Of a DNA stretch of 64,000 bases, positions 1 through 64,000 are shown in pieces. Source of the stretch: Rhodothermales bacterium. Its GTDB lineage: Bacteria > Bacteroidota > Rhodothermia > Rhodothermales > Bin80. Position numbers and translations under genes: made by a program. The stretch spans positions 1,189,246-1,253,245 of the forward strand of contig CATQHT010000003.1 of the NCBI GenBank assembly GCA_958296045.1. Reading direction: 5' to 3'. Below the pieces are notes generated by a model. That model made no database searches and had not been told where the DNA came from. It saw only the letters and a program-made list of their open reading frames with translations. How positions within the stretch are numbered: position 1 is the stretch's first letter; each line of letters opens with the position of its first letter.

Positions 1-653
1 GTGCGCCCGCTGGGCCAACGCTGATGGAGCCCAGCCTTATAGACTGCCATCCGACCATCCTGGTCTACGTTGTCTCCCTGGCTGTAGAGCAGCTGCACAC
101 CCTCAATACCGTTCAGACTGCCCCGAAACAGGCTCGCGCCGAAGCTCAGGCCGCCTCCCAGTTCTGCGCCCCCCAGTACCGTCAGGTACAGGTTGTTGCG
201 GGTGAGCAAGCTTCCCTCCTGAGGCACCACCGATACGAATGAACTGGTGGGGTCCGTAAGAAAGGCGCAGCATATGTTGACTACCCTGCGCGCCATTTCC
301 TGCCAAGCCACCGTCATACCGGCAAAGTAACGCCCGTGGCGCACCACGGCGCTCAGCGGCAGCGTGCGCGTCGTATATCCCTGCGGGCCTCGTGTCGAAC
401 GAATCGAGTAGTAGTACGGGTTGGTGGTAAGAAAGCTGTTTGGCACATCGGCCGCTCGCGCCGGATTGTAGAACGGGTCACCCAGCCGGTCCACCAGTGC
501 GATGCTGACGCCGCCCATTGCCGCGTTTTCAGACGGGAACAGCATGAACTGGCTTCCTGTCGCTACGGGGATGGACTTGACGGCCACCTCCTGCGCTGTG
601 GCGACAGCGGGCAATAGAAGAAACGCGGAAGTCAAAAATCGGCACAGCGCCAT
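1..653 (-). CDS. Outer-membrane beta-barrel protein, PorV/FadL-like (3' end beyond window)
   Basis: An uninterrupted frame of 217 codons starts at the ATG at 651-653 and runs off the left edge, so the C-terminus is missing. The N-terminus is a clear signal peptide (charged start, hydrophobic LTSAFLLLPAVATAQE with cleavage after ATA). It is followed by the pattern AAMGGVSIALVD, then DPFYNPA, which matches the 'GMGGA...D..A.FWNPAG' signature of outer-membrane barrels of the PorV/PorQ/FadL superfamily. The rest alternates polar and hydrophobic residues, as in beta strands. The role is inferred to be an outer-membrane channel or secretion-associated barrel. It could equally be a lineage-specific barrel of unknown cargo. 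No strong Shine-Dalgarno site precedes the start. Confidence 0.7.
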   Translation of the reverse strand, partial: MALCRFLTSAFLLLPAVATAQEVAVKSIPVATGSQFMLFPSENAAMGGVSIALVDRLGDPFYNPARAADVPNSFLTTNPYYYSIRSTRGPQGYTTRTLPLSAVVRHGRYFAGMTVAWQEMARRVVNICCAFLTDPTSSFVSVVPQEGSLLTRNNLYLTVLGGAELGGGLSFGASLFRGSLNGIEGVQLLYSQGDNVDQDGRMAVYKAGLHQRWPSGR

Positions 654-750
654 AGCTAAAGGCGTAAAGGTGCAGTTCTTGGTAAATCATACTACCAACC
701 TTTTCGACATTCGTACCTAAGGGCGGGAACGTTTCACGCAGAGCTCGTCT

Positions 751-1944
751 TCAGTCTGCTGTCATCACCAACAGGGGAACACGGTCAAATGCCAGGTAGC
801 TGGGTCGCAGCCGCTCTAAATTGTAAAAGCGCTCCACATCGACCACCTTGTGTGGCGCATTGATGCACTCGAGCGATCTGCTGCCATAGATGCCGTCCTG
901 TATATTGACCAATTGCCCCGACGATCCTTCCAGAATTAGATCCAGTGCAAGGTTGCCAAACGCCATAGGTACAATGCTATCCAACGCATCTGGGGCCCCG
1001 CACCTGACGAGATACCCCAAGCGCTGATTAACCACGTTGATGCGCTTACCGCCGTTGTACTTGGGCGAGAGTCGTTTAAGCTCGGCGCCCACACGGATGC
1101 CGATGCCACCAAGCTTGGCATGGCCATACTGGTCCTTTTCCGCACCCAGATAGGACATGGACATGTCGCCTTTGATTTTGGCACCCTCGGAAATCAGAAC
1201 CACGGAGTACTTGCTATCGCGACGGTTACGATCGTAGACAAGCAGCTCGGCTAGGTGCTCAATATCAAAATCCACTTCAGGGATTACGCACCGGTCCGCG
1301 GCACCCGCCATCGTGGGCATAAGTGCCGAATAGCCCGCATATCTGCCGAAGACTTCAATGACCAGAAACCGCTCGTGTGATCCGGCGGAGGTGCGCAATG
1401 TATGCGCAAGCTCAATCGTGCGTGTCACGCATGTACCAAACCCGATGCAGTAGTCGGTTCCAGGCACATCGTTGTCCATCGTCTTTGGGATCGCCACCAC
1501 TTTGACGCCTTCTTTGTGTAGACGATATCCGTAGCTGAGCGTGTCATCGCCTCCGATAGGAATGAGGTAGTCCAGGCCCAGAAAGTCGATATTCTGCAGC
1601 ACCGTGGCGGTCACATCGTTGATCTCATCGGTGTAGGTGTCCCGCAGGTGTACGGGAACGTTCGACACTGGCAGGTGACTGGGCCGCGTCCGGGAGCTAT
1701 GCAGGAAGGTCCCGCCCGTACGGGCTGCCGGATTGACGATATTCTCTGAGAGCTCCTGGAAGTTGCCGGAGTTGTCCGCTTCCTTGTCTGGAATGATTTC
1801 CACTAGGCCAGCCCATCCGCGCCGGATGCCCACCACGCGATAGCCTTCCCGCATGGCGCGAACCGTTACCGCACGGATGGCGGGATTTAGGCCCGGCACA
1901 TCACCGCCACCTGTAAGGATTCCGATAGTGCCCTTGTAAGCCAT
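751..1944 (-). CDS. pfkA: 6-phosphofructokinase family protein (PPi-type signature)
   Basis: A full-length 397-residue member of the PFKA family, which phosphorylates fructose 6-phosphate to the 1,6-bisphosphate in glycolysis. Visible motifs are the phosphate-binding loop TGGGDVPGLN (11-20), GGDDT (131-135), PKTMDND (153-159) and the substrate loop EVFGRYAG (197-204). ATP-dependent enzymes usually have GGDGS and PGTIDND. Asp in the second glycine position and Lys in PKT are the established marks of pyrophosphate-dependent or mixed-donor enzymes. PPi as donor is therefore the better inference, though the family contains exceptions. The ATG at 1944 is the only sensible start. It is divergent from the 2407 gene. 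Confidence 0.93.
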   Translation of the reverse strand: MAYKGTIGILTGGGDVPGLNPAIRAVTVRAMREGYRVVGIRRGWAGLVEIIPDKEADNSGNFQELSENIVNPAARTGGTFLHSSRTRPSHLPVSNVPVHLRDTYTDEINDVTATVLQNIDFLGLDYLIPIGGDDTLSYGYRLHKEGVKVVAIPKTMDNDVPGTDYCIGFGTCVTRTIELAHTLRTSAGSHERFLVIEVFGRYAGYSALMPTMAGAADRCVIPEVDFDIEHLAELLVYDRNRRDSKYSVVLISEGAKIKGDMSMSYLGAEKDQYGHAKLGGIGIRVGAELKRLSPKYNGGKRINVVNQRLGYLVRCGAPDALDSIVPMAFGNLALDLILEGSSGQLVNIQDGIYGSRSLECINAPHKVVDVERFYNLERLRPSYLAFDRVPLLVMTAD

Positions 1945-2406
1945 GAGCGTTTGCTAAGGAGTGCTGAAAAAATGTCTATGAGTCTTACCCTTCCTTCCTG
2001 CATCGGTTTGTCCAGGCGCATGGAGACTTATGGACCCGGTGTGTGTCCGTGCTACTATGCAGCGTGGAGAGAAGCGGGAAAGACTCAACTACGCCTGGCA
2101 TCAGTTAGCCAGCCCTCACCCACATACAAACCCAACCAGCAGCAGGCTGGCTGGGCCTTGCCTACTGGGGCAACGATGCTGGCAAACCTGCACCAACCCG
2201 CTTCACGCGACAACCCGAAGGCCCTAGACCAAGTAACACGGTTTCCTTTGCAGACCAGCCCTCGCCTCGCGCCCGGGCGGATGCTTCAAACTGCGTGGTC
2301 TATAGCTGCCCAGGCGACATCTGGACCGTATCAGCATCCGCTCGAGGGAATAATCTGCGGTCACAGGGCGTCTAACAGGCGTCAACCAACCATACTGCAT
2401 ACCATC
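1945..2406. other. Long non-coding leader between pfkA and the first Spy-like gene
   Basis: About 460 bp between divergent genes. The frame of the downstream Spy-like gene happens to stay open upstream to 1951. Its translation there has no recognisable domain and would place residues before a perfect signal peptide, so it is judged non-coding. It must contain the promoters of both flanking genes. No clear consensus promoter, operator or hairpin was identified. Confidence 0.4.
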
Positions 2407-2826
2407 GTGTTGTTCACCCGCAAGCTGTTCCCGTTGTTTGCCTTGGGTATCACCCTGGGCCTCTTCGCGTCCACTACCGCATCCGCGCAGAATCCAGAGA
2501 TCGCACTGCCCAGTCCGCTGGACCAGCGTATGGCCATCGATACGGAATCCGTCATTGAACTTCTTGCACTGGAAGGAGCTGTTGCCGATACGGTACGTGC
2601 ACTGCTCGCAGAGCGTGCCGAGATGCTCACCAAGATGAGGGAAAAGGTTCGAGCCAACCGCCGCGGCCAGCGCCAAGTGGCAGGCGGGGCACGCGAACTC
2701 TTGCAAGCTATTGACAACGAAATCAACAAGAAGCTCGCCAATGTCCTGACCGAAGAGCAGATGGAGGTGTACGCGGCGTTTCGCGCAGAGCAGCGGCGAG
2801 ACCGTCGCCGCGATCCGCGGCGCTGA
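2407..2826 (+). CDS. Periplasmic LTxxQ (Spy/CpxP-like) protein
   Basis: A predicted secreted protein of about 139 residues. From the GTG at 2407 the translation opens with LFTRKLFPLFALGITLGLFAS, a typical signal peptide, with cleavage near TASA-QN. The mature part is helical, highly charged and ends in an Arg/Asp-rich tail. It contains LTEEQ near the end, the LTxxQ motif of the Spy/CpxP family of periplasmic chaperones and stress sensors. A second LTxxQ protein lies at 4027 beyond the sigma and anti-sigma genes, suggesting both serve one envelope-stress module. The start is uncertain: TTG at 2410 is an alternative, and the frame is open to 1951. The function is inferred from motif and context only. 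Confidence 0.6.
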   Translation: MLFTRKLFPLFALGITLGLFASTTASAQNPEIALPSPLDQRMAIDTESVIELLALEGAVADTVRALLAERAEMLTKMREKVRANRRGQRQVAGGARELLQAIDNEINKKLANVLTEEQMEVYAAFRAEQRRDRRRDPRR

Positions 2827-3039
2827 GTGCGTTTCCTGTGCCCCTGAACGCTATGCCGGGCCACTCGTATCAGTACTCTCCACCCTTCTCCTCCCCGTGT
2901 CGACCACGGCTTGGTCCAGCGGCGAGGGCGCCTGCCGCCTTCGCGTGAATTTTCTTGGGGCGGCTCCAGTGCAAATACGATCACAGTCAGCACTGCTGTG
3001 CGATTGCCGCGCGGTGGCGGCTGCGCAGCCCGGCGCCAT

Positions 3040-3606
3040 GTGACTCTTTCGCCGCAGAGCGAGCATAAGCTGATCCTGCGTGCGAAGCACGGAGACATGG
3101 ATGCCTTCGGGACGCTGGTGCGGCGCAACCAGGAGGCTGTCACACGCACGGTGGCAGCGATGCTGGGCAACAGCGCTGACGTGGACGATGTGGTTCAGGA
3201 GGTGTTTATCCGCTTTTATGGTGCACTTCACCGCTTTCGCGGCGATGCCGCAGCCGGCACCTATCTGCATCGCGTTGCCATTACACAGTCCCTTGATGCC
3301 TTACGGCGCCACAAGCGGGATCAGGCGAGGTTCACGCGCATGGACACACCAGATGCGATCCACGCACAAAAGCAGATGGCAACAACGCAAGTGGATTTTG
3401 ATCGAGCCGAACAGGTGAACAGAGCCATTCAGGAGCTGCGACCTCACCACCGTTCAGTTGTCGTCCTGCGCCTGGTAGAAGGTTACAGCACACGCGAGGC
3501 GGCAGCTATTTTGAAGATCCCTGTGGGTACCGTGCTTTCAAGGCTGAGCCGTGCTACCGCCGCGCTACGCGAGTCACTCCGGCATCTTAGAGATGATGGC
3601 GCGTAA
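3040..3606 (+). CDS. ECF-type RNA polymerase sigma factor
   Basis: A 188-residue sigma-70 family protein of extracytoplasmic-function type. Region 2 shows DMDAFGTLVRRN followed by DVDDVVQEVFIRFY, the conserved core-binding and -10 recognition helices. Region 4 shows LRPHHRSVVVLRLVEGYS, then the helix-turn-helix TREAAAILKIPVGTVLSRLSRA. The frame is open upstream to 2911, but homology starts just after the GTG at 3040 (VTLSPQSEHKLI), so that start is preferred. The gene overlaps the next one by 14 bp, as expected for a sigma/anti-sigma pair. Its targets are unknown; the adjacent envelope and efflux genes are the natural candidates. Confidence 0.92.
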   Translation: MTLSPQSEHKLILRAKHGDMDAFGTLVRRNQEAVTRTVAAMLGNSADVDDVVQEVFIRFYGALHRFRGDAAAGTYLHRVAITQSLDALRRHKRDQARFTRMDTPDAIHAQKQMATTQVDFDRAEQVNRAIQELRPHHRSVVVLRLVEGYSTREAAAILKIPVGTVLSRLSRATAALRESLRHLRDDGA

Positions 3607-4030
3607 ACGCAGAGAGTTTCGTGTGCTGGATGCGGCGTTGTCAGGTGACAGCGCCGCCTTAGCATCGATATCCCGTTCCGCGGCCCTTACGGCCGAGTAT
3701 GCGACACTTGTTAGGATCCGATCCTTAGTGAAAGAAGAATTAGCGACCGATGCACGCCCGAATCCGTTTATGGCGGAGCGGGTGGTGCAGCACCTGCGCT
3801 CCCAGGCTTACCGGCACCAAGTCTATTACGGGGCGTTACTCAGGGCTTTTCGTCCGGTGCTGGTGGCCGCACTCTTGCTCGTGGCTTCGATGGCTGCGTA
3901 CAACATCGCGCACTGGAGTGGTAACTACAGTGCGTCGCGTACGGCAGAACGGATGCTGGGCCTGCCGCCAGTGACGCCCACCGCAGCCTTTGCCGCCGAT
4001 TTGCCAGTCGTGTTACCCCAAGAGCCGTGA
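3593..4030 (+). CDS. Putative anti-sigma factor, single-pass membrane protein
   Basis: A 145-residue protein starting at ATG 3593 (a second ATG follows at 3596), inside the last codons of the sigma gene. A soluble N-terminal part of about 75 residues carries many charged residues. It is followed by one transmembrane segment (PVLVAALLLVASMAAYNIA, about 95-115) and a short extracytoplasmic tail ending LPVVLPQEP. This topology and position directly after an ECF sigma gene are classic for an anti-sigma factor. No HxxxCxxC zinc motif is visible, so it is not a ZAS-type protein. The stop TGA overlaps the GTG start of the next gene (GTGA), implying translational coupling. The role is inferred from context. 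Confidence 0.65.
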   Translation: MMARKRREFRVLDAALSGDSAALASISRSAALTAEYATLVRIRSLVKEELATDARPNPFMAERVVQHLRSQAYRHQVYYGALLRAFRPVLVAALLLVASMAAYNIAHWSGNYSASRTAERMLGLPPVTPTAAFAADLPVVLPQEP

Positions 4031-4434
4031 GAGTGCATCACAAATCGCTGCTGATGCTGGGAGCGATGCTCTTGGCGGGCATACTCTTGGGTGTTTCCGG
4101 CACGAGCATGCTGCACAATCACCGTGCGGCGGAGCTGCAGAAGGCACGACAGTCTGGAGGCGTGATGCGCATGATTCAAGGGGTGGTCGGCGTAGAAAGC
4201 GAATCGCAGCGCCTGCAGATACAGGAAGTGGCAGAGCGCTCGGAGCAGCGCTTCAGCGCGGCGCGGCGCGTGTGCGGCGACCTGTTCGCGACGCAACGCG
4301 ACAGCATGGTGACAAGCCTCAGGACTGTGCTGACCACAGAGCAGCAGGAAAAGCTAGATGCCTGGATCGGTAAAGGGCAGAGGGATCAGAAGCGGCGGAG
4401 CCGGCGCGATGATCAGCACTATGAGCAGCAATAA
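4027..4434 (+). CDS. Periplasmic LTxxQ (Spy/CpxP-like) protein, second copy
   Basis: A 135-residue protein beginning with an uncleaved anchor or signal segment (LLMLGAMLLAGILLGVSG). A helical region is followed by LTTEQQEKLD, the LTxxQ motif of Spy/CpxP-like periplasmic proteins. The C-terminus is strongly basic and acidic (RDQKRRSRRDDQH). The GTG start overlaps the stop of the putative anti-sigma gene by 3 bases, so the two are almost surely co-translated. With the LTxxQ gene at 2407 it brackets the sigma/anti-sigma pair. The likely role is periplasmic chaperoning or sensing of envelope damage that feeds the sigma switch; this is inference. Confidence 0.6.
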   Translation: MRVHHKSLLMLGAMLLAGILLGVSGTSMLHNHRAAELQKARQSGGVMRMIQGVVGVESESQRLQIQEVAERSEQRFSAARRVCGDLFATQRDSMVTSLRTVLTTEQQEKLDAWIGKGQRDQKRRSRRDDQHYEQQ

Positions 4435-4460
4435 TAACCCGGGAAGACCAAGTACGTCCT

Positions 4461-5762
4461 ATGAGAAAGACTATCGTATCCGTTATCGTGGTCGTGATTG
4501 TCTTGGGCACCGCCGCCTTCTGGTTTTTCAGTAGGGACAGCGGCGCCGAAGTGAGTCCCTACCGCACCGTTACCCTAGAGCAGGGGGACCTAGAAGCCGT
4601 AGTGGCTAGCACGGGGACCCTGAACCCGATCACAACCGTGCAGGTGGGAACACAGGTGTCGGGGATCATTTCGGAGATCTACGTCGATTTCAATGACAAT
4701 GTGCGGCGCGGTCAGATTATCGCGCGCATTGATACCACGCTTTTGACGAGTACCGTGCGCGACGCCCGGGCCAACCTGGAACGTAATCGTGCCCAACTCC
4801 GACAGGCGGAGCGCGAATTCGCCCGCATCACGCCCTTGTTTGAAAAGCAATTCGTGACCGAGGTGGAATACAACCAGGCCCAGTACAACCTGGATATCGC
4901 CATAGCGTCCACCAAGTCCGCCGACATCAGTCTGGAGCGCGCCCAGCGGAATATGGATTATGCGACGATCTATGCCCCGGTCTCTGGGACGGTCATTGAG
5001 CGCAACGTCGATGTTGGTCAGACGGTTGCCGCCAGCTTTTCTGCTCCGCAGCTGTTCCTTATCGGACAGGATCTGTCCAGCATGGAAATCCTGGCGTCTG
5101 TTGACGAAAGTGATATCGGTATGATTCAGCAGGGGCAGTCCGCACGATTCACCGTGCAGGCATATCCAGAAGAGACGTTTGTGGGCGTCGTAGACCAGGT
5201 CCGGCTCCAGTCGACCACGCTCGAGAACGTGGTCAACTACACCGTATCTATTGAGGTAGACAATCCAGACGGCCGCGTGCTGCCAGGTATGACGGCTACG
5301 GTCGACTTCCTAATTGAGACCGCCTCGAATGTGCTGAAGGTTCAGAATGCTGCGCTACGATTTCGCCCGACCGAGGGGATGATAGCAGCCTTGAGGGCGC
5401 GGAGGCAGGCTGAACGTGGGGCTGGTGGTGATTCCACAGCGCGTCCCGGCCGCGAGGGCGCCGGTGGCGGACCCACCGCCGCTGGCGGTCAGGGTCAGAC
5501 TGGTAGCGGCTTTGGTGGATTCGGAAGCGGTGGAGGAGGCGCCTCAGACTTCGCCATGCTTTGGTACCTGGATGAGAGCGGCGAAGTCTCCATGGCACCG
5601 GTTCGCACGGGCATCACCGACGGATCCATGACAGAGATTATCTCCCGGCGACTCAAGCCGGGCATCGAAGTGATTGCTGGTGTTACCGTAACTGCAGGGA
5701 ATGAGCGGTCCTCCAACCCTTTCCAGCAGAACAACACACGCAGACGACCTGGCGGCTTTTAG
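4461..5762 (+). CDS. MacA/HlyD-type periplasmic adaptor subunit of an efflux pump
   Basis: A 433-residue membrane-fusion protein. There is an N-terminal membrane anchor (IVSVIVVVIVLGTAAFWFF), then a lipoyl half-motif GTLNPITTVQVGTQVSG. A coiled-coil hairpin spans about residues 95-165 (LERNRAQLRQAEREF...). It is followed by the second lipoyl half (YAPVSGTVIERNVDVGQTV) and a beta-barrel domain (QGQSARFTVQAYPEETF). A Gly-rich low-complexity insert at about 310-360 (GGGPTAAGGQGQTGSG...) is unusual and may be a flexible linker. It is followed by the ATPase and permease genes, the MacA-MacB order. It should bridge the inner-membrane permease and a TolC-like channel, which is not in this window. 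Confidence 0.9.
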   Translation: MRKTIVSVIVVVIVLGTAAFWFFSRDSGAEVSPYRTVTLEQGDLEAVVASTGTLNPITTVQVGTQVSGIISEIYVDFNDNVRRGQIIARIDTTLLTSTVRDARANLERNRAQLRQAEREFARITPLFEKQFVTEVEYNQAQYNLDIAIASTKSADISLERAQRNMDYATIYAPVSGTVIERNVDVGQTVAASFSAPQLFLIGQDLSSMEILASVDESDIGMIQQGQSARFTVQAYPEETFVGVVDQVRLQSTTLENVVNYTVSIEVDNPDGRVLPGMTATVDFLIETASNVLKVQNAALRFRPTEGMIAALRARRQAERGAGGDSTARPGREGAGGGPTAAGGQGQTGSGFGGFGSGGGGASDFAMLWYLDESGEVSMAPVRTGITDGSMTEIISRRLKPGIEVIAGVTVTAGNERSSNPFQQNNTRRRPGGF

Positions 5763-5769
5763 AGGGGGC

Positions 5770-6531
5770 ATGAACGACAATAATGTGGTGATGCGAACGC
5801 AGGGCGTTTGCAAGGTGTACAGTATGGGTACGACCCAGGTGCATGCGCTGCGAGGCGTAGATCTTACTGTGCACCGTGGAGAGATGATTGCCATCGTTGG
5901 CGCCTCTGGGTCTGGAAAATCCACGCTGATGAACATCATTGGGTGCTTGGACTACCCTACGTCCGGCACCTACTACCTGGACGGCGTGCAGGTGGAGAAG
6001 ATGTCAAAAAATGCGTTGGCCGACATCCGCAATCAGAAGATCGGCTTCGTGTTTCAGGGCTTCAACTTACTTGCGCGCACCTCCGCCTTGGAGAATGTCG
6101 AATTGCCGCTTCTTTATGACCGCAGCGGACGCAAAGTCAATCCTCGCAAGGCGGCTCGCGAGGCCCTTGAGCGTGTCGGTCTGGGGGACCGCACGGACCA
6201 CGACCCAAATGAGCTTTCCGGCGGACAGCAGCAGCGTGTCGCGATTGCGCGGGCACTGGTGTCTTCCCCGGCGATTCTTCTGGCAGACGAGCCGACCGGC
6301 AACCTGGACAGCCAGACGTCCATTGAGGTGCTGGCACTGTTTCAGGAGCTCAACCGCCAGGGAATGACCATCCTTGTCGTCACACATGAGCGCGACATTG
6401 CTACGTGCGCGCAGCGCATCATCGAGCTGCGGGACGGCTACGTGATTCGCGACGAGGCCATACGGTCGCGACGTGATGCTATAGGCGAACTCAAAGTAAA
6501 ACCCGGGCCTGAGGCCCTGCCAACATCATGA
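5770..6531 (+). CDS. ABC transporter ATP-binding protein, MacB/LolD type
   Basis: A 253-residue nucleotide-binding subunit. It contains Walker [10 protein letters not shown], a Q-loop in [10 protein letters not shown], the signature [15 protein letters not shown] and Walker [13 protein letters not shown] with the catalytic Glu, followed by the H-loop VVTHE. The ATG at 5770 is chosen because AGAGGGGG just upstream is one of the few strong Shine-Dalgarno sites in the window, although the frame stays open to 5701. The sequence belongs to the lipoprotein-release/macrolide-export class. The permease that E. coli MacB carries as a fusion is here a separate gene overlapping by ATGA. A C-terminal extension of about 20 residues follows the core domain. 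Confidence 0.93.
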
Positions 6532-7745
6532 AGGGATCTACACTTATCAAGGTAGCTTCGCAGAGTATTCTAAAAAACAAGATGCGCACGCTGCTCACTA
6601 TGCTGGGCATAGTGATTGGCGTGGGGGCAGTCATCGTCATGGTGGCCATTGGTCAGGGGGCGCAGGGGCAGATCCAGCGCCAGATAGATAGCCTTGGCAC
6701 CAACCTCATCGTCATCACGCCGGGCGCAAGTTCTTCCGGTGGGGTCAGCCGCGGCGCGCAGACCTACAACCGCCTTAGCATTGCTGATGCGGACAAGATT
6801 CGTAACGAGTCTCTCTATGTCAATGCCGTCTCGCCTGTGGTATGGACCCGGACGCAGGCTATCGGCAACGGCAACAACTGGCGCACTTCTATCAACGGCG
6901 TCTCAACCGACTATCCGGTGATACGCAACTGGGACCTTCAGTATGGCCGCTTCTTTGATTCAAGCGAGGTGCGCGCTCAGCGCCGCCTGGTAATACTGGG
7001 ACACACTGTGGCTGAGAACCTCTTTCCGGGTGAAGACCCAACGGGCCGGCGTATTCAGATACGCAACGTGCCGGTGGAGGTGATAGGGGTCCTCGAACCC
7101 AAGGGCCAGACCGCCAGCGGCTCCGACCAGGATGATGTCATCTTAGCGCCCTACACATCCGTGCAGACGCGTCTGAGCGGCTGGAGCCGCATCTTTCAGA
7201 TTATGGCCAGCACGTCGACGCCTGCGGAACTCCCGCGAGCTCAGGAGGAAATCACATCGATCATGCGCGAGTCGCACCGCCTCTCCGAGTGGGAAGAGAA
7301 CGACTTTACGGTGCGCAACCAGAACGACATTGCCGATGCGGCACAAAGCACTACCGAAGTTATGACGATGCTTTTGGCCGCTATTGCCTCCATCTCCCTC
7401 TTGGTGGGCGGTATTGGCATCATGAACATTATGCTTGTTTCGGTAACTGAGCGCACGCGTGAGATAGGAATACGCATGGCGATAGGCGCCCGCGGGCGCG
7501 ACGTAATGACCCAATTCCTGGTCGAAAGCATAGTGATGAGCGTGATCGGAGGCATGCTCGGGGTGGCCATCGGGTTTGGCGCCGCTTCGCTTGTGGCTGG
7601 CGCCACGGGCTGGAGCACGGCCATCAGCCCGGAGACGGTGGCGGTCGCGCTCCTGTTTTCGGCTGGCGTGGGCATCTTCTTTGGATTCTATCCAGCGCGC
7701 AAGGCGGCTGGCTTGAACCCGATTGACGCACTCCGCTACGAGTGA
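6528..7745 (+). CDS. ABC transporter permease, MacB-like (FtsX family)
   Basis: A 405-residue permease. Transmembrane helix 1 is at about 19-45 (MRTLLTMLGIVIGVGAVIVMVAI). A large periplasmic MacB-PCD domain follows (about 50-270), then three C-terminal helices including ISLLVGGIGIMNIMLVSVTERTREIGIRMAIGA, the diagnostic FtsX/MacB signature. It ends in YPARKAAGLNPIDALRYE. It overlaps the ATPase stop by ATGA. With the adaptor it forms a tripartite MacAB-TolC-like exporter in the inner membrane, using a mechanotransmission mechanism. The exported substrate cannot be told from sequence; MacAB relatives export peptides, macrolides, lipids or siderophores. Confidence 0.93.
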   Translation: MKGSTLIKVASQSILKNKMRTLLTMLGIVIGVGAVIVMVAIGQGAQGQIQRQIDSLGTNLIVITPGASSSGGVSRGAQTYNRLSIADADKIRNESLYVNAVSPVVWTRTQAIGNGNNWRTSINGVSTDYPVIRNWDLQYGRFFDSSEVRAQRRLVILGHTVAENLFPGEDPTGRRIQIRNVPVEVIGVLEPKGQTASGSDQDDVILAPYTSVQTRLSGWSRIFQIMASTSTPAELPRAQEEITSIMRESHRLSEWEENDFTVRNQNDIADAAQSTTEVMTMLLAAIASISLLVGGIGIMNIMLVSVTERTREIGIRMAIGARGRDVMTQFLVESIVMSVIGGMLGVAIGFGAASLVAGATGWSTAISPETVAVALLFSAGVGIFFGFYPARKAAGLNPIDALRYE

Positions 7746-8179
7746 TGCGACGAGCCGGGAAGCATACCCGGGTGCAGCGTCTGCTCTTGCTTGCGCTGAC
7801 GTTGGCGATCGTCGGCTCGGGGACCGAGCTTCTGCTATTGGGCCATTACGAGAGTACGGAGCAATGGATACCTCTGGCCGCTATGGCACTGGCCGTACCC
7901 GTGCTGCTTTGGCGTGTTCTGGGCCGGTCTTCGGTCAGCAGGCGCGCCTTTCTCATGGTCATGGTGGCTCTTGCCTTGGTCGGCATGGTGGGGCTAGTGT
8001 TGCATTTCCAAGGCAATCTGGCGTTCGAACGCGAGTTGCATCCCACCAGTAGCGGCATGCCGCTTTTTTTTGCAGCTGCTCGGGGCGCCACGCCACTATT
8101 GGCCCCTGCCATCATGATCTACTCAGGACTGCTCGGCCTGATTTATCATCTGGTGTCCAGAAACCACTTGAACGCTTGA
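7745..8179 (+). CDS. Small polytopic membrane protein of unknown function
   Basis: A 144-residue protein with about four hydrophobic segments: LLLLALTLAIVGSGTELLLL, WIPLAAMALAVPVLLW, FLMVMVALALVGMVGLVL and LLAPAIMIYSGLLGLIYHLV. Basic residues lie at the start and between helices 2 and 3. ATG 7745 overlaps the permease stop (TGATG), so it is very likely the last gene of the efflux operon. Nothing in the sequence identifies a known family. A helper of the exporter or an envelope-stress membrane protein would fit the context, but this is only inference. Confidence 0.7.
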   Translation: MRRAGKHTRVQRLLLLALTLAIVGSGTELLLLGHYESTEQWIPLAAMALAVPVLLWRVLGRSSVSRRAFLMVMVALALVGMVGLVLHFQGNLAFERELHPTSSGMPLFFAAARGATPLLAPAIMIYSGLLGLIYHLVSRNHLNA

Positions 8180-8352
8180 CATCCGCAGGAATTGAAGGCA
8201 AGGTGTCGTGAGCTTGTGCTCTGGCCCATGCGCAATCACGTATGTGAGAAGCGCAGCGGACGCGGTTCTTGTTTTGCAACCAGTAGGAGCCGATCGGGCC
8301 GCGGTTACAAAGAATTTGGAAGGATGGACGAGCCGGCTCGGCTTCTGCGAGC

Positions 8353-8374
8353 TTAGGGCTGGCGAAATATTAAC
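8353..8374 (+). repeat. Left terminal inverted repeat of TnpB element
   Basis: A 22-bp sequence beginning TTAGGGCTGGCGAAA. It is found inverted at 9928-9949 with three mismatches. Confidence 0.65.
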
Positions 8375-8445
8375 TTAGCCTGACCGGAACCATCGGCTCC
8401 ATAACTGCGCAGATGCTATGCACGCCGATAACCGCTCCCGCCTGA

Positions 8446-8637
8446 ATGTCGGAAATAGTCCTTATTTACGTTTCACGTAGCGCCCTTGACGCTGCTTTCG
8501 GTCTGGCCCTGCGCGAAGGGGCGCCGTACATGGACGTCGTGCGCCGAGCCGTTGTCGATGAGGCCATTGCGTACTCGAAGCGGATACGGGCTGCCCAGAC
8601 GGCACGCCTGCAAGCCGGCCCACGAGAGCGCTCGTAG
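8446..8637 (+). CDS. Small protein in TnpB element, possible ribbon-helix-helix fold
   Basis: A 63-residue ORF starting at ATG 8446 and ending 2 bp before the TTG start of tnpB. The sequence reads as a short beta strand (EIVLIYVS), a helix (ALDAAFGLALREGA), a turn and a second helix (MDVVRRAVVDEAIAYSKRIR). This is the order of a ribbon-helix-helix DNA-binding protein of the Arc/MetJ type. The assignment comes from this pattern alone. Its tight spacing to tnpB suggests co-expression and perhaps autoregulation of the element. It could also be a spurious short ORF. Confidence 0.4.
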   Translation: MSEIVLIYVSRSALDAAFGLALREGAPYMDVVRRAVVDEAIAYSKRIRAAQTARLQAGPRERS

Positions 8638-8639
8638 CC

Positions 8640-9932
8640 TTGCTCCTGGGCCAGACATACCGCTGCTATACAAAGAAGGCGGGCTATGCCCGTCTGCGGC
8701 GGAAGTTCGTAAACGGTAAGTGGGTCCGTAACTGGGCGGTCGAACAATGCCGCAACGCACACAAGGTAGCAGAGAAGCATCCGAGCTATTTCACATTGAC
8801 GAAGCTCTGGACGGCCGCCCGCAGAGCCGATGAGCGCAATCTCGAGTTCGGCGTGACGGAGCAGCGTTCTGTGATCAGGGGCGTGACGGAGGGTTACAAG
8901 CGCTTTTTCAATTAGCACAATGCGCGCCCGCCGCGTTTCAGCGGCGACTTGGTGAAGAGCTTCAGGCTGCTACGAAAGCCCGAACGCGTCAGGCGCCAAG
9001 ACTATCGCGTTCGCATCAAGGGCGTCGGGTACGTCCGTTTCACCGATCGGCGCGGGTTGATCAAGCGCTACGGCTGCAAGTTCGTGCGCATCGTGCGGTC
9101 GTCGCTGGGTACCGAATACACGATACAAGTCGTGTACGAGCGCCCCGAGGCGCCAGAGAACAGCTGCGCAGACACACCGATGGCCGTGGACGTTGGCTGC
9201 AAGGCCATCGCGACGCTGGCGGATGGAAAGAGCTACGCGCCCATCAAAAAGAGTGAGCCCCGCAGGGACGCTTTGCAGCGTCGGGCTGCTAAGACGAAGA
9301 AAGGCACGAGTCTGCGCCGAAAGCGGTTCGGTGCTTGGCGCAAGGAGGCCGAGCGCGTAGTAAGACGCAACCGCGGGTACCGCCACGAGGTGGCTGCCGA
9401 CGTCGTCAAGCGATCCGCGAATCTGTTTCTGGAAGACCTGAAAGTAGAACGCATGACACGTGCCGGTGGCAGCCGCAAGACGGGGCTGAACCGATCGATG
9501 CGCGCGCAAGGGCTGTACGAATTGGTGCAGCTATTGAAGTGCAAATCCGCTTTGCTTGGCGGCAAGGTGGAGCTGGTTCCGCCGAACGACACAACGCAGA
9601 GATGCAGCGCTTGCCATCACAAGCCGGAGGAAAGGCTACGCCTGGCTGACAGGAAGCATCGTTGTGCCATGTGCGGAAAGACCCAGTGCCGCGACGTTAA
9701 CGCGGCGTTGAACGTGTTGTATCGGGGCCTTTGCCCTGATGGATGGGCGGCGAGCCTATCGTACGCGCAACATGTGTCTGCTCACCTGGATGCTGAGCGG
9801 CATCCACTGTTGGATGCTGTGGCGGGTCTGGGGAGTGTACAGAATCGTGCTCGTGAGCTGCATCCGCAGGGGTGTTGCGCACCCACGAGTGCAGGCGAAA
9901 TTGACCACCGGCCAACTAGGCAGATAGGTTAA
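8640..9932 (+). pseudogene. tnpB: RNA-guided endonuclease TnpB, interrupted by in-frame TAG
   Basis: Reads as one frame of 430 codons from TTG 8640, with a single TAG at 8913-8915 (codon 92). Before the stop it matches the TnpB N-terminus (TYRCYTKKAGYARLRRKFVNG... NWAVEQ). After it, ARPPRFSGD and the rest of the protein continue in the same frame. The RuvC-like triad is intact: D in MAVDVGCK, E in LFLEDLK and D in CRDVNAA. The zinc ribbon CSAC...CAMC is also intact. TnpB proteins are omega-RNA-guided DNA nucleases that promote retention of their transposon. A downstream GTG at 8949 could restart a truncated protein that keeps the whole RuvC domain. The C-terminal 60 or so codons beyond RuvC-III probably overlap the omega-RNA. 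Confidence 0.85.
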
Positions 9933-9949
9933 ATTTTCGCCAGCCCTTA
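9928..9949 (-). repeat. Right terminal inverted repeat of TnpB element
   Basis: The inverted partner of 8353-8374. It lies at the tnpB stop codon. Confidence 0.65.
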
Positions 9950-10353
9950 GGAATTGAGATGGTCTGTGGCGCGGCATGCACCTGCACCGGTATCTGGTGA
10001 CATAGCGCAAGTCTCGGAGGTTGCTCGCACCGGCCATTGGCTATGTGCGTGAGGGAGCTGGCAGTCACGCGCCAAAATGCAGCACGCCAGCGCGTCCCTC
10101 CCCGATATTCACATGCAGTTCACGATGCATTGTGCCCCTAATCGGGGTTGGCGGGTTCAATGCTATAGGCAATTCGTGGACCGGGCATGGACACGCATCT
10201 ATTTCGCGAGACGATCACCGCCCGGGTAGCGGTCTATGCCCGAACCTGCTGAGGGTAACGGCGCGTAGGCATAGGCAGAAGGCGCCACCCCAATTGGTGG
10301 ACGCAGGCCGTGCGGCCCAATCTCTAACGGAAAACCCAAGATGATTCCCACGC
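9950..10353. other. Intergenic region between TnpB element and HhH lipoprotein
   Basis: About 400 bp with no ORF of coding character on either strand. If TnpB is active, the bases directly after 9949 would be the guide part of its omega-RNA. No promoter or terminator was recognised. Confidence 0.4.
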
Positions 10354-11058
10354 ATGACACAGACATCTGAAGTACTCATTGCTGTTGCATTGGCCATCGC
10401 GCTGGCCGCCTGCTCAGGCTCCAGTTCGCCGGACGCTCCCGATACGACCTCAGATGCCCAGCCGGCGGCGACAGAAGACAATGTACAGGAACCCACCGCC
10501 GAGGCCGAAGACTCTGTCGCCATGGTGAACGCGAACCTTGCGTCGCGCGACGACCTTGAGCAGCATCTTGGCAGTCAGGTGGCGGAGGCAGTGTTGGGTG
10601 CCAGGCCTTTTCTGACGCTATCCGCGCTCCATGCTGTTCTTGTTGAGGCTGCAAGCGAAGAAGCCGCAAACGAGCACTTGGCCCTAGTCAGCGTGCCCAT
10701 CAACTTGAATACGGCATCAAATGAAGAGATTCAGCTGATCCCGGGCGTGGGTCCGCGCATGGCTCACGAATTTGAGGAGTACCGCCCCTACACCGCGATC
10801 GCGCAGTTTCGGCGTGAGATAGGCAAGTACGTAGACGACGATGAGCTGGCTCGCCTTGAAGCGTACGTGTTTGTGCCAGTGGCTCTGAACAGCGCATCAG
10901 ACGAGGCCATCCTGGCCATTCCTGGCGTGGGCCCGCGCATGCTGCACGAATTCAAAGAGTACCGCCCCTACGAGAGCATGGCACAGTTTGAGCGCGAAAT
11001 CGGCAAGTACGTAGACGACGATGAGCTGGCTCGCTTGGTGCGATTCGTGACGTTGTAG
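10354..11058 (+). CDS. ComEA-like helix-hairpin-helix lipoprotein
   Basis: A 234-residue protein. It has a lipoprotein signal with lipobox LAAC (Cys at about residue 20), then an Asp/Thr/Glu/Ala-rich linker to about residue 65. Three helix-hairpin-helix modules of about 57 residues follow. The last two are near duplicates, each with LN(T/S)AS, IPGVGPRM, (E/K)EYRPY, and the ending REIGKYVDDDELARL. The first is degenerate (VNANLASRDDLEQHLG). ComEA uses this fold to bind double-stranded DNA outside the cytoplasm during transformation. Here the lipid anchor would place it on an envelope membrane. Many related proteins have unknown roles, so DNA uptake is only a possibility. It appears monocistronic. 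Confidence 0.8.
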   Translation: MTQTSEVLIAVALAIALAACSGSSSPDAPDTTSDAQPAATEDNVQEPTAEAEDSVAMVNANLASRDDLEQHLGSQVAEAVLGARPFLTLSALHAVLVEAASEEAANEHLALVSVPINLNTASNEEIQLIPGVGPRMAHEFEEYRPYTAIAQFRREIGKYVDDDELARLEAYVFVPVALNSASDEAILAIPGVGPRMLHEFKEYRPYESMAQFEREIGKYVDDDELARLVRFVTL

Positions 11059-11129
11059 GCGCAGGCTGCTGTGCTGGCGCTTCGCAAAGCGTTGTGCCAG
11101 AGCTGGATGGCTGGACATTACCGTGGTGA

Positions 11130-11531
11130 ATGATTCCGACGAAAGCAGGCATGGATCCTGGCAAGACGGCGGCAACAAATATCTTGGTGCTAGGCAGCGT
11201 CCTCACCATTTTGGGGGTCGGCACATGGGCGCTTGCAGCCGGTGCTACTGCCATGTTCATGGTACCGGCGTTGTTTGGCGCCATCTTCCTCCTGGTAGGA
11301 GTCATTCTGCTCAAGGTCCGCGACTGGCATCGCCCACTGCTCTGGCTTTCCGTGCTGATGGCCATTTCGATCATCTTCCTTAGCGTTCCCATCATCGTGG
11401 AAGCGCTTCGCATGAGCGACGGCTTATCTACGTCACCGCTTGCGGCGCAACAGGCCGTAGCAATGCTTATCTGCGGCGTCTTTATACTGATCTCTATCCG
11501 CCGGCTGGCACCTCGTCAGCAGCCCAGGTAG
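11130..11531 (+). CDS. Four-helix membrane protein of unknown function
   Basis: A 133-residue protein with four predicted membrane helices: ILVLGSVLTILGVGTWALAAG, MVPALFGAIFLLVGVILL, PLLWLSVLMAISIIFLSVPIIV and AVAMLICGVFILISI. It ends in a basic tail. It starts at ATG 11130; ATG 11151 is an alternative. Its last base is the first base of the next gene's GTG start, so it is probably translated with the RidA-like gene. It resembles small DUF-type membrane proteins common in Bacteroidota. No function can be assigned. Confidence 0.7.
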   Translation: MIPTKAGMDPGKTAATNILVLGSVLTILGVGTWALAAGATAMFMVPALFGAIFLLVGVILLKVRDWHRPLLWLSVLMAISIIFLSVPIIVEALRMSDGLSTSPLAAQQAVAMLICGVFILISIRRLAPRQQPR

Positions 11532-11929
11532 TGCAGCGCCAGCGCATCTACAGCGGCGCACCGTGGGAATCAACGGCGGGGTATGCGCGTGCTGTGCGGG
11601 CGGGTGACCATGTATTTGTTGCGGGCACCACATCGGTAGACGACGCCGGCCAGGTATTCGCGCCTGACGACGCATATGCGCAGTCCTGCCGCATCTTTGC
11701 GATTATCGAGGCGGCGCTACAGGAGGCGGGTGCCAACTTGGCGGATGTGGTGCGCACGCGCATCTTCGTGACGCACATCGCCCGCCATGCGGACGCTGTG
11801 GGTCGTGCTCATCGCGAAGCTTTTGGAGTGCACAGGCCGGCCGCCACGATGGTTGAAGTCCCCCGCCTGATCGACTCCAAGCTCGTCGTTGAGATCGAGG
11901 CCCACGCGGTGGTGTCACCTGCCAAGTGA
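11531..11929 (+). CDS. RidA/YjgF family protein
   Basis: A 132-residue member of the YjgF/YER057c/UK114 family, whose members hydrolyse reactive enamine/imine intermediates or act as related deaminases. Family features seen are HVFVAGTTSVDDAGQV near residue 28, DVVRTRIFVTHI, RPAATMVEVPRLID and the closing VEIEAHAVV, which contains the conserved Glu. The substrate-binding Arg of true RidA (in ARxxVxV) corresponds to RPAATMVEV, so it is probably an Rid-subfamily relative rather than RidA itself. It starts at a GTG that shares its first base with the upstream stop. It is cytoplasmic. Confidence 0.85.
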   Translation: MQRQRIYSGAPWESTAGYARAVRAGDHVFVAGTTSVDDAGQVFAPDDAYAQSCRIFAIIEAALQEAGANLADVVRTRIFVTHIARHADAVGRAHREAFGVHRPAATMVEVPRLIDSKLVVEIEAHAVVSPAK

Positions 11930-12147
11930 TTCAGGTCAATGAAATGTGCCCATCCGGCTCCTGGACGCAACTGGCGGAGCTAACCCGGTATAACGCCAGG
12001 ACTCAGGCAACGAGTGTCACCTTTAAGCGCAGGAAGCGAGATGGCTCGTGGCGTAGGCAACAGACTCCTCTAGATCCATGCGCCGCTCGCAGCCATAGGG
12101 CCTTCCACCACGGCCATTGCACCCAGCACACTGTCGCTCTCGTGGAC

Positions 12148-12624
12148 CTAACGAAAGATCTTGCGCTTCTTGCGGCTTCGCTCTTCCAAGAGGTTGACCA
12201 CCTCTTGCAGCTTCGCAATAGCGTGCGCGTTTTCCTCCACTCGGGTCATTATCTTGCCTGCCCATTCGCTGAGTGCTGCCTTCTGTGCCGTTGCGGCTCG
12301 CTCGGTCCGCTCGATCATACGCTGCTGCCCGCCGAGGACGGCCAATTGCATCTTTTCTACTGCCGTCGCTACGCTCTCAGGATTGGCGCGTTGCAAGGTA
12401 GTGACCGCGCCTTGGAGAGCGGTTTGCATGGCTTCTAGAGAAAGCACTGCACTGCGCGTGGCCTCGGCTAACCGCTGAATGCCTACGCTGGCACTGTTGA
12501 TGCCTCGACCGGCACTATTTAGTGACTGTTCGAGCTTTACCTGGCGCTCAAGCTGACCGATCAGGTCGGCTACGCGTCCTTGGTTTTCTTCGATGCGACT
12601 TTCTAGATCCTGAAGAAGTGTCAT
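12148..12624 (-). CDS. Coiled-coil protein, likely partner of the upstream helicase
   Basis: A 158-residue protein with no recognised family. It is predicted to be almost entirely helical, with heptad patterns (LLQDLESRIEENQGRVADLIGQLERQV; AKLQEVVNLLEER) and a strongly basic tail (RSRKKRKIFR) that could bind nucleic acid. Its ATG lies inside the last 77 bp of the 1368-residue helicase gene in another frame. It is therefore almost certainly co-translated, and a complex with the helicase is a reasonable inference. No signal peptide or membrane segment is visible. Confidence 0.65.
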   Translation of the reverse strand: MTLLQDLESRIEENQGRVADLIGQLERQVKLEQSLNSAGRGINSASVGIQRLAEATRSAVLSLEAMQTALQGAVTTLQRANPESVATAVEKMQLAVLGGQQRMIERTERAATAQKAALSEWAGKIMTRVEENAHAIAKLQEVVNLLEERSRKKRKIFR

Positions 12625-15600
12625 TACGTTGTCCCTTAAGTTTTTGCCTGAGCCTGAAAGCCTGACTAGGGTTCGTCCACCGTCTAGCGATGCGCTTTAG
12701 TCGTAACGTCAGCTGATGGTCACGCTGGATGAGGCGAGCAATGTGCGCGTCACGCTCGGTAAGATCGGTTTCACGGGCTTGCATCACTTCATGGGCGAAC
12801 GACCACCGCCGTTCGGCTCTCGCCAATTTATCCATTGCAACCACCAGCGGCAATTGGAGCCTCTTAGCCCGCGTGGCCGCAAGGTCGCACAAGGTGCCCA
12901 GCGCAGCGATCATATCTGACCGGCTAAGCCGATACCGGTCGACACTTAAGCGAACAAATGCAGCCAGATCGTTAGCTACCAATGTAACGTCTGGATTTGG
13001 GCACATCGTTTCCGCCACTGCCCGCGACATGAACAATCCGGGATGATCGGGATAGCTCTCAAGAAAACGGATGGACAGGCCCCGAAGCTCACCGGCATCT
13101 ATGGCTGTTTGCACCTTCTCTGCCATGCCGAGCCACTCCCTAAGATCAACCTCTTTCTCATCGATCAACTCCTCCATCCGCTCCGCACCCAAGCCTTCCT
13201 GGAGGTAATCTAGGATTCTAGAACGCACATCCCCGTCGCTCTTGGCATGTCGTGCGAGCTGAATGGATTCCTGGATCATCCTGCGCCTGGAGCGCTCAAT
13301 CACGTCGTAGGTAAATTTCACAAGCACCCGTCCCAGCATCCGGGCAGCTTCGACCGGATCAGCCAGGTGACGCCCTTGGAGCTCTTGCTCGATGGCCATG
13401 CCCCTTGCGGGCTGCGCCCCGTACACGTATTCAAGCAGGGAAGTCTTACAGCGCTCGTAGCTGAACCGTGACACCACAATGACAAACTTGCTTCCACCCC
13501 AGTCGACTTCATAGTCCTCAATTATCCCGATCCTCAGCAGACGATACAACGCCCGTTCCCGCGCCTCCTTGCCTTCACCAAAGGGCAGCTCCAGCGTCCG
13601 TTTGCTAGTCAAGTCTCCCAGCGTGGCCAGCACCTTATCGAGATCACGAATCTCCTTGTCTTTGCCACCGAAGCTCTTCAGGTGAAAAAACAAAGCACGC
13701 ATTATGTCATCTTTGGTGTCCCAGTCATTCTTATCACGCTCGTATTTGGCCCTGACAGCATTCAGATCCAAAGCCGGATCCAGCAACTGATCCGTCCGCT
13801 CCTTGTCATATTCATTGAATATCACAAGGCAGTGTGCCTGCCTTCGATCTCTACCAGCACGACCTGCCTCCTGGTAAAAGCTCTCCAACGACAATGGCAT
13901 TCCGTAGTGAATCGTGTATCGAATGTTTGCCTTATCAATACCCATGCCATAAGCCTTGGTCGAGACGAAAATGGAGATGTCATTAGCACGAAATGCCTTT
14001 GCATTCTGCACTTTGATGTCTTCCCACCGATTCCTATCAAGACCTTTGGGGGGCTTGCCCGAATACATCCTAACCGAGGCTTGCGTCACCGCCTTAACGA
14101 CATCGTTCGTTCTCGCTATGCCATTGCTGCCGCCCACCGTTTGAACAAACACGATACCAGCATTGGTCTTGCGCCCTGCGGGACGATACAATTCTGCCTT
14201 GGGCAGACCAAAGCGGCCAGGGAGCGCGATAAGGGTCCCCCGCAAATCGGCTTCGAAGTTTTGGGGGGTCGACCGAACGACTTCGAACGTCAACTCCTTA
14301 CGGTCAAACGACTCGGGACGTACCAACGCATCCGGCGTTCCCTGGTCGATATTCATGTCCACCAGCATGTCGCGCAACACGGCCCGTGACGCTGTTCCGG
14401 TCAGTGCCAGAATAGAAGGCGACTCTCCATACTTGTCCTCCCCGGTGCTTTGAAGGTTTAAGGCAAGGTGCAGGTACGATGGCCTGAAGTCATGCCCCCA
14501 TTCACTAACACAGTGTGCCTCGTCAATTACCGCCAGATTTACGGGCAAGACCTGTTTTAGTGCTCTTAGTGCGTCGCGAAATGTGCGTATCTGTAGCCGC
14601 TCTGGCGAAATCAGCACGAAATAGTACTCACCTCGCTCTACTCTTTGCTGTACTAACGCACGCTCTCTCCATCTCCCGGCACCTATCCCGCCCACGATCC
14701 TGGCGGCAGCGTCAATGCCGTACTGGCGCAGCCCCGCCAACTGATCGTCCATCAGCGCCTTGATCGGATCAACAACCAGCGTGACGCCGGGCATAAGGAG
14801 GCCTGCCAACTGATAAATGATGCTCTTACCTGCCCCGGTAGGCAAGAGGACCACACAATCAATCCGACGCAGCGTAGTGAAGACAGATTCGCCCTGCATC
14901 GAGCGAAACTCGTACTTGCGAAATATGGTACGCAGAAAAAACCTCAGCGCTGCATGCGCACCATCGTAGGATTCCAGCGCCACAGAGGGACGAGGAAGAT
15001 CTGTTACGGGCTCCTTGGCAAAAGCAACGGGCAGAAAGACGGATCGCACAACGATGTCGGCCGCTGGCTTGCGCGGAAGGCAGTGAAACGGGCTTAGGTG
15101 CCTCTCAGCGTCAATGCGCAGTTTGTCGCATAGGTCCGGTGCACTCTGCCCCGCACCATCTCTCGAATCTTCCTTGGCACTACGAAAACACTCTAGTCGC
15201 GTTCCATCCTCTCCGTAGATCACGCACTTCGGCGGCACTGATGTCCCTCCGTACAGCACATCATAGGCCGTCAATAGAAGAAGCAGATCCATAACCCCAG
15301 CCACGGCCACCGCCCCTGCTCCCACCAGCGTTATTTCCCAGCGTTTCTCTGGATGCAGCCACCCATACGCCAGCGCTTTGGTGACGGCGAGCTGCACCTT
15401 AACTGCAGTGGCACAGTCCAAGAGGATAGAAGCACACTGCTCGCAATCTTCAGAGCCTTTGGCGGATTCCAGTGCCGCTCTGACACGCTTATGTGCATGT
15501 GCATAGGCCTGCCGAATGCTTTCCAGTGAGGTACCCGTCCCGGACTTCATCTCGGCATTGGTTATACGAATTACTTTTATGCCAAGCGATGCCAGAGACC

Positions 15601-16654
15601 GATCTCGTTCTGCATCTACATGCCGACTGGCTGCGTGCTCGGGGCCATCAATTTCAATTGCCAGCGGAGGGTCTCCCGGATGGCAATACAGGAAATCTAT
15701 ACGCCGGTCGCCGGATTCGTCCATCCCGCCGGACTCAAGAAGCAAGTCGAGAGGCGCCTGCGGCGTAAACCAGTGACCTGCTGAAGGCCCCAGGTTCTTC
15801 GGCACCCAGTCCGTCAGAAAGTGGTGTTCCAGTTCGCTGCTAATCAGCGTGGTATGTGCGTCCGAGCGCCCCCTTAATGAACGCTCAAATTCAAAGTCGT
15901 CGCGATACGTAACACGCGCCAAGAGCGCAGAAGAATCGAGGTCCAATCGATGGCCCGCCTTGAACTCCCACCCCATCTCGACTTTACCTTCCTCAAGGTT
16001 GTCGACTCTGGCCAGCCACCCATGCTCAGCTAGCACCGCATGCTCAATTCCCAGCGTCGGCAGTGGCGTGCAACCTCGCTGAAGCAATTTCGTCAGCAGC
16101 GCAGCCACTAGGCGCACGTGGTCTGCCACCCGTTGTCGCAGCCTTTGGCGATCAAATAGCAGGAGGCACTGACTCAGTGTTCGTTGCAGACGCTCATCGA
16201 GAGCCACTTCGCTGCGCACCACGCCTGGCATTGCTCCGACGGACAGGTATTCGGAAACATAGTCAAGTCGCGTCGCACTCTCGTGCCAAACTACCGACTG
16301 CCAGCCCATCTCGTGCCTCAGCGGACGAGACTGGAGCGCCGAACGCATCCCTTGCGCCAGCGGAGTCCGAATATCTTCTCGTGGTTTGGCAGCCTTCGGA
16401 GCTGAAGGCGCGGATGGCGTTTGAGGCTTGTCAGACGATCTCTTGGCCGAGATTTCATTTAATTCGGCCATTAGTTCGTCGAATGTCATACCCTTCGGCT
16501 TCGGATACTGCTCCGAAAGGTTGCGCGTGCCCCGACACCCGCTGCTATGGTAATTGGGGCACCCCCAAAAATGACTGCCCCTGCTGGGCGCGTACTTTAC
16601 TTCCATCCTGCTGCCACATCTCGGACAGAGCGGGTATCGACGGTCGAGGGCCAT
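12548..16654 (-). CDS. Large RecQ-type helicase with N-terminal zinc finger and Vsr/DUF559-like nuclease domain
   Basis: A protein of 1368 residues from ATG 16654 (TTG at 16663 is an alternative). The N-terminus has a topoisomerase-type C4 zinc finger (CPRC at 10-13, then WGCP and GCRG). At about 315-375 is a PD-(D/E)xK-like segment: RIDFLYC, LAIEIDG, then H, D, R and LGIKVIRI in the order of DUF559/DUF2726/Vsr-like nucleases. From about 580 there is a RecQ helicase core: LLPTGAGKS (Walker A, about 600), VIDEAHCVSEWGHDF (DEAH, about 710), GMGIDKANIRYTIHYG and FYQEAGRAGRD (motif VI, about 930). About 400 uncharacterised residues follow. RecQ enzymes unwind DNA 3' to 5'. Fusion to a nuclease-like fold suggests processing of damaged or foreign DNA. 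It is followed by an overlapping coiled-coil gene. Confidence 0.88.
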   Translation of the reverse strand: MALDRRYPLCPRCGSRMEVKYAPSRGSHFWGCPNYHSSGCRGTRNLSEQYPKPKGMTFDELMAELNEISAKRSSDKPQTPSAPSAPKAAKPREDIRTPLAQGMRSALQSRPLRHEMGWQSVVWHESATRLDYVSEYLSVGAMPGVVRSEVALDERLQRTLSQCLLLFDRQRLRQRVADHVRLVAALLTKLLQRGCTPLPTLGIEHAVLAEHGWLARVDNLEEGKVEMGWEFKAGHRLDLDSSALLARVTYRDDFEFERSLRGRSDAHTTLISSELEHHFLTDWVPKNLGPSAGHWFTPQAPLDLLLESGGMDESGDRRIDFLYCHPGDPPLAIEIDGPEHAASRHVDAERDRSLASLGIKVIRITNAEMKSGTGTSLESIRQAYAHAHKRVRAALESAKGSEDCEQCASILLDCATAVKVQLAVTKALAYGWLHPEKRWEITLVGAGAVAVAGVMDLLLLLTAYDVLYGGTSVPPKCVIYGEDGTRLECFRSAKEDSRDGAGQSAPDLCDKLRIDAERHLSPFHCLPRKPAADIVVRSVFLPVAFAKEPVTDLPRPSVALESYDGAHAALRFFLRTIFRKYEFRSMQGESVFTTLRRIDCVVLLPTGAGKSIIYQLAGLLMPGVTLVVDPIKALMDDQLAGLRQYGIDAAARIVGGIGAGRWRERALVQQRVERGEYYFVLISPERLQIRTFRDALRALKQVLPVNLAVIDEAHCVSEWGHDFRPSYLHLALNLQSTGEDKYGESPSILALTGTASRAVLRDMLVDMNIDQGTPDALVRPESFDRKELTFEVVRSTPQNFEADLRGTLIALPGRFGLPKAELYRPAGRKTNAGIVFVQTVGGSNGIARTNDVVKAVTQASVRMYSGKPPKGLDRNRWEDIKVQNAKAFRANDISIFVSTKAYGMGIDKANIRYTIHYGMPLSLESFYQEAGRAGRDRRQAHCLVIFNEYDKERTDQLLDPALDLNAVRAKYERDKNDWDTKDDIMRALFFHLKSFGGKDKEIRDLDKVLATLGDLTSKRTLELPFGEGKEARERALYRLLRIGIIEDYEVDWGGSKFVIVVSRFSYERCKTSLLEYVYGAQPARGMAIEQELQGRHLADPVEAARMLGRVLVKFTYDVIERSRRRMIQESIQLARHAKSDGDVRSRILDYLQEGLGAERMEELIDEKEVDLREWLGMAEKVQTAIDAGELRGLSIRFLESYPDHPGLFMSRAVAETMCPNPDVTLVANDLAAFVRLSVDRYRLSRSDMIAALGTLCDLAATRAKRLQLPLVVAMDKLARAERRWSFAHEVMQARETDLTERDAHIARLIQRDHQLTLRLKRIARRWTNPSQAFRLRQKLKGQRNDTSSGSRKSHRRKPRTRSRPDRSA

Positions 16655-17239
16655 TGTGCTCAAGCTGTTCAGTTAACGCCCTTTGGGTAGTATCGAATCA
16701 CGAAACCGCCACACTCGCATCACACATGGCTGAGACCACCTCAATGTCCCGTCCACGACGGATGATCTGTCCTGTAGGGCTGGTCCAAAGACCGATGCCT
16801 GCGGCCGCCTGCTAAGGGGCATGAACTCCTTTGAAGTCGCAACACAGACATCAGCATCGCCCAACCGATCCTGCAAGACAGCAGCAAAGGAAACCATGAA
16901 TCATCCCTGGACGCTCCCGAAATAGCCAGCGCAATAGACTGTCGACGGACCATCGGGTTAAGGCAGAACTGACAGCATCATTCGATAGCGAATCATATCA
17001 ACGAATAAGTTCTGCTTACCTGATGGAAGCCCCGATCGCTGAACCACCCGTAATCTAGGTTAAGGTAGCTCATTACCAGCTGTGTTGGAACAGCGGATCT
17101 GACTCCGAAGACTATGTCGCAGTTATCCATGGCGAGAATAGAAGTTCGGTGACGATGGTGATGCGCCGCAAGCGGCCTGCACTCTTCGAGGCAGTGGCGG
17201 GAGCCATCAAGCAGACCACGCCGCGCGAGAAACAACACA
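16655..17239. other. Intergenic region upstream of the helicase gene
   Basis: About 585 bp between two genes that both read leftward. Short ORFs here have no recognisable similarity and overlap each other on both strands. It presumably holds the promoter of the helicase operon. No tRNA, repeat or terminator was recognised. Confidence 0.4.
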
Positions 17240-18517
17240 TCAGGCCAGGAATGGAATCGTCAGCGGTCCCTCTGGCATGATCGCCACACGCCCATCCCTA
17301 TTGCCCAGGCGGCGAAACTCCCGGTCGATCGCTTCGCGTACGTCACGTACGGGCTCAAGGTGCGCGCGGCGCACCGCCTCGGGCGGCAACGTGCTAAACA
17401 GCTGAACACGACAACGCTCCAGTACCTGAAACAGCTTCTGCGACTGCCACTGGTCCGCTTCAGCAGCCGAATGGCGGATCGCGCGCCCGCCAGCCGCGGG
17501 CGACGAATAACGAAACAGCTGCCGCTTGAATGCTCCATGGTCTGGAAATCCGTGCCCGCACTCAGCAGCAGCCACGATCAGGCCACCCGGCAAAGTGATC
17601 GCAGCAGCAGCACATATACCCTTGACGCTCTGATACAGATTCAAATCCAAGGGATATCCGCTATTGGTCGTCACCACCAAAGGAAACGGTGCATCCACCT
17701 GGGCCATCGCGCACTGCTTCGAATAAGCGCATCCGGCCAGATGCGCCTCCATAACGGCGCCGCAGAAAAAACCCGTGATCGCTTGGTCATCATTCAGCGT
17801 CACGTTGATGAGGAAGTCGGCGGGCACCAACGCACCCCCTGCGCGGACTTGCGCCTGCGTTGGGTTATCCTCCAAAATCCCCCATGTGCTCTGCGGATGG
17901 GCAATAGTGTCATATCCATGGTAGCACAAAATCGCGTCCATGTCCGCGATGCCGGGGAAGACAGCCTTGTAACCGCCCGAAAAGCCTGCCATAAAGTGGG
18001 GCTCAATAAATCCGAGCAGGATCCGGCGGTCCGCCTGCACATATGCCGCATTGAGATACACATCGTAGCCGAACGGGCTACGCCCAGCGCGCACCATGGT
18101 GGAGCGATCCCGCGCATCGTGGTTGATGATCCGCACCGAACGCACTACGTCGCGGCCCACCATGCGGATAAGCTCCGCTTCGGTGTTGGCGCGGTGCGTG
18201 CCAGTGCCAACAATGATCGTGTAATCCTGCGGTGGAATGTGACGCAGCTCGCCAAAGAGCCACGGCAGCAGCCGGTGTGTAGGGAGCGCCCGCGTGATGT
18301 CTGGAATTACTATCGCTACGGTTTCCCCGGGCCGGATCAAGTCCTTTAGCGGCCGGGAAGCATACGGTTGGCGCACGGCCCGAACGAGCCCCGCATGCTC
18401 GTCACGCAAGCCAGAGGTATAACGCGGGCGCAAAATCGTGGCGTTGAGCCCTTGCGTATCCAGCCCCAGCCCCTGGCGGCCATACTGCAGCAAGACCGAT
18501 GTAGATGACCTGGACAT
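17240..18517 (-). CDS. larA: LarA-type nickel-pincer-dependent racemase/epimerase family protein (DUF2088)
   Basis: A 425-residue protein from ATG 18517 (GTG 18523 is an alternative). It shows the LarA family marks: IPDITRALP (binding loop), IIVGTGTHRANTEAEL, the segment GFIEPHFMAGFSGGYKAVFPGIA and, further on, a conserved glycine-rich GGLIVAAAECGHGFPDH. LarA racemises lactate, and relatives act on other alpha-hydroxy acids, using a nickel-pincer nucleotide made by LarB/C/E. None of those maturation genes is in this window, so the exact substrate is open. The symbol marks the family. The SRPBCC gene lies 43 bp upstream in the same direction and may share a transcript. Confidence 0.82.
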   Translation of the reverse strand: MSRSSTSVLLQYGRQGLGLDTQGLNATILRPRYTSGLRDEHAGLVRAVRQPYASRPLKDLIRPGETVAIVIPDITRALPTHRLLPWLFGELRHIPPQDYTIIVGTGTHRANTEAELIRMVGRDVVRSVRIINHDARDRSTMVRAGRSPFGYDVYLNAAYVQADRRILLGFIEPHFMAGFSGGYKAVFPGIADMDAILCYHGYDTIAHPQSTWGILEDNPTQAQVRAGGALVPADFLINVTLNDDQAITGFFCGAVMEAHLAGCAYSKQCAMAQVDAPFPLVVTTNSGYPLDLNLYQSVKGICAAAAITLPGGLIVAAAECGHGFPDHGAFKRQLFRYSSPAAGGRAIRHSAAEADQWQSQKLFQVLERCRVQLFSTLPPEAVRRAHLEPVRDVREAIDREFRRLGNRDGRVAIMPEGPLTIPFLA

Positions 18518-18560
18518 AACCACTGGGCCCGGTAACGTCCCGCACCAAAACCTCCCTGGG

Positions 18561-19250
18561 CTAGCCGTCTTGGTCCACAGCTAGGCTGTCTTGTTCCGCC
18601 TCCTCGTCCGTGAGCGTATCCGCCGGTGTGTCCGTACCGGGCTCCGAGACCGCCGGCACGTTGGTCATTAGCGAGTCTTCCTGCGTATCCACAGCGGGCG
18701 TTTCGGCTGGTAAAGGTGACAGCGGCGTCGCTGCCGAAGTCGGGTTGCGTTCCACCAGATCGGCCAGTGCTTCAAGCGTGTTCATCTGCTGACTCTGAAA
18801 CACGGGTTTGATTACGGGCAGGATCGCACGCCAGTGGAACGCCGATGCCTGTAATGTAACCGCCTGCACAAACCGGGTTCTGTCACCCTCTTCGGTGAAA
18901 GTGACCACCCCAGATGCGGTGAAGTTCGGCATATCCATCTCAAAGGCATACCGCTTCTCGGGCACCACCTCTGTCACCGTCTCTTCGATGGTACGGCCAT
19001 CAACAAAATGCAGCCGGTGGCGGCTGCCAGCCTCGAACAGTTCGCCGCTCAGGTGCTCAAAATGGGAGAATTCGGGCATCCACTCACTCACCCGATCCCC
19101 ATCAATAAATGTAGCCCACGTCTCATCCACCGGAGCCTGCACCACATGGGTAGTCGTACAGGTGACCTGCGGCACTGTGGCACCCAGAATCACCAAGGCG
19201 ACGATGATTCCACCGAGGATGATGCCGAGGATATGCAGAACACGTTTCAT
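18561..19250 (-). CDS. Membrane-anchored SRPBCC (START-like) protein
   Basis: A 229-residue protein with an N-terminal membrane helix (HILGIILGGIIVALVILGATV). An SRPBCC ligand-binding domain spans about 30-165: VQAPVDETWATFIDGDRVSEWMP, FVDGRTIEETVTEVVPEKRYAF, and VTFTEEGDRTRFVQ. A low-complexity, acidic Thr/Pro/Ala-rich tail of about 60 residues follows. Such domains bind hydrophobic ligands in a deep pocket. Signal-anchor topology would put the domain outside the cytoplasm. It lies upstream of the larA-like gene in the same direction. No specific function can be assigned. Confidence 0.8.
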   Translation of the reverse strand: MKRVLHILGIILGGIIVALVILGATVPQVTCTTTHVVQAPVDETWATFIDGDRVSEWMPEFSHFEHLSGELFEAGSRHRLHFVDGRTIEETVTEVVPEKRYAFEMDMPNFTASGVVTFTEEGDRTRFVQAVTLQASAFHWRAILPVIKPVFQSQQMNTLEALADLVERNPTSAATPLSPLPAETPAVDTQEDSLMTNVPAVSEPGTDTPADTLTDEEAEQDSLAVDQDG

Positions 19251-19322
19251 GGTCGAGCAAAGGCAGTGAGTTTGGAGAAAAGTAGCGATTTAGCGCACCA
19301 CATGCGTCCAATGGGCTGCGCC

Positions 19323-20477
19323 TCAAATGCGTGACATCGTCAGGTCGGTGGCGCCCAGAAAGATTGCAAGATCCTCCAACGCTGTGCGTAGCCCCTGGCG
19401 CAAGCTTTGTGACGGTGTGAACCCAGCTTCGAAGAACACCTTCTTCACCTCCAGCAAACCGCTTGCACGGTGCATCTTGGGGTCGAGCCTGCCCACAAGG
19501 CGCCCATCATGCAATATCGGACACACATAATAGCCAAAAACCCGTTTCGTGGCTGGCACATAAACCTCCAGACGATAATCGAACCCCAGCAGCTCACGCG
19601 CCCGTCGGCGCTGCCACAGAAACGAATCGAAGGGACACAAGAGCGTCGTCCCCTGCGGTTCGGGCGCGCCATCGAGCGTGTCCAGATGCTCCGGCAGCGC
19701 ATAGAATCGCTCCCGAAACCCCTCTACTTGCATGGATACTATCCGACCCGCCTTTAGGTTGCGCGCCAGAATGCGGCGACGCAGCGCAGCGTCGGGCCTA
19801 GGTCCGGTCCAGTAGTTTACGAGGTGCGCTTCGCTCGCGATGCCGTTGCCGCGCAGTCCTTGTAACAGCCAGTTATCTCGATATTGGGCCGTGCTCGCCG
19901 GCGCGACCGCCGGATACACACGCTCGGCTAAGTCGTAAACCTTCCGAGCATGGCGCCTCCGTGCCACAGCCACACGCCCCTGATGCCAAAGGACGAGCAG
20001 CGACTGTTTGTCCTCTCTGGTGCGCTCGGGTGTGCTTTGCCGAATTTCTGCCCGCTCCATCGGCCCTTTTGCGCGCAAGAGTCTGAGTACCCGCCGCTTG
20101 GAAGCCGGCGATGTGCTCCACCTGGCAAACCATGCCGAACGCTTCCACGCTTCGGGCGGAAAGCGTCGCATCCGGCGCAATCCGAGAGGCAGATGCGTTA
20201 TTGGAAGGAGGCTCGCTTCGTGGCCCCAGTATTCATAGGCCCGTCGCTCGTCATAGACCCACGCATCCAACTCGGCCCGGTCGTAGGGCCCGAACCGGCT
20301 CCATAGCGTCAAATAATGGGCTCGATCCAATGCATTGATACTGTCAAGTTGTAGCCCCCCGGTCCGTTCCAGATGGTCGGTGAAGCGCTGCCGGGTGAGC
20401 CGCTCCGCTCCACGCGGCTGCCCATACCCCTGCAGTTGCAGCCACTGGCGGACAACAGATGCGGCAGGAACGGTCAT
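19323..20477 (-). CDS. YcaQ/AlkZ-like winged-helix DNA glycosylase (HTH_42 family)
   Basis: A 384-residue protein from ATG 20477 (TTG 20492 is also possible). It matches the HTH_42 family that includes E. coli YcaQ, which unhooks interstrand crosslinks, and Streptomyces AlkZ. The key motif is GGLQLDSINALDRAHYLTLWSRFGPY. The Q-hydrophobic-D form (QLD) is that of YcaQ-like enzymes, while AlkZ has QxQ. Further family marks are YEYWGHEASLLP, LCPFDSFLWQR and FGYYVCPILHDGRLVGRLDPKMHR. It should act as a cytoplasmic repair glycosylase on bulky or crosslinked alkyl adducts. It is divergent from the radical SAM-lhr pair, so this is a DNA-repair neighbourhood. Confidence 0.87.
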   Translation of the reverse strand: MTVPAASVVRQWLQLQGYGQPRGAERLTRQRFTDHLERTGGLQLDSINALDRAHYLTLWSRFGPYDRAELDAWVYDERRAYEYWGHEASLLPITHLPLGLRRMRRFPPEAWKRSAWFARWSTSPASKRRVLRLLRAKGPMERAEIRQSTPERTREDKQSLLVLWHQGRVAVARRRHARKVYDLAERVYPAVAPASTAQYRDNWLLQGLRGNGIASEAHLVNYWTGPRPDAALRRRILARNLKAGRIVSMQVEGFRERFYALPEHLDTLDGAPEPQGTTLLCPFDSFLWQRRRARELLGFDYRLEVYVPATKRVFGYYVCPILHDGRLVGRLDPKMHRASGLLEVKKVFFEAGFTPSQSLRQGLRTALEDLAIFLGATDLTMSRI

Positions 20478-20746
20478 AGCGGCGCCGGGCAAGGCCCGGC
20501 CATAGGCAGACTGGGAAGGTTAATATATGAGTCCCAACTGCCGCCGTACGGTCTGGCAGCCGACGCTCCCGCGTGGTCTCCTACCAGGCACAACGGAGAC
20601 ACTTCAGGGCAAAAGCCGCGCTTGGAAGCGCTTGCCAGATCAGGAATCTGGCACAAAGCCTTGCGCATGGGCGACCCAGGCTGCTGCACCATCCCTCGCG
20701 GGTTTGAGTATACCATGGTACAACTCGTAACGAGAGATCCCCAGCC

Positions 20747-21811
20747 ATGGACCCAGCCCCTATGCCGCGGCGCCAGGGACGCGCCGCAGCCACCAACACA
20801 CCCAACAGGTTTGAGCCCATCACGGTTGTGATGGACCCGGCCGCCCTGGGGCCCGGCGAACTTAGGCAGGTGCCCACCACCTTTTTCAAAGACACGTCAA
20901 GGTCCATCTTTTCCCGCAACAATTCACCGGACGTTCCTTTTACGTTCAGCATCAATCCGTATCGCGGGTGCGAGCATGGCTGCATTTACTGTTATGCACG
21001 CCCCAGCCACGAATATCTGGGATGGTCCGCTGGGCTGGACTTTGAGACAAAGATCCTCATCAAGCACGACGCGCCCGCACTCTTGACACAGGCTTTTAAG
21101 AAGCCTTCCTGGCAGCCGCAGGTAGTCTGCCTTTCGGGCAACACGGATCCGTACCAGCCGGTGGAGCGGCGCCTGGCGCTCTCGCGCGGCTGTCTGAAGG
21201 TGTTTCTCCGATACCGCAACCCGGTGGGCATCATCACCAAGAACTATCTCGTCACGCGTGACCTCGATCTCTTGCGCGCCTTGGCGCGCCGCCACCTGGT
21301 CCACGTCACACTTTCGGTTACTACCCTACGCCCGTCCATCGCGCAGGCTATGGAGCCGCGCACATCCATGCCACAGCGGCGATTGGAGGCGGTGCGCAAA
21401 CTCGCCGATGCCGGCGTCCCAGTCAGCGTCATGGTGGCGCCGGTCATCCCCGGGCTGACCGACGAAGAGATGCCAGCCATCCTGGAAGCAGCCGCCAAGC
21501 ACGGCGCGCAGCGGGCCTCCTACGTCATGCTTCGGCTGCCGGGACCGGTAGCACCCCTCTTTTCCGATTGGCTCGAGGACGCATTCCCGATGCGCAAAGG
21601 TAAGGTGCTGGGGCGTTTGCGGGAGCTGCGCGGCGGCCGCCTGTCTGACGGCCGGTTCGGCCGACGCATGCGCGGCGCGGGAGTCTGGGCAGATACTTTC
21701 GGAGCTCTCTTTCGCTCCTGCTGCCGCCGCTTGAATCTGGATCAACCTTCTTGTGACCTCGATACGGGGGCGTTTCAGGTACCCCAGGACCACCAGCGGT
21801 CGCTGTTTTGA
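20747..21811 (+). CDS. PA0069-family radical SAM protein
   Basis: A 354-residue radical SAM enzyme. The cluster motif CEHGCIYCYARP (CxxxCxxC, about residue 77) sits after INPYRG, and HEYLGWSAGLDFETKI follows. This is the pattern of the PA0069/Rv2578c family, related to spore photoproduct lyase. Later segments (SGNTDPYQPVER, TKNYLVTRDLDLL, PVIPGLTDEEMPAIL) also fit. The reaction is unknown; a role in nucleic-acid repair has been suggested for the group from similarity to SPL. Its TGA overlaps the TTG start of lhr, so the two are coupled. Confidence 0.87.
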   Translation: MDPAPMPRRQGRAAATNTPNRFEPITVVMDPAALGPGELRQVPTTFFKDTSRSIFSRNNSPDVPFTFSINPYRGCEHGCIYCYARPSHEYLGWSAGLDFETKILIKHDAPALLTQAFKKPSWQPQVVCLSGNTDPYQPVERRLALSRGCLKVFLRYRNPVGIITKNYLVTRDLDLLRALARRHLVHVTLSVTTLRPSIAQAMEPRTSMPQRRLEAVRKLADAGVPVSVMVAPVIPGLTDEEMPAILEAAAKHGAQRASYVMLRLPGPVAPLFSDWLEDAFPMRKGKVLGRLRELRGGRLSDGRFGRRMRGAGVWADTFGALFRSCCRRLNLDQPSCDLDTGAFQVPQDHQRSLF

Positions 21812-24800
21812 GCATCACAGGCGCAAGGACCGACAGGATGCCGTCAGAGGCCAGCTTCCACACTGCGGTGCATGCGTGGTTTGACCGAACATTCGCGCAG
21901 GCTACCGAAGTGCAAGTGCAAGCTTGGCCGCACATTCAGGCTGGCAAGAACACGCTTGTAGCGGCACCCACCGGCTCTGGCAAGACGCTGGCTGCATTCA
22001 TGAGCGTGCTGGACCGGCTCTTCAGGCGGGCCTGGGCACAAGATGGCCTATTGCCAGACGAAACCTATGTGGTGTACCTCTCGCCGCTTAAGGCGCTGAG
22101 CACCGACATCCACTTGAACCTTGAGCGCCCGCTCCAAGGCATCAGCGCCGCTGGCAAGGAGCTGGGCCTGATTGCCCCGGGCATCACCACCGGCATACGC
22201 ACCGGTGACACCAGTGCGTCGCGGCGCGCAGCGATGACTCGAAGGCCGCCCCATATCCTGGTCACTACTCCAGAGTCGCTCTATCTGCTGTTGACCGCCG
22301 CGCGCAGTCGCGCGGCCCTTCGAACCGTACGCACCGTCATCGTCGACGAAATCCATGCTGTGCTGCCATCGCGGCGCGGTGCCCATCTGGCTCTCTCCCT
22401 TGAGCGGCTAGAGCACATAGCCAGCCAGCCGCTGCAGCGGATCGGCCTTTCGGCAACCCAGCGACCGCTGAGCACCGTGGCCGCATTTCTAGCCGGAAGT
22501 GGCGCGGGGGGCGCCTGTGCATGTGTCAACCTGGGCCACCGACGACCGATGGAGGTGGCTCTAGAGCTGCCTTCCTCCCCACTGGATGCGGTAATGGCCC
22601 ACGAGGTGTGGGACGAAGTCTATGACCGCTTGGCGGAGCTGGCGCGTGCACACCGTACGACCCTCGTGTTCGTGAACGGACGCAGGCTGGCCGAACGCTT
22701 GGCGCGCCACCTCGCTGAAAGGCTCGGAGACGAACTCGTAGCGGCCCATCACGGCAGCCTGTCGAGAGTTACGCGGACCGCGGCCGAACAACGGCTGCGA
22801 CAGGGCGCCCTAAGAATTCTTGTAGCTACCGCATCGCTGGAGCTGGGCATCGACATTGGTGCCTTGGACCTAGTGTGCATGATTGGTTCGCCGCGATCCA
22901 TAGCCACCTTTGTACAGCGCATCGGACGCGCTGGGCATCAGGTGGGCGGCATCAGCCATGGGCGCCTGTTTCCGACTACGCGCGATGATCTCGTCGAATG
23001 TGCGGCCCTGCTGCATGCTATGCGGCATGACATGCTGGAAGCGGTGACTCCGTTGCCCGCTCCGCTCGATGTGCTAGCACAGCAGGTCGTGGCCGAATGT
23101 GCGGCTGAGCCATGGGACGCTGACGAACTGTTTGCCCTCGTGCAGGGTGCCTTCTCCTACCGTACCCTATCGAGATCTGTCTTCGAAGAGGTCGCCTCCA
23201 TGTTGGCGAACGGCTTTGTGACCCATAGGGGCCGGCGCGGTGCGCTGCTCTTTTATGACCGCGTCAATGGACGGTTGAAGGGTCGTAAAGGTGCACGTCT
23301 GGCGGCGTTGACCAGCGGCGGCGCCATTCCAGATAACGCCGACTTCAGGGTCGTCCAGGAGCCCGAGGACACGTTTGTAGGTACGGTAAACGAGGATTTT
23401 GCCGCAGAGAGCATTGCTGGCGACATCTTTCAGCTTGGCAACACTTCCTGGCGTATTCGGCGTATCGGGTCCGGCACCGTCCGGGTAGAGGATGCGATGG
23501 GTGCTCCGCCCAACATACCGTTCTGGTTTGGCGAAGCGCCCCTGCGAAGTGATGTGCTGTCGGCAGCCGTTTCGCGGCTGCGCCAGAACATCGTGCCCCA
23601 CCTGGAGAGCCGGTCCATCGGTGCTAAGTGGCTGCAAAAGGAGTATACGTTACCCGAAGCGGCTGCAGACCAGATTGCCGAGTACCTGCGACAGTCTTAC
23701 CGGGTGCTCGGAACGCTCCCCACGCAGGACCGCATCGTAGCCGAGCGCTTTTTTGATCAGTCTGGAGGCATGCAGCTCGTACTGCATGCGCCATTTGGTG
23801 CACGCGTGAACCGAGCATGGGGGCTGGCGCTTCGCAAGCGGTTCTGCAGAAAGTTCAACTTTGAGCTCCAGGCTGCCGCGACAGAAGATGCCATCCTACT
23901 TTCGCTTGGGCCGCAGCATTCCTTCCCGCTTGGCGACATCGCGCGCTACTTGACGCCACAGACACTCCGGGACATCCTGGTCCAGGCGGTCCTCGATGCG
24001 CCGATGTTTCACACGCGATGGCGCTGGAATGTAAACATTGCGCTGGCCGTCCCGCGTCGCCGCGGCGGTCGCAAGGTGCCGCCCCCGTTGCAGCGCATGC
24101 AGGCGGAGGACATGCTCTCCGCGGTATTTCCAGATGCCAGCGCCTGCCTGGAAAATCTGGGAGGGGCCCGCGCTGTTCCTTCTCATCCTTTGGTGGACCA
24201 GACGGTACGCGACTGTCTCCACATCGCTATGGACGCTGACCAACTGGGCACTATCCTGGATGGGCTGACTGCAGGCACAATCGAATTTGTGCCTTGCGAC
24301 ACGGTAGACCCTTCGCCGCTCACGCACGAGATACTCTCCGCCAAGCCGTACGCGTTCCTTGATGATGCGCCACTCGAGGAGAGGCGCTCGCAAGCCGCGC
24401 AGCGCCGCCGCGCGCTCGAGCCTGTGCTGGATTGCGCCGTGGTCGATGCGACCGTGATGGCCCGCGTGGTCAAAGAAGTGCAGCCCGCAGTCGGTAATGC
24501 TGACGAGCTGCATGACTTGCTGGTGACGGTCGGATGGTGGCCCCGCCCGCCCGATGGCCGCTGGAGCGAGCATTTTCAGACTCTGCAGTCAGCTGGTCGC
24601 GCTGTTGTTGGTAGGCTCCCGTCCTCGGGCCAAAGGCTGTGGCTGGCAACCGAGCGTCTGCACGAAGCTTGTGCGCTCTGGGAACTGGAGCTCACGCCCC
24701 CTTCCTTACCGGCTGGGACCACGTCTTGCACACCATCAGAAGCCGCAGGTAGGCTCGCCCGAGGTTACCTGGAAATCAGCGGCCCGGTGACAGTAGCAGC

Positions 24801-26157
24801 CCTTGCACACGTTATGTCACTTTCAGAGGCCACAGCGCGCAGCGCGCTGGCAGAGCTGGAGCGAACAGGAGAGGTGATGCGCGGCAACTTGGCTGCGGAC
24901 GAAGCAGAATCATGGTGCCACCGGCGTCTATTGTGGCGAGCGCATCGCGCTACGGTGGCCACGCGGCGCGGCAGTGCGCGCTCCGTGCCAGCCGCGCAGT
25001 ATATGCGCTTCCTGTTGGCCTGGCAGCATGTGGCACCGGGGTATCGCGTGGCAGGTCTCGAGGGGCTATTTGGCGTCGTAGCCCAGCTCGATGGATATAG
25101 TGCCGCGGCGGCAGCCTGGGAAGCGGACCTCCTTGCTGCCCGCGTAAACGAGTATAGTCCAGAGCTTCTAGACATGTTGTGCTTTGCTGGACGAATTGGG
25201 TGGTGCAGAAGGGGCGCGCACCCAGGCACCGCTGTCGCTCCGGTCCGCAGGACACGTGTCGCTTTGTTTGCGCAGGAGCATGCGCAGATCTGGGCCACGG
25301 CCCCCACCGACATGGCACTGTCGAGTGATGCGAAGCTTGTGGCCAACGTACTGCGGACGAAGGGAGCCACCTTTCTGCAGACCATCAGCAAGCAGACCCG
25401 GCTCCTCCCGACGCAGGTGGAGGCGGCACTCGGAGAGCTCGTCAACAAGGGTCTGGTCACCAGTGACAGCTTCGCCGGATTAAGGCTGCTGCTCTTGCCT
25501 GTCGATATGCGGCGGCCCGGCCGTCGCCTGCTGCCGACGAATGTGAAGGCACCTGGCCGCTGGTCGCTAGTAAACGCGGAGCATCCTTCTGGCGATGACC
25601 GGACCGAAGAGGAGCAAGTCAACCTTGTGGCGCGCATACTGCTGCGGCGCTATGGGGTCGTATGCCGCCGTGTGCTTGCCCGGGAGCTGGGCCTTCCTTC
25701 CTGGCGATTGCTGGTTCGAGCATACTGGCGCCTCGAGGCGCGCGGTGAAATTCTTGGCGGCCGCTTTCTAAATGGCGTGCCTGGAGAGCACTTTGCGTTG
25801 CCAGAGGCCGCAGGCCTATTGCAGAGGGTTGGCAGGAGTAGCGAACTGTCAGTCGAGCCCGTCGTCATCAGCGCCGCTGATCCACTGAACCTGGAGGGCA
25901 TCCTGACGCCAGGCAAGCGTATACCCGCGCTTGCCTCCAACAGGATCCTCTTCACCCAGGGAAAGGTGGCCGCTACGCTCGTTGCTGGCACCGTCACCTT
26001 CCGCACGGGCACAGCGGAAACCGCCAAGCTCAAGAAGGCCCTTCTCCGACAGCCCGGCGCCGCGGCGCTCAGGCCACGACGTCGCCCAACGGCAGGCGCC
26101 GCATCCAGTAGACAACGGGACGCTAACGTTATAGCCGTGCCGGGCACTGCTGCATGA
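21808..26157 (+). CDS. lhr: Lhr-type large DEAD/DEAH helicase
   Basis: A 1449-residue superfamily 2 helicase of the long Lhr class (E. coli Lhr is about 1540). Motifs are APTGSGKTLAAF (Walker A, about 52), YLSPLKALSTDI, TTPESLYLL, VIVDEIHAVL (DEIH), GLSATQRPL, and later ATASLELGIDIGALDLV and RIGRAGH. Beyond the core, the Lhr C-terminal winged-helix and beta-barrel modules occupy residues about 430-900. The last 500 residues carry winged-helix-like repeats typical of Lhr-CTD. Lhr translocates 3' to 5' on single-stranded DNA and prefers RNA:DNA hybrids; it is linked to repair. The TTG start overlaps the upstream stop (TTGA); ATG 21838 is the alternative. The C-terminus is Arg-rich. Confidence 0.92.
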   Translation: MSITGARTDRMPSEASFHTAVHAWFDRTFAQATEVQVQAWPHIQAGKNTLVAAPTGSGKTLAAFMSVLDRLFRRAWAQDGLLPDETYVVYLSPLKALSTDIHLNLERPLQGISAAGKELGLIAPGITTGIRTGDTSASRRAAMTRRPPHILVTTPESLYLLLTAARSRAALRTVRTVIVDEIHAVLPSRRGAHLALSLERLEHIASQPLQRIGLSATQRPLSTVAAFLAGSGAGGACACVNLGHRRPMEVALELPSSPLDAVMAHEVWDEVYDRLAELARAHRTTLVFVNGRRLAERLARHLAERLGDELVAAHHGSLSRVTRTAAEQRLRQGALRILVATASLELGIDIGALDLVCMIGSPRSIATFVQRIGRAGHQVGGISHGRLFPTTRDDLVECAALLHAMRHDMLEAVTPLPAPLDVLAQQVVAECAAEPWDADELFALVQGAFSYRTLSRSVFEEVASMLANGFVTHRGRRGALLFYDRVNGRLKGRKGARLAALTSGGAIPDNADFRVVQEPEDTFVGTVNEDFAAESIAGDIFQLGNTSWRIRRIGSGTVRVEDAMGAPPNIPFWFGEAPLRSDVLSAAVSRLRQNIVPHLESRSIGAKWLQKEYTLPEAAADQIAEYLRQSYRVLGTLPTQDRIVAERFFDQSGGMQLVLHAPFGARVNRAWGLALRKRFCRKFNFELQAAATEDAILLSLGPQHSFPLGDIARYLTPQTLRDILVQAVLDAPMFHTRWRWNVNIALAVPRRRGGRKVPPPLQRMQAEDMLSAVFPDASACLENLGGARAVPSHPLVDQTVRDCLHIAMDADQLGTILDGLTAGTIEFVPCDTVDPSPLTHEILSAKPYAFLDDAPLEERRSQAAQRRRALEPVLDCAVVDATVMARVVKEVQPAVGNADELHDLLVTVGWWPRPPDGRWSEHFQTLQSAGRAVVGRLPSSGQRLWLATERLHEACALWELELTPPSLPAGTTSCTPSEAAGRLARGYLEISGPVTVAALAHVMSLSEATARSALAELERTGEVMRGNLAADEAESWCHRRLLWRAHRATVATRRGSARSVPAAQYMRFLLAWQHVAPGYRVAGLEGLFGVVAQLDGYSAAAAAWEADLLAARVNEYSPELLDMLCFAGRIGWCRRGAHPGTAVAPVRRTRVALFAQEHAQIWATAPTDMALSSDAKLVANVLRTKGATFLQTISKQTRLLPTQVEAALGELVNKGLVTSDSFAGLRLLLLPVDMRRPGRRLLPTNVKAPGRWSLVNAEHPSGDDRTEEEQVNLVARILLRRYGVVCRRVLARELGLPSWRLLVRAYWRLEARGEILGGRFLNGVPGEHFALPEAAGLLQRVGRSSELSVEPVVISAADPLNLEGILTPGKRIPALASNRILFTQGKVAATLVAGTVTFRTGTAETAKLKKALLRQPGAAALRPRRRPTAGAASSRQRDANVIAVPGTAA

Positions 26158-26603
26158 GGCTGGAGCCCTTTAACCTAAAGTGTCCAGTGCAAGATTTCAA
26201 CGCATGTGCTCGGCTGCGTGCCTGCCTGTAGCTCCGGCCACAATTCGCCTGGCAAGCGCACCCCACCATCGGCTGCCATCGACTTCTGCAACCACCTTGA
26301 CTTAGGAGCGACGCTAATGGGGCCTTATGCTTCGGCGATAGTATGCGTCAGCGTCACCTGAAACAGGGCGGCTCCCGTGCCTAGTGCAGTGATCGCGCAC
26401 CAAGCCACGAGCGCTGGGCACTTGGACGAACTGCCTGGTACGTAACAACCGCCCGTGCCTGTGCCCTAGCCGGGGGTGGGCCGTATTCGAACCGTAACCG
26501 TATTCGAATCGTAGCATGTCGGCACCCATTCTGTGCGATTTCGAGTGCATCTTTTTGGCATGCACAGGTGCTGCGACTCCCCGCAATCACTACTGATCTA
26601 CCT
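26158..26603. other. Intergenic region after lhr with a 17-bp tandem repeat
   Basis: About 445 bp with no convincing gene. The only structure seen is the direct repeat at 26481-26514, described separately, about 90 bp before the VOC gene. Confidence 0.4.
26481..26514. repeat. Two tandem 17-bp repeats, possible operator
   Basis: CCGTATTCGAACCGTAA is followed immediately by CCGTATTCGAATCGTAG (15 of 17 identical). Each contains the palindrome TTCGAA. It sits about 90 bp upstream of the VOC gene at 26604, so it could be a regulator binding site. Confidence 0.4.
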
Positions 26604-27065
26604 ATGGACCGACTTGAGCTGGGCGCATTCTCGGTAAGTCTGGCTGTCAAAGACTTGGCCGTATCCCGTGCGTTTTATGAGTCGCTGGGATTCTCTGTGA
26701 CGGGCGGAGGCGACGACTACTGCATGCTGCGCCAGGGCACGGCCCTAGTGGGGCTTTTTCAAGGCATGTTCGAGGGTAACATTCTGACCTTCAACCCAGG
26801 CCTGCACATCAAGGAGGATCCTTCGGACAACCCGCTGGAGGACTGGCGCAGCGAGCACTTCACCGATGTGCGTGCCATCCAGGCACGCCTCAAGGCTTCT
26901 GGCGTCACGCTGATGACCAGCGTGGACGAGAGCCAGAATCCAGACGGTCCCGGCAGCGTAGTATTTGCAGATCCTGATGGCAACATGATCATGGTCGACC
27001 AGTTTTTTCCTCGACCCGGCACTGCCGACCGGGCCACCGGGGATGTGCAACCTCCTGACTGCTGA
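26604..27065 (+). CDS. VOC/glyoxalase-fold protein
   Basis: A 153-residue protein starting at ATG 26604. The vicinal-oxygen-chelate pattern is seen twice: AFSVSLAVKDLAVSRAFYESLGFSVTGG...YCMLRQG, and later VRAIQARLKASGVTL...GPGSVVFADPDGNMIMVDQ. The ending FxDPDGNxI carries the usual metal-ligand region. Members include glyoxalases, antibiotic-resistance proteins and dioxygenases. The absence of a clear first His ligand leaves the activity open. It is followed 13 bp later by a gene of unknown family. Confidence 0.85.
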   Translation: MDRLELGAFSVSLAVKDLAVSRAFYESLGFSVTGGGDDYCMLRQGTALVGLFQGMFEGNILTFNPGLHIKEDPSDNPLEDWRSEHFTDVRAIQARLKASGVTLMTSVDESQNPDGPGSVVFADPDGNMIMVDQFFPRPGTADRATGDVQPPDC

Positions 27066-27078
27066 ACCTCTGTAGCCG

Positions 27079-27549
27079 ATGGCAAGAGCACTGACTATTG
27101 ACCTCATCCAAATGCCGTGGTCTCAGTCGCCGGCCACCTGGAAATACCACGAGCCTTCCGTCTGGCGCGCGCTGGTGGAGGCGACGCAGCACCCGAACGG
27201 AAGCGTTCATGTGCAGGCGCAGCCGAGCTCAAACGACACCCTGAGTGGCGAGCTGCACTTGTTGGGCGGAAGCTTTGAGGCCACAGTGAGCATAGCCCGC
27301 AGTGAGGCATCCCCGGCTGTCAGTGCTGATCACATCGCAGCATGGCAGGCAGCAGCCGAGCGCTACTTCACTGCTGCAGAGGCCAGCGTATACGAGGAAG
27401 ACACATCCGTGGTCACCCAGGTCCAAGGTCGCCTGCCAGAGAAGGAGAAAGGGCGCGTCGAGGACCTGCTTCGACTCTTGTGGGACCAGCAGCTTTTCGC
27501 GCTACGCATCTCCAGTGGCACGCTTGGCGAAGGTGACGTGGCTTTGTAA
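27079..27549 (+). CDS. Hypothetical cytoplasmic protein
   Basis: A 156-residue protein not recognised as any family. It opens MARALTIDLIQMPWSQ and contains tryptophan-rich stretches (SPATWKYHEPSVWRALVEA). The C-terminal half looks helical and acidic (VTQVQGRLPEKEKGRVEDLLRLLWDQQ). There is no signal peptide or membrane segment. It lies 13 bp behind the VOC gene and about 100 bp before lexA, so it is probably in the VOC operon. The codon usage and length look like a genuine gene. Confidence 0.6.
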   Translation: MARALTIDLIQMPWSQSPATWKYHEPSVWRALVEATQHPNGSVHVQAQPSSNDTLSGELHLLGGSFEATVSIARSEASPAVSADHIAAWQAAAERYFTAAEASVYEEDTSVVTQVQGRLPEKEKGRVEDLLRLLWDQQLFALRISSGTLGEGDVAL

Positions 27550-27598
27550 GCGGGAACCGGGAGTAGAATGGGGTGTTACATATATGCCTTAATGTGTC

Positions 27599-27624
27599 TG
27601 CCTGCTGTACATATGCGACAGGCA
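27599..27624. promoter_or_regulatory. Palindromic candidate operator in front of lexA
   Basis: Arms TGCCTG and CAGGCA flank a partly symmetric core (TACATATG). The inner part reads CTGT-N9-ACAG, one base longer than the E. coli SOS box. It ends 25 bp before the lexA ATG, a suitable place for LexA autorepression. The actual SOS box of this lineage is not known to me, so the assignment is tentative. Confidence 0.4.
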
Positions 27625-27649
27625 CCTAATCAGAAAGCCAGCTATTATC

Positions 27650-28333
27650 ATGACTAGATACCGGAGGCACCTGCCGAGACGACAGCAGGAATTTGCCGAT
27701 TACGTCCGCACGTACATGGAGGAGAATAACGGTAAGTGGCCGACCTATCGTGAAATCCAGGATGCCCACGGGTGGAAATCCCCCAACAGCGTCTCCCAAA
27801 AGATCCGGGCGCTCATCAAGAAAGGCGTCCTAGTAAAAGACAGGGTGGGCTATCGTTTCACGGACGACAAGCCACAGGAGCCGGGTATACCTATCAAGGG
27901 TGTCATCGAGGCAGGCCAGCTTCAGGAGGCCGTCGAAGCCGACCTCGGCACGGTGACGCTCGACATGGTATTTCCCGAGCTCCACCGCATGTTTGCGCTG
28001 CGCGTCTCGGGACAGTCCATGGCTGGTGTGGACATCAACAGCGGCGATTACGTGTTACTGGTCGATGAGGACATCCCCGATGGTGGCATCGGTGCCGTAC
28101 TATACAATGGCGAAACCTCGCTGAAACGTATATATATGGACGACAACGGTCTGCGCTTGGAGCCGGCCAACCCGGAGTACGACAACATCATTATTGAGCC
28201 GGACATTTTTGAGGAGGTGACCGTGCTAGGGCGCTATATCGGGCACATCAACAAGGCTGGCGTGCACAAAGCCTCTCCTCCGCGCACGCGGCAAAGCAAC
28301 AGGCCTAGGCTCTATCGTTTTCGCCCGCGTTAA
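27650..28333 (+). CDS. lexA: LexA repressor
   Basis: A 227-residue SOS repressor and self-cleaving protease. The N-terminal winged helix (1-72) contains QQEFADYVRTYMEENNGKWPTYREI and SPNSVSQKIRALIKKG. The cleavage site is the Ala-Gly pair at 88-89 (IEAGQL). The catalytic dyad is Ser123 in SGQSMAG and Lys159 in ETSLKRIY. RecA-stimulated self-cleavage would derepress repair genes. The C-terminal 20 residues are a basic extension (RTRQSNRPRLYRFRPR) beyond the usual end. It has its own leader, with the palindrome at 27599-27624 as a candidate operator. Confidence 0.95.
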   Translation: MTRYRRHLPRRQQEFADYVRTYMEENNGKWPTYREIQDAHGWKSPNSVSQKIRALIKKGVLVKDRVGYRFTDDKPQEPGIPIKGVIEAGQLQEAVEADLGTVTLDMVFPELHRMFALRVSGQSMAGVDINSGDYVLLVDEDIPDGGIGAVLYNGETSLKRIYMDDNGLRLEPANPEYDNIIIEPDIFEEVTVLGRYIGHINKAGVHKASPPRTRQSNRPRLYRFRPR

Positions 28334-28345
28334 TGCGATCAAGCA

Positions 28346-28783
28346 TCAGTCGTCTAAGCGCTGCTCATAGGGCACCGGACGGTGGTGCTCGGCGACGCGC
28401 TTGAGCTGGCGGAGGTACATGGCCCAGCAATAGCTTGACACTCTGCAGTGCGCGTTTCTAGACGGCCATCCGGTATGCGCGAACCGGACGGTGGTATACC
28501 CTTCGTGATCCCCAATGAAGAGCGCTATGCGCAGGCATGTACCCAACCAGTCTGGATCTGCATCCTTAAAGACCCATTCCACAAGCCGGGGCGTTTCGCA
28601 CGCGACGACTTCGCCCTGCCAGCGGTAGCCCGGCCCGAAGTCGAAGGTATACCGCTGCCCTGCGGCTGGCAATCCTGCACAATCGAGCGTCCACCAGGCA
28701 TTCAAACCCGCTGGCGTGGACACCAGCTCAAACACATGTTCGCGTCGAGCTCGAATAGTCAGGTCGTAAAAGAGATCCGCCAT
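28346..28783 (-). CDS. AHSA1/SRPBCC-type START-like protein
   Basis: A 145-residue single-domain protein. It carries the pattern IRARREHVFELVSTPAGLNAWWTLDC, then GEVVACETPRLVEWVFKDAD, TTVRFAHTGWPS and WAMYLRQLKRVAEH at the end. This is the usual order in AHSA1-like (activator of Hsp90 homologue) domains of the SRPBCC fold. It is predicted cytoplasmic. It is convergent with lexA (13 bp apart) and has no visible partner. The ligand is unknown. Confidence 0.83.
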   Translation of the reverse strand: MADLFYDLTIRARREHVFELVSTPAGLNAWWTLDCAGLPAAGQRYTFDFGPGYRWQGEVVACETPRLVEWVFKDADPDWLGTCLRIALFIGDHEGYTTVRFAHTGWPSRNAHCRVSSYCWAMYLRQLKRVAEHHRPVPYEQRLDD

Positions 28784-28866
28784 ACTTCAGACGACAGCAA
28801 CCCAGCCACAGCCTTGGCCTTAGCCAACGCAAATGCCAGCCTGGCTCGTGCTACGCAGGCGTACCT

Positions 28867-29841
28867 GTGCTGTTGCATGTGACCAACGGTGACAGTGCGG
28901 CCACGCTGCTTCGGGCGGGCGGCTGCCAGGGCAGGATCCTGCCTTGGCGGGATGTGCTGCATGAAGGGCCGGTGCCAGCGCTTGATCTGGCTGAGCTGAG
29001 CCGGGTGCGCGCGGCATTTCTGGCGGGTCGCGACTGGGGTGAACTTACCGAGCTTCAGGCCTCGTTCGAGTCGCGGGACCGCGTATTGAATGGCTGTGCC
29101 GAGTTTGCCGAAGTGGTGCTATGGTTCGAGCATGATCTTTACGATCAGCTGCAACTGGCCCAGATCCTGTCCGTGCTGGCCCGCCACCCTCGGTGCCGAA
29201 CCCGCGTCTCGCTCATCTGTATCGATCGGCATCCAAGTGTGGCCCGCTTCCGGGGTCTGGGGGACCTCTTGGCGGAGCATATAGCACCGTTGCGCGAGGC
29301 CAGGACTGCCGTGGACACGTCTATGTTCGCGAGCGCATCGCGCGTGTGGCAAGCGTTTACGGGATCCAACCCAGCAGTTGTGCAGAGCGCTGGATCTCTT
29401 TCGGCCGCGGCGCTGCCATTTATGCCGGCTGCGATACAGCGGTTTTTGCAGGAGCTGCCATCCACATTTAATGGTCTCGGGCGCAGCCAGCACCATGCGC
29501 TTTGGGCTATCGCGTGCGGGTGTTCTGATCCCGTGGCCCTGCTTCGCGCCCACTGGGAACAGGAAGAGGCGCCTTTCATGGGGGATTGGTCGTTCTGGCA
29601 TCTGCTTCGGGTGATGGCCAAACCACCAATTCCCTTAGTTGCTGTTGCAAACCAAAGAGGCTGGCACGACCTTAAGGGAGCTACGCTTGCGTTGACCGAT
29701 GCGGGCAGTGAGGTGCTGGCAGGCCGCCAAGATGCGGTCTGCTTGCGCGGCATGGACCGCTGGTACGGCGGTACCCGCTTGGCAGGACGCCATGTGCCTT
29801 GGAGGTGGGATACGGCCCAGGAACACGTAGTGAGCTGCTGA
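28867..29841 (+). CDS. DUF1835 domain-containing protein
   Basis: A 324-residue protein that begins LLHVTNGDSAATLLRAGG and continues with ILPWRDVLHEGPVP, the diagnostic start of DUF1835. WFEHDLYDQLQLAQIL and LPFMPAAIQRFLQELPST follow; LGRSQHHALWAI resembles the DUF3658 region usually found behind it. The role is not known for the family. It starts at a GTG at 28867 with no strong ribosome site. It is divergent from the AHSA1-like gene, and the two may share a control region of about 80 bp. Confidence 0.8.
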   Translation: MLLHVTNGDSAATLLRAGGCQGRILPWRDVLHEGPVPALDLAELSRVRAAFLAGRDWGELTELQASFESRDRVLNGCAEFAEVVLWFEHDLYDQLQLAQILSVLARHPRCRTRVSLICIDRHPSVARFRGLGDLLAEHIAPLREARTAVDTSMFASASRVWQAFTGSNPAVVQSAGSLSAAALPFMPAAIQRFLQELPSTFNGLGRSQHHALWAIACGCSDPVALLRAHWEQEEAPFMGDWSFWHLLRVMAKPPIPLVAVANQRGWHDLKGATLALTDAGSEVLAGRQDAVCLRGMDRWYGGTRLAGRHVPWRWDTAQEHVVSC

Positions 29842-29943
29842 CCTGCGGCAACCTATAGGGTGCTCAGTTGTACCACCTTTGGACTGGCTTCGCGGAAATT
29901 ATCGCGTCCTCGCCTACCGTCGACTCTTCCATACTCAAGGCTT

Positions 29944-30417
29944 ATGAGTCCCACGCTGCGCACTGTACTCGCACCCCTTGCGGGCTATCTCACGATGGGC
30001 CTAGCGGTGTTTTTGCTCTTTACCGGCTCCTATTTGTTGCTCGGGGCGGAAGGATCATTCAAACCCGGTTCGTGGGAGCCCTCGAATACGTGGCTGGCAA
30101 TTGGCGTTGTTGTAGGACTTAGCGCCGCCTTTCTGGGAGGCACAGTGGCACAACTCATTGACCGGACCGGAAGGGGTTCCTGGATCCTGATAGGGTTTGT
30201 CGCAGTGCTGGGCCTGATCACGGCGATATTTGCCTACATCAATTTTCCAGAGGCTATTGAGCCTCGCACGATTGCTGTTCCCAGCAGCATTGACGCTATG
30301 AATGGTGCGATTTCGCCCCTCTGGATGGAGTTTCTCAACCCGATTCTCGGGTGCGCGGGCATCTATGCAGCGAAGCTTACGATGTGCAAGCAATGCTGCA
30401 ATGTGAAAGACGGCTGA
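29944..30417 (+). CDS. Membrane protein, paralogue of the following gene
   Basis: A 157-residue protein from ATG 29944 with four hydrophobic segments: LAPLAGYLTMGLAVFLLFTGSYLLL, WLAIGVVVGLSAAFLGGTVA, WILIGFVAVLGLITAIFAYI and LNPILGCAGIYAAKL. It shares with the gene at 30493 the arrangement SWEP/ASx..W, GG(T/S)(V/L)xQLxD(R/K)xGRG, and PLWxE near the end, so the two are tandem duplicates that have diverged strongly. The Cys-rich end (CKQCCNVKDG) is found only here. No family is recognised. Confidence 0.7.
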   Translation: MSPTLRTVLAPLAGYLTMGLAVFLLFTGSYLLLGAEGSFKPGSWEPSNTWLAIGVVVGLSAAFLGGTVAQLIDRTGRGSWILIGFVAVLGLITAIFAYINFPEAIEPRTIAVPSSIDAMNGAISPLWMEFLNPILGCAGIYAAKLTMCKQCCNVKDG

Positions 30418-30492
30418 TTCGCCGCGCCTGAAATCCCCTGACGCTGCGGTCCCATTGGGCCTGGCACCCTTCTTTGCTGGAATCACGTACGG

Positions 30493-31011
30493 ATGTATCT
30501 CATCTTGCAGCTGATTCTCTGGCCTCTTCGCTTTGCCGCGAAGAACTTCCGGGCGCTGTTCGCCGCGCTGCTGGGCTATAGCATCATCGGCATCGCACAT
30601 GTTGCGACAATGTCGGTAGCCACTCGCGCCCTTGGCGCCGAACGGCTGCTCCATGCCGAGTCGTGGGAGGCGTCGGCTGGCTGGATCACTGCAACGCTCA
30701 TCGCAACGACTGCCGGTGCATTCGGGGGCGGCAGCCTAAGCCAGCTTGTGGACAAACGCGGCCGCGGCATTCGATTCCTAACCGCTTACCTGGTGGTTTA
30801 CTGTATGGTAGCACTGCTTTCGTCCAGCGGACCTGAGCCCACGCTTCTTCGACAGGAAACGCCCACGCTGCTGGAGCTGGTGGGCTCAACCGTGGTACGC
30901 CCCCTGTGGGTGGAGGTCTGTCAGACGCTGGGCGCCGCAGCAGCGGTGCTCTTCGCAGGAAGGATGGTCAGACGCCGACAGGAATGGACCGCGACCGGGG
31001 GTGAATCCTAG
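30493..31011 (+). CDS. Membrane protein, paralogue of the preceding gene
   Basis: A 172-residue protein with four membrane segments: FRALFAALLGYSIIGIAHVATM, WITATLIATTAGAFGGG, FLTAYLVVYCMVALLS and VCQTLGAAAAVLFAGRM. Shared with its upstream neighbour are ESWEASAGW, GGGSLSQLVDKRGRG and RPLWVEV. It ends in a basic, soluble tail. Adjacent tandem copies suggest a hetero-oligomer or recent divergence of function; the function itself is unknown. Confidence 0.7.
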   Translation: MYLILQLILWPLRFAAKNFRALFAALLGYSIIGIAHVATMSVATRALGAERLLHAESWEASAGWITATLIATTAGAFGGGSLSQLVDKRGRGIRFLTAYLVVYCMVALLSSSGPEPTLLRQETPTLLELVGSTVVRPLWVEVCQTLGAAAAVLFAGRMVRRRQEWTATGGES

Positions 31012-31030
31012 GCAGACCCTGAGGCTGGGG

Positions 31031-31855
31031 TCAGCAATCAGGCGACGTTGAGAAATCCTGGTACGTGATAAGCGCCAGGGGGGCACCGAACGGATCCAGG
31101 ATGTGGGCCATGCGCCCTACTTCGGGCACATCAAATGGCCCTGCATTGACCGTTGCCCCAAGCGACGCAGCCGCGGCAGCACGCTGATCCACATCATCGA
31201 CCGTCACATAGCCGTGCCAGTGTGGCGGCACACCCGCTGGGAGTGACTCCATGATGCCTCCGATACCTACGTCGCCAACCATGATCCGGCGATAAAGGCC
31301 AAATGGCGTCTCAGTAGGAGACATCTCCCATCCGAACAACCGGCTGTAGAAGTCGGCAGCGGCAGCACCGTCGGTGGTGCTAAGCTCAAACCAGCTGAAC
31401 AGCCCGTGCTGGGTGAAGGCTGAAGCGAAGTCGGTCACCCCGCTGGACTCCTTGTCGGGAGCGGCATACTCTAAAGCATAAAGCACCGCGCCCTGCGGAT
31501 CCATGATACCGCAGAACGGACCCATCGGCGTGTCAGTCACCGGCACCACCAGACGCGGACCGAGCTCGGCTACCAGGGCCCGCACATCATGCACGGTGAC
31601 ATAGAATCCCCAGCACTGCGGAATGTCGTCGTGGGGACGCTTCATCAGGCCCGCCGCATTGGTGCCATCCATGGTGGCCACATGGTAGGTACCCCCGCCT
31701 TCCATCTCCATAGGCATGGAATAGTGCTGCCAGCCAAGCAGCTTGGCGTAGAAATCGAGTGAAGGCGCTGGATCGGCAGCGAGATATTCGCTCCAGCTTA
31801 TCGCACCGTGCGTCAGGAAAGGGTTCATCGTAGGAAAAGCGGGGTTGGTAGTCAT
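31031..31855 (-). CDS. Two-domain VOC family protein
   Basis: A 274-residue protein with two VOC modules in tandem. The first (about 15-130) has GAISWSEYLAADPAPSLDFYAKLLGW and ends GIMDPQGAVLYALEY. The second (about 145-265) has LFSWFELSTTDGAAAADFYSRLFGWEM and ends HILDPFGAPLALITY. This architecture is that of CFP30B/27-kDa-antigen-like proteins, usually annotated as glyoxalase-like. The enzymatic activity is not established for the group. It is convergent with the membrane-protein pair. Confidence 0.85.
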   Translation of the reverse strand: MTTNPAFPTMNPFLTHGAISWSEYLAADPAPSLDFYAKLLGWQHYSMPMEMEGGGTYHVATMDGTNAAGLMKRPHDDIPQCWGFYVTVHDVRALVAELGPRLVVPVTDTPMGPFCGIMDPQGAVLYALEYAAPDKESSGVTDFASAFTQHGLFSWFELSTTDGAAAADFYSRLFGWEMSPTETPFGLYRRIMVGDVGIGGIMESLPAGVPPHWHGYVTVDDVDQRAAAAASLGATVNAGPFDVPEVGRMAHILDPFGAPLALITYQDFSTSPDC

Positions 31856-32355
31856 TGTCGCGCAAGTTACGGTTCTGTGATGCAGCTAAGGCCAGCACTG
31901 CTCTCTTACGGTACCAGGTACCTAGCGTGTTTCAGGTTTGTCGAGGTTGCGAGGCCGCCCGCCCCACAGAGGAGCGTGCCAGCGTTCCGAAGGGTGTCGG
32001 AGGCGGCTTTGAAGTCTCTCTCAATAGTACGGCTGCCACGTCCACACATATGCCCTGCCTGGGGGATCAAATCTGCTGCCTTCGGTACAGCTCTCGTTGG
32101 CTGTTACGGAACCATGTTGGAGTTGACTCCCTTGAATCGAACAATGATGCGCAACGCCAAGCAGGTTCTGAAAGACAGCGGATGGTGTATAACTGTGCGT
32201 CTGAAGCCGGCACCATCGTTCCGTGGCGAGCGACTGGACGGAATTTGCGCCTCCTCGTGTGCGCGAAGGGATCCGCTATCATCCAGCGTTCCTCGATGCG
32301 CAGCCACGCCATACGGTAGCCATAGTAACCAAGCAGCTACATACAAACCCCAGCG
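31856..32355. other. Intergenic region without convincing gene
   Basis: About 500 bp between two leftward genes. Several overlapping ORFs exist on both strands, but none shows a conserved motif or a good start. It may contain decayed sequence; nothing specific was recognised. Confidence 0.35.
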
Positions 32356-33483
32356 TTACTCGACTACCCTGAACGCAACTATTATGGGACCGCTATCCTC
32401 TTCCCTCAAAACTCCGACTGCCTTACCTGCGCGAATTGCTTCCAACGTTAACCCGACCGGCAGGTTAATTACGGCCACATCCTTCCCGTCCGCGCCGATG
32501 ATGATGCACTCGGCGGTGGTTGCACCGCGAGCGGCACTGGCCTGCACCCAAATGCGGTCCTTTTCATCTACCACGAAGTTTTCGAATACCGGGCGGGTCC
32601 GAGGTATGCCAGACTTACGTAGTGCTTCACGCTTCTCTCGACTCCACCCCTCCATGGCAGTATCCAATTCTCGTTTGGTTACGGGTAGCGGCTCGTACTG
32701 ACGACTATAAGTTGTGTCCCTATCGCCATTTAGGAATCGAGCCTCGATACTAAAGGCATCGGACCTCCCGGCGTACAATTTCCCTGAGGGACTCACAGTG
32801 ACCACGTTCTTTTGGCCGAAGGGCTTAGGCGACACACTTATGCGACCCCCTGCAAGCACAACGACTCGTTCGGCGGCAGGAAGTGTCACCAGCGGATCAC
32901 CGCCAGCTTGACCATCCTTGTCTACCAGCCTGGCATTCACGTATCGCGTCTCGTCATTGCTGCACTCGTCACAAAACCCGTACGGTGTAACGTATAGAAA
33001 GACGATGCCCTCTGTGCCCACACCGACCAGCGCTATCGGATGCCGTTCATCGTACGCTGCTACACGAATAATATCTCTGAATTCGAACTTCCCGCTTGCA
33101 CGTTGCTCAAACACCGACAGTCGGTCCAGATCCCAGTCCCAGACATAGACTCTATCATCTGGACCCACGACTACGTTGCGAATCGTAGCAAATTCTCCGG
33201 GCCCTTCCCCTCGACCACCTAGAGTTGAAATCAGCTTACCGGTTTCAGAAAACACCTGTACGACAGGGCTCTGAGGGTCTGTCACATAGATCCGCCCTGC
33301 TGCGTCGAGAGCAATGTCGGCGATGTGACCAAAAAACACATCACCATCGTCTTCGCCGAGGCGGAAGACTTCCTCCAGCGCAATGGAAACAGGCTGAGCC
33401 GTAGCATCAATGTGTAGTGCTGCAAACAAGCCCGGCACAATGAGGGCGCTGACGCCCACTATGTAGCGGGCGAAAGAGCGCAC
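32356..33483 (-). CDS. Secreted 6-bladed beta-propeller protein
   Basis: A protein of 375 residues from GTG 33483. There, MRSFARYIVGVSALIVPGLFAALHIDATAQ reads as a proper signal peptide. An ATG at 33600 would add 39 residues in front of it. Propeller blades are seen as ADIALDAAGRIYVTDPQSPVVQVFSETGKLISTLGGRGEGPGEFATIRNVVVGPDDRVYVWD, the NHL-like pattern of the 6-bladed propeller family common in Bacteroidota. Later blades are VVTVSPSGKLYAG and FVVDEKDRIWVQAS. A Cys pair (CDECSND) occurs in a loop. It is predicted periplasmic. Its function is unknown. Confidence 0.78.
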   Translation of the reverse strand: MRSFARYIVGVSALIVPGLFAALHIDATAQPVSIALEEVFRLGEDDGDVFFGHIADIALDAAGRIYVTDPQSPVVQVFSETGKLISTLGGRGEGPGEFATIRNVVVGPDDRVYVWDWDLDRLSVFEQRASGKFEFRDIIRVAAYDERHPIALVGVGTEGIVFLYVTPYGFCDECSNDETRYVNARLVDKDGQAGGDPLVTLPAAERVVVLAGGRISVSPKPFGQKNVVTVSPSGKLYAGRSDAFSIEARFLNGDRDTTYSRQYEPLPVTKRELDTAMEGWSREKREALRKSGIPRTRPVFENFVVDEKDRIWVQASAARGATTAECIIIGADGKDVAVINLPVGLTLEAIRAGKAVGVLREEDSGPIIVAFRVVE

Positions 33484-33780
33484 ATCAACTGCGCGCCAGC
33501 GATTCCAGGTACGCGGGGTCACGCCTAGCGCCTTCGGCACCCCGTCCACACGACATTGTATGTCGTTGTTATCAGTAGAATAGCGATCAATCTGTGGCAT
33601 AGATCATGTTGGTTTGTGCCAGGCTTGCGGTCTGCGTATCCGTCTGCACGGCTGCACTGCGGCACCTTCACTCGCATCCTCTTCGGCGCAACCGCAGTAA
33701 GGCTACCGCCCATCAATATCCCTCCGCACCCTCGTTTAGGACGCTTCCAGAGTTTCGGTTTCATTCCACGTACGAAGAAA

Positions 33781-36700
33781 TCATTCTTCGCGCACGCGCA
33801 TCGCTTTCTTCGCTTCAGCGACGACTTCACTCACGGTTAAGCCCGTGAACCCGGCGGCCCGCAAACCTCTAATAAAATCCGGGTCGACTTTATACTTGGC
33901 CAGAGCGAGCAAGCCATCTATGGTCACATCCAAGAGGCCGAGGTCCCGCATTGCTCGGATGTATTCCGGCGTAACATCATGCTTGACCAGTTTAATAAGG
34001 TTACTCGCGGTCAAGTCAACGAAGCCTATGGCCTGGATATCTCGGATGTATTCCAAATCAATGTCAGCCAAGACGAGAAGCTCGTGCGCACTCATATCCC
34101 CCAAACCAGCCGCCTGAAAGGCGCGGATCCACTCTGGATCAACGTCATTGTGAGCCAAAACGAGAAGCTGGTGGGCGCTCATATCCCCCAAACCAGCCGC
34201 CTGAAAGGCGCGAAACTGCTCTGGATCAACGTCATTCTGGGCCAAAACGAGAAGCTCGTGGGCACTCATATCCCCCAAACCAGCCGCCTGAAAGGCGCGA
34301 ACCTGCTCTGGGTCAACGCCATTCTGGGCCAAAACGAGAAGCTCGTGGGCGCTCATATCCCCCAAACCAGCCACCTGAAAGGCGCGAACCTGCTCTGGGT
34401 CAACGTCATTCTGAGCCAAAACGAGAAGCTCGTGGGCGCTCATATCCCCCAAACCAGCCGCCTGAAAGGCGCGAACCTGCTCTGGATCAACGCCATTCTG
34501 AGCCAAAACGAGAAGCTCGTGGGCGCTCATATCCCCCAAACCAGCCGCCTGAAAGGCGCGAACCTGCTCTGGATCAACGCCATTCTGGGCCAAAACGAGA
34601 AGCTCGTGGGCGCTCATATCCCCCACACCAGCCACCTGAAAGGCGCGAACCTGCTCTGGATCAACGCCATTCTGGGCCAAAACAAGAAGCTCGTGGGCAC
34701 TCATATCCCCCAAACCAGCCGCCTGAAAGGCGCGAATCTGCTCTGGATCAACGTCATTCTGGGCCAAAACGAGAAGCTCGTGGGCGCTCATATCCCCCAA
34801 ACCAGCCGCCTGAAAGGCGCGAATCTGCTCTGGATCAACGTCATTCTGGGCCAAAACGAGAAGCTCGTGGGCACTCATATCCCCCAAACCAGCCGCCTGA
34901 AAGGCTCGGATCCACTCTGGATCAACGTCATTGTGAGCCAAAACGAGAAGCTCATGGGCACTCATATCCCCCAAACCAGCCGCCTGAAAGGCGCGAACCT
35001 GCTCCGGATCAACGCCATTCTGGGCCAAAACAAGAAGCTCGTGGGCACTCATATCCCCCAAACCAGCCGCCTGAAAGGCGCGAACCTGCTCCGGATCAAC
35101 GCCATTCTGGGCCAAAACAAGAAGCTCGTGGGCACTCATATCCCCCAAACCAGCCGCCTGAAAGGCGCGAACCTGCTCCGGATCAACGCCATTCTGGGCC
35201 AAAACAAGAAACTCGTGGGCACTCATATCCCCCAAACCAGCCGCCTGAAAGGCGCGAACCTGCTCCGGATCAACGCCATTCTGGGCCAAAACAAGAAACT
35301 CGTGGGCGCTCATATCTCCCAAACCAGCCGCCTGAAAGGCACGAACCTGCTCTGGATCAACGTCATTCTGGGCCAAAACAAGAAGCTCGTGGGCACTCAT
35401 ATCCCCCAAACCAGCCGCCTGAAAGGCGCGAACCTGCTCTGGATCAACGTCATTCTGGGCCAAAACAAGAAACTCGTGGGCGCTCATATCTCCCAAACCA
35501 GCCGCCTGAAAGGCACGAACCTGCGCTGGATCAACGTCATTCTGGGCCAACACGAGAAACTCGTGGGCGCTCATGTCCCCTAAACCAGCCGCCTCAAAGG
35601 CGCGAACCTGCGCTGGATCAACGTCATTCTGGGCCAACACGAGAAACTCGTGGGCGCTCATGTCCCCTAAACCAGCCGCCTGAAAGGCGCGAACCTGCGC
35701 TGGATCAACGTCATTCTGGGCCAACACGAGAAACTCGTGGGCGCTCATGTCCCCTAAACCAGCCGCCTGAAAGGCGCGAACCTGCGCTGGATCAACGTCA
35801 TTCTGGGCCAAAACAAGAAGCTCGTGGGCGCTCATATCTCCCAAACCAGCCGCCTGAAAGGCGCGAACCTGCGCTGGATCAACGTCATTCTGGGCCAACA
35901 CGAGAAACTCGTGGGCGCTCATGTCCCCTAAACCAGCCGCCTGAAAGGCGCGAACCTGCGCTGGATCAACGTCATTCTGGGCCAAAACAAGAAGCTCCTG
36001 GGCGCTCATATCTCCCAAACCAGCCGCCTGAAAGGCACGAACCTGCTCTGGATCAACGTCATTCTGGGCCAAAACAAGAAGCTCCTGGGCGCTCATATCT
36101 CCCAAACCAGCCGCCTGAAAGGCGCGAACCTGCTCTGGATCAACGTCATTCTGGGCCAACACGAGAAACTCGTGGGCGCTCATGTCCCCTAAACCAGCCG
36201 CCTGAAAGGCGCGAACCTGCTCTGGATCAACGTCATTCTGGGCCAAAACAAGAAGCTCGTGGGCGCTCATATCTCCCAAACCAGCCGCCTGAAAGGCACG
36301 AACCTGCTCTGGATCAACGTCATTGTGAGCCAACACGAGAAACTCGTGGGCGCTCATGTCCCCTAAACCAGCCGCCTGAAAGGCGCGAACCTGCTCTGGA
36401 TCAACGTCATTCTGGGCCAAAACAAGAAGCTCGTGAGCGCTTAGATCCCCCAAACCAGCCGCCTGCATTGTGCGAGCATACTCTGGGCCGACCCCATTCT
36501 GAACCAGAAGTACAAGGTCATCTACGGTCAAGCCTACAAGGCCGAAGCCCTGCATGGTCCGGATATATTCTGGGTTGATATTATGCTCGGCCAAAGTGAT
36601 GAACTCACTCACATCCAAATTGGTAAAGCCCAGGCTTTCGATCGCATAGATAAAAGTGCTATCAATGCCGTACCTGTTGCGCAGCATCCTGCGTTGCGCA

Positions 36701-38103
36701 GCGGTAAGTGTATCCGTAGATGGAGCATCCCAATTCGTGTCGACGCTCAAGCCGTAGTCAAAGCTGTCGTCGATAGCTACACGTAAATTGGAGAGTCGAT
36801 CCGCTCCAATGGTAAAGCCGAAATCGGGATCACTGATGAGGGCCTCGGAGACAATGTAACCCACATCGTTGGACATCGGCATTGCGTCGGCCGCAACTTC
36901 GTTACCCCCTACGGTCGGCAATATCTCATGTTGGCCTTGGGCGGGATACAGCGCGGACAGCGGCAACACCACGCATGCCGCTATCACGACAGCCATGGTC
37001 ATTCCAGCCGAGCTCAGGCTCCGACGGTACAACGACGAATTAAGAATGGCCGCTAGGCGGCTTTCCAACTGGGCGTGCCGGGCCATGGCCACCGCCGCCA
37101 CCGCCGGTCTTTTCGCCAGATACAACGAACGAGCAGTCTCCAGCAAGATCTCGGCATACGTAGATGGCTGCATGCCGGCAGACAGTACCAAGTCGTCGGA
37201 AGCCCGCTCCCGCTCAATGTGCGATTGACGAGCAGCTACCCACACCAAGGGATTAAACCAGTTGAAGGCGCAGGCAACTTGCGTTAAGAATTGCATCAGG
37301 CAGTCGCGGCGTTTGACGTGCGCCAGCTCATGGAGTAACACCATCTGGCGGTGCTGGTCGTCCCACGTCTTTGCCACCTCTGGCAGGATGATGACAGATC
37401 GCCATAGGCCGACGCTCAACGGAACAGCCGTCCACACGCTCCAACGAAGCCCCACCGTCCGCCTCAGGCCAAGCCGGTTGGCCATATCTCCAGCCAACGT
37501 GTGCCAATCGTCGTCGCGCACAATCGTTCCTCGGCTAACGAGAAGGTGCACGCCAGCGTGTGCAATGGCCATCCGAACCAGCACGAACAGCAGCCCCGCC
37601 AGCCACACCAGAAACACCCAAGTCGACCAATGGAAATCGAGACTTGTAAAAAGGCCCGATGCGGCCGCGTCCAAAGGAGGAGGGGCTTCAGCCCGCTCCA
37701 CATGCGCCGATGCCGCAGCCGCGGGAGTGGACCCTTCGCTGACTGTCGACAGCGTCGGTGACGCCTTAGCCGGCACAGCCATCGGAGCATCCAGAAGCGG
37801 AAGTGGGGCCGATCTCACTTGCGGAACCGCATGCCGAGCTTCCTGAAACGGAACGGCCGTTTGGGGAACAAGGCCGGTCTGCCAATGCGGCAGCAGTGCC
37901 GATAGCACCGGCAGCGCGAGCAGACTCAAAAGCCCCGCGCACCACACCATATGGCGGACTGCTGCCGAACTGCGCCGCAAGGCACATACCATGAGCGCGG
38001 CCACAGTCAATAACAGCATACCCTTGACAAACAGCACCAGCATCGACGCGAACCAAGCACTCATGTTGGCAGGAAACTGGGAGAACTCAAGTAACATGTC
38101 CAT
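33781..38103 (-). CDS. BlaR1-like M56 metallopeptidase with giant 29-residue repeat array
   Basis: A 1440-residue membrane sensor peptidase. Residues 1-345 form the M56 domain, with membrane helices (VLFVKGMLLLTVAALMVCAL; LLSLLALPVLSALL; TWVFLVWLAGLLFVLVRMAI). The zinc site is HELAHVKRRDC at about 255, with the downstream ERERASDD. Another helix follows at about 360-380. Residues 548-1357 are 28 repeats of 29 residues, almost identical (LVLAQNDVDPEQVRAFQ, then AAGLGDMSAHEL). Two or three diverged units flank each side. In BlaR1/MecR1 the peptidase cleaves the partner BlaI repressor when the sensor domain is triggered. Here the penicillin-binding sensor is replaced by helical repeats, which probably face the periplasm and bind a protein or ligand. 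It starts 2 bp after the blaI-like gene. Confidence 0.9.
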   Translation of the reverse strand: MDMLLEFSQFPANMSAWFASMLVLFVKGMLLLTVAALMVCALRRSSAAVRHMVWCAGLLSLLALPVLSALLPHWQTGLVPQTAVPFQEARHAVPQVRSAPLPLLDAPMAVPAKASPTLSTVSEGSTPAAAASAHVERAEAPPPLDAAASGLFTSLDFHWSTWVFLVWLAGLLFVLVRMAIAHAGVHLLVSRGTIVRDDDWHTLAGDMANRLGLRRTVGLRWSVWTAVPLSVGLWRSVIILPEVAKTWDDQHRQMVLLHELAHVKRRDCLMQFLTQVACAFNWFNPLVWVAARQSHIERERASDDLVLSAGMQPSTYAEILLETARSLYLAKRPAVAAVAMARHAQLESRLAAILNSSLYRRSLSSAGMTMAVVIAACVVLPLSALYPAQGQHEILPTVGGNEVAADAMPMSNDVGYIVSEALISDPDFGFTIGADRLSNLRVAIDDSFDYGLSVDTNWDAPSTDTLTAAQRRMLRNRYGIDSTFIYAIESLGFTNLDVSEFITLAEHNINPEYIRTMQGFGLVGLTVDDLVLLVQNGVGPEYARTMQAAGLGDLSAHELLVLAQNDVDPEQVRAFQAAGLGDMSAHEFLVLAHNDVDPEQVRAFQAAGLGDMSAHELLVLAQNDVDPEQVRAFQAAGLGDMSAHEFLVLAQNDVDPEQVRAFQAAGLGDMSAQELLVLAQNDVDPEQVRAFQAAGLGDMSAQELLVLAQNDVDPAQVRAFQAAGLGDMSAHEFLVLAQNDVDPAQVRAFQAAGLGDMSAHELLVLAQNDVDPAQVRAFQAAGLGDMSAHEFLVLAQNDVDPAQVRAFQAAGLGDMSAHEFLVLAQNDVDPAQVRAFEAAGLGDMSAHEFLVLAQNDVDPAQVRAFQAAGLGDMSAHEFLVLAQNDVDPEQVRAFQAAGLGDMSAHELLVLAQNDVDPEQVRAFQAAGLGDMSAHEFLVLAQNGVDPEQVRAFQAAGLGDMSAHEFLVLAQNGVDPEQVRAFQAAGLGDMSAHELLVLAQNGVDPEQVRAFQAAGLGDMSAHELLVLAQNGVDPEQVRAFQAAGLGDMSAHELLVLAHNDVDPEWIRAFQAAGLGDMSAHELLVLAQNDVDPEQIRAFQAAGLGDMSAHELLVLAQNDVDPEQIRAFQAAGLGDMSAHELLVLAQNGVDPEQVRAFQVAGVGDMSAHELLVLAQNGVDPEQVRAFQAAGLGDMSAHELLVLAQNGVDPEQVRAFQAAGLGDMSAHELLVLAQNDVDPEQVRAFQVAGLGDMSAHELLVLAQNGVDPEQVRAFQAAGLGDMSAHELLVLAQNDVDPEQFRAFQAAGLGDMSAHQLLVLAHNDVDPEWIRAFQAAGLGDMSAHELLVLADIDLEYIRDIQAIGFVDLTASNLIKLVKHDVTPEYIRAMRDLGLLDVTIDGLLALAKYKVDPDFIRGLRAAGFTGLTVSEVVAEAKKAMRVREE
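34033..36462 (-). repeat. 28 tandem 87-bp repeats inside the M56 gene
   Basis: Exactly 2430 bp: 27 units of 87 bp and one terminal unit of 81 bp. It encodes 28 copies of a 29-residue helical motif with only a handful of variable positions (HEL/HEF, QND/QNG/HND, DPEQ/DPAQ, RAFQ/RAFE). DNA identity between neighbours is very high, including synonymous sites, so the array has been recently expanded or homogenised. Confidence 0.97.
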
Positions 38104-38105
38104 AG

Positions 38106-38498
38106 CTATTGCCCTTGTTTTCTGGCCTGTTCAATCAAGCCGGAGAGATGATCGAAATCGCTTTCGGTAAGATCCGCTCTTTTCAGGTCGAGCAGCGACG
38201 CTACAGCTTGCTTCGCCGAGCCACTGAAGAACATTTGCACCAAATAGTTCATGGCTGAACGACCTGCTTCTGCAGGAGAAAGCGTCGGCACATAGATGTA
38301 GCGCCCGCGCTGCCGGCGGTGGTGGAGATGGCCCTTCTCCTCCAGGATGCGAAGCATAGCCCGCACACCCGAATAACTCGGGGGATCCTCGATGCCCTCC
38401 ATCACTTCGGCGGCCGTGGCCTGATTCTGCCGGTAAATGAACGCCATAATCTGACGCTCGCGGCGCCCCAGGTCCATCGGAGATGTACTCGTTTTCAT
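38106..38498 (-). CDS. BlaI/MecI/CopY family transcriptional repressor
   Basis: A 130-residue winged-helix repressor. Its N-terminus has LGRRERQIMAFIYRQNQATAAEVMEGI, then YSGVRAMLRILEEKGHLHHRRQRGRYIYVP, the classic BlaI DNA-binding domain. The C-terminal helical dimerisation and cleavage part includes MNYLVQMFFSGSAKQAVASLLD. It would bind the palindrome in its own promoter and be cleaved by the M56 peptidase encoded just behind it. No beta-lactamase gene is nearby, so the regulated target is not obvious. Confidence 0.92.
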   Translation of the reverse strand: MKTSTSPMDLGRRERQIMAFIYRQNQATAAEVMEGIEDPPSYSGVRAMLRILEEKGHLHHRRQRGRYIYVPTLSPAEAGRSAMNYLVQMFFSGSAKQAVASLLDLKRADLTESDFDHLSGLIEQARKQGQ

Positions 38499-38539
38499 TG
38501 GTTCACCCGTATGGGAGTAGGCTCAGCAGTCTGCTAGAC

Positions 38540-38561
38540 AGATGCTAATATACTAGCATCT
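38540..38561. promoter_or_regulatory. Palindromic operator for the BlaI-type repressor
   Basis: Arms AGATGCTA and TAGCATCT are perfectly inverted around a 6-bp centre. It is located 42 bp before the repressor start and lies over the -10 element, as expected for autorepression. Confidence 0.75.
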
Positions 38562-38575
38562 ACGGTCAATGTCAA
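38547..38575 (-). promoter_or_regulatory. Sigma-70-type promoter of the blaI-M56 operon
   Basis: On the minus strand, TTGACA (38570-38575) is followed by 17 bp and TATATT (38547-38552). This is a near-perfect sigma-70 consensus, which is uncommon in Bacteroidota. The operator palindrome covers the -10 hexamer and part of the spacer. Confidence 0.75.
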
Positions 38576-38885
38576 GCGAGGTTGCACACGCGTCAGAGCT
38601 CCATGCCAGTTTCTTGTGCTCCGTCACGCGTTGATTTGCGGTTAGACAGACTTAACCCGACTTCGTCACGTTACCCAGCCTCACGGCTATAGGCCAGCCT
38701 AACGTGCATCCCGTAGGGCCGGAATCGGACAATACTTGGTCGTTATTGGGCAACTATCGTGAAGCAACAACGAGTTCGGCGACATACGACTGCAAAGCGC
38801 CACATATGTCGCAATTGGCCACCATTCTAGGGGTTGTGGGCAGCAACCATGCCCATGGAGTGTATTTTGAAGTCCGATGAATGTC

Positions 38886-39690
38886 TGGGCGATCACATCG
38901 CACGTCAATAACGGCGAGGTGCGCTGGGGTTACCGCCTCGTGCATTCGAACGGCATCGGCGGCATGATTCGGCAGACCCTCCTGTTAAACTCCGGTGTAG
39001 GTGTCGACGTGCAGCGTTAGAAATGGCCCCACTCGTGGAGCTCATCTCGTATCGCTACCTGCGGCAGTAGGTGATGAACCCAATTGCGGAGCGAATGAAG
39101 GTCATCGAGGCGATCTGTGTGAAGCTGCAAGGGTCGGGGGATCTATCGATGCGAAGTCGAACACTACGGAGTCAGCGTTTGCCGCGGCGGACGTTGATAC
39201 GCTGGATTAGTCGGAGCCCCCGTGTTAAGCAGTAGGCGAACGCGTCAGCCTGAAAGCCCTGCAGTAAATGGGATTCAAGCATATGCTGATGCAGGCCAGT
39301 GTCGGCGAGCGCGATGCACACGTCGCACTCAGCGCCGTGGTCGCGCGGATGCGCCGCCCATCCAGTGATTAGGCCATACATGCCTGGCTGCACGAGCATT
39401 TAGGATTGTAGGAGCCCCTGGGACTTAACCTTTACAATGGCGAATCACTTGCGAAGCTGTACCGAATCCATTATGTGCTCTACGCGCACCGCCGCGCGTT
39501 CATGCGCGGATTGTTTGCCCAAAATCGAACCCTCTGAATCTGCAGGATACCGTGAATCTGTACGGCCTGACCCACACGCACTACACGCGTACCCAGGCTG
39601 GCGAGCACCTGACGTACGTACGTTCTAAGCAACGGCGCTCCGATAGCCCCTTGGTGACGCTTGCGCTGGCACCTAGGCGAGCTGTAAAAC
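38886..39690 (+). pseudogene. Decayed IS1634-family transposase
   Basis: Translation with frame changes gives pieces of an IS1634-type transposase in the right order: GYRLVHSN...IRQTLLLNSG near 38920, then VELISYRYLRQQ, then ALSAVVARMRRPSSD-AIHAWLHEHLGL-EPLG. These are followed by LYRIHYVLYAHRRAFMRGLF near 39470 and NLQDTVNLYGLTHTHY. The last piece is RSKQRRSDSPLVTLALA near 39640, matching the family's GRSKEKRSDCPLVTLAL. At least four stops and two frame changes interrupt it. The catalytic core beyond 39690 is gone, cut by the DUF2461 gene region. It is an old, dead insertion. Confidence 0.6.
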
Positions 39691-39706
39691 CAACATCAGA
39701 TGCCCG

Positions 39707-40381
39707 TCACCATGGCAAGCCCAGCGCACCAGTGATGAACTGCATCAAGGGCGCACCCTGGAGAAAACTCGCCTCGAGAATCTCAGGCAGATGCGCATCC
39801 AAAACCTCCTCCTCTGAGAGCGGCCGCGAAGCAATAAAGTGCTTTCGGCGAAGATCAGCAGCACAAGGGAGATCTTTGGAGAATCCGCGCGGCATACGCT
39901 TGAGCCGTTCGTCATCGGTGGACAGATGCATAGGACCACCCAAGGCATCTCTGATGGCGCGCCACCGAGGCGGATCGTCCACTATCGCCCGCCGGATAGC
40001 GGTCAGCGTGCGTGTGTCGGGTCCCCAGATGCCAGCGGCAGCAAAGCAACTTTGGGACTCCAAATGAAGGTAGAATCCCGGCGCATGCGCACCGCGCCCA
40101 GCCGCATGCCGAAAATGCACACCAGCATGGGTCTTGTACGGTGACTTGTCCTTAGAAAAGCGCGTGTCACGATAAATCCTGAACAGGGATCCACCGACTT
40201 TTGGCACCGCATGGTAATGCGGGCTGATGCGGTGAAGTGGTCCCTCAAAATCACGGATAAGCTGTAGCAACGGCTCCTTCACATGTCTGTCGTACCGCCA
40301 CCTGTGAGCCTTAAACCACGCGCGATCGTTGTGGGCGGCAAGGTCCACCAAAAACTCAAACAGCTCCTTAGCAATCGGCAT
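39707..40381 (-). CDS. DUF2461 family protein
   Basis: A 224-residue protein with all marks of DUF2461 (TIGR02453): ELFEFLVDLAAHNDRAWFKAHRWRYDRHVKEPL, then RIYRDTRFSKDKSPYKTHAGVHFRH, GFYLHLE and KRMPRGFSKDLP. Members are found across bacteria and fungi. No biochemical function is established for the family. It is predicted cytoplasmic. It is divergent from the PLP-enzyme gene and lies next to a decayed transposase. Confidence 0.9.
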   Translation of the reverse strand: MPIAKELFEFLVDLAAHNDRAWFKAHRWRYDRHVKEPLLQLIRDFEGPLHRISPHYHAVPKVGGSLFRIYRDTRFSKDKSPYKTHAGVHFRHAAGRGAHAPGFYLHLESQSCFAAAGIWGPDTRTLTAIRRAIVDDPPRWRAIRDALGGPMHLSTDDERLKRMPRGFSKDLPCAADLRRKHFIASRPLSEEEVLDAHLPEILEASFLQGAPLMQFITGALGLPW

Positions 40382-40615
40382 GCACTACGGCATTTGTTCA
40401 GGCATCGCTACATGTTACGCTCGGTCCGGCTGGGTGGATACGTCTGCACGATATATTCGGCAAATCCTTTCCACTTCGATCCGTGCACCGGAGGCACAGC
40501 TACTTCGGCCTGCCCCGTTACCGCAACGGCTACGCTCCAGACGCGGCGCGTAGCACCTGTGCACTGCCGCGGCAGTGGCCCACTGCCTACCTTTTGGCAA
40601 CAATCAACGTAGACT

Positions 40616-41806
40616 ATGAAGGACTGCAGTTTTCGAACGCACGCTATCCATGGCGGAGAGGGGCGCCACGCGCCCGGGCGCCCAGTATCCCCGCCCCTGC
40701 ATATGGCCAACTCGTTCATGACCGAAGCCGATATGGACTTCTCGGCCGAACGTCTCACGCCGGATGCGCCCTATATCTACACCCGGTGGGGTAACCCTAC
40801 CGTCGCCATGCTGGAGCAGCGCGTAGCACTCTTAGAAGGTGCCGAAGAAGGCCTGTGCTTTAGCAGCGGTATGGCAGCTATCACCGGGCTTTTCACCCAC
40901 CTCCTAGGAGCGGGTGACCACCTGATCATGTCGGATGTGGCGTATGCGGGTGCCGTCGAATACACCTACGACCTGTTGCCGCAGATGGGAGTCGAAGTGA
41001 CCCATGTTGATATGTCGGATACCCAGATGGTCCAGGAGGCGGTGCGCCCCAACACCCGCCTCATCCATATGGAAACGCCCTGCAATCCGATCCTGCGCCT
41101 AGCGGACATCGCAGCGATTGCCCAAGTGGCCCACAGCGCGGGCGCGCTCCTGGCTGTAGACTCCACCTTCGCCTCCCCAGTCCTGACCCGACCGCTGGAG
41201 CACGGAGCAGACTTTGTCATCCATTCCATGACGAAGTACCTGGGCGGCCACGGCGATGCGATTGGCGGCATCATCGTCGGACGCCATGCCCTGGTTGGCC
41301 CCATACGGACACGCATCGGCATCCACGCCGGTGGCGTGCTGAGTCCCTTCAATGCATGGCTCATTCTACGCGGTTTAGCAACGTTGTCGCTGCGTATGGA
41401 CGCCCACTGCGCAAGTACTTTGGAGATAGCCACACGTCTGGCGGACCACCCGCGCGTACATCAGGTAACCTATCCGGGGCTGGCCGACTTTCCGCAGGTC
41501 GACTTAGCCTTGCGCCAGATGGCAGGCCCCGGCGGGATGCTGACGTTCCAAGTTCAGGACGGCGAAGCAATGGCACGTCAGCTGCAGAAGCGGCTCGCAC
41601 TGATCAGCTATGCGGTATCCCTTGGGCATGTGCATAGCCTGATCTACTACATCGGTACCGATCCCATGATGGAGTCGTCCTTTCACCTTAAAGGAGACAA
41701 CCTCCGGTCATATCGGTCCTTTGCTGGTGATGGGATCTTTCGCATATCGGTAGGACTTGAGGATCCAAACGACCTCTGCGGTGACCTGTGGCAGGCGCTG
41801 GGCTAG
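40616..41806 (+). CDS. Cys/Met metabolism PLP-dependent enzyme (cystathionine gamma-synthase/lyase family)
   Basis: A 396-residue gamma-family PLP enzyme. It shows YTRWGNPTVAMLEQRVALLEGAE, then CFSSGMAAI, ETPCNP and LAVDSTFASPVL. The Schiff-base lysine is in VIHSMTKYLGGHGDAIGG (about residue 210), and SVGLEDPNDLCGDL ends it. Members include cystathionine gamma-synthase, cystathionine gamma-lyase, O-acetylhomoserine sulfhydrylase and methionine gamma-lyase. Sequence alone does not separate them safely, and no other sulfur-metabolism gene is near. Its stop overlaps the hpnE stop on the other strand in the same CTAG (41803-41806). Confidence 0.92.
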   Translation: MKDCSFRTHAIHGGEGRHAPGRPVSPPLHMANSFMTEADMDFSAERLTPDAPYIYTRWGNPTVAMLEQRVALLEGAEEGLCFSSGMAAITGLFTHLLGAGDHLIMSDVAYAGAVEYTYDLLPQMGVEVTHVDMSDTQMVQEAVRPNTRLIHMETPCNPILRLADIAAIAQVAHSAGALLAVDSTFASPVLTRPLEHGADFVIHSMTKYLGGHGDAIGGIIVGRHALVGPIRTRIGIHAGGVLSPFNAWLILRGLATLSLRMDAHCASTLEIATRLADHPRVHQVTYPGLADFPQVDLALRQMAGPGGMLTFQVQDGEAMARQLQKRLALISYAVSLGHVHSLIYYIGTDPMMESSFHLKGDNLRSYRSFAGDGIFRISVGLEDPNDLCGDLWQALG

Positions 41807-43077
41807 CGCTGCCGCCAGCGGACAGCGTGCTCAGCTGCGGCAAAGCCGGATCGTACGGCCCCCTCGATGGTGGCCGGGAGCCCCGTATCGGTCCAGTCTC
41901 CGGCCAGGACCACATTCCTTACCCACGTAGATGTGCCTGGTCGCCGTATTGCATTGCCTGGAGTCTGCCGGAACGTGGCCTGCCTTTCCTTTATGATACG
42001 CCAGCGCGGCAACGGATCTTCGGGTATGCCCAGCGCCTGAGCTGTGTCGCGCCAAAGGCGGCTCGCCAGCGCCGCCCCATCCTGCCGTACCAGTGCTCCG
42101 GCCGCGCTTACAGTGACAGAGGCAATATCCTCACGCAGAAAGACCCACTGCGCCATGCCTCCCACTAGGCCCGTCAGTGGAGCGGGCCTGTAACGCACCG
42201 CCTCGGGATGCTCCAGACGATAATGAGCGTTCACGATGGCACTATGCCCACGGGGCACCCGCAAGCTGCCCAAAAGTCGCTGGGCGACCTCTGGCGGGAC
42301 GCCAAGAATCACGGTGTCACGCGGCCCGCACTCGACCGTGGCATGGCCGAATACCAACTCCACCACCACGTTGCTCCGCATGGCCAGAGCCTCAAGCCTT
42401 GTCGACAGATGCACCTGTGCGCCCTGAGATTCGATCAAGGTGATAGCCGGCGTCACCAACGCTTCTGACAACCCCCGCCGCGCGACGCAGGGTCGGCAAT
42501 ACCGTTCGCCGCGCAGAAACGTTTCCAGAAGCACCGGCCGTAGCAGGCACGCCGCGCCTTCACTCGCCGGCGCATTAAGAGCGCCCACGGCCAATGGCTC
42601 CACAAAACGCTCGAAGAGGCGACCAGCCTTGCCTGAAGCTTGGTGCACCGTGGCATCCGTAGGTGCGACCAGGTAGCGCAGCAGTCGGAGATATTCCCAG
42701 GCGCCCGTACCCGGAATCCGGCGCTGACGACTGAATACCTGCCCCAAAAAACGGACCGAGCCCGGACGCACACACCAGCGCTCGCCACTGCGCACATCAA
42801 CAAACGGAAATTCTGCCCGCCTTGGCTCAATGAAGGCATCGCCAGATCCTATCCACCGCACGTACCGGGCCACCGAGCGATTGCCGCTCAAAAGCAGGTG
42901 GTTACCATTATCTATGGTGCGATCCAGCCGGGCGTCATAAAAGGAGCGGCACCTGCCACCCGCATGGCGAGCCGCCTCATACAGGCGCACAGGAACACCG
43001 CGGCGCACCAGGGCAACCGCAGCCGCCAGCCCAGCCATGCCAGCCCCGACAACATGCACCACGCCTGACGCACTCAC
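41803..43077 (-). CDS. hpnE: Hydroxysqualene dehydroxylase HpnE
   Basis: A 424-residue flavoprotein of the amine-oxidase/phytoene-desaturase superfamily. The FAD-binding Rossmann motif is at the start (VHVVGAGMAGLAAAVALVRRG...LYEAARHAGGRCRSF). The HpnE-typical TIDNGNHLLLSGN follows, and the closing FAD motif VLAGDWTDTGLPATIEGAVRSGFAAA is at the C-terminus. It reduces hydroxysqualene to squalene with FADH2. The GTG start overlaps the hpnD stop (GTGA), so the operon order is hpnC-hpnD-hpnE, as in other bacteria. Confidence 0.94.
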   Translation of the reverse strand: MSASGVVHVVGAGMAGLAAAVALVRRGVPVRLYEAARHAGGRCRSFYDARLDRTIDNGNHLLLSGNRSVARYVRWIGSGDAFIEPRRAEFPFVDVRSGERWCVRPGSVRFLGQVFSRQRRIPGTGAWEYLRLLRYLVAPTDATVHQASGKAGRLFERFVEPLAVGALNAPASEGAACLLRPVLLETFLRGERYCRPCVARRGLSEALVTPAITLIESQGAQVHLSTRLEALAMRSNVVVELVFGHATVECGPRDTVILGVPPEVAQRLLGSLRVPRGHSAIVNAHYRLEHPEAVRYRPAPLTGLVGGMAQWVFLREDIASVTVSAAGALVRQDGAALASRLWRDTAQALGIPEDPLPRWRIIKERQATFRQTPGNAIRRPGTSTWVRNVVLAGDWTDTGLPATIEGAVRSGFAAAEHAVRWRQR

Positions 43078-43961
43078 CGTAGCCCGTCACGCAGGATGAG
43101 CCACACTCGACGAGCCGCGCTAGGTCGCACCCCACGATCCCAACGGCGCCACCCGTGGGCCATCAGACAACGGAGCGTATCCTCATAGATGACTTTCATC
43201 AGGGCAGGAGGGCGCGTACGCCACCAGGGCAACTCCTGCATATAGCGCTTAGCCTCCGCAAACTGATGCAGCGCTGTCTGCGCCAAAGCGGCGCAAGCCG
43301 GTGCCACGCCAGGACGCTCCAAAAGGCCAGTTACCTGTTCATCCCAGGCGCCGTACCTTGCCAACAGGTCCTGAGGGAGATATAATCGATCCAAGCCGAG
43401 GTCCTCTTGGACATCGCGCAGGATGTTGGTGAGCTGAAAGGCGTTTCCCAAAGCCAGTGCAAAGCGTCGCCCGGGAGGCTGACTCAGCCCGAAGATGTGG
43501 ATGCACAGCACGCCGACGGACCCGGCAACCTGGCGGCAGTACCTGAAAAGCTCCCCGGTCGTCTTTATCCGAACACGCCCTTGGGCATCCCTTTCCATGC
43601 CGCTGATAAGAGCGTGAAACTCCTCTTTGGGTAGTCCGAACTCGTGTATACCGTCCTTCAAGGCTAGTGTCACCGGATGTTGGGGCACACCCGCAAACAG
43701 GCGGTCCACCTCCCTTCGCCACTCGGACAGGGCACGCTGCTTCGCCTGGGGCGCCCCCGGACCGTCTGCCACGTTGTCTACAAGTCGCGCAAACGTATAC
43801 ACGGCATAAATGGCGCGGCGGCGGCGCCTGGGCAGCACCCGCATCCCCCACGAAAATGACGACCCGGAATCGTCCACCACCTCCCGCACAAATGTCCGAG
43901 CTTGTACGTACTCGTCCAAAGCCCCCACGGCGCTACCTATATGGAGGTGGACACGGACCAC
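43074..43961 (-). CDS. hpnD: Presqualene diphosphate synthase HpnD
   Basis: A trans-isoprenyl diphosphate synthase of about 295 residues (squalene/phytoene synthase superfamily). The first aspartate motif is in YTFARLVDNVAD and the second in NILRDVQEDLGLDRLYLP. RVRIKTTGELFRYCRQVAGSVG lies between them. It condenses two farnesyl diphosphates to presqualene diphosphate, the first step of the HpnCDE route. The GTG at 43961 is chosen as start. The open frame reaches 44021, but this would put an Arg/Ser-rich tail of no homology deep inside hpnC. With the chosen start it overlaps hpnC by 25 bp. Confidence 0.92.
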   Translation of the reverse strand: MVRVHLHIGSAVGALDEYVQARTFVREVVDDSGSSFSWGMRVLPRRRRRAIYAVYTFARLVDNVADGPGAPQAKQRALSEWRREVDRLFAGVPQHPVTLALKDGIHEFGLPKEEFHALISGMERDAQGRVRIKTTGELFRYCRQVAGSVGVLCIHIFGLSQPPGRRFALALGNAFQLTNILRDVQEDLGLDRLYLPQDLLARYGAWDEQVTGLLERPGVAPACAALAQTALHQFAEAKRYMQELPWWRTRPPALMKVIYEDTLRCLMAHGWRRWDRGVRPSAARRVWLILRDGLR

Positions 43962-44887
43962 GCTCGACGCAGAACTGCGCGTTGCCAGACTGCCGCGGCT
44001 AGGCCGCGAACTACGCACCACGCCTGGGCCCTAGGCCCAAGCACAATGCGCTCCGCCAACGGATCCCGCAAGGCAAGCCTTCGGGTCAGCATCTGCGCCA
44101 TGCAACAGATCACTGACGCCTCCATAGCCAGCCTGAAGCTGGCGAGTTGCACGACAAGTGGCGCCGCCTCCTGCAACAGCGCTCTTACGGACATAAGACA
44201 GCGATCTAAAACCCTGCGCAGCCCGGGCGTAAGGTGCCTTTCGCTAAGCATCTCATACGATGCTCCTTCGACGCGCATCCACTCCTGCGGCAGATAGACC
44301 CGGCTCAAGGTCCGATAGTCCTCCCCGCAGTCCTGCAGATGATTGATAACCTGAAGCGCACAACAGAGACTGTCGGAGGCCGAGTACGCCGCTTGTGGCC
44401 CCCCGTGCAGGTCGACAAGAAAACGCCCAACCGGCACAGCAGATAGCGTGCAGTAGTCCATCAGCTCATTCCATGAAGCATGGCGTGACCTTGTCGCATC
44501 CCATTCAAACGCGTGCACCAAGTCCAGGCCATAGTCGGTTCCGAGCCCACGCTTACGGAGCATGCGGCCAAGCTCGCTGGCTGGGGCCAACGTATTGTCG
44601 ACCGCTGCGTCCGATGTGAGCGCACCCGCAAAAGCACGCAATGTCGTGACCTTGGTCTCTGACGTAAGAGCAGCACTGTCCGCGATGTCGTCAATGGTGC
44701 GCGCAAAACGGTAGAACGCCATCACCACAGGTCGATGACGGGCAGGCAGCAGGAGTGAGGCAACAGGAAAGTTCTCGTCGCCCGCTCTCTTGCCGCTCGA
44801 AGGCCAAGGGGTGGCTACCTGGCGCACACCTCCCTCACGGGGCTGCGCTCGCTCGTCAGATCGGGCTGCACGGCGTGGGCGCGTCAC
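43937..44887 (-). CDS. hpnC: Squalene synthase HpnC (hydroxysqualene-forming)
   Basis: A 316-residue member of the squalene/phytoene synthase superfamily. It contains KRAGDENFPVASLLLPARHRPVVMAFYRFARTIDDIAD with the first aspartate motif and VINHLQDCGEDY with the second, plus SRVYLPQEWM. HpnC converts presqualene diphosphate to hydroxysqualene, which HpnE then reduces. The start is placed at GTG 44887 because it overlaps the upstream stop (GTGA). Conserved sequence begins about 30 residues later, so GTG 44827 is also possible. Confidence 0.92.
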   Translation of the reverse strand: MTRPRRAARSDERAQPREGGVRQVATPWPSSGKRAGDENFPVASLLLPARHRPVVMAFYRFARTIDDIADSAALTSETKVTTLRAFAGALTSDAAVDNTLAPASELGRMLRKRGLGTDYGLDLVHAFEWDATRSRHASWNELMDYCTLSAVPVGRFLVDLHGGPQAAYSASDSLCCALQVINHLQDCGEDYRTLSRVYLPQEWMRVEGASYEMLSERHLTPGLRRVLDRCLMSVRALLQEAAPLVVQLASFRLAMEASVICCMAQMLTRRLALRDPLAERIVLGPRAQAWCVVRGLAAAVWQRAVLRRAWSVSTSI

Positions 44888-45369
44888 ATGTCCTCGCCTG
44901 CGCACGTGGAAGAGTCCGATGGTTCCGCAGGGGGCGCCAGATGGCGCTGCATACCGCCACACGTGTCTGCCCAGCCCTGCACGCAGCGGGCATAGAAATC
45001 CTCGGAGCCCGGCGGAAAACCGTCATGCGTAACCCTGAGCAAAGAGCCCTCAGCGCCTCGCTGCTCCACCTCGAAGGTGACCACAAAGTCCGCGTCAATG
45101 GGCAGTAACCCATCTTTCGCATAATACTGGTAGTCGACCAGCACTAGGCGTTGTGGCGACTCAAAGGTGCGGATGGTAGCAGACGAGACATAGTCTGGAT
45201 CATCAAGGTCGCCCCAGGCGATCGCATAGAGCCCACCGGTGCGAGGAATGACGATGGCGCTCGATGCGCTCCACCATGCACAGATGTCTCGCGGCCGATG
45301 GAGTATGCCAAAGAGTACCTCAGGCGCCACACCAAACTCCTCTTCGTGAACCAGAGTACGCCGGGCCAT
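44884..45369 (-). CDS. AHSA1-like SRPBCC protein leading the hpn operon
   Basis: A 161-residue START-like protein: EEFGVAPEVLFGILHRPRDICAWWSASSAIVIPRTGGLYAIAWG, then FESPQRLVLVDYQYY, VTFEVEQRGAEGSLLRVTHDGFP and CVQGWADTCGGMQRHL at the end. This is the normal motif order of AHSA1-like domains. It is the first gene of the overlapping set SRPBCC-hpnC-hpnD-hpnE. A hydrophobic pocket protein next to squalene synthesis could bind an isoprenoid, but that is inference. It is divergent from the copper ATPase, with 84 bp between starts. Confidence 0.82.
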   Translation of the reverse strand: MARRTLVHEEEFGVAPEVLFGILHRPRDICAWWSASSAIVIPRTGGLYAIAWGDLDDPDYVSSATIRTFESPQRLVLVDYQYYAKDGLLPIDADFVVTFEVEQRGAEGSLLRVTHDGFPPGSEDFYARCVQGWADTCGGMQRHLAPPAEPSDSSTCAGEDM

Positions 45370-45453
45370 ACGTCAACGCAGAAGGGGCAACGATAGCCAT
45401 CTCAACAAACGGGGCCGGGTTGGGTTCAAAAGTAGTACCGTTTTGCATCCCTA

Positions 45454-47832
45454 ATGGCTAAGAACACCCGCACGACAATTCAGGTTTCGGGGATGACGTG
45501 CGCCGCCTGTGCCTCGCGGGTGACGCGGTCGCTCTTAAACGTAGAGGGCGTAACGGATGCACAGGTCAACTTCGCTACCGGCACAGCTGCCGTCTTGAGC
45601 GGAGCCGCAACGGACAGCGAACATCTGATGCGGGCCATCGAGTCCGCCGGATACGAGGTGAGTTCCAACACGCTTACCCTCCATCCGCCAGAGGGCTCGC
45701 CGCCGGGAGATGTCCGTCCCGCTTTATCGCTCCCTGGCGTTCGCAGCGTCACAACCGGCCCGGGCGGCACGCTGCAGGTCACCTTTGTGCCATCCATGGC
45801 GAGTCGGACGGCCGTCATCGCAAAGGCCCGCGCTGCTGGCTACCGTGTCGATGCCACCGGTGCCCCCTCAACTGAGGAGGCAGAAACGTCTGTGCACTGG
45901 CGCGTGCTGGGCGCAGCGCTCCTTAGCGCGCCCGTCCTAGCCATCTCCATGGTGCCGGCATGGGCCTTCACCGGGCACCAGTATGTGCTCTGGGCGCTGG
46001 CGACGCCCGTAGTGTTCTGGGCCGGAGAGAGCTTCTTTCGCAGGGCCTTCGCGGCCCTTAGGCACCGATCAGCCGACATGAATTCGCTGGTTGCTCTCGG
46101 AGTCGGATCCGCATACCTGTACAGCGTGGTGGCTACCCTCTGGCCCCACCAGGTCGCGGAAGCTGGCAAAGCACCCGCGGTATATTTTGAGGCCGCAGCG
46201 GTGATCGTGACGCTGGTCCTGGTCGGACGAATGCTAGAAAGGCGTGCAAGACAGCGGACACACGCAGCGCTCAAGGCGCTGATGGTGATGCAGCCAGCCA
46301 CAGCCCGCGTAATGGTAGGCCACCAGGTAGAAGACCGCGCAGTGGAGGACCTTCGTGTCGGCGATCGGGTGGTAATCCGGCCGGGCGAGCGCATCCCGAT
46401 AGATGGCCAAGTCACCGAGGGCGCGGCCGCTGTTAATGAAAGCATGATAACCGGCGAGCCGCTACCGGTACGCAAAGCGGAGGGGGACCCGATCACGGGT
46501 GGAACCCTGCTGATAGAGGGCGCGCTAGTGGCGCGCGTGATGCACATCGGCCGCGACACCGTGCTGCAGCAGATCATCCAGCATATGCGCGAAGCGCAGG
46601 GCCGCCAAGCACCCGTGCAACGCCTAGCCGACAAGGTATGCGCCGTCTTTGTGCCAGCCGTGCTTGTTGTGGCCGCGGCCACGCTGGTGGGATGGCTTCT
46701 ATGGGGTCCAGAGCCGGCACTGTCTCGAGCGCTGGTGGCATTCGTTTCGGTGCTAATTATCGCCTGTCCCTGCGCGCTGGGGCTGGCTACGCCTACCGCC
46801 ATCGTGGTAGCTACCGGTGCTGCCGCACGCCATGGGGTACACTTCAAGGGTGCAGATGCAGTCGAGAGAGCGGCCGCTATAGGGCACCTCGTTATGGACA
46901 AGACCGGCACGCTGACCGAGGGCCTTCCCATGGTACAGTCCATCCGCCCGCTGGGGGACAGGAGCGCAGACCGTCTGCTGCAACTCGTCGCCTCCATTGA
47001 GGTACGGTCCCAGCATCCTGTGGGCATCGCCATCGTGGAAGAGGCGGCGCAGCGCACGCTGGCGCTGCTTCCAGCAGATGACTTTGAGCATGCGCCGGGC
47101 TTGGGCGTGGGTGCACATGTGGACGGGCGGCACGTCATAGCTGGCAACGCCACTTGGCTGCGTTCGCTTGGGGTGCCCACGGCAGCCGTCGACCGCGTAG
47201 CACGCCAAGGCGCGCGCGTTCTCGTAGCAATAGACGGCAGGCTCGCCGGTGTCATCGCCATCACCGACCGCCTGCGAACTCAGGCGCGCCCTGCCATAAG
47301 CATGCTGCGCAGCCTGGGTGTCAACGTAACGATGGCTACCGGAGACACGGCTGCTGGAGCGCGGCCGGTAGCCGAGGCCGCGGGCATTCGCCATATCGAG
47401 GCCGGTATACTGCCAGACGGCAAAGCCCGCATCATACGCGCGCTGCAGTCCAAAGGCGACATTGTAGCCATGGTGGGCGACGGTATCAATGATGGGCCTG
47501 CACTGGCCGAGTCGGATGTGGGTATCGCGCTGGGTGCTGGCACGCATGTGGCCATCGAAGCGGCTGACGTGACGCTAATGCGCAACGACCTTCGAGCAGC
47601 AGCCTCAGTAGTGAGCCTGTCGCGCAAAACGATGCGCGTCATCCGTCAAAACCTGTTTTTTGCATTCATTTACAACGCTGTTGGCATCCCGATCGCTGCG
47701 GGGGCGTTGTTTCCCGCCTTCGGAGTGTTGCTTAGCCCCATGATTGCCTCCGGTGCTATGGCACTTTCTAGCGTGTCGGTGGTCGCCAACAGTTTGCGCC
47801 TGCGTGGCGCGATTCAAGGCCTCTTTAAATGA
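45454..47832 (+). CDS. copA: Copper-translocating P1B-type ATPase
   Basis: A 792-residue heavy-metal ATPase. An N-terminal HMA domain has the metal site GMTCAACAS (Cys16, Cys19). A second HMA-like fold (about 78-135) has lost its CxxC. Eight membrane helices are expected. The ion-binding CPC is in IIACPCALGLATPTA (about 437), the phosphorylated Asp in MDKTGTLTEG (about 482) and the hinge in VGDGINDGPALAESDVGIALG. The CPC form with this helix set belongs to Cu(I) exporters of the CopA group. It is coupled by ATGA to a DUF2231 membrane gene. No CueR- or CsoR-like regulator is adjacent. Confidence 0.94.
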   Translation: MAKNTRTTIQVSGMTCAACASRVTRSLLNVEGVTDAQVNFATGTAAVLSGAATDSEHLMRAIESAGYEVSSNTLTLHPPEGSPPGDVRPALSLPGVRSVTTGPGGTLQVTFVPSMASRTAVIAKARAAGYRVDATGAPSTEEAETSVHWRVLGAALLSAPVLAISMVPAWAFTGHQYVLWALATPVVFWAGESFFRRAFAALRHRSADMNSLVALGVGSAYLYSVVATLWPHQVAEAGKAPAVYFEAAAVIVTLVLVGRMLERRARQRTHAALKALMVMQPATARVMVGHQVEDRAVEDLRVGDRVVIRPGERIPIDGQVTEGAAAVNESMITGEPLPVRKAEGDPITGGTLLIEGALVARVMHIGRDTVLQQIIQHMREAQGRQAPVQRLADKVCAVFVPAVLVVAAATLVGWLLWGPEPALSRALVAFVSVLIIACPCALGLATPTAIVVATGAAARHGVHFKGADAVERAAAIGHLVMDKTGTLTEGLPMVQSIRPLGDRSADRLLQLVASIEVRSQHPVGIAIVEEAAQRTLALLPADDFEHAPGLGVGAHVDGRHVIAGNATWLRSLGVPTAAVDRVARQGARVLVAIDGRLAGVIAITDRLRTQARPAISMLRSLGVNVTMATGDTAAGARPVAEAAGIRHIEAGILPDGKARIIRALQSKGDIVAMVGDGINDGPALAESDVGIALGAGTHVAIEAADVTLMRNDLRAAASVVSLSRKTMRVIRQNLFFAFIYNAVGIPIAAGALFPAFGVLLSPMIASGAMALSSVSVVANSLRLRGAIQGLFK

Positions 47833-48878
47833 TTCCGTCCTGGGCTCCCAACCTGCATCCAATGGTGGTGCACTTTCCTGTGGCGATTTTGTGTGTCGCG
47901 GTACTTTTTGACGTTCTGGCCTTGTTTTGGCGGCGTCGGTGGGCTCCGTTGGCCCTCGCCTTGTATGTGATCGGCACTGTTTCGCTGGCAGCCGGTTACG
48001 TGTCTGGTCGGGCCGCTGCCGACTCGGTGATGGTGTCGGGTCAGGCCAATGTGGTGCTTACCACGCATGCAGACTGGGCGCTGGCGGCGCTGTGGGTCTT
48101 CGGGGTCTACACTGCTCTACGCCTGCTTCTAGCGTGGAAGACGACATGGTCAGAGCAGCGCTTGGTTCATGTGCCGCTTGTGTTGGCTGCGGCCGCGGGA
48201 CTCTTTGTGATGTTTCAAGCAGCAGAGCACGGCGCGCGCATGGTATATGAATACGGCGTCGGCGTGCAGGCCGCGGATTCCGCTGCGGTGCTGCTGGACC
48301 GCAGCCGCCGGGAACTGGCTCGGCTCCAAGGCCAGGCAGAGCTTCCTGTAATTCAGGACGACGGTTCTTGGCAATGGGCCCCGGGACCACACGCCCAAGA
48401 GGCCTTCGAGCAGGGCTTAGTGCCGCTGGCAGGACGTATCGAAGCTGCAGCAGTGGCCGACACCGCAGCAGCGCTGACAGCTGTGGAGTCACCGGCCCTG
48501 TATGTGCTTCTGCAGTATTTCGAAAGTGTCCAGGTCGATGCGGAGCTGGGGCTGGAGGGATTCGACGGGTCTGTGCAGCTGGTCTACAACGTGGTGGGCC
48601 CTATGGATTACTACTTCACGGAACTGGCTGAGGGACGCGTGCGCCAGGGACTTATAGATCAGGGGGTCCGCACTGTACTGGACGATCAGCCCTTTGCTCC
48701 TTCCAGATGGGAAACCATCCGCGTCGTCAGCGACAGGACCCATTTTCGGGCCTATGCTGGCACCGTCATGATTGCCCACAGCCACGGTGCAACGCCGAAC
48801 GCTGGGTCCGCAGGGCTGCGGATTGACGGGACAGGAACCGTTCTGGTCGGCAGGCTGGAGGCGCTTCGGCTGCGGTAG
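47829..48878 (+). CDS. DUF2231 membrane protein coupled to the copper ATPase
   Basis: A 349-residue protein. The N-terminal DUF2231 part has four membrane helices and the usual opening NLHPMVVHFPVAIL. It includes HADWALAALWVFGVY and VLAAAAGLFVMFQAAEHGARMVYEYGVGV. Conserved His residues within the helices resemble those that bind haem in related cytochrome-like proteins; this is an inference. The C-terminal 200 residues look like an extracytoplasmic beta-rich domain with no recognised family. The ATG overlaps the copA stop, suggesting a role in copper or redox homeostasis. Confidence 0.8.
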   Translation: MIPSWAPNLHPMVVHFPVAILCVAVLFDVLALFWRRRWAPLALALYVIGTVSLAAGYVSGRAAADSVMVSGQANVVLTTHADWALAALWVFGVYTALRLLLAWKTTWSEQRLVHVPLVLAAAAGLFVMFQAAEHGARMVYEYGVGVQAADSAAVLLDRSRRELARLQGQAELPVIQDDGSWQWAPGPHAQEAFEQGLVPLAGRIEAAAVADTAAALTAVESPALYVLLQYFESVQVDAELGLEGFDGSVQLVYNVVGPMDYYFTELAEGRVRQGLIDQGVRTVLDDQPFAPSRWETIRVVSDRTHFRAYAGTVMIAHSHGATPNAGSAGLRIDGTGTVLVGRLEALRLR

Positions 48879-48990
48879 ACTGCCATCCTGACATACTTTG
48901 TGGGATTGGTACGCTTTTCGACTTCCAGGACGTGTGGCGGGCATGCCCTGCCCTCTGCCATAATTGACACGCCACTTGGAGCAGGCAACC

Positions 48991-51630
48991 ATGAACACGG
49001 ACAAGTTTACCACCAAGGCACGGGAGGCGCTGCAGCTGGCGCTTACCAAGGCTGCCGCGCGCCAGCATCAGACCCTGGTGCCCGCACACCTTCTAGAAGG
49101 GCTCCTAGCGATACCGGGGGGCCTCACCACCACGATTCTACAAAAGCTCGGCGCCAACCTGGGGCAGCTGCAGACCGAGCTGGAGGCTGCCATGGTGAAG
49201 CTGCCCAAAGTCTCGGGCGGCGGCGTCTCGAGCCAGTACATTGGTGACGCTGCTAAGCGCGTCATGGATGAGGCTGGCCAGCAGTCGCAAGCCTTGGGCG
49301 ACCAGTATATGAGCAGCGAGCACCTGCTCTTGGGCTTGGCAGCCTCGAAGGATGCGGCGGGCGAAGCACTGCGCCGCCAGGGGGCCACAGTAGAAGCTAT
49401 CCTTCCTGTAGTGCGCCAGGTGCGGGGCAGCCAGCGTGCATCGGACCCTCATGCAGAAGACCGATACCAGTCTGTGGAACGATTCACGCGCAACCTCAAC
49501 GAGATGGCCGCGCAGGGCAAGATTGACCCTGTCATCGGGCGCGACGAAGAGATTCGCCGCGTACTCCAGATCCTTTCGCGCCGCAAAAAGAACAACCCGA
49601 TCCTTATCGGTGAAGCAGGGGTTGGAAAGACCGCGATTGCCGAGGGAATTGCCATCCGCATCGTGCAGGGTGACGTGCCCGAGGGTCTTAAATCCAAGCG
49701 GGTCCACACGCTGGATATGGGAGCACTGATCGCCGGAGCCAAGTATCGGGGCGAGTTTGAGGATCGCCTAAAGGCCGTCATCAAGGAGGTAGCCGAATCT
49801 GCTGGACAGATACTGCTGTTCATTGACGAGATCCACACGTTGGTCGGCGCGGGCAGCGCAGAAGGCGGCATGGATGCCGCCAACATCCTGAAGCCGGCGC
49901 TAGCTCGCGGCGAGCTGCGCACCATTGGGGCCACCACGCTGGATGAGTACCGCAAGTATCTCGAGAAAGATAAGGCCCTCACCCGCCGCTTTCAGACGAT
50001 CGTGGTGGACGAACCCAACGTCGAGGACACGATTTCGATTCTTCGCGGCCTCAGGGAGCGGTACGAGGTACATCATGGCGTCCGCATCAATGACAGCGCC
50101 ATCGTGGCGGCGGCGGAGCTTAGCAACCGCTACGTGACCGACCGCTTCCTGCCCGACAAAGCCATCGACCTGGTCGACGAAGCCATGGCTAGGCTGAGAA
50201 CCGAGATTGACTCGCTGCCCGAGGAGCTGGACGACCTGGAGCGGCAGTCACGACAGCTGGAGATAGAGCGGGAAGCCGTCAAGCGCGACAAAGACCAGTC
50301 AAAGCTGGCCGCGCTGAGTGAGGAGCTTGCCAATGTCGAAGCGGAGCAGGCCGCGCTGCGGGCCAGGTGGACCCAGGAGAAGTCACTCATCAAAGAGATT
50401 CGCGCAGCCAAGGAGCAGATTGAGGAACTCCGCATCAAAGACGAGGCACTGTTGCGCGACGGCAACTACGAAGAGGTAGCCCGGATCCGGCACGGAAGCA
50501 TCCCTGCCCTTGAGCAGACCATCGGTGACGCGCGTGCGAAGCTGGCAGAGGTGCAGAAAGACGGGGCTCTGCTCAAAGAAGAGATTGACAGCGAAGATGT
50601 CGCGGAGGTGGTGTCCAAATGGACGGGCGTGCCCGTGTCGCGGATGCTCGAAAGCGAGCGTGCCAAGCTGTTGCGTATCGAACAGGTACTGCGCAAGCGC
50701 GTGGTGGGCCAGGACGAAGCCATCACGTCGGTCGCGCATGCGGTACGACGCGGCCGCGCCGGTCTCCAGGAGGAAGGACGCCCTATAGGCTCCTTCATCT
50801 TTCTCGGATCTACCGGTGTCGGTAAGACGGAGCTGGCCAAAGCACTGGCGGTGTTCCTTTTCAACAAGGAAAGCGCGATGGTTCGCATCGATATGAGCGA
50901 ATACCAGGAGCGCCACACGGTCAGCCGCCTAGTGGGCGCACCGCCCGGATATGTTGGCTTTGAGGAAGGCGGGCAGTTGACCGAGGCGGTCCGGCGGAGG
51001 CCCTATTCGGTGGTCCTGCTCGACGAGATTGAGAAAGCCCATCCAGAGGTGTTCAATACGTTGCTGCAGGTGCTCGATGATGGTGTGCTGACCGACAACA
51101 AGGGTCGCACCGCCGACTTCAAGAATACCATCATCATAATGACCAGCAACCTGGGCTCCGACCTTATCCGTGAGCGGATGGAGGCTGTAGCAGCTGCGCC
51201 GTTCGGCAGCCTGCAGGTGGACCTAAAAGAGGAGGTGATGGACCTGCTCAAGAGGCGGCTCAGGCCAGAGTTCTTGAATCGCATTGACGAAATCGTGGTC
51301 TTCAACGCGCTCGGGATGGACGAGATATCTCAGATCGTGCGAAACCAGTTCGAGCACATCAAGGAGCTAGCGCTGCGCCGAAAGGTGGATCTGACCCTCG
51401 GCGAGGATGCGGTGGCCTATCTTGCTAAGCGCGGGTACGAACCCGCCTTCGGCGCCCGGCCGGTGAAGCGCGTGCTTCAGCGCGAAATCGTAAATAAGCT
51501 GGCAGAGGGCATGCTTTCCGGCTGGATTCGGCCGGGTCAGCATCTGAACATCTCCGTGGCGTCCGACAAGAGCGGCCTCATTATCGGAACGGACGGTGCG
51601 CCGGCGGCGGGTCCTTCCCTTTCATTTTGA
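48991..51630 (+). CDS. clpB: ATP-dependent chaperone ClpB
   Basis: An 879-residue Hsp100 disaggregase. Its N-domain ([16 protein letters not shown]...) is followed by the first AAA module with GEAGVGKTA (about 207) and the Walker B region. A middle coiled-coil domain spans about 400-525 ([27 protein letters not shown]), which separates ClpB from ClpA and ClpC. The second AAA module has GSTGVGKTE (about 605). With DnaK it rescues aggregated proteins in the cytoplasm. ATG 48991 gives the normal ClpB start; the frame is open to 48964. There is no ClpP-binding loop IGF/L. It is probably monocistronic. Confidence 0.96.
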
Positions 51631-51828
51631 CTGAAACCGCAGCGGGTCCCGCCATTACAATACCATAGTTATCATACCTGTCTTAGCACCGGCATGCCGC
51701 ATGCAATTGGGCGGTATGCTGGCATCGGCCATCTTGCAGCCGAGCGCCCTGGGTATTATGATGGGCGCGGTGCTTTTCTCAGCTGGCTGGCATAGAGTGC
51801 GCTGGCCACTTTCCGTTTGGCGCATGTC

Positions 51829-54800
51829 ATGTATTTGAGCAAGCTTCAGATACACGGTTTCAAGAGCTTTGCAGAGCCGACGAGTTTCCATTTTGACCCG
51901 GGCATCACCGCTATTGTAGGTCCTAATGGATGCGGTAAGTCCAATGTGGTGGATGCGTTGCGCTGGGTCGTGGGTGAGCAGCGGGCGCGCGTCCTGCGCT
52001 CTGGCCGGATGGAGGGTGTCATCTTCAATGGCACGTCCCGCCGCAAGGGACTGGGAATGGCCGAGGTGATGCTCACGATCCAGAATTCGCGCGGCGTGTT
52101 GCCGACCGAGTATTCTGAGGTGACGCTTGGGCGCCGCCTGTTCCGTTCCGGCGAGTCGGAGTATCTGCTCAACGGTACGCCGTGCCGGCTGCGCGACATT
52201 GTGGACCTGTTTTTGGATACGGGTATGGGGGCTGGCGCATACTCGGTGATCGAGCTCAAGATGGTGGAGGACATCCTTTCGGAGCGCGCTCAGGACCGGC
52301 GCCGGCTCTTTGAGGAGGCGGCTGGGGTGACCCGGTACAAGCTGCGCCGCACCCAGGCGCTCAAGAAGCTGGACGGCCTGCAGTACGACCTGACCCGTAT
52401 TCAGGACCTAATAGAGGAACTCTCTGGGCGCCTTCGGCGCCTGAAACGGCAGGCCCGCGCCGCGGCGCGCCACAAGGCATTGACCGAGCGTGCCAATGCG
52501 CTACAGCGTACTCTGGCGGCTTGGGAGCACCGGCGCCTGGCGACAGAGGTTGCTGCGATCGAAGCCCAGCGCGTGCGTGCGAGTACGTTGCGTACACAGC
52601 TGATGGCTGAATGCGGCAGCCGCGAAGCAGCGTTGGCGGCTCTACGCAAGTCTGTCATCCATGAAGAACAGACAATGGTGGATGCAGATCGCTGCCTGGC
52701 CACTCACCAGGAGCGCACCACCCAGCTCGAAGGAGAGCTGCGCCTTAACGCGGAGCGGCATGCCACCGCATCCAGGGATTTGGAGCGTGCACAGCGTGGA
52801 CGGGCGCATGCACATGTACAGATCAATAAAGCGGATGAGGCGCGTGCGCAGCTGCTGAAGGAACAGACCCGCTTGCAGGTGCAGCATCGAGAGGCCTCGC
52901 AGGCGCTCGCCAAAGCGCTGGGGGCCAGGGATGCCGCGCGCCAGGCGTTTTCGGAGGTGCGCATCCGCCTAGGAGAGCGCCTCAAGACCCAGACTGCCCT
53001 TGCTGGTACACGGGCGGCACACGAACGCCAACTGGAGCGGCTTTCCAGCCGCGCGGCGCTGGCCAAGCAGGAGCAGATCCGACATTCTGCGGACGCGGCT
53101 AAGCTGCAGCATGCGATAGCCGATGCGAAGACTGGCAAGGCGGTGGCCACCACTGCCCGAATTGCAGCCCTTGCAGCCCTTGATGAAGCCAAGACGGCGG
53201 CTAACGAAGCCGCTTCGGCGCATGATGCGCTTCAGACCCGTATCGACGAGGCTACGCGGAAGGTTGCGGAGCATGCCCGGAAGGAGGCTGCCACCGATGC
53301 CGAGGCTTCACTGCTGGATGCACTGATAGGCAGCTATGAGGACTTTCCTGAAAGCACTCGCTTTTTGGCTCGGGCTAACAAGCGCCTGCGGACCGTGAGC
53401 GATGTGTTGACGATAGATGGCAACTTGCATCGTGCGCTAGGGGCAGCGCTGGGTGAACTTGCTTCCTGCATCATTGTGCAGACGGCAAAGGAAGCCCAGG
53501 ATGCGGTGGCGCGGCTGAGGAATAATAAGAAGGGGTGCGCGCTGTTTGCGATTCTGGACCGCCTGCCAGCAACCGTGCCGCCACATACGGAGCGCAGCAA
53601 AGAGAAGCCCTTAGCTGACCTGGTGACCGTGACGGACAAAGCGTATGAGCCGCTTGCTCGACTTCTACTGCGTGACATCTTTCTGGCGCCAGCAGAGGAT
53701 GTCAGTGACTGCTCGTCGCTGCCTGTTTCGGGACGGCTGGTGACCGCTGACGGACAGTGGGTAGATGAGCGTGGATTGCTGCTCGCAGGCAGCGAGAGCA
53801 TTGGCGCATCGGCCCAGCAGCTAGACCGGAGGGCGCGTTTGGCCGCTGCACGCGAATCGCTCACCGATACGCGTGCCAGCAAGCACGAGGTAGAGCAAGT
53901 ACTGAACGTGCTTCGGGCGAGGCAGCAGGCCCTGTCACTGCCGACACGCCGCGAAAAGGTCATCGCAAGCCGGCATGCCTTCGCCGCCGCTGCCGCGGAG
54001 GAGTCGCGGCGGACCGGTGTACTAAACGCCTTGGTGAAGGAGCAGAAGGACCTGCAGGAGCGCATCACCAATGCGACTAAGGGTGTCAAGACGCGGGCCT
54101 CTGCCTTCGCTGCCGCTGAAGGTCAGGTGCTGCGCGCCTCCAACAAGCTACAGACGCTCAAGGATGCCATTGCCCAAGACCAGGAAGCTCTGGCGGCCAC
54201 TGAGGCCGACAGCCAACACATGGAAGATCATTATGCGGCAGCGCGTGTGGCGCACCAGAGCGCTGCTGGCGACCTGGATCAGGTGCGCCGCGATCTTGGG
54301 CGCACCGCGGCAGATCACGACGAATCTGTGGCCCGCGCTAAGGCCCTGGCAGAGAAGGAGGCACGCATTGCAACGTCATTGGATGCACTAGGAAAGGCCA
54401 CCGAAACGCTCAAGGCCGACCTTGTGACCGAGCGGGAGCGCCGACCTGCCCTGGAAGAAGCCGTACGACGTGCCAAAACTGCACTGATGGAAAACCGCGT
54501 TCAAGCGGATCGTCTGGAGAAAATCCTGCGCAAACTCCGGCGCGCTGGTGACGAGGCGGCGCATGAAGAGCGCGCGCATGCGGTCCAGCAGGCGACACTT
54601 AACACCCGATTGGAAGAGGTGGCGGCCAGCGTACACATCGAAGGCGGCGAAGAGATCGATGCGCACTCTTTCCCAGAGGGCAGCAACGAACAGACGTTAA
54701 AGGCTGAGCTGCAGTCAGTGCGCAACAAGTTGGGCAACCTGGGCGCCATCAATGCGATGGCACTTGAGGAATACGAATCGGAGAAGATCAGGCACGACTT

Positions 54801-55362
54801 TGTACGCCGTCAGTGGGATGATCTGAAGGAGTCAGAGTCGACCCTGCTGAAGACGACAGAAGAAATTAACCGTGCGGCAGCCCGTCAATTCAGGGCTACC
54901 TTCACGGCTATCCGAGCGCACTTTCGCAAGCTTTTTGTCGAGCTTTTCGGCCTTAGCACTACAGCGGACATTAGCCTGGCCGACGATCGGGACCCGCTGG
55001 AGTCACCCATTGTCATCACTGCGTGCCCGCACGGCAAGCGGCCTATCAGTATAGCACAGCTATCCAGCGGTGAGAAGGCGCTTACCGCCATTGCTCTGCT
55101 GTTTGCAATCTATAAGGTCAAGCCCAGTCCTTTCTGTTTTCTAGACGAGGTCGATGCGCCATTGGATGAGTCCAACGTGTATCGTTTTATGCACCTTGTG
55201 CGCCAGTTTACAAATGATACCCAGTTCGTGCTGGTCACCCACAACCAGCGAACGATGGAGATGGCGGACCGCCTGTACGGCATAACGATGCAGGAGGCCG
55301 GCGTGTCGCAGCTTGTCGGCATCCGGTTTGACGAGGCGATCGCCTTGGCGACCGCCGACTGA
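51829..55362 (+). CDS. smc: Chromosome segregation protein SMC
   Basis: An 1177-residue SMC ATPase with the standard order. The N-terminal head has VGPNGCGKSNVVDALRWVVGE (Walker A, about 32-41). It is followed by a long coiled coil, then a hinge at about 500-660 (ALGAALGELASCIIVQTAKEAQDAV), a second coiled coil, and a C-terminal head with signature LSSGEKALTAIALLFAIY and Walker B CFLDEVDAPLDESN. It acts with ScpA and ScpB in chromosome condensation and segregation; those genes are not here. The start is taken at ATG 51829, where homology begins. Confidence 0.96.
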   Translation: MYLSKLQIHGFKSFAEPTSFHFDPGITAIVGPNGCGKSNVVDALRWVVGEQRARVLRSGRMEGVIFNGTSRRKGLGMAEVMLTIQNSRGVLPTEYSEVTLGRRLFRSGESEYLLNGTPCRLRDIVDLFLDTGMGAGAYSVIELKMVEDILSERAQDRRRLFEEAAGVTRYKLRRTQALKKLDGLQYDLTRIQDLIEELSGRLRRLKRQARAAARHKALTERANALQRTLAAWEHRRLATEVAAIEAQRVRASTLRTQLMAECGSREAALAALRKSVIHEEQTMVDADRCLATHQERTTQLEGELRLNAERHATASRDLERAQRGRAHAHVQINKADEARAQLLKEQTRLQVQHREASQALAKALGARDAARQAFSEVRIRLGERLKTQTALAGTRAAHERQLERLSSRAALAKQEQIRHSADAAKLQHAIADAKTGKAVATTARIAALAALDEAKTAANEAASAHDALQTRIDEATRKVAEHARKEAATDAEASLLDALIGSYEDFPESTRFLARANKRLRTVSDVLTIDGNLHRALGAALGELASCIIVQTAKEAQDAVARLRNNKKGCALFAILDRLPATVPPHTERSKEKPLADLVTVTDKAYEPLARLLLRDIFLAPAEDVSDCSSLPVSGRLVTADGQWVDERGLLLAGSESIGASAQQLDRRARLAAARESLTDTRASKHEVEQVLNVLRARQQALSLPTRREKVIASRHAFAAAAAEESRRTGVLNALVKEQKDLQERITNATKGVKTRASAFAAAEGQVLRASNKLQTLKDAIAQDQEALAATEADSQHMEDHYAAARVAHQSAAGDLDQVRRDLGRTAADHDESVARAKALAEKEARIATSLDALGKATETLKADLVTERERRPALEEAVRRAKTALMENRVQADRLEKILRKLRRAGDEAAHEERAHAVQQATLNTRLEEVAASVHIEGGEEIDAHSFPEGSNEQTLKAELQSVRNKLGNLGAINAMALEEYESEKIRHDFVRRQWDDLKESESTLLKTTEEINRAAARQFRATFTAIRAHFRKLFVELFGLSTTADISLADDRDPLESPIVITACPHGKRPISIAQLSSGEKALTAIALLFAIYKVKPSPFCFLDEVDAPLDESNVYRFMHLVRQFTNDTQFVLVTHNQRTMEMADRLYGITMQEAGVSQLVGIRFDEAIALATAD

Positions 55363-55787
55363 TATGGGCTAGGCCTCCCCCTTGCTTAAGCGATCGACTT
55401 GACAACTACGTTTGTGTCCGTTACCTTACGGGCATGCAGGGGCCTCTCGGGATCTTGGAAACGCTTCGCAGAGCCGTGCCGGAGGTGTCGGCTACGGTAG
55501 CTGCGCATCGTGATAAGAGTCGGCGTGCGCTCGCGGGTATGGTGTGCGATCAATTCCGCTTGGTCGATGCATGTGGCGAGAAGCGGCTGGCGGGCTGCAT
55601 GAAGGCCCTTAGGGTGCTGCATTCTGAAGAGCAGATTGCTTTACCCCCTCCACAGGTGAAGCTTCAAATCGCCAAGCCACGGCTATTGGGTTAACCGGTA
55701 CGGCGGTGAGCCATTATTAGTGGAAACGCGGCACGCTCAGGGGGGGGACAATGCACCTGAGCTCCCTAACCACAACGCACTTTATCG
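55363..55787. other. Region after smc containing a transposase remnant
   Basis: About 425 bp. Apart from the fragment at 55434-55694, nothing specific was recognised. Confidence 0.35.
55434..55694 (+). pseudogene. Fragment resembling the N-terminal DNA-binding part of a transposase
   Basis: An 86-codon ORF. Its part SRRALAGMVCDQFRLVDACGEKRLAGCMKALRVL, then EEQIALPPP, has the layout of the small N-terminal domain (DUF4338-like) found at the start of some IS4-type transposases. The catalytic part is absent, so this is a truncated remnant at the boundary between the housekeeping block and the mobile-element block. Confidence 0.4.
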
Positions 55788-56470
55788 ATGCCATTAGAAG
55801 GACGAAATGCTGTAATACCTGCCGTATCAGGTGATGCTCTGACGAGCGTCGACGACTGGCGGTTGTATCTCTTGAAGCAATGCAACCTGATCATTGAGCT
55901 TCTGGGTCGCGAGTGGCCCGATCCTCCATTGCAATCTCTGGTGGCAGCTAACGATGCGGGTTCAAAGACGCAGGGAAACACAGATGGTAAGTCGGCTGTA
56001 CCGTTGTGCTCGACATACGTCCAGGCGGTGCAATACCCCTTCGTTGTGGGCGTCACCGAAGCCGGGTACAAGGGGATATTGAGCCTGGCAGCCTGCTCGT
56101 TGCAGCATACGGAGGCATTAAAGGGAGTGCTGGAGCAGCTTGCGCGTCGCGGGTTGCGCATGAGCGAGAGCCTGTTGTACGTAATACCGGGCGCCGTGGG
56201 ACTCAGGCGGGCATTGGTGGCCCACTCTGGTGACCGCATCGTTGTGCAGCGCTGCCTTGCTGAGAAGCGTGCGCGGGTACTGAGCTTTCTGCCGCAGGAG
56301 TATCGTCTGAAGGTGGGCCGTGCGCTGCATCATGCATGGGGCGCGCTGGAATATGGTGATGCTCTTGGGGCCCTGAAGCGGCTGCAACAACGGGTGCACC
56401 GCATCAATGAGTCGGCTGGCCGCGCGTTGGCCAAGGGGCTGGAAGAGACGCTTGCATATTCCGATGGAAG
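55788..56470 (+). pseudogene. IS256/mutator-type transposase fragment, interrupted by the IS21 element
   Basis: An open frame that resembles the central part of mutator-type transposases: YPFVVGVTEAGYKGILSLAACSLQHTEALKGVLEQLARRGL, then LLYVIPGAVGLRRAL, VVQRCLAEKRARVLSFLP and GLEETL. The position that normally holds the second catalytic Asp (VIDGAKxLR) reads VIPGAVGLR, so activity should be lost. The frame then runs into the left end of the IS21 element at 56471. A matching C-terminal piece lies on the other side at 59100-59384. Confidence 0.6.
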
Positions 56471-56478
56471 TGCGCCAC

Positions 56479-56546
56479 CAATTCCGGAGCATGCGCGCCA
56501 TCAATTCCGGAGCATGCGCGCCATCAATTCCGGAGCATGCGCGCCA
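56479..56546 (+). repeat. Three tandem 23-bp repeats at the IS21 left end
   Basis: Units at 56479-56501, 56502-56524 and 56525-56546 read CAATTCCGGAGCATGCGCGC and so on, nearly identical. Multiple internal end repeats are the usual IstA-binding sites in IS21 elements. The first unit overlaps the terminal repeat. Confidence 0.8.
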
Positions 56547-56681
56547 CGTACATGCACATGTGTGCATGGTAGTTGTTGGGGCTGTTGGAGCTGGTGTGAT
56601 CGGGGGTATAACGTCGTGTAGAAGGTCCCCTTGTCATCGTTATTCTGGGTCTTTGTTTAATCAGACAAGAGGCCCAGAGCC

Positions 56682-58262
56682 ATGGCAACCCGTCGTATTC
56701 CCATGAAGAGAGTTAGGCGCATTTTGGTGCTTTACTTTGAGCGATCCTACTCTGAGCGCCGCATCGCTCAGCATGTAGGAGTTGGTCGTCGTACGGTATC
56801 TCGCACGCTTTCGCGGTTGAAGCTGTCGGGATTGACCTGGGCGCAGTGCAAGGAGTTGAGCGATATCGATCTACAGAACAAGCTTCACGGCTCGCCTGGG
56901 CCGCAGCGCGCCACGGATCGTCCATTATCGGACTGGGATAAGGTTCACCGGCAGCGGCTGGAGTTCTCGTATTTGACGCTGCGAGCGCTATGGCTCGAGT
57001 ACAAGGAGGAGCATCCGAATGGCTTGGAGTACAGTCAGTTCTGCAAGCGGTATGGTGACTGGCGCAGGAGTGATCCGAGCGTGGACATGCGCCTGGAGCA
57101 TCGTGCGGGCGACAAGCTTTTCATAGACTACTCGGGCAAGCGGCCGTCGCTTATTGACCCGTCAACGGGCAAGGCGCGCGAGGTGGAGCTGTTCGTAGCA
57201 GCGCTGGGCGCTTCGCATTACGTTTATGCGGAGGCCACGCTGACGCAGAAGCAGAAGGACGTGTGTATGTCGCTTCGCCGCTGCCTGGAGGCGTTAGGGG
57301 GCGTTCCCCGCATGGTGGTGCCCGACAACATGAAGACGGCCGTAGCCCGCGTGAACCGGGGCGACGTACCGAAGATCAACGCCAAATTTCAGGAGCTGGC
57401 CGATCATTACGACTGTGCTGTGGTGCCTGCTCGTCCACGACATCCACAGGACAAAGCTATCGCCGAGAAGTCGATTCAGCTTGTTCAGAGGCAGATCTTA
57501 GCACGGCTTCGGCATGAGCGCTTTCTGAGTCTTACCGATCTTAACACCGCCATACAACGCTTGTTGGTGGACCTCAATGCCCGGCCCTTCCAGAAGAAGA
57601 AGGGCAGCCGTCAGAGCTGGTTTGAAGAGGTGGACAAGCCAGCCCTGCGTCCGTTACCGCCAGCGCCCTATCGTTATTCGGAATGGACTAGCAAGCGGAA
57701 GGTGCAGACCAATTATCATGCGGCGATCCAAAACGCCTACTACAGCGTGCCCTATAAGTACGCTGGACGCACAGTGTACGCGCTTGTGGGCGAGAATACG
57801 GTACAGATCTTCCTTGATAAGGAGGATGATATGGCTATTGCCTCGCATCCCCGCTCCCCCTGGAAAGGGGATTACGTGACGATAGAGGACCACATGGCCT
57901 CTCAGCACCGCGCGTACAGCTCTTGGACACCGGAGCGATTCATACGCTGGGCCGCCACATTCGGGCCCAACACGCAGACGCTTATTGAAGCGAACTTCGG
58001 CCGTTTCCGCATCCCCGAGCAGTGCTACGTGCGTTGCAGAAGCCTGCTGAACCTAGCTAAGAAGCATGGCGCACCAGTCATGGAGCAGGCCGCTGAGGAG
58101 GCGCTCGAGCGCGGAAGGCTCAGCTATCCCGCGGTCAAAGAAATCATTAACCAGCTTGTTCGCAAACGCGGCACCAAGCAGCACCGCACCGTGGCTCACG
58201 ACAACATTCGCGGCGCCACCTATTACGGCTCCGCATCAACCCAAGGAGGGGACCCATGTTAA
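56682..58262 (+). CDS. istA: IS21-family transposase IstA
   Basis: A 526-residue DDE transposase. The N-terminal helix-turn-helix (SERRIAQHVGVGRRTVSRTLSRL) is followed by the integrase-like core with Asp in FIDYSGK (about 147), Asp in VPDNMKTAV (about 215) and Glu in DKAIAEKSIQ (about 261). The C-terminal part carries YSVPYKYAGRTV and VAHDNIRGATYYG. It cuts and joins the element ends together with IstB. The gene looks intact and overlaps istB by 7 bp. Confidence 0.95.
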   Translation: MATRRIPMKRVRRILVLYFERSYSERRIAQHVGVGRRTVSRTLSRLKLSGLTWAQCKELSDIDLQNKLHGSPGPQRATDRPLSDWDKVHRQRLEFSYLTLRALWLEYKEEHPNGLEYSQFCKRYGDWRRSDPSVDMRLEHRAGDKLFIDYSGKRPSLIDPSTGKAREVELFVAALGASHYVYAEATLTQKQKDVCMSLRRCLEALGGVPRMVVPDNMKTAVARVNRGDVPKINAKFQELADHYDCAVVPARPRHPQDKAIAEKSIQLVQRQILARLRHERFLSLTDLNTAIQRLLVDLNARPFQKKKGSRQSWFEEVDKPALRPLPPAPYRYSEWTSKRKVQTNYHAAIQNAYYSVPYKYAGRTVYALVGENTVQIFLDKEDDMAIASHPRSPWKGDYVTIEDHMASQHRAYSSWTPERFIRWAATFGPNTQTLIEANFGRFRIPEQCYVRCRSLLNLAKKHGAPVMEQAAEEALERGRLSYPAVKEIINQLVRKRGTKQHRTVAHDNIRGATYYGSASTQGGDPC

Positions 58263-59014
58263 TCCATCCCATCGTAGCTAAGCTTGAACACATGCGCCTG
58301 GTTGGCATGGCCAGCGCTTTGCGAGATCAGCTCGTAACCCCAGATATGGCCGAGTTCGGCTTTGAGGAACGCCTGGGACTGATGGTCGATGCCGAGATGG
58401 CACGGCGCGAATCACGTCGCTTGAATCTGAGACTCGGGCGCGCTAAGCTAAAGTGTCAAGCAAGTATGGCCGACGTCGACTACGGAAAGGGGCGTGGCCT
58501 CAGCAAACGACTCATGCTGCATCTGGCCAGCTGTCAGTGGATTCAGCGGCATGAAAATGTCATCATTACCGGCGCGACAGGCACGGGCAAGACCTACTTG
58601 GCCTGTGCGCTGGCTCATAAGGCATGCCTAGAAAACTACCGGGCACAATACCACCGCCTTTCGCGACTCTTACAGGATATGCACCTCGGGCGCGCCGATG
58701 ATACCGATCGGAAACTCCTGCGTAAGATGTCAAAGATCGATGTATTGATCACCGACGACTGGGGTACCAGCGAAGTGAACGTCACGCAACAACGCTACCT
58801 CTTGGAGCTGTTCGACGACCGATACCAGAGTCGGTCCACCATCGCGACCAGCCAAGTCCCCGTGGAACAATGGCACGACACCATGGAAGATCCTACCTTG
58901 GCCGATGCCATCCTTGACCGACTGGTTCACAATGCACACCACATCTCACTCAAGGGTGAACCCATGCGCAAAACACACGCCCTGCGGAGCATCAAACCCT
59001 ACGGCCAGGTATGA
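58256..59014 (+). CDS. istB: IS21-family helper ATPase IstB
   Basis: A 252-residue AAA+ ATPase. Its N-terminal domain (HPIVAKLEHMRLVGMASAL) is followed by Walker A TGATGTGKT (about 105) and Walker B VLITDDWG (about 165), then ATSQVPVEQWHDTMEDPTLADAILDRLVH and the IstB ending. It oligomerises on target DNA and directs IstA. The start overlaps istA (translational coupling). With istA it makes a potentially active element. Confidence 0.95.
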   Translation: MLIHPIVAKLEHMRLVGMASALRDQLVTPDMAEFGFEERLGLMVDAEMARRESRRLNLRLGRAKLKCQASMADVDYGKGRGLSKRLMLHLASCQWIQRHENVIITGATGTGKTYLACALAHKACLENYRAQYHRLSRLLQDMHLGRADDTDRKLLRKMSKIDVLITDDWGTSEVNVTQQRYLLELFDDRYQSRSTIATSQVPVEQWHDTMEDPTLADAILDRLVHNAHHISLKGEPMRKTHALRSIKPYGQV

Positions 59015-59099
59015 CACATACACATGTGTGCAAAGGCCGATTTCGCGCCCCTGACGCAAGACGTAGGGTGGCGCGCTTGAAGCCGGAATTGGTGGCGCA

Positions 59100-59384
59100 G
59101 TGGATCGGAATAGGCAGACGCTCACCTTGCACCGTGCCGGGGCCTATGTGGCATTGGGGCGCAGCTTAACGACGACGCGCGTGATTACGCGTCTGGCGCA
59201 GCGACTCTGTGGGCGCCTGCGCCAACGCTCAGACTGGATGCCATCGGATCAGCGCAGTACCTTTATGGCCCTTGACCTGATGGCCATGGAAGCAGGGATG
59301 TACCGCTTGGGCCACGCCGCGTATCTTCCGGCGCTGCGTGAGCAGCTTACCGGCTTAAATCAACCCCACTCTACGAGAAAATGA
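59100..59384 (+). pseudogene. C-terminal fragment of IS256-like transposase beyond the IS21 element
   Basis: 94 codons aligned with the C-terminus of mutator-type transposases: QTLTLHRAGAYVALGRSLTTTRVITRLAQ, then YLPALREQLTGLNQ. It begins right at the IS21 right end and is probably the other half of the frame that ends at 56470. The two halves do not join perfectly: both contain the ETL region and the reading phase differs. The junction may therefore have been rearranged. Confidence 0.5.
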
Positions 59385-60782
59385 GCGCATTTACGATCAC
59401 AATCACGGCTGACGGGCGAATAACAGGGATCCAGGAAGCCTTTTCGAAGATGAGCTTGGTTGATCTCATCGCTCGCGTGGTCAACTGGCCGAGTCTGCAT
59501 CTGAAAATGATCATGGCCGTCATGGCTGCGGAGGTCGAGGCGCTTTGCGGCAAACGCTACAGCAGGAAGGGTGCCAGCCAGAGGCCTTGCTACCGGCATG
59601 GCACCAACCCCGGTACGGTCCGCATTAGTGGGCGCCGTGTGCCGATCAGGGTGCCCCAGGTACGCGACGTGAAGGTAAAGTGCGAGCGTGTCCTGCGCAG
59701 CTATCGCGCGTTTCACGAGGCGACAATCAATGAAGATGCGCTCATGCGCACCTTGTTCTTCGGCGTCAGTCAACGCAACTACGAGGCCATCGCGGACGAG
59801 TACACCGATGCGTTCGGGCTGAGCCAATCATCGGTAGGTCGCATCTTCCGGCGCAGCGCTGCGAAGGTACTGAAGGAATTCTATGAACGCCCGCTGAACG
59901 ACTACGATCTGGTAGGTCTGTTCATCGATGGCAAGTACTTTCGCAAGCACCAGGTGCTCATCGCCATGGGGCTGACCTCTGAAGGTAAGAAGGTCGTTCT
60001 TAGGTGCGTCGAAGTGGGGTCCGAGAGCCAAGAGGCCACCAAGGGGCTCTTAGAAGACCTGCTCGACCGGGGTCTGCAAATACATCAGGGCCTGCTCTGC
60101 GTCGTCGACGGCGCCAAAGGGATCCACGCCGCTATCAAAGAGGTCTTCGGCGGGTTCGTGCAGGTGCAGCGCTGCTGTTGGCACAAGCGGGAAAACGTCG
60201 TGGCCCACATGAGCAAAGAAGATAAGCTCGTATATCGCGCGCCTGCAGAAAGCCTATCAGATTCCAGACTACAGAGACGCGAAGGCGGAGCTCCTATCGA
60301 TCAAGGACGACCTGGAAGCCTCCAACCAACTCAAGGCCATGAAGAGTCTGGAGGAAGGCATGGAGGAAACGCTCACGATCCAAAGGCTCGCAATAGCCAA
60401 AGAGCTCGGCCAAAGCCTGCGCACCTCCAACTGTATTGAGAATCTCAATAGTACCCTCGGCAGATTGACGCGCAATGTTTGCAGTTGGAAAAACTCGGCA
60501 CAGGTACACCGCTGGACGGCGCTGGCGCTCATGTATGCAGAACCCAAACTGAAAACCATCCCCAATCACCAACACCTGCTCAAGCTCCGAGAGGCACTTA
60601 TGAAGGCCAAGACCCGACTGCCAAACCCCAAAATCCCCTTCTCCCCCCAGCCACGTTTCCACTACTTTTGGCCCACCCCCTTACGAAACAGCCGCTCGCG
60701 GCGAAACTGGGGATGGAAGATGCCGAATCCGGTGAACGAACTGCGGTTGCCTCTGGTGAACCTCAGCAGCGCAGGACACTAA
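59381..60782 (+). pseudogene. Frameshifted IS256-family transposase
   Basis: The first part (59381 to about 60240) is a good IS256-family transposase: KRYSRKGASQRPCYRHG, VPIRVPQVRD, Asp in GLFIDGKYF, Asp in CVVDGAKGIHAAI, and VQRCCWHKRENVV. At about 60236-60243 (CGCGCGCC) the frame changes. The rest continues in the +1 frame with ARLQKAYQIPDYRDAKAELL, EEGMEETLTIQRL and TSNCIENLNSTLGR, where the catalytic Glu of the family lies. Loss of one CG from a CG-rich run would explain it. It is probably inactive unless ribosomes slip there. Confidence 0.8.
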
Positions 60783-60805
60783 GCGCTGGGCGGGCCTATC
60801 TTCGT

Positions 60806-61738
60806 TTATGTCTCGGACCCGTTCATCGTGGGAAAGGTCTGAAAGATGTAGTCCGTCATGATCAGCATGTTCATGCTTTCCTTGTGCGTCGAGTATGGTA
60901 TCAATCCATGAAGGGCGGCGTGACGATTCGGGACCGGCATCTGCGCGAGTTTTGCCCGGTTACCTTTTACCGACTCGTACATGTGGTCCACAAAATAGCC
61001 GAAAAGGTCAATGGCGAATGGTTCTCCAGACACGAAATCCGCCAAGGTTCCCGTGCTTGTCAGTTTCTCAATTTCTTTTTTACGTACGCGTCCGAGCCCG
61101 ATCACCCTCTCGATTTCGGGAAACAACACGCAGCAGACGCACCGGTAGTATCCAGCCGCATGGGCCGATAAGGCTTCCCGGTAGGTCTCCTTCGCCTCAT
61201 CGTCTATGAGATAGTCATTGAGCCGCAACTCCAGATCGTCGCGAATCTCACTCCACCGGGTGCGATAGAAGTCGTCGAGACGTTTATCTAGGAGGACAAG
61301 GTCGTCGCCGCATTCTTTGACATAGTGGAAGGGTGTGGTATGATATGGAAGCCATCCCACCGCCTTAAAGGCCTCCCCGGTGAGGGCCCACTCAATGAAC
61401 GCTCGGCCATAACGTACGAGCTCGTCCATCTGTTTCGCCAGACGCTCGGGGAAGGGTTCGAGCCCGTCCATCTGCTCATCCAAACGCTCGGCGAAGAGAT
61501 TGAGCTCGTCCATCTGTTTCTGCAAACCCTCGGCGAAGGGTTTGAGCCCGACCATCTGTTTCGCCAGACGTTCGCGGAAGGGTCCGAGCTCGTCCATCTG
61601 TTTCGCCAAACCCTCGGCGAAGAGATTGAGCCCGTCCATCTCTTTTTCCAAACGCTCGACGAAGAGTTTGAGCGCGTCGGCGAATCGCTGAAATGCCGCA
61701 GACAGCTGGGTAAAAAAGTCGTTCTCAGAGGTCCCCAT
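60806..61738 (-). CDS. Coiled-coil protein with possible C-terminal HEPN domain
   Basis: A 310-residue protein not belonging to any transposon family I recognise. Residues 23-106 are six 14-residue (double-heptad) repeats such as LNLFAEGLAKQMDE, giving a coiled coil. Residues about 115-310 are a mostly helical domain ending NRHAALHGLIPYSTHKESMNMLIMTDYIF. The R-x4-H in NRHAALH, followed by a hydrophobic helix with Asp, is the pattern of HEPN-type domains, many of which are ribonucleases in toxin, Abi and defence systems. No partner antitoxin is adjacent. It is flanked by broken insertion sequences, suggesting accessory origin. Confidence 0.6.
   Translation of the reverse strand: MGTSENDFFTQLSAAFQRFADALKLFVERLEKEMDGLNLFAEGLAKQMDELGPFRERLAKQMVGLKPFAEGLQKQMDELNLFAERLDEQMDGLEPFPERLAKQMDELVRYGRAFIEWALTGEAFKAVGWLPYHTTPFHYVKECGDDLVLLDKRLDDFYRTRWSEIRDDLELRLNDYLIDDEAKETYREALSAHAAGYYRCVCCVLFPEIERVIGLGRVRKKEIEKLTSTGTLADFVSGEPFAIDLFGYFVDHMYESVKGNRAKLAQMPVPNRHAALHGLIPYSTHKESMNMLIMTDYIFQTFPTMNGSET
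61421..61672 (-). repeat. Six tandem 42-bp repeats encoding double-heptad coiled coil
   Basis: Six units of 42 bp within the coiled-coil gene, diverged but in register. Each encodes a 14-residue unit ending in variants of KQMDEL/EQMDGL. Confidence 0.85.
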
Positions 61739-62247
61739 GGTGCATTTTGACCAGTTTGTTGGAAGTGCAGATCACGGAAGTCTCACACCGCGCGCTGCGG
61801 CAGACCGGCCCGATCCGGGATCGCATAGACGCATAGGTGATGGAGCGGCGATCCCAAGCCACAAGATAGTGGATCAGTAGTTCAAAAGTTTGATGCACGG
61901 CAAGAAGTCACCGATTCTAAATTTGAGGCGTTCGATGGGGCAACGGATCTTGTTTTGCGGTAGGCTACGTGCACGCGGGCTGTGAGGTAGGCGGTTAGTG
62001 GAAGGAAACGTACAATGAGAAGCTACATTTGAGGCGCCACCAATCCGCCCGAGGCATACGACCGCCTTCCAGGCCTCTGGAATTCCCGGCTATCCTATTT
62101 ATGACATACAATCTTTCAGGCTCTCGCGGCGGAAGGCACCAGCGGAGGCGAACGACGCTACAACATGCTTTCCCAGAGACTTCGCCAGTCGGGGATTGGG
62201 TAGCTTATCGTACCTGCCCGTAATGCATCAAAGAAATCGCGGCGCAC
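61739..62247. other. Intergenic region with candidate IS end
   Basis: About 510 bp with no convincing gene. It contains GATTCTAAATTTG at 61912-61924, the inverted partner of 63608-63620, which may mark the left end of the IS carrying the 62248-63477 transposase. Confidence 0.35.
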
Positions 62248-63620
62248 CTAGTAGGATGCTCGGCATTGCTTCCACAACCCTTTTACTTGGTCGAGCGTCG
62301 TATGCAGGGCAAATGCCAACAGGTTGAGGGTGGCTAACAGGTTTGCCAGCCCATTTTTGCCATGCCCGAAGTTGTGTTTGAAGTTCTGTCCGTGTCGTGC
62401 GAGGCAATTGAAGCACTCGTTCTCGATCTTCCAGCGCGCCCGCCCACAACGAGCAACCTCCTGTACATTGTGCTTCGTTACCGTCAGGCTGGTGAAAAGC
62501 GTCGTGTAGAAGGTCTGCTTGTAGGTGCCCTGCTTTTGGCGTACCCGCACGGTCTTTTCCACCCATGTGCCGTGTACGGCATCGTCCGTGTTCCGAATCG
62601 GCAGATCGGACATCCATCGATAGCTGTGCTCTTCGTAGCGACGTGTCTTCTTGTTCTGCACCCGAATCCAACCGGTGCTCTGGATATAGCGCTCGTGTAA
62701 GAACTTGAATAGCGTGCTATGCGACTTGGGTTTGACCACAAACAGGAAATCGGCGCCCGCATGGAGCACCTGTTAGCAGAAGGGGTGTGTGGCATATAGG
62801 GCATCTCCCAGATATACTGGACGATAGCGAGCCATGCGAGCTCCCCACTTCTTTAACCACCGCTTAGCGGCATTAATCTCGCAATCCTGCTTGCGACGCC
62901 GTACCGAGTGCTGGTCACCAGGATCATCCTGTGTGCGGACAAACTCTGGCATCAACGGTACCACACGGTTGTGCCCTGGAGCCACCACAACCGCCGCCAC
63001 CATGGTATGGAAGAACGAGGGACGCTTGTCTTTGCCCGTGCGACGAGAGGAGCATTGCTGACAACAGATTGTCCGAGAGGAATGAAACTTGATGCCATCA
63101 AGCGCCACGAGGATGCGATTCCTCAGACGTACAAACGGCGAAAAGTCTCCCTTGGAACGAAGCGTATCCAGCAGGTGCAGAAACAGGAACTGAAATGAGT
63201 CTGGCACTAGGCGGTCCATCAGGTTGCGGATCTGCCCGTCAGAGGGAATGCCTTGCATGCCAAACAGCGTCTGGCAGTTGGAACGGCTCACGTCGTCCTG
63301 CATCCTCCGCTGAAAAGCAAGAAAGGAGGGCGATTGCAGAAAGAAGCAGGCAAATGCGCTCAACACGGCATCGGCCATCGTGTAGCGCAGATTGGGCCCC
63401 TGACGGTGATCTTCAAATGCACCGGCGGCCGACCGGATGCGTTTCAGCACATCGCGCAGCAGCTTGCTTGGTTTCATGGGTGTACCTCAGAGTGAAAGAC
63501 AAAAGCATGCTATAGCAGGGCATCGCAGGACCGGTATTGCCAGTCCATACACCCATTATACACATATCGTCTGCTGAACAGGCATTCCCGTAAACCCTTC
63601 ATGTATCCAAATTTAGAATC
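61912..63620 (-). mobile_element. Candidate insertion sequence around the broken DDE transposase
   Basis: A 13-bp perfect inverted repeat (GATTCTAAATTTG at 61912-61924, CAAATTTAGAATC at 63608-63620) brackets the transposase pseudogene. A GGCAAGAAGT direct repeat lies just outside both arms, a few bases away. The boundaries are tentative; the left end leaves over 300 bp of non-coding DNA inside the element. Confidence 0.4.
62248..63477 (-). pseudogene. IS4-superfamily DDE transposase with in-frame TAA
   Basis: One continuous frame from ATG 63477 to TAG 62248, broken by a single TAA at 62773-62775. Before it: RYTMADAVLSAFACFFLQSPSFLAFQ, then RILVALDGIKFHSS (first Asp region) and RPVYLGDALYATHPFC (second Asp). 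After it, directly in frame: QVLHAGADFLFVVKPKSH, WKIENECFNCL (Glu region) and GHGKNGLANLLATLNLLAFALH. All three catalytic blocks are present, so one point mutation (probably CAA or GAA to TAA) inactivated it. The exact IS family is uncertain (IS4 superfamily, ISNCY-like). Confidence 0.75.
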
Positions 63621-64000
63621 GCTGGCAAGAAGTTGGTTGCATTGCCATCCGCCTACTCTGGAGCCTTCCGCTGCCAGACCTTCAACGATTGCACGTTAAC
63701 AACAGGATTACCGGGGATGCCAGATACCTGGAAGGCCATCGTAGTCTCTCGGGCAGACGAATAGCGATCCAAATGTGGCTTCTTGTTACCCGTTCCAGCC
63801 CTTCAACAGCCTCCTCTGCAGCTCGCGTGCGTGTAGCCTACTCAATAAAAGACCCGTTACTCGGCCGAAAACCCTAGATTCAGAATTGCTGGGTCACATC
63901 AATGTGGATCGGATTATGAAGCCAGGGAGTCTCCTTCTCCCGAACCGCAATTCTAATTGTCGCTGGTCTCAATTCTAGTTGTCGTTGGACAAGCATTGTG
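63478..64000. other. Terminal region without gene, with IS-end-like motifs
   Basis: About 520 bp with no credible ORF. It contains the inverted-repeat arm at 63608-63620 and a 22-bp tandem repeat at 63948-63991. Several variants of (T/C)AGAAT(C/T)GCTGG-like sequence are scattered from 63611 to 63990. Confidence 0.35.
63948..63991. repeat. Two tandem 22-bp repeats near the window end
   Basis: CAATTCTAATTGTCGCTGG and CAATTCTAGTTGTCGTTGG head two adjacent 22-bp units (18 of 22 identical). They could be part of another mobile-element end that continues beyond the window. Confidence 0.4.

Follow-up and report, generated by a model that had tools for sequence, protein, structure and literature searches.

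A BlaI-Linked M56 Peptidase of a Rhodothermales Bacterium with a C-Terminal Domain of 33 Repeats of 29 Residues

Gene Organization of the Locus

The DNA analyzed here (the window, a stretch of 64,000 nucleotides from a Rhodothermales genome, G000, that is assembled in four contigs) encodes on its minus strand a BlaI-type repressor and, immediately after it, an M56 peptidase whose C-terminal part is built of 29-residue repeats. The features are as follows.

38570-38575 (-35, TTGACA) and 38547-38552 (-10, TATATT), minus strand: blaI promoter, 17-bp spacer, recognized from the sequence
38540-38561, no strand assigned: candidate operator, a 22-bp palindrome AGATGCTAATATACTAGCATCT over the -10 box, with the core TGCTA-N6-TAGCA at 38543-38558
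38106-38498, minus strand: BlaI/MecI-type repressor (Penicillinase_R, Pfam PF03965), first gene of the operon, 130 aa
33781-38103, minus strand: M56 peptidase with a C-terminal, predicted solenoid of 29-residue repeats, 1440 aa, ~155 kDa
37045-37731, minus strand: M56 domain (Pfam match, aa 125-353)
37318-37332, minus strand: HELAH motif of the M56 domain (aa 258-262)
36499-36672, minus strand: two degenerate repeats on the N-terminal flank (aa 478-535)
34063-36498, minus strand: 28 near-identical units of 87 bp / 29 aa (aa 536-1347)
33802-34062, minus strand: three degenerate repeats on the C-terminal flank (aa 1348-1434)
32356-33600, minus strand: 6-bladed beta-propeller protein, possible last gene of the operon (Pfam DUF5128, E=4e-9)

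The blaI gene lies directly upstream of the M56-repeat gene with a gap of two bases, and its product matches PF03965 with E=7e-24 (84.7 bits against a cut-off of 22.6); a phmmer search returned no solved structure for it. No terminator or promoter was recognized in the 180 bp that separate the M56-repeat gene from the propeller gene, and homologs of the propeller also follow the M56 gene in a sister genus, G003 (locus L041), and the second gene copy of another, G002 (L040). Upstream of the operon, ~1 kb (38580-39550) is without a convincing ORF and possibly represents the remains of a decayed gene.

The M56 Peptidase Domain

The first 390 residues of the M56-repeat protein comprise four TM segments, predicted at residues 22-40, 53-71, 163-181, and 367-385, and the M56 domain, after which come an acidic linker (low confidence) and the repeats. 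The M56 domain matched PF05569 with E=5e-31 (108.4 bits against a cut-off of 31). Residues H258, E259, H262, and E299, invariant across 18 aligned proteins, align with H201, E202, H205, and E242 of BlaR1, the HExxH...E active site of a gluzincin, and D303, Y316, and R349 align with D246, Y261, and R294 (BlaR1 active-site residues as described in PMC9834060). The M56 part of the predicted model superimposed on Staphylococcus aureus BlaR1 (8exs) with a VIA-align Z of 20.4 over 244 residues and an rmsd of 3.4. Based on these residues and on the modeled fold, the protease should work.

The likeness to BlaR1/MecR1 and BlaI/MecI therefore takes in the blaI-M56 gene order, the four TM segments, the active-site residues, the M56 fold, a C-terminal domain following TM4, and a palindrome at the blaI promoter. 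The window system differs in that the predicted 33-repeat solenoid replaces the penicillin-binding sensor domain and in that its operon contains no recognized beta-lactamase gene. Pfam gave no match to a penicillin-binding or transpeptidase domain in the M56-repeat protein, and the NCBIfam models for BlaR1/MecR1 cover its N-terminal part only (87 bits against a cut-off of 400), consistent with an earlier note, made from the letters of the window, that had described an M56 peptidase like BlaR1 but carrying helical repeats in place of the penicillin sensor.

The Candidate Operator and the Presumed BlaI Cleavage Site

The palindrome at the blaI -10 box reads AGATGCTAGTATATTAGCATCT (22 bp). Of 11 relatives, all but L116 have its exact core, TGCTA-N6-TAGCA, upstream of blaI, mostly as two sites, ~62 bp apart in many, versus the single copy of the window. 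Of the 16 genomes in the window's family, three contain a tighter form of the operator, TGCTANTATNNTAGCA, once each, and it is exactly these three that have the M56-repeat gene, which ties the palindrome to this system. Judged by sequence, the locus has the layout that defines a regulatory unit of the BlaI/BlaR1 kind, with repressor and protease genes side by side and a palindrome, the putative operator, at the promoter. Elsewhere in the window genome the loose core was found at five places, compared to seven for a reversed control, and the exact sites include two within long ORFs. As this is chance level, the genome search recognized no operator-regulated target other than the operon itself, which leaves self-regulation.

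Classical BlaI operators are of the type TACA-N2-TGTA, unlike the window's TGCTA-N6-TAGCA, and the classical sequence TACANNTGTA is absent from the window. An "FF" motif is invariant in 11 aligned BlaI proteins (that of the window and 10 relatives) and presumably sits where a cut before the near-invariant Phe is expected. The Phe at the cleavage site is almost invariant among BlaI proteins (PMC9834060).

The Repeat Array and its Predicted Fold

The repeat region (aa 478-1434) consists of 33 repeats of 29 residues, in the order two degenerate, 28 near-identical, and three degenerate, in an open frame of 1449 codons without a stop. TRF placed the array at 34067-36465 with a period of 87, 27.6 copies, 94% match, and 0% indels; our unit boundaries (34063-36498) are obtained by cutting in frame, on the minus strand, at NDVDPEQ. 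The earlier note had drawn the same array in another phase, at 34033-36462, as 27 units of 87 bp and one of 81 bp (2430 bp in total), which is correct, the 81-bp member being the junction with the C-terminal flank and two residues short. Its report of degenerate relatives on both sides of the array also held. Of the 28 units, 24 are distinct at the DNA level and 17 at the protein level, with mean pairwise identities of 91.5 and 90.1%, respectively. A chance origin of the array is excluded. The variants are distributed largely as the note had listed them, by its unit numbering: DPAQ is clustered in units 6-11, the WIRAFQ form occurs in units 18 and 27, and HEF, given as mostly in 7-15, is found in units 2, 4, 7, 9-12, 14, and 15. 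QNG, assigned to 14-17 and 21-25, was recovered in 14-17, 21-23, and 25, while unit 24 has QND. Antisense to the array runs an open frame of 534 aa (33979-35583, plus strand), a by-product of the 87-bp period and no gene candidate.

The earlier note had proposed predicting the repeat as a solenoid, and AlphaFold2 produced a regular one with two 9-residue helices per unit. Over the first ten units the pLDDT was ~90, and for all 33 it lay mostly at 70-90; the pTM of 0.34 leaves the global shape uncertain. With a charge of ~-103 and a pI of 4.2 the domain is strongly acidic, and, assuming a BlaR1-like topology, its position after TM4 would make it periplasmic. No convincing model of the repeat was present in Pfam or NCBIfam. 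The Pfam matches HOXB-AS3, ACTL7A_N, and TraQ on the array were rejected as spurious and repeat-driven, as no stretch passes alone and they are absent from the relatives scanned. A PDB sequence match (E 1e-9) to 8v2d, part of a designed nanocage, was also set aside, because the repeats of 8v2d have a longer period and none of the matching stretches by itself scores below 0.004; we take this likeness, one of sequence, as convergent helical-repeat composition. Foldseek with the array alone gave no match at E <= 0.001, the best (E 0.023) being a designed protein.

Relatives of the M56-Repeat Protein

Among 80 GTDB loci retained from a search with the M56 query, the repeat adjoins an M56 peptidase in eight, namely in Rhodothermales and related MAGs (L057, L058, L059, and L061), in Latescibacterota (L060), and in Acidobacteria (L064, L073, and L116), and M56-repeat proteins were found in further Bacteroidota genomes. 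The blaI/M56-repeat operon itself is present in other Rhodothermales, Latescibacterota, and Acidobacteria, with blaI upstream and a similar operator in the Rhodothermales loci and in most of the Acidobacteria and Latescibacterota loci read. Relatives belonging to several phyla have the unit at the same position, so the repeat domain was not newly grafted in the window lineage, contrary to what the earlier note had supposed.

The search for M56 proteins with the same C-terminal unit that the note had suggested did reveal a difference in copy number between species, with ~4-13, usually degenerate, repeats in relatives versus 33 in the window, the highest count seen. Within the window's own family the counts were 6-8 and at least 12-13. 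These counts were made with a home-made 29-residue HMM that undercounts diverged units (for L039 it reports six repeats where eight are readable by eye). A second genome of the window's species or genus was not found among the genomes searched. Frame lengths were compared in three partly overlapping sets, covering the phylum (247 genomes), the order (114 genomes), and the phylum to which the Acidobacteria locus belongs (149 genomes). Among the matches listed at our E thresholds from these ~500 genomes of two phyla, the window's open frame, at 1449, is the longest that bears repeats; the runner-up among the matches listed, L044, has 1183 aa (and one full unit by the HMM) and the others at most 957.

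Most relatives also differ in what follows the M56 gene. Outside the window's family most operons continue with another protein that looks exported and is built with the same 29-residue unit, whereas the window's family has the propeller. Exported-looking proteins composed largely of 29-residue repeats directly follow the M56 gene in L043/L061, L042, L045, L049, L051, L060, L064, L073, and L116. In four Bacteroidota loci (L147, L148, L165, and L167) a beta-rich-looking stretch lies between the M56 domain and the repeats of a single protein, and one family within the same class encodes, at L146, L149, and loci like these, proteins of 230-300 aa with one TM-like segment, 4-6 units of the repeat, and no peptidase. 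We found no paper on M56 proteins with such repeats in the open-access literature, which does not prove that there is none.

Evolution of the Array

Neighboring units are more similar than when the order of the units is shuffled (p<=2e-4 for lags 1, 2, and 1-3), and exact runs of 129-169 bp are common to units one to three apart, indicating that exchange was mostly local, over one to three units. This is as expected from the unequal exchange that the earlier note had invoked; the exchange of nine-unit blocks that it had read from the WIRAFQ units was not borne out, as similarity at lag 9 is without significance (p=0.19). Divergence, counted over pairs of units that are not independent, was 0.188 for pS and 0.036 for pN (pN/pS 0.19), and pN being far below pS argues that purifying selection keeps the amino-acid sequence of the unit. 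On these sequence measures, we consider the array to be shaped by local unequal exchange under purifying selection. The note's combination of an old motif and a recent expansion stands in so far as the motif is old and was expanded and homogenized locally, but a synonymous divergence of ~19% among the units means that the array did not arise in one very recent burst.

Two sister genera have homogenized different units, four nearly identical FEIDPSYIR units in G002 and an array of 58-residue dimers in G003, and repeat turnover therefore recurs. The G003 array contains a 100-N gap (L041:4705-4804), so its count is a minimum. A second copy of the M56-repeat gene in G002 (L040, G002:C1:1879000-1889000) is apparently decaying, with no intact blaI and with its M56 gene missing the 5' end; it retains 92% DNA identity to the intact copy over ~1.5 kb, with a short set of C-terminal repeats that are different.

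Proposed Working of the System and Alternatives

We see the window protein as the extreme form, still changing, of a putative sensor type that is widespread but undescribed. Our main reading, to which we give a probability of roughly 70%, is that the locus is a BlaI/BlaR1-type operon whose membrane protease reads the periplasm via a long acidic alpha-solenoid rather than a penicillin-binding domain. We favor a sensor because four TM segments followed by a linker and repeats are the order of BlaR1, because the M56 fold and active site are intact, with BlaI as a neighbor and an operator shared with 10 of 11 relatives, because many relatives encode an exported-looking repeat protein next door, and because the two-helix repeats are regular as predicted, with similarity of neighbors, a low pN/pS, and homogenization in sister genera. 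Weighing against this reading are the window's one operator copy, compared to two in most relatives, and the operon being the sole recognized target of the operator. The BlaI-like repressor would sit on the palindrome over its own promoter until the solenoid gains or loses a partner in the periplasm, which may be an envelope protein or a polymer. The four-TM protease would then be switched on and cut BlaI at the conserved Phe, derepressing the repressor, the sensor, and perhaps the propeller. Unequal exchange between 87-bp units would alter the length of the solenoid, always keeping frame and fold, while purifying selection holds the unit sequence, and length would have grown to 33 units in the window lineage. 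That copy number affects signaling is conjecture.

It is this last point on which the strongest alternative, to which we give about an even chance, departs from the sensor reading, as it shares the mechanism and differs only on the meaning of length: array length may be near neutral and play no part in tuning, with slippage or unequal exchange letting it drift in a solenoid that tolerates such change. The scatter of copy numbers within the family and elsewhere, for which no correlate was seen, fits such drift, as do whole-unit changes that all keep frame and fold and a low pN/pS that demands only that units still fold; conversely, the 33 units, together with the homogenized arrays of three genera in a single family, may reflect selection on length. 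A contingency locus, in which copy number changes rapidly between strains and tunes the sensor, goes back to the earlier note and appears unlikely. Long near-identical repeats with similar neighbors, large differences in copy number between species, and the short, different unit set in the decayed second copy of G002 are in its favor, but ~19% synonymous-site differences and 24 distinct units of 28 point to turnover too slow for identical units, and a unit that is a multiple of three keeps the frame and thus changes only length, precluding the on/off switching of classical contingency loci.

An artefact of assembly, either of the whole array or of its copy number, we consider very improbable. 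Such arrays do break short-read assemblies, as the gap in G003 illustrates; however, the window genome is in only four contigs, the distinct units form ordered variant clusters, the frame is open throughout, and the array of G002, which is a single contig, is short, so inflation by assembly is not a general effect. Least credible of all is that the repeats form a nucleic-acid-binding solenoid like those of TAL effectors or mTERF. TAL effectors, BurrH, and mTERF are the nearest solved solenoids, likewise superhelical stacks with, in our prediction, two short helices per unit, yet the VIA-align Z of 4-9 (rmsd mostly 6-25) is within the tool's range for common arrangements, identity is 5-12%, and neither TALE nor mTERF was matched in Pfam, NCBIfam, or PDB sequence searches. 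The TALE/BAT unit has ~33-35 residues compared to 29 here, and an acidic domain predicted to be periplasmic does not suit such a role.

BlaR1 is known for beta-lactam sensing, and relatives in several phyla have a different, repeat-based ectodomain and a conserved operator of their own, raising the questions of what a BlaI-linked protease senses through an acidic solenoid and whether solenoid length matters. A broader proposal, which we offer tentatively and with the odds against it, is that M56 proteins with 29-residue solenoids form a widespread and uncatalogued class of envelope sensors that are coupled to BlaI, have an operator of their own, and often come with an exported partner built from the same repeats, that their length evolves by in-frame unequal exchange, and that in the extreme 33-unit member length sets reach or threshold. 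The homogenized arrays of the sister genera are a natural length series.

Other Tandem Repeats in the Window

Two further tandem repeats lie in the window, one of 42 bp (6.2 copies, 61418-61678) inside the minus-strand ORF 60806-61738 and one of 23 bp (3.3 copies, 98% identical) at 56472-56546.

Follow-up and report, generated by a model that had tools for sequence, protein, structure and literature searches.

A HEPN-like gene with a repeat-encoded stalk adjoins a PIN-toxin gene remnant between insertion sequences of a Rhodothermales bacterium

Organization of the locus

The window, a 64,000-nucleotide stretch of a Rhodothermales bacterium contig, carries an ATG-initiated reading frame of 310 codons, free of internal stops, whose product joins a stalk of short repeats to a C-terminal helical domain (C-domain) resembling HEPN domains (Table 1). 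The G+C content at the three codon positions of this frame (0.60, 0.35 and 0.69) is coding-like, as it is in five neighbouring genes, and the protein occurs once in the window's genome. On either side of the gene lies an insertion sequence (IS), the edges of which we set from copies elsewhere in the genome. The Mutator/IS256-type element, which has 7 near-full genome copies (98–99%), comes within 124 bases of the HEPN-like stop codon, and the DDE_Tnp_1-type element on the other side has 14 near-full copies (91–95%). The transposase of the former is frameshifted into two frames in the window and that of the latter is likewise split, in agreement with a preliminary description that had placed the gene between dead IS elements. 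The genome is very IS-rich, with 74 matching places for the query 61700–64000 and 42 for 59000–61000, many of them truncated.

Table 1 Features of the locus (positions in the window)
Feature	Position	Strand	Details and evidence
HEPN-like gene, 310 aa	60806–61738	−	14-residue repeat stalk and C-terminal helical domain
42-bp tandem array coding for the stalk, 6.2 copies	61418–61678	−	TRF score 305
C-terminal HEPN-like domain, residues 112–310	60809–61405	−	Alignments; AlphaFold model of the domain alone, pLDDT 80, pTM 0.82
FPEIER block, residues 206–211, with candidate helix-2 acidic residue E210	61106–61123	−	E210 in 12/12 rows of alignment A4
R-H-A-A-L-H-G motif, residues 272–278 (Rx4H)	60905–60925	−	R272 in 12/12 and H277 in 11/12 rows of A4
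PIN-toxin gene remnant	61725–61898	−	PIN residues 113–161 matched at 61731–61877
Mutator/IS256-type IS, split transposase	59116–60681	+	Genome copies; Pfam
DDE_Tnp_1-type IS, transposase over two frames	61909–63625	−	Genome copies; Pfam, both matches below the curated cut-off
IS21-type istA/istB pair, both frames open, outside the system	56682–59014	+	ORFs; Pfam

A tandem DNA array encodes the stalk

Six 42-bp DNA repeats had been described for this gene, and TRF recovered them as an array with a period of 42 and 78% matches, corresponding to six in-frame units of 14 residues (residues 26–109). When the ORF was analysed by itself, the best TRF score was 389, compared with a maximum of 52 among 200 codon shuffles, ruling out a low-complexity artefact as the source of the repeats. 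Because the codon differences between repeat units comprise 81 nonsynonymous and 13 synonymous changes, the array gives no indication of purifying selection. The units show by eye a hydrophobic spacing of 4-4-3-3, with proline recurring at the unit edge. The double-heptad coiled coil proposed earlier thus stands as a 14-residue unit with a roughly heptad pattern but not as one assured coil, the AlphaFold model breaking the stalk into several helices at a pLDDT of 42–53. Weak matches to LegC2/C7, WTAP and spike-derived sequences were confined to the stalk and were set aside as consistent with a generic helical repeat.

The C-terminal domain resembles HEPN domains

The C-domain terminates in MPVPNRHAALHGLIPYSTHKESMNMLIMTDYIFQTF and a short tail. 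Its end motif, PNRHAALHG, holds R272 and H277 at Rx4H spacing, as the preliminary reading of a helical domain ending in NRHAALH-G had it. HEPN domains are defined by an Rx4-6H motif in the account of the superfamily given in PMC3710099, and the modelled C-domain fits the helix order and motif position set out in that account; the fold criterion that we applied was four helices, an insert after helix 2 and the motif ending helix 3. In the full-length AlphaFold model, built on nine sequences (the C-domain alone was modelled on seven), pLDDT is 79–96 across most of the C-domain and 50–69 in an insert at approximately residues 211–250. A helix at 180–195 is followed by one at 198–214 containing E210, the insert, a short motif-bearing helix at 272–276 and, from residue 285 on, a long final helix.

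Fold comparison of the full model by VIA placed seven HEPN entries (2hsb, RnlA 6y2p, AbiV 9bj5 and 9bj7, sacsin 3o10, 1o3u and 1wol) at the top of the C-domain rows with Z of 4.6–6.5, the first unrelated row scoring 4.2, in a range (Z below 8) that can arise by chance among helical bundles. The C-domain model yielded a short VIA list of 36 chains, among which these seven entries were absent and which was led by 1ufb (Z 5.3, rmsd 2.9, 92 residues), an entry that we take to be a HEPN protein. In BFVD, the C-domain model had a single credible match, its top one, to a phage protein of the DUF4209 family (probability 0.97, TM 0.60, 223 columns, E 0.28), and the next row had a probability of 0.09. 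Foldseek gave no usable PDB match with the full-length or C-domain model, and no match of either model in PDB, or of the C-domain model in BFVD, had an E-value of 0.001 or lower.

At the sequence level, searches of the HEPN-like proteins against PDB sequences, Pfam, NCBIfam, PADLOC and PHROGs returned sub-threshold matches at most, and the window protein itself obtained no meaningful family score in the last four libraries. The HEPN RNase layout anticipated in the preliminary description is partly supported by the motif, by the conservation of E210 and by modest fold matches to HEPN structures and to a viral DUF4209 model, but not by Foldseek significance or, in the profile searches run, by profile confirmation of kinship. 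A predicted fold unlike HEPN had been named beforehand as counter-evidence, and the model did not provide it. We consider membership of the C-domain in HEPN likely. That it is some other helical fold, in which the Rx4H motif is a coincidence, would accord with the modest Z values and the missing profile match. This we judge improbable, given that few blocks are invariant in a family extending to 22% identity, the motif being one of them, and that the best solved structures and viral models matched to this domain are, respectively, HEPN entries and a DUF4209 protein.

DUF4209 appears in PMC3710099, in its treatment of the C6orf70 HEPN family, as a group that keeps the motif and occurs in R-M operons. 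DUF4209/C6orf70-type HEPN (PF13910) provides the best viral fold match of the window C-domain, and in each of the two R[NH]xxxHG comes after a P-x-[IV]-E helix, the elements being in register in a profile comparison. That comparison was weak with five sequences (probability 0.3%, E 0.18) and, with both motifs in register, weak again with ten (E 0.026). A trimmed DUF4209 profile comparison scored 18.7, against a mean of 12.6 (sd 2.3) for column shuffles, 1 of 150 of which did as well, and 14.2 for the reversed profile. PF13910 matched neither the window protein, up to an E-value of 10, nor any of ten relatives or their proteins, and we therefore did not file the window protein as DUF4209. The full-length DUF4209 proteins encountered in this analysis differ in being mostly ~580–620 aa long, with no 14-residue stalk or PIN partner noticed. 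A DUF4209 scan of the viral_contigs collection returned 54 stretches, none of them confirmed.

Relatives are conserved at the motif

A C-domain profile, searched against 395 genomes sampled from the phylum, matched nine places in seven genomes including the window's own, all of the window's family; one of these loci (L029/L006) carries a stop and two (L031 and L033) are fragments. Scanning of the genome_contigs collection revealed four loci with near-identical proteins (L013–L016), in metagenome-assembled genomes whose record titles read Gammaproteobacteria (two), Candidatus Palauibacter denitrificans and Gemmatimonadota. Scans of viral_contigs added the relative L034, and a motif pattern applied to the same collection returned nine stretches, five of which held an ORF aligning along the C-domain (L044, L045, L047, L050 and L049, the last being the L034 contig again). 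The first viral_contigs scan, made with the window core, gave 16 stretches and no relative. Two further motif patterns gave 11 and 7 stretches, the 7 including the already known L044, L045, L049 and L050; an ORF with the motif was present at 5 of the 12 new loci, none of them relative-like by eye. There was no tblastn match to the window core or the L034 protein in the plasmid and phage collections, or to the L050 query in the plasmid collection.

Conservation of the arginine and histidine had been set beforehand as a check on the HEPN proposal, and it held in alignment A4, which comprises 12 rows after omission of the broken L006, the fragments L031 and L033 and the near-duplicates L013, L015 and L016. 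The invariant columns, in window numbering, are H193, F206, P207, E210, P270, N271, R272 and S288; G278, like H277, is kept in 11 rows, and the row lacking the histidine is L004. The residue after the arginine is H273 in 10 rows and Q or E in the remaining two, which accords with the polar residue, mostly N, D or H, that HEPN domains have there. HEPN domains also carry an acidic residue in helix 2, as a rule inside Ex3[KR]; E210 sits in the helix preceding the insert, and the basic residue of an Ex3[KR] arrangement, at position 214, is R in 7 of the 12 rows and G214 in the window subgroup. The C-domain nearest to that of the window is that of L014 (49% identity), from another phylum, and a tree in which one of nine inner branches was firmly supported placed the window nearest L014 and L002. 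The gene has probably moved horizontally.

No lag was stronger than that of 14 residues in the window stalk and in those of L005, L006, L007 and L014, which did not hold for L002 and L050. When aligned with the window stalk, the stalks of L006 and L007 each beat all 300 of their shuffles, that of L005 equalled its best shuffle, and those of L014, L002 and L050 fell below theirs. On the basis of the lag and these alignments, the repeat design seems to predate the DNA array of the window.

Several relatives from the window's family are damaged or changed (L006 by a stop, L007 by a divergent C terminus, L031 and L033 as fragments, L004 by loss of the histidine), which looks like fast turnover. 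The relative L039 (genome G007) and the fragment L041 (genome G011) adjoin members of one gene family of ~390–430 aa (starting MNANRALRRI), perhaps because insertions favour this site.

A PIN-toxin gene remnant lies upstream

Directly upstream of the HEPN-like gene, a remnant ORF corresponds to the final third of a gene for a PIN toxin, its matched segment being 53% identical to the L014-type PIN protein (E 5.3e-10). Because of its score of 130 against the L014 PIN (26 of 47 residues identical), as opposed to 54–76 against five PIN proteins encoded by its own genome, we ruled out that it is a copy of the genome's own PIN loci. The last 14 nt of the remnant ORF lie inside the HEPN-like gene, the same overlap as in L013–L016, where a 162-aa PIN gene ends 14 nt within the HEPN-like gene. 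The label PIN for the 162-aa product is based on a weak Pfam match, below cut-off at E 0.017, and on residues read by eye. Similarity to PIN stops 31 bases short of the edge of the DDE_Tnp_1-type IS, and among the 11 matches to the L013–L016 PIN in the window's genome at E-values up to 1, the remnant included, there was no other part of the PIN gene near the remnant. In the simplest history, an L014-type operon once stood in the window and two thirds of its first gene went missing at the IS, presumably by deletion.

The genome's own PIN loci (L017–L021, some broken) are each followed by an overlapping ORF of 70–74 aa (overlap 20–47 nt). These ORFs look like uncatalogued antitoxins; a PIN protein and two small ORFs tested from this set had no Pfam match at E 0.01. 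An antitoxin-like segment of this kind is present in the HEPN-like protein of L014, at approximately residues 16–59 (39% across 41 aa, 43% across 44 aa; E ~3e-9 in pairwise comparison), and the HEPN-like proteins of L013–L016 consist of an antitoxin-like N-terminal peptide, a stalk of 14-residue period and the HEPN-like domain. In the window protein, residues 1–130 scored 17–20 against six antitoxin-like sequences, compared with a shuffle 95% level of 31–32 computed for two of the six, and an antitoxin segment was rejected; because the peptide is absent, we regard the window protein as an orphan. There were likewise no PIN or antitoxin matches in the flanks of L002–L007, L034, L044, L045, L047 and L050. 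As in VapBC, the PIN gene of L013–L016 overlaps a gene with an antitoxin-like segment, but here the partner bears a stalk and a HEPN-like domain, and the window keeps a PIN remnant alone. The complete operon of PIN gene and chimera was seen in four near-identical contigs only. The cassette formed by PIN gene, chimera and an MmeI gene recurs under different phylum titles in L013–L016, reflecting either a mobile element or mis-binned contigs.

Neighbours of the relatives include defence and viral genes

Among proteins encoded beside the relatives (10 + 4 + 2, chosen by eye and scanned; three, two of them at L035 and L037, had no family), L014 neighbours an MmeI protein, L016 a GmrSD protein and a relaxase, and L036 (the L003 locus) a Fic protein, with a sub-threshold NERD match on the opposite side. 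L050 lies beside Abi_C and an integrase-type Arm-DNA-bind_3 match; L034, on a viral contig, beside DUF4145, YfbU and a sub-threshold HNH_5 match; and L045 beside terminase and DUF4055 genes. As the neighbours were picked by eye, they describe the company the gene keeps and not a tested enrichment. This company fits the accessory gene of abortive-infection type proposed in the preliminary description, which had missed the PIN-toxin remnant next door; with that remnant adjoining, the gene appears as the surviving half of a toxin operon and not as a lone accessory gene.

Proposed function and alternatives

We suggest that the gene probably survives as the second gene of a former PIN-toxin operon and encodes a stalk-borne HEPN-like protein, most probably a metal-independent RNase effector of toxin–antitoxin or abortive-infection type. 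In such an effector, R272 and H277 would form the candidate catalytic pair, with E210 assisting, and the putative RNase activity of the C-domain might be triggered when the stalk brings about pairing or rearrangement. In the L014-type operons, the antitoxin-like peptide would tie the C-domain to the PIN toxin. The HEPN-like domain of L013–L016 could thus be held and silenced in a toxin–antitoxin complex until a phage or stress signal frees or pairs it. In the window, approximately two thirds of the PIN gene would have gone up to the IS edge, the antitoxin-like peptide being absent and the stalk having expanded at the DNA level, while the orphan presumably continued to be expressed. Without antitoxin-like peptide and PIN toxin, the window copy may therefore be harmless in the absence of a trigger, or the gene may be silent.

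Alternatively, the window copy could be a functionless pseudogene in decay and the relatives alone would matter, for its PIN partner is truncated at the IS, the probable operon start is lost and relatives of the same family are broken in the ways described above. Yet all 310 codons of the frame are open, its motif is intact and it has coding-like codon-position G+C, which is compatible with recent loss all the same; this leaves decay a real but lesser prospect. The HEPN-like domain could also lack nuclease activity and regulate the PIN toxin in a structural or RNA-binding capacity, pairing the antitoxin or bringing the toxin to RNA. Its fusion to an antitoxin-like peptide beside a PIN gene in L013–L016 would suit such a role, as would the persistence of the window copy without a visible antitoxin, on account of which that copy may not be toxic, and a comparable function is suggested in PMC3710099, in its remarks on Swt1, for the motif-less HEPN domain of that protein. 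The catalytic-type residues are, unlike in Swt1, kept in 12 and 11 of 12 rows, and the viral_contigs relatives, L002, L003, L005 and L007 lack the antitoxin-like segment and have flanks without a PIN match, so that we consider a purely regulatory domain unlikely.

Returning to the effector that we favour, the operon of L013–L016 might constitute a two-RNase toxin–antitoxin system: the antitoxin would double as a latent second toxin, with an N-terminal peptide that plugs PIN and a stalk that bears a HEPN RNase. This idea is speculative and we would not yet bet on it; if it is true, two different RNases would be released together when the complex falls apart, and orphans of the window type would show the HEPN half outliving its partner with an expanded repeat stalk.

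Three known systems offer points of comparison. RnlA–RnlB (RNase LS) is, as summarized in PMC3710099, a HEPN RNase silenced by a partner and used against phage, and the RnlA structure 6y2p matches the full model with Z 5.6 over 129 residues; RnlB is a separate protein, whereas the L013–L016 relatives fuse an antitoxin-like peptide (for a PIN toxin) and the window protein lacks it. Tha, in the description given by PMC11087260, is a prophage-carried HEPN protein that blocks other phages. We liken it to the window protein by description, not by sequence comparison; Tha is under the control of an antisense-encoded protein. Swt1, a eukaryotic protein that by the account in PMC3710099 combines PIN and HEPN in one polypeptide with a HEPN domain that has lost its motif, similarly unites the two folds in one functional unit, but here the genes are separate and the motif is intact.

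The HEPN-like family, which has a simple, testable motif, is unnamed in the four libraries searched (Pfam, NCBIfam, PADLOC and PHROGs), and its members are located in viral contigs as well as next to genes for restriction and abortive infection. The pairing of a PIN gene with an antitoxin–HEPN chimera is the layout revealed here; literature searches combining HEPN with VapB, VapC, PIN, antitoxin, prophage or abortive infection, and for DUF4209, gave no such operon in the titles or abstract openings among the matches listed.

Other repeat arrays in the window

Two further arrays lie elsewhere in the window. A 23-bp unit is repeated in 3.3 copies with 98% matches at 56472–56546, with a Mutator-type transposase fragment on one side and the IS21-type pair on the other. 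On the minus strand, a 1,440-aa ORF (33781–38103) contains an array (34067–36465) of ~27 copies of an 87-bp, 29-residue repeat with 94% matches, and the N-terminal half of its product resembles by eye what we presume to be a BlaR1/M56-type membrane protease.
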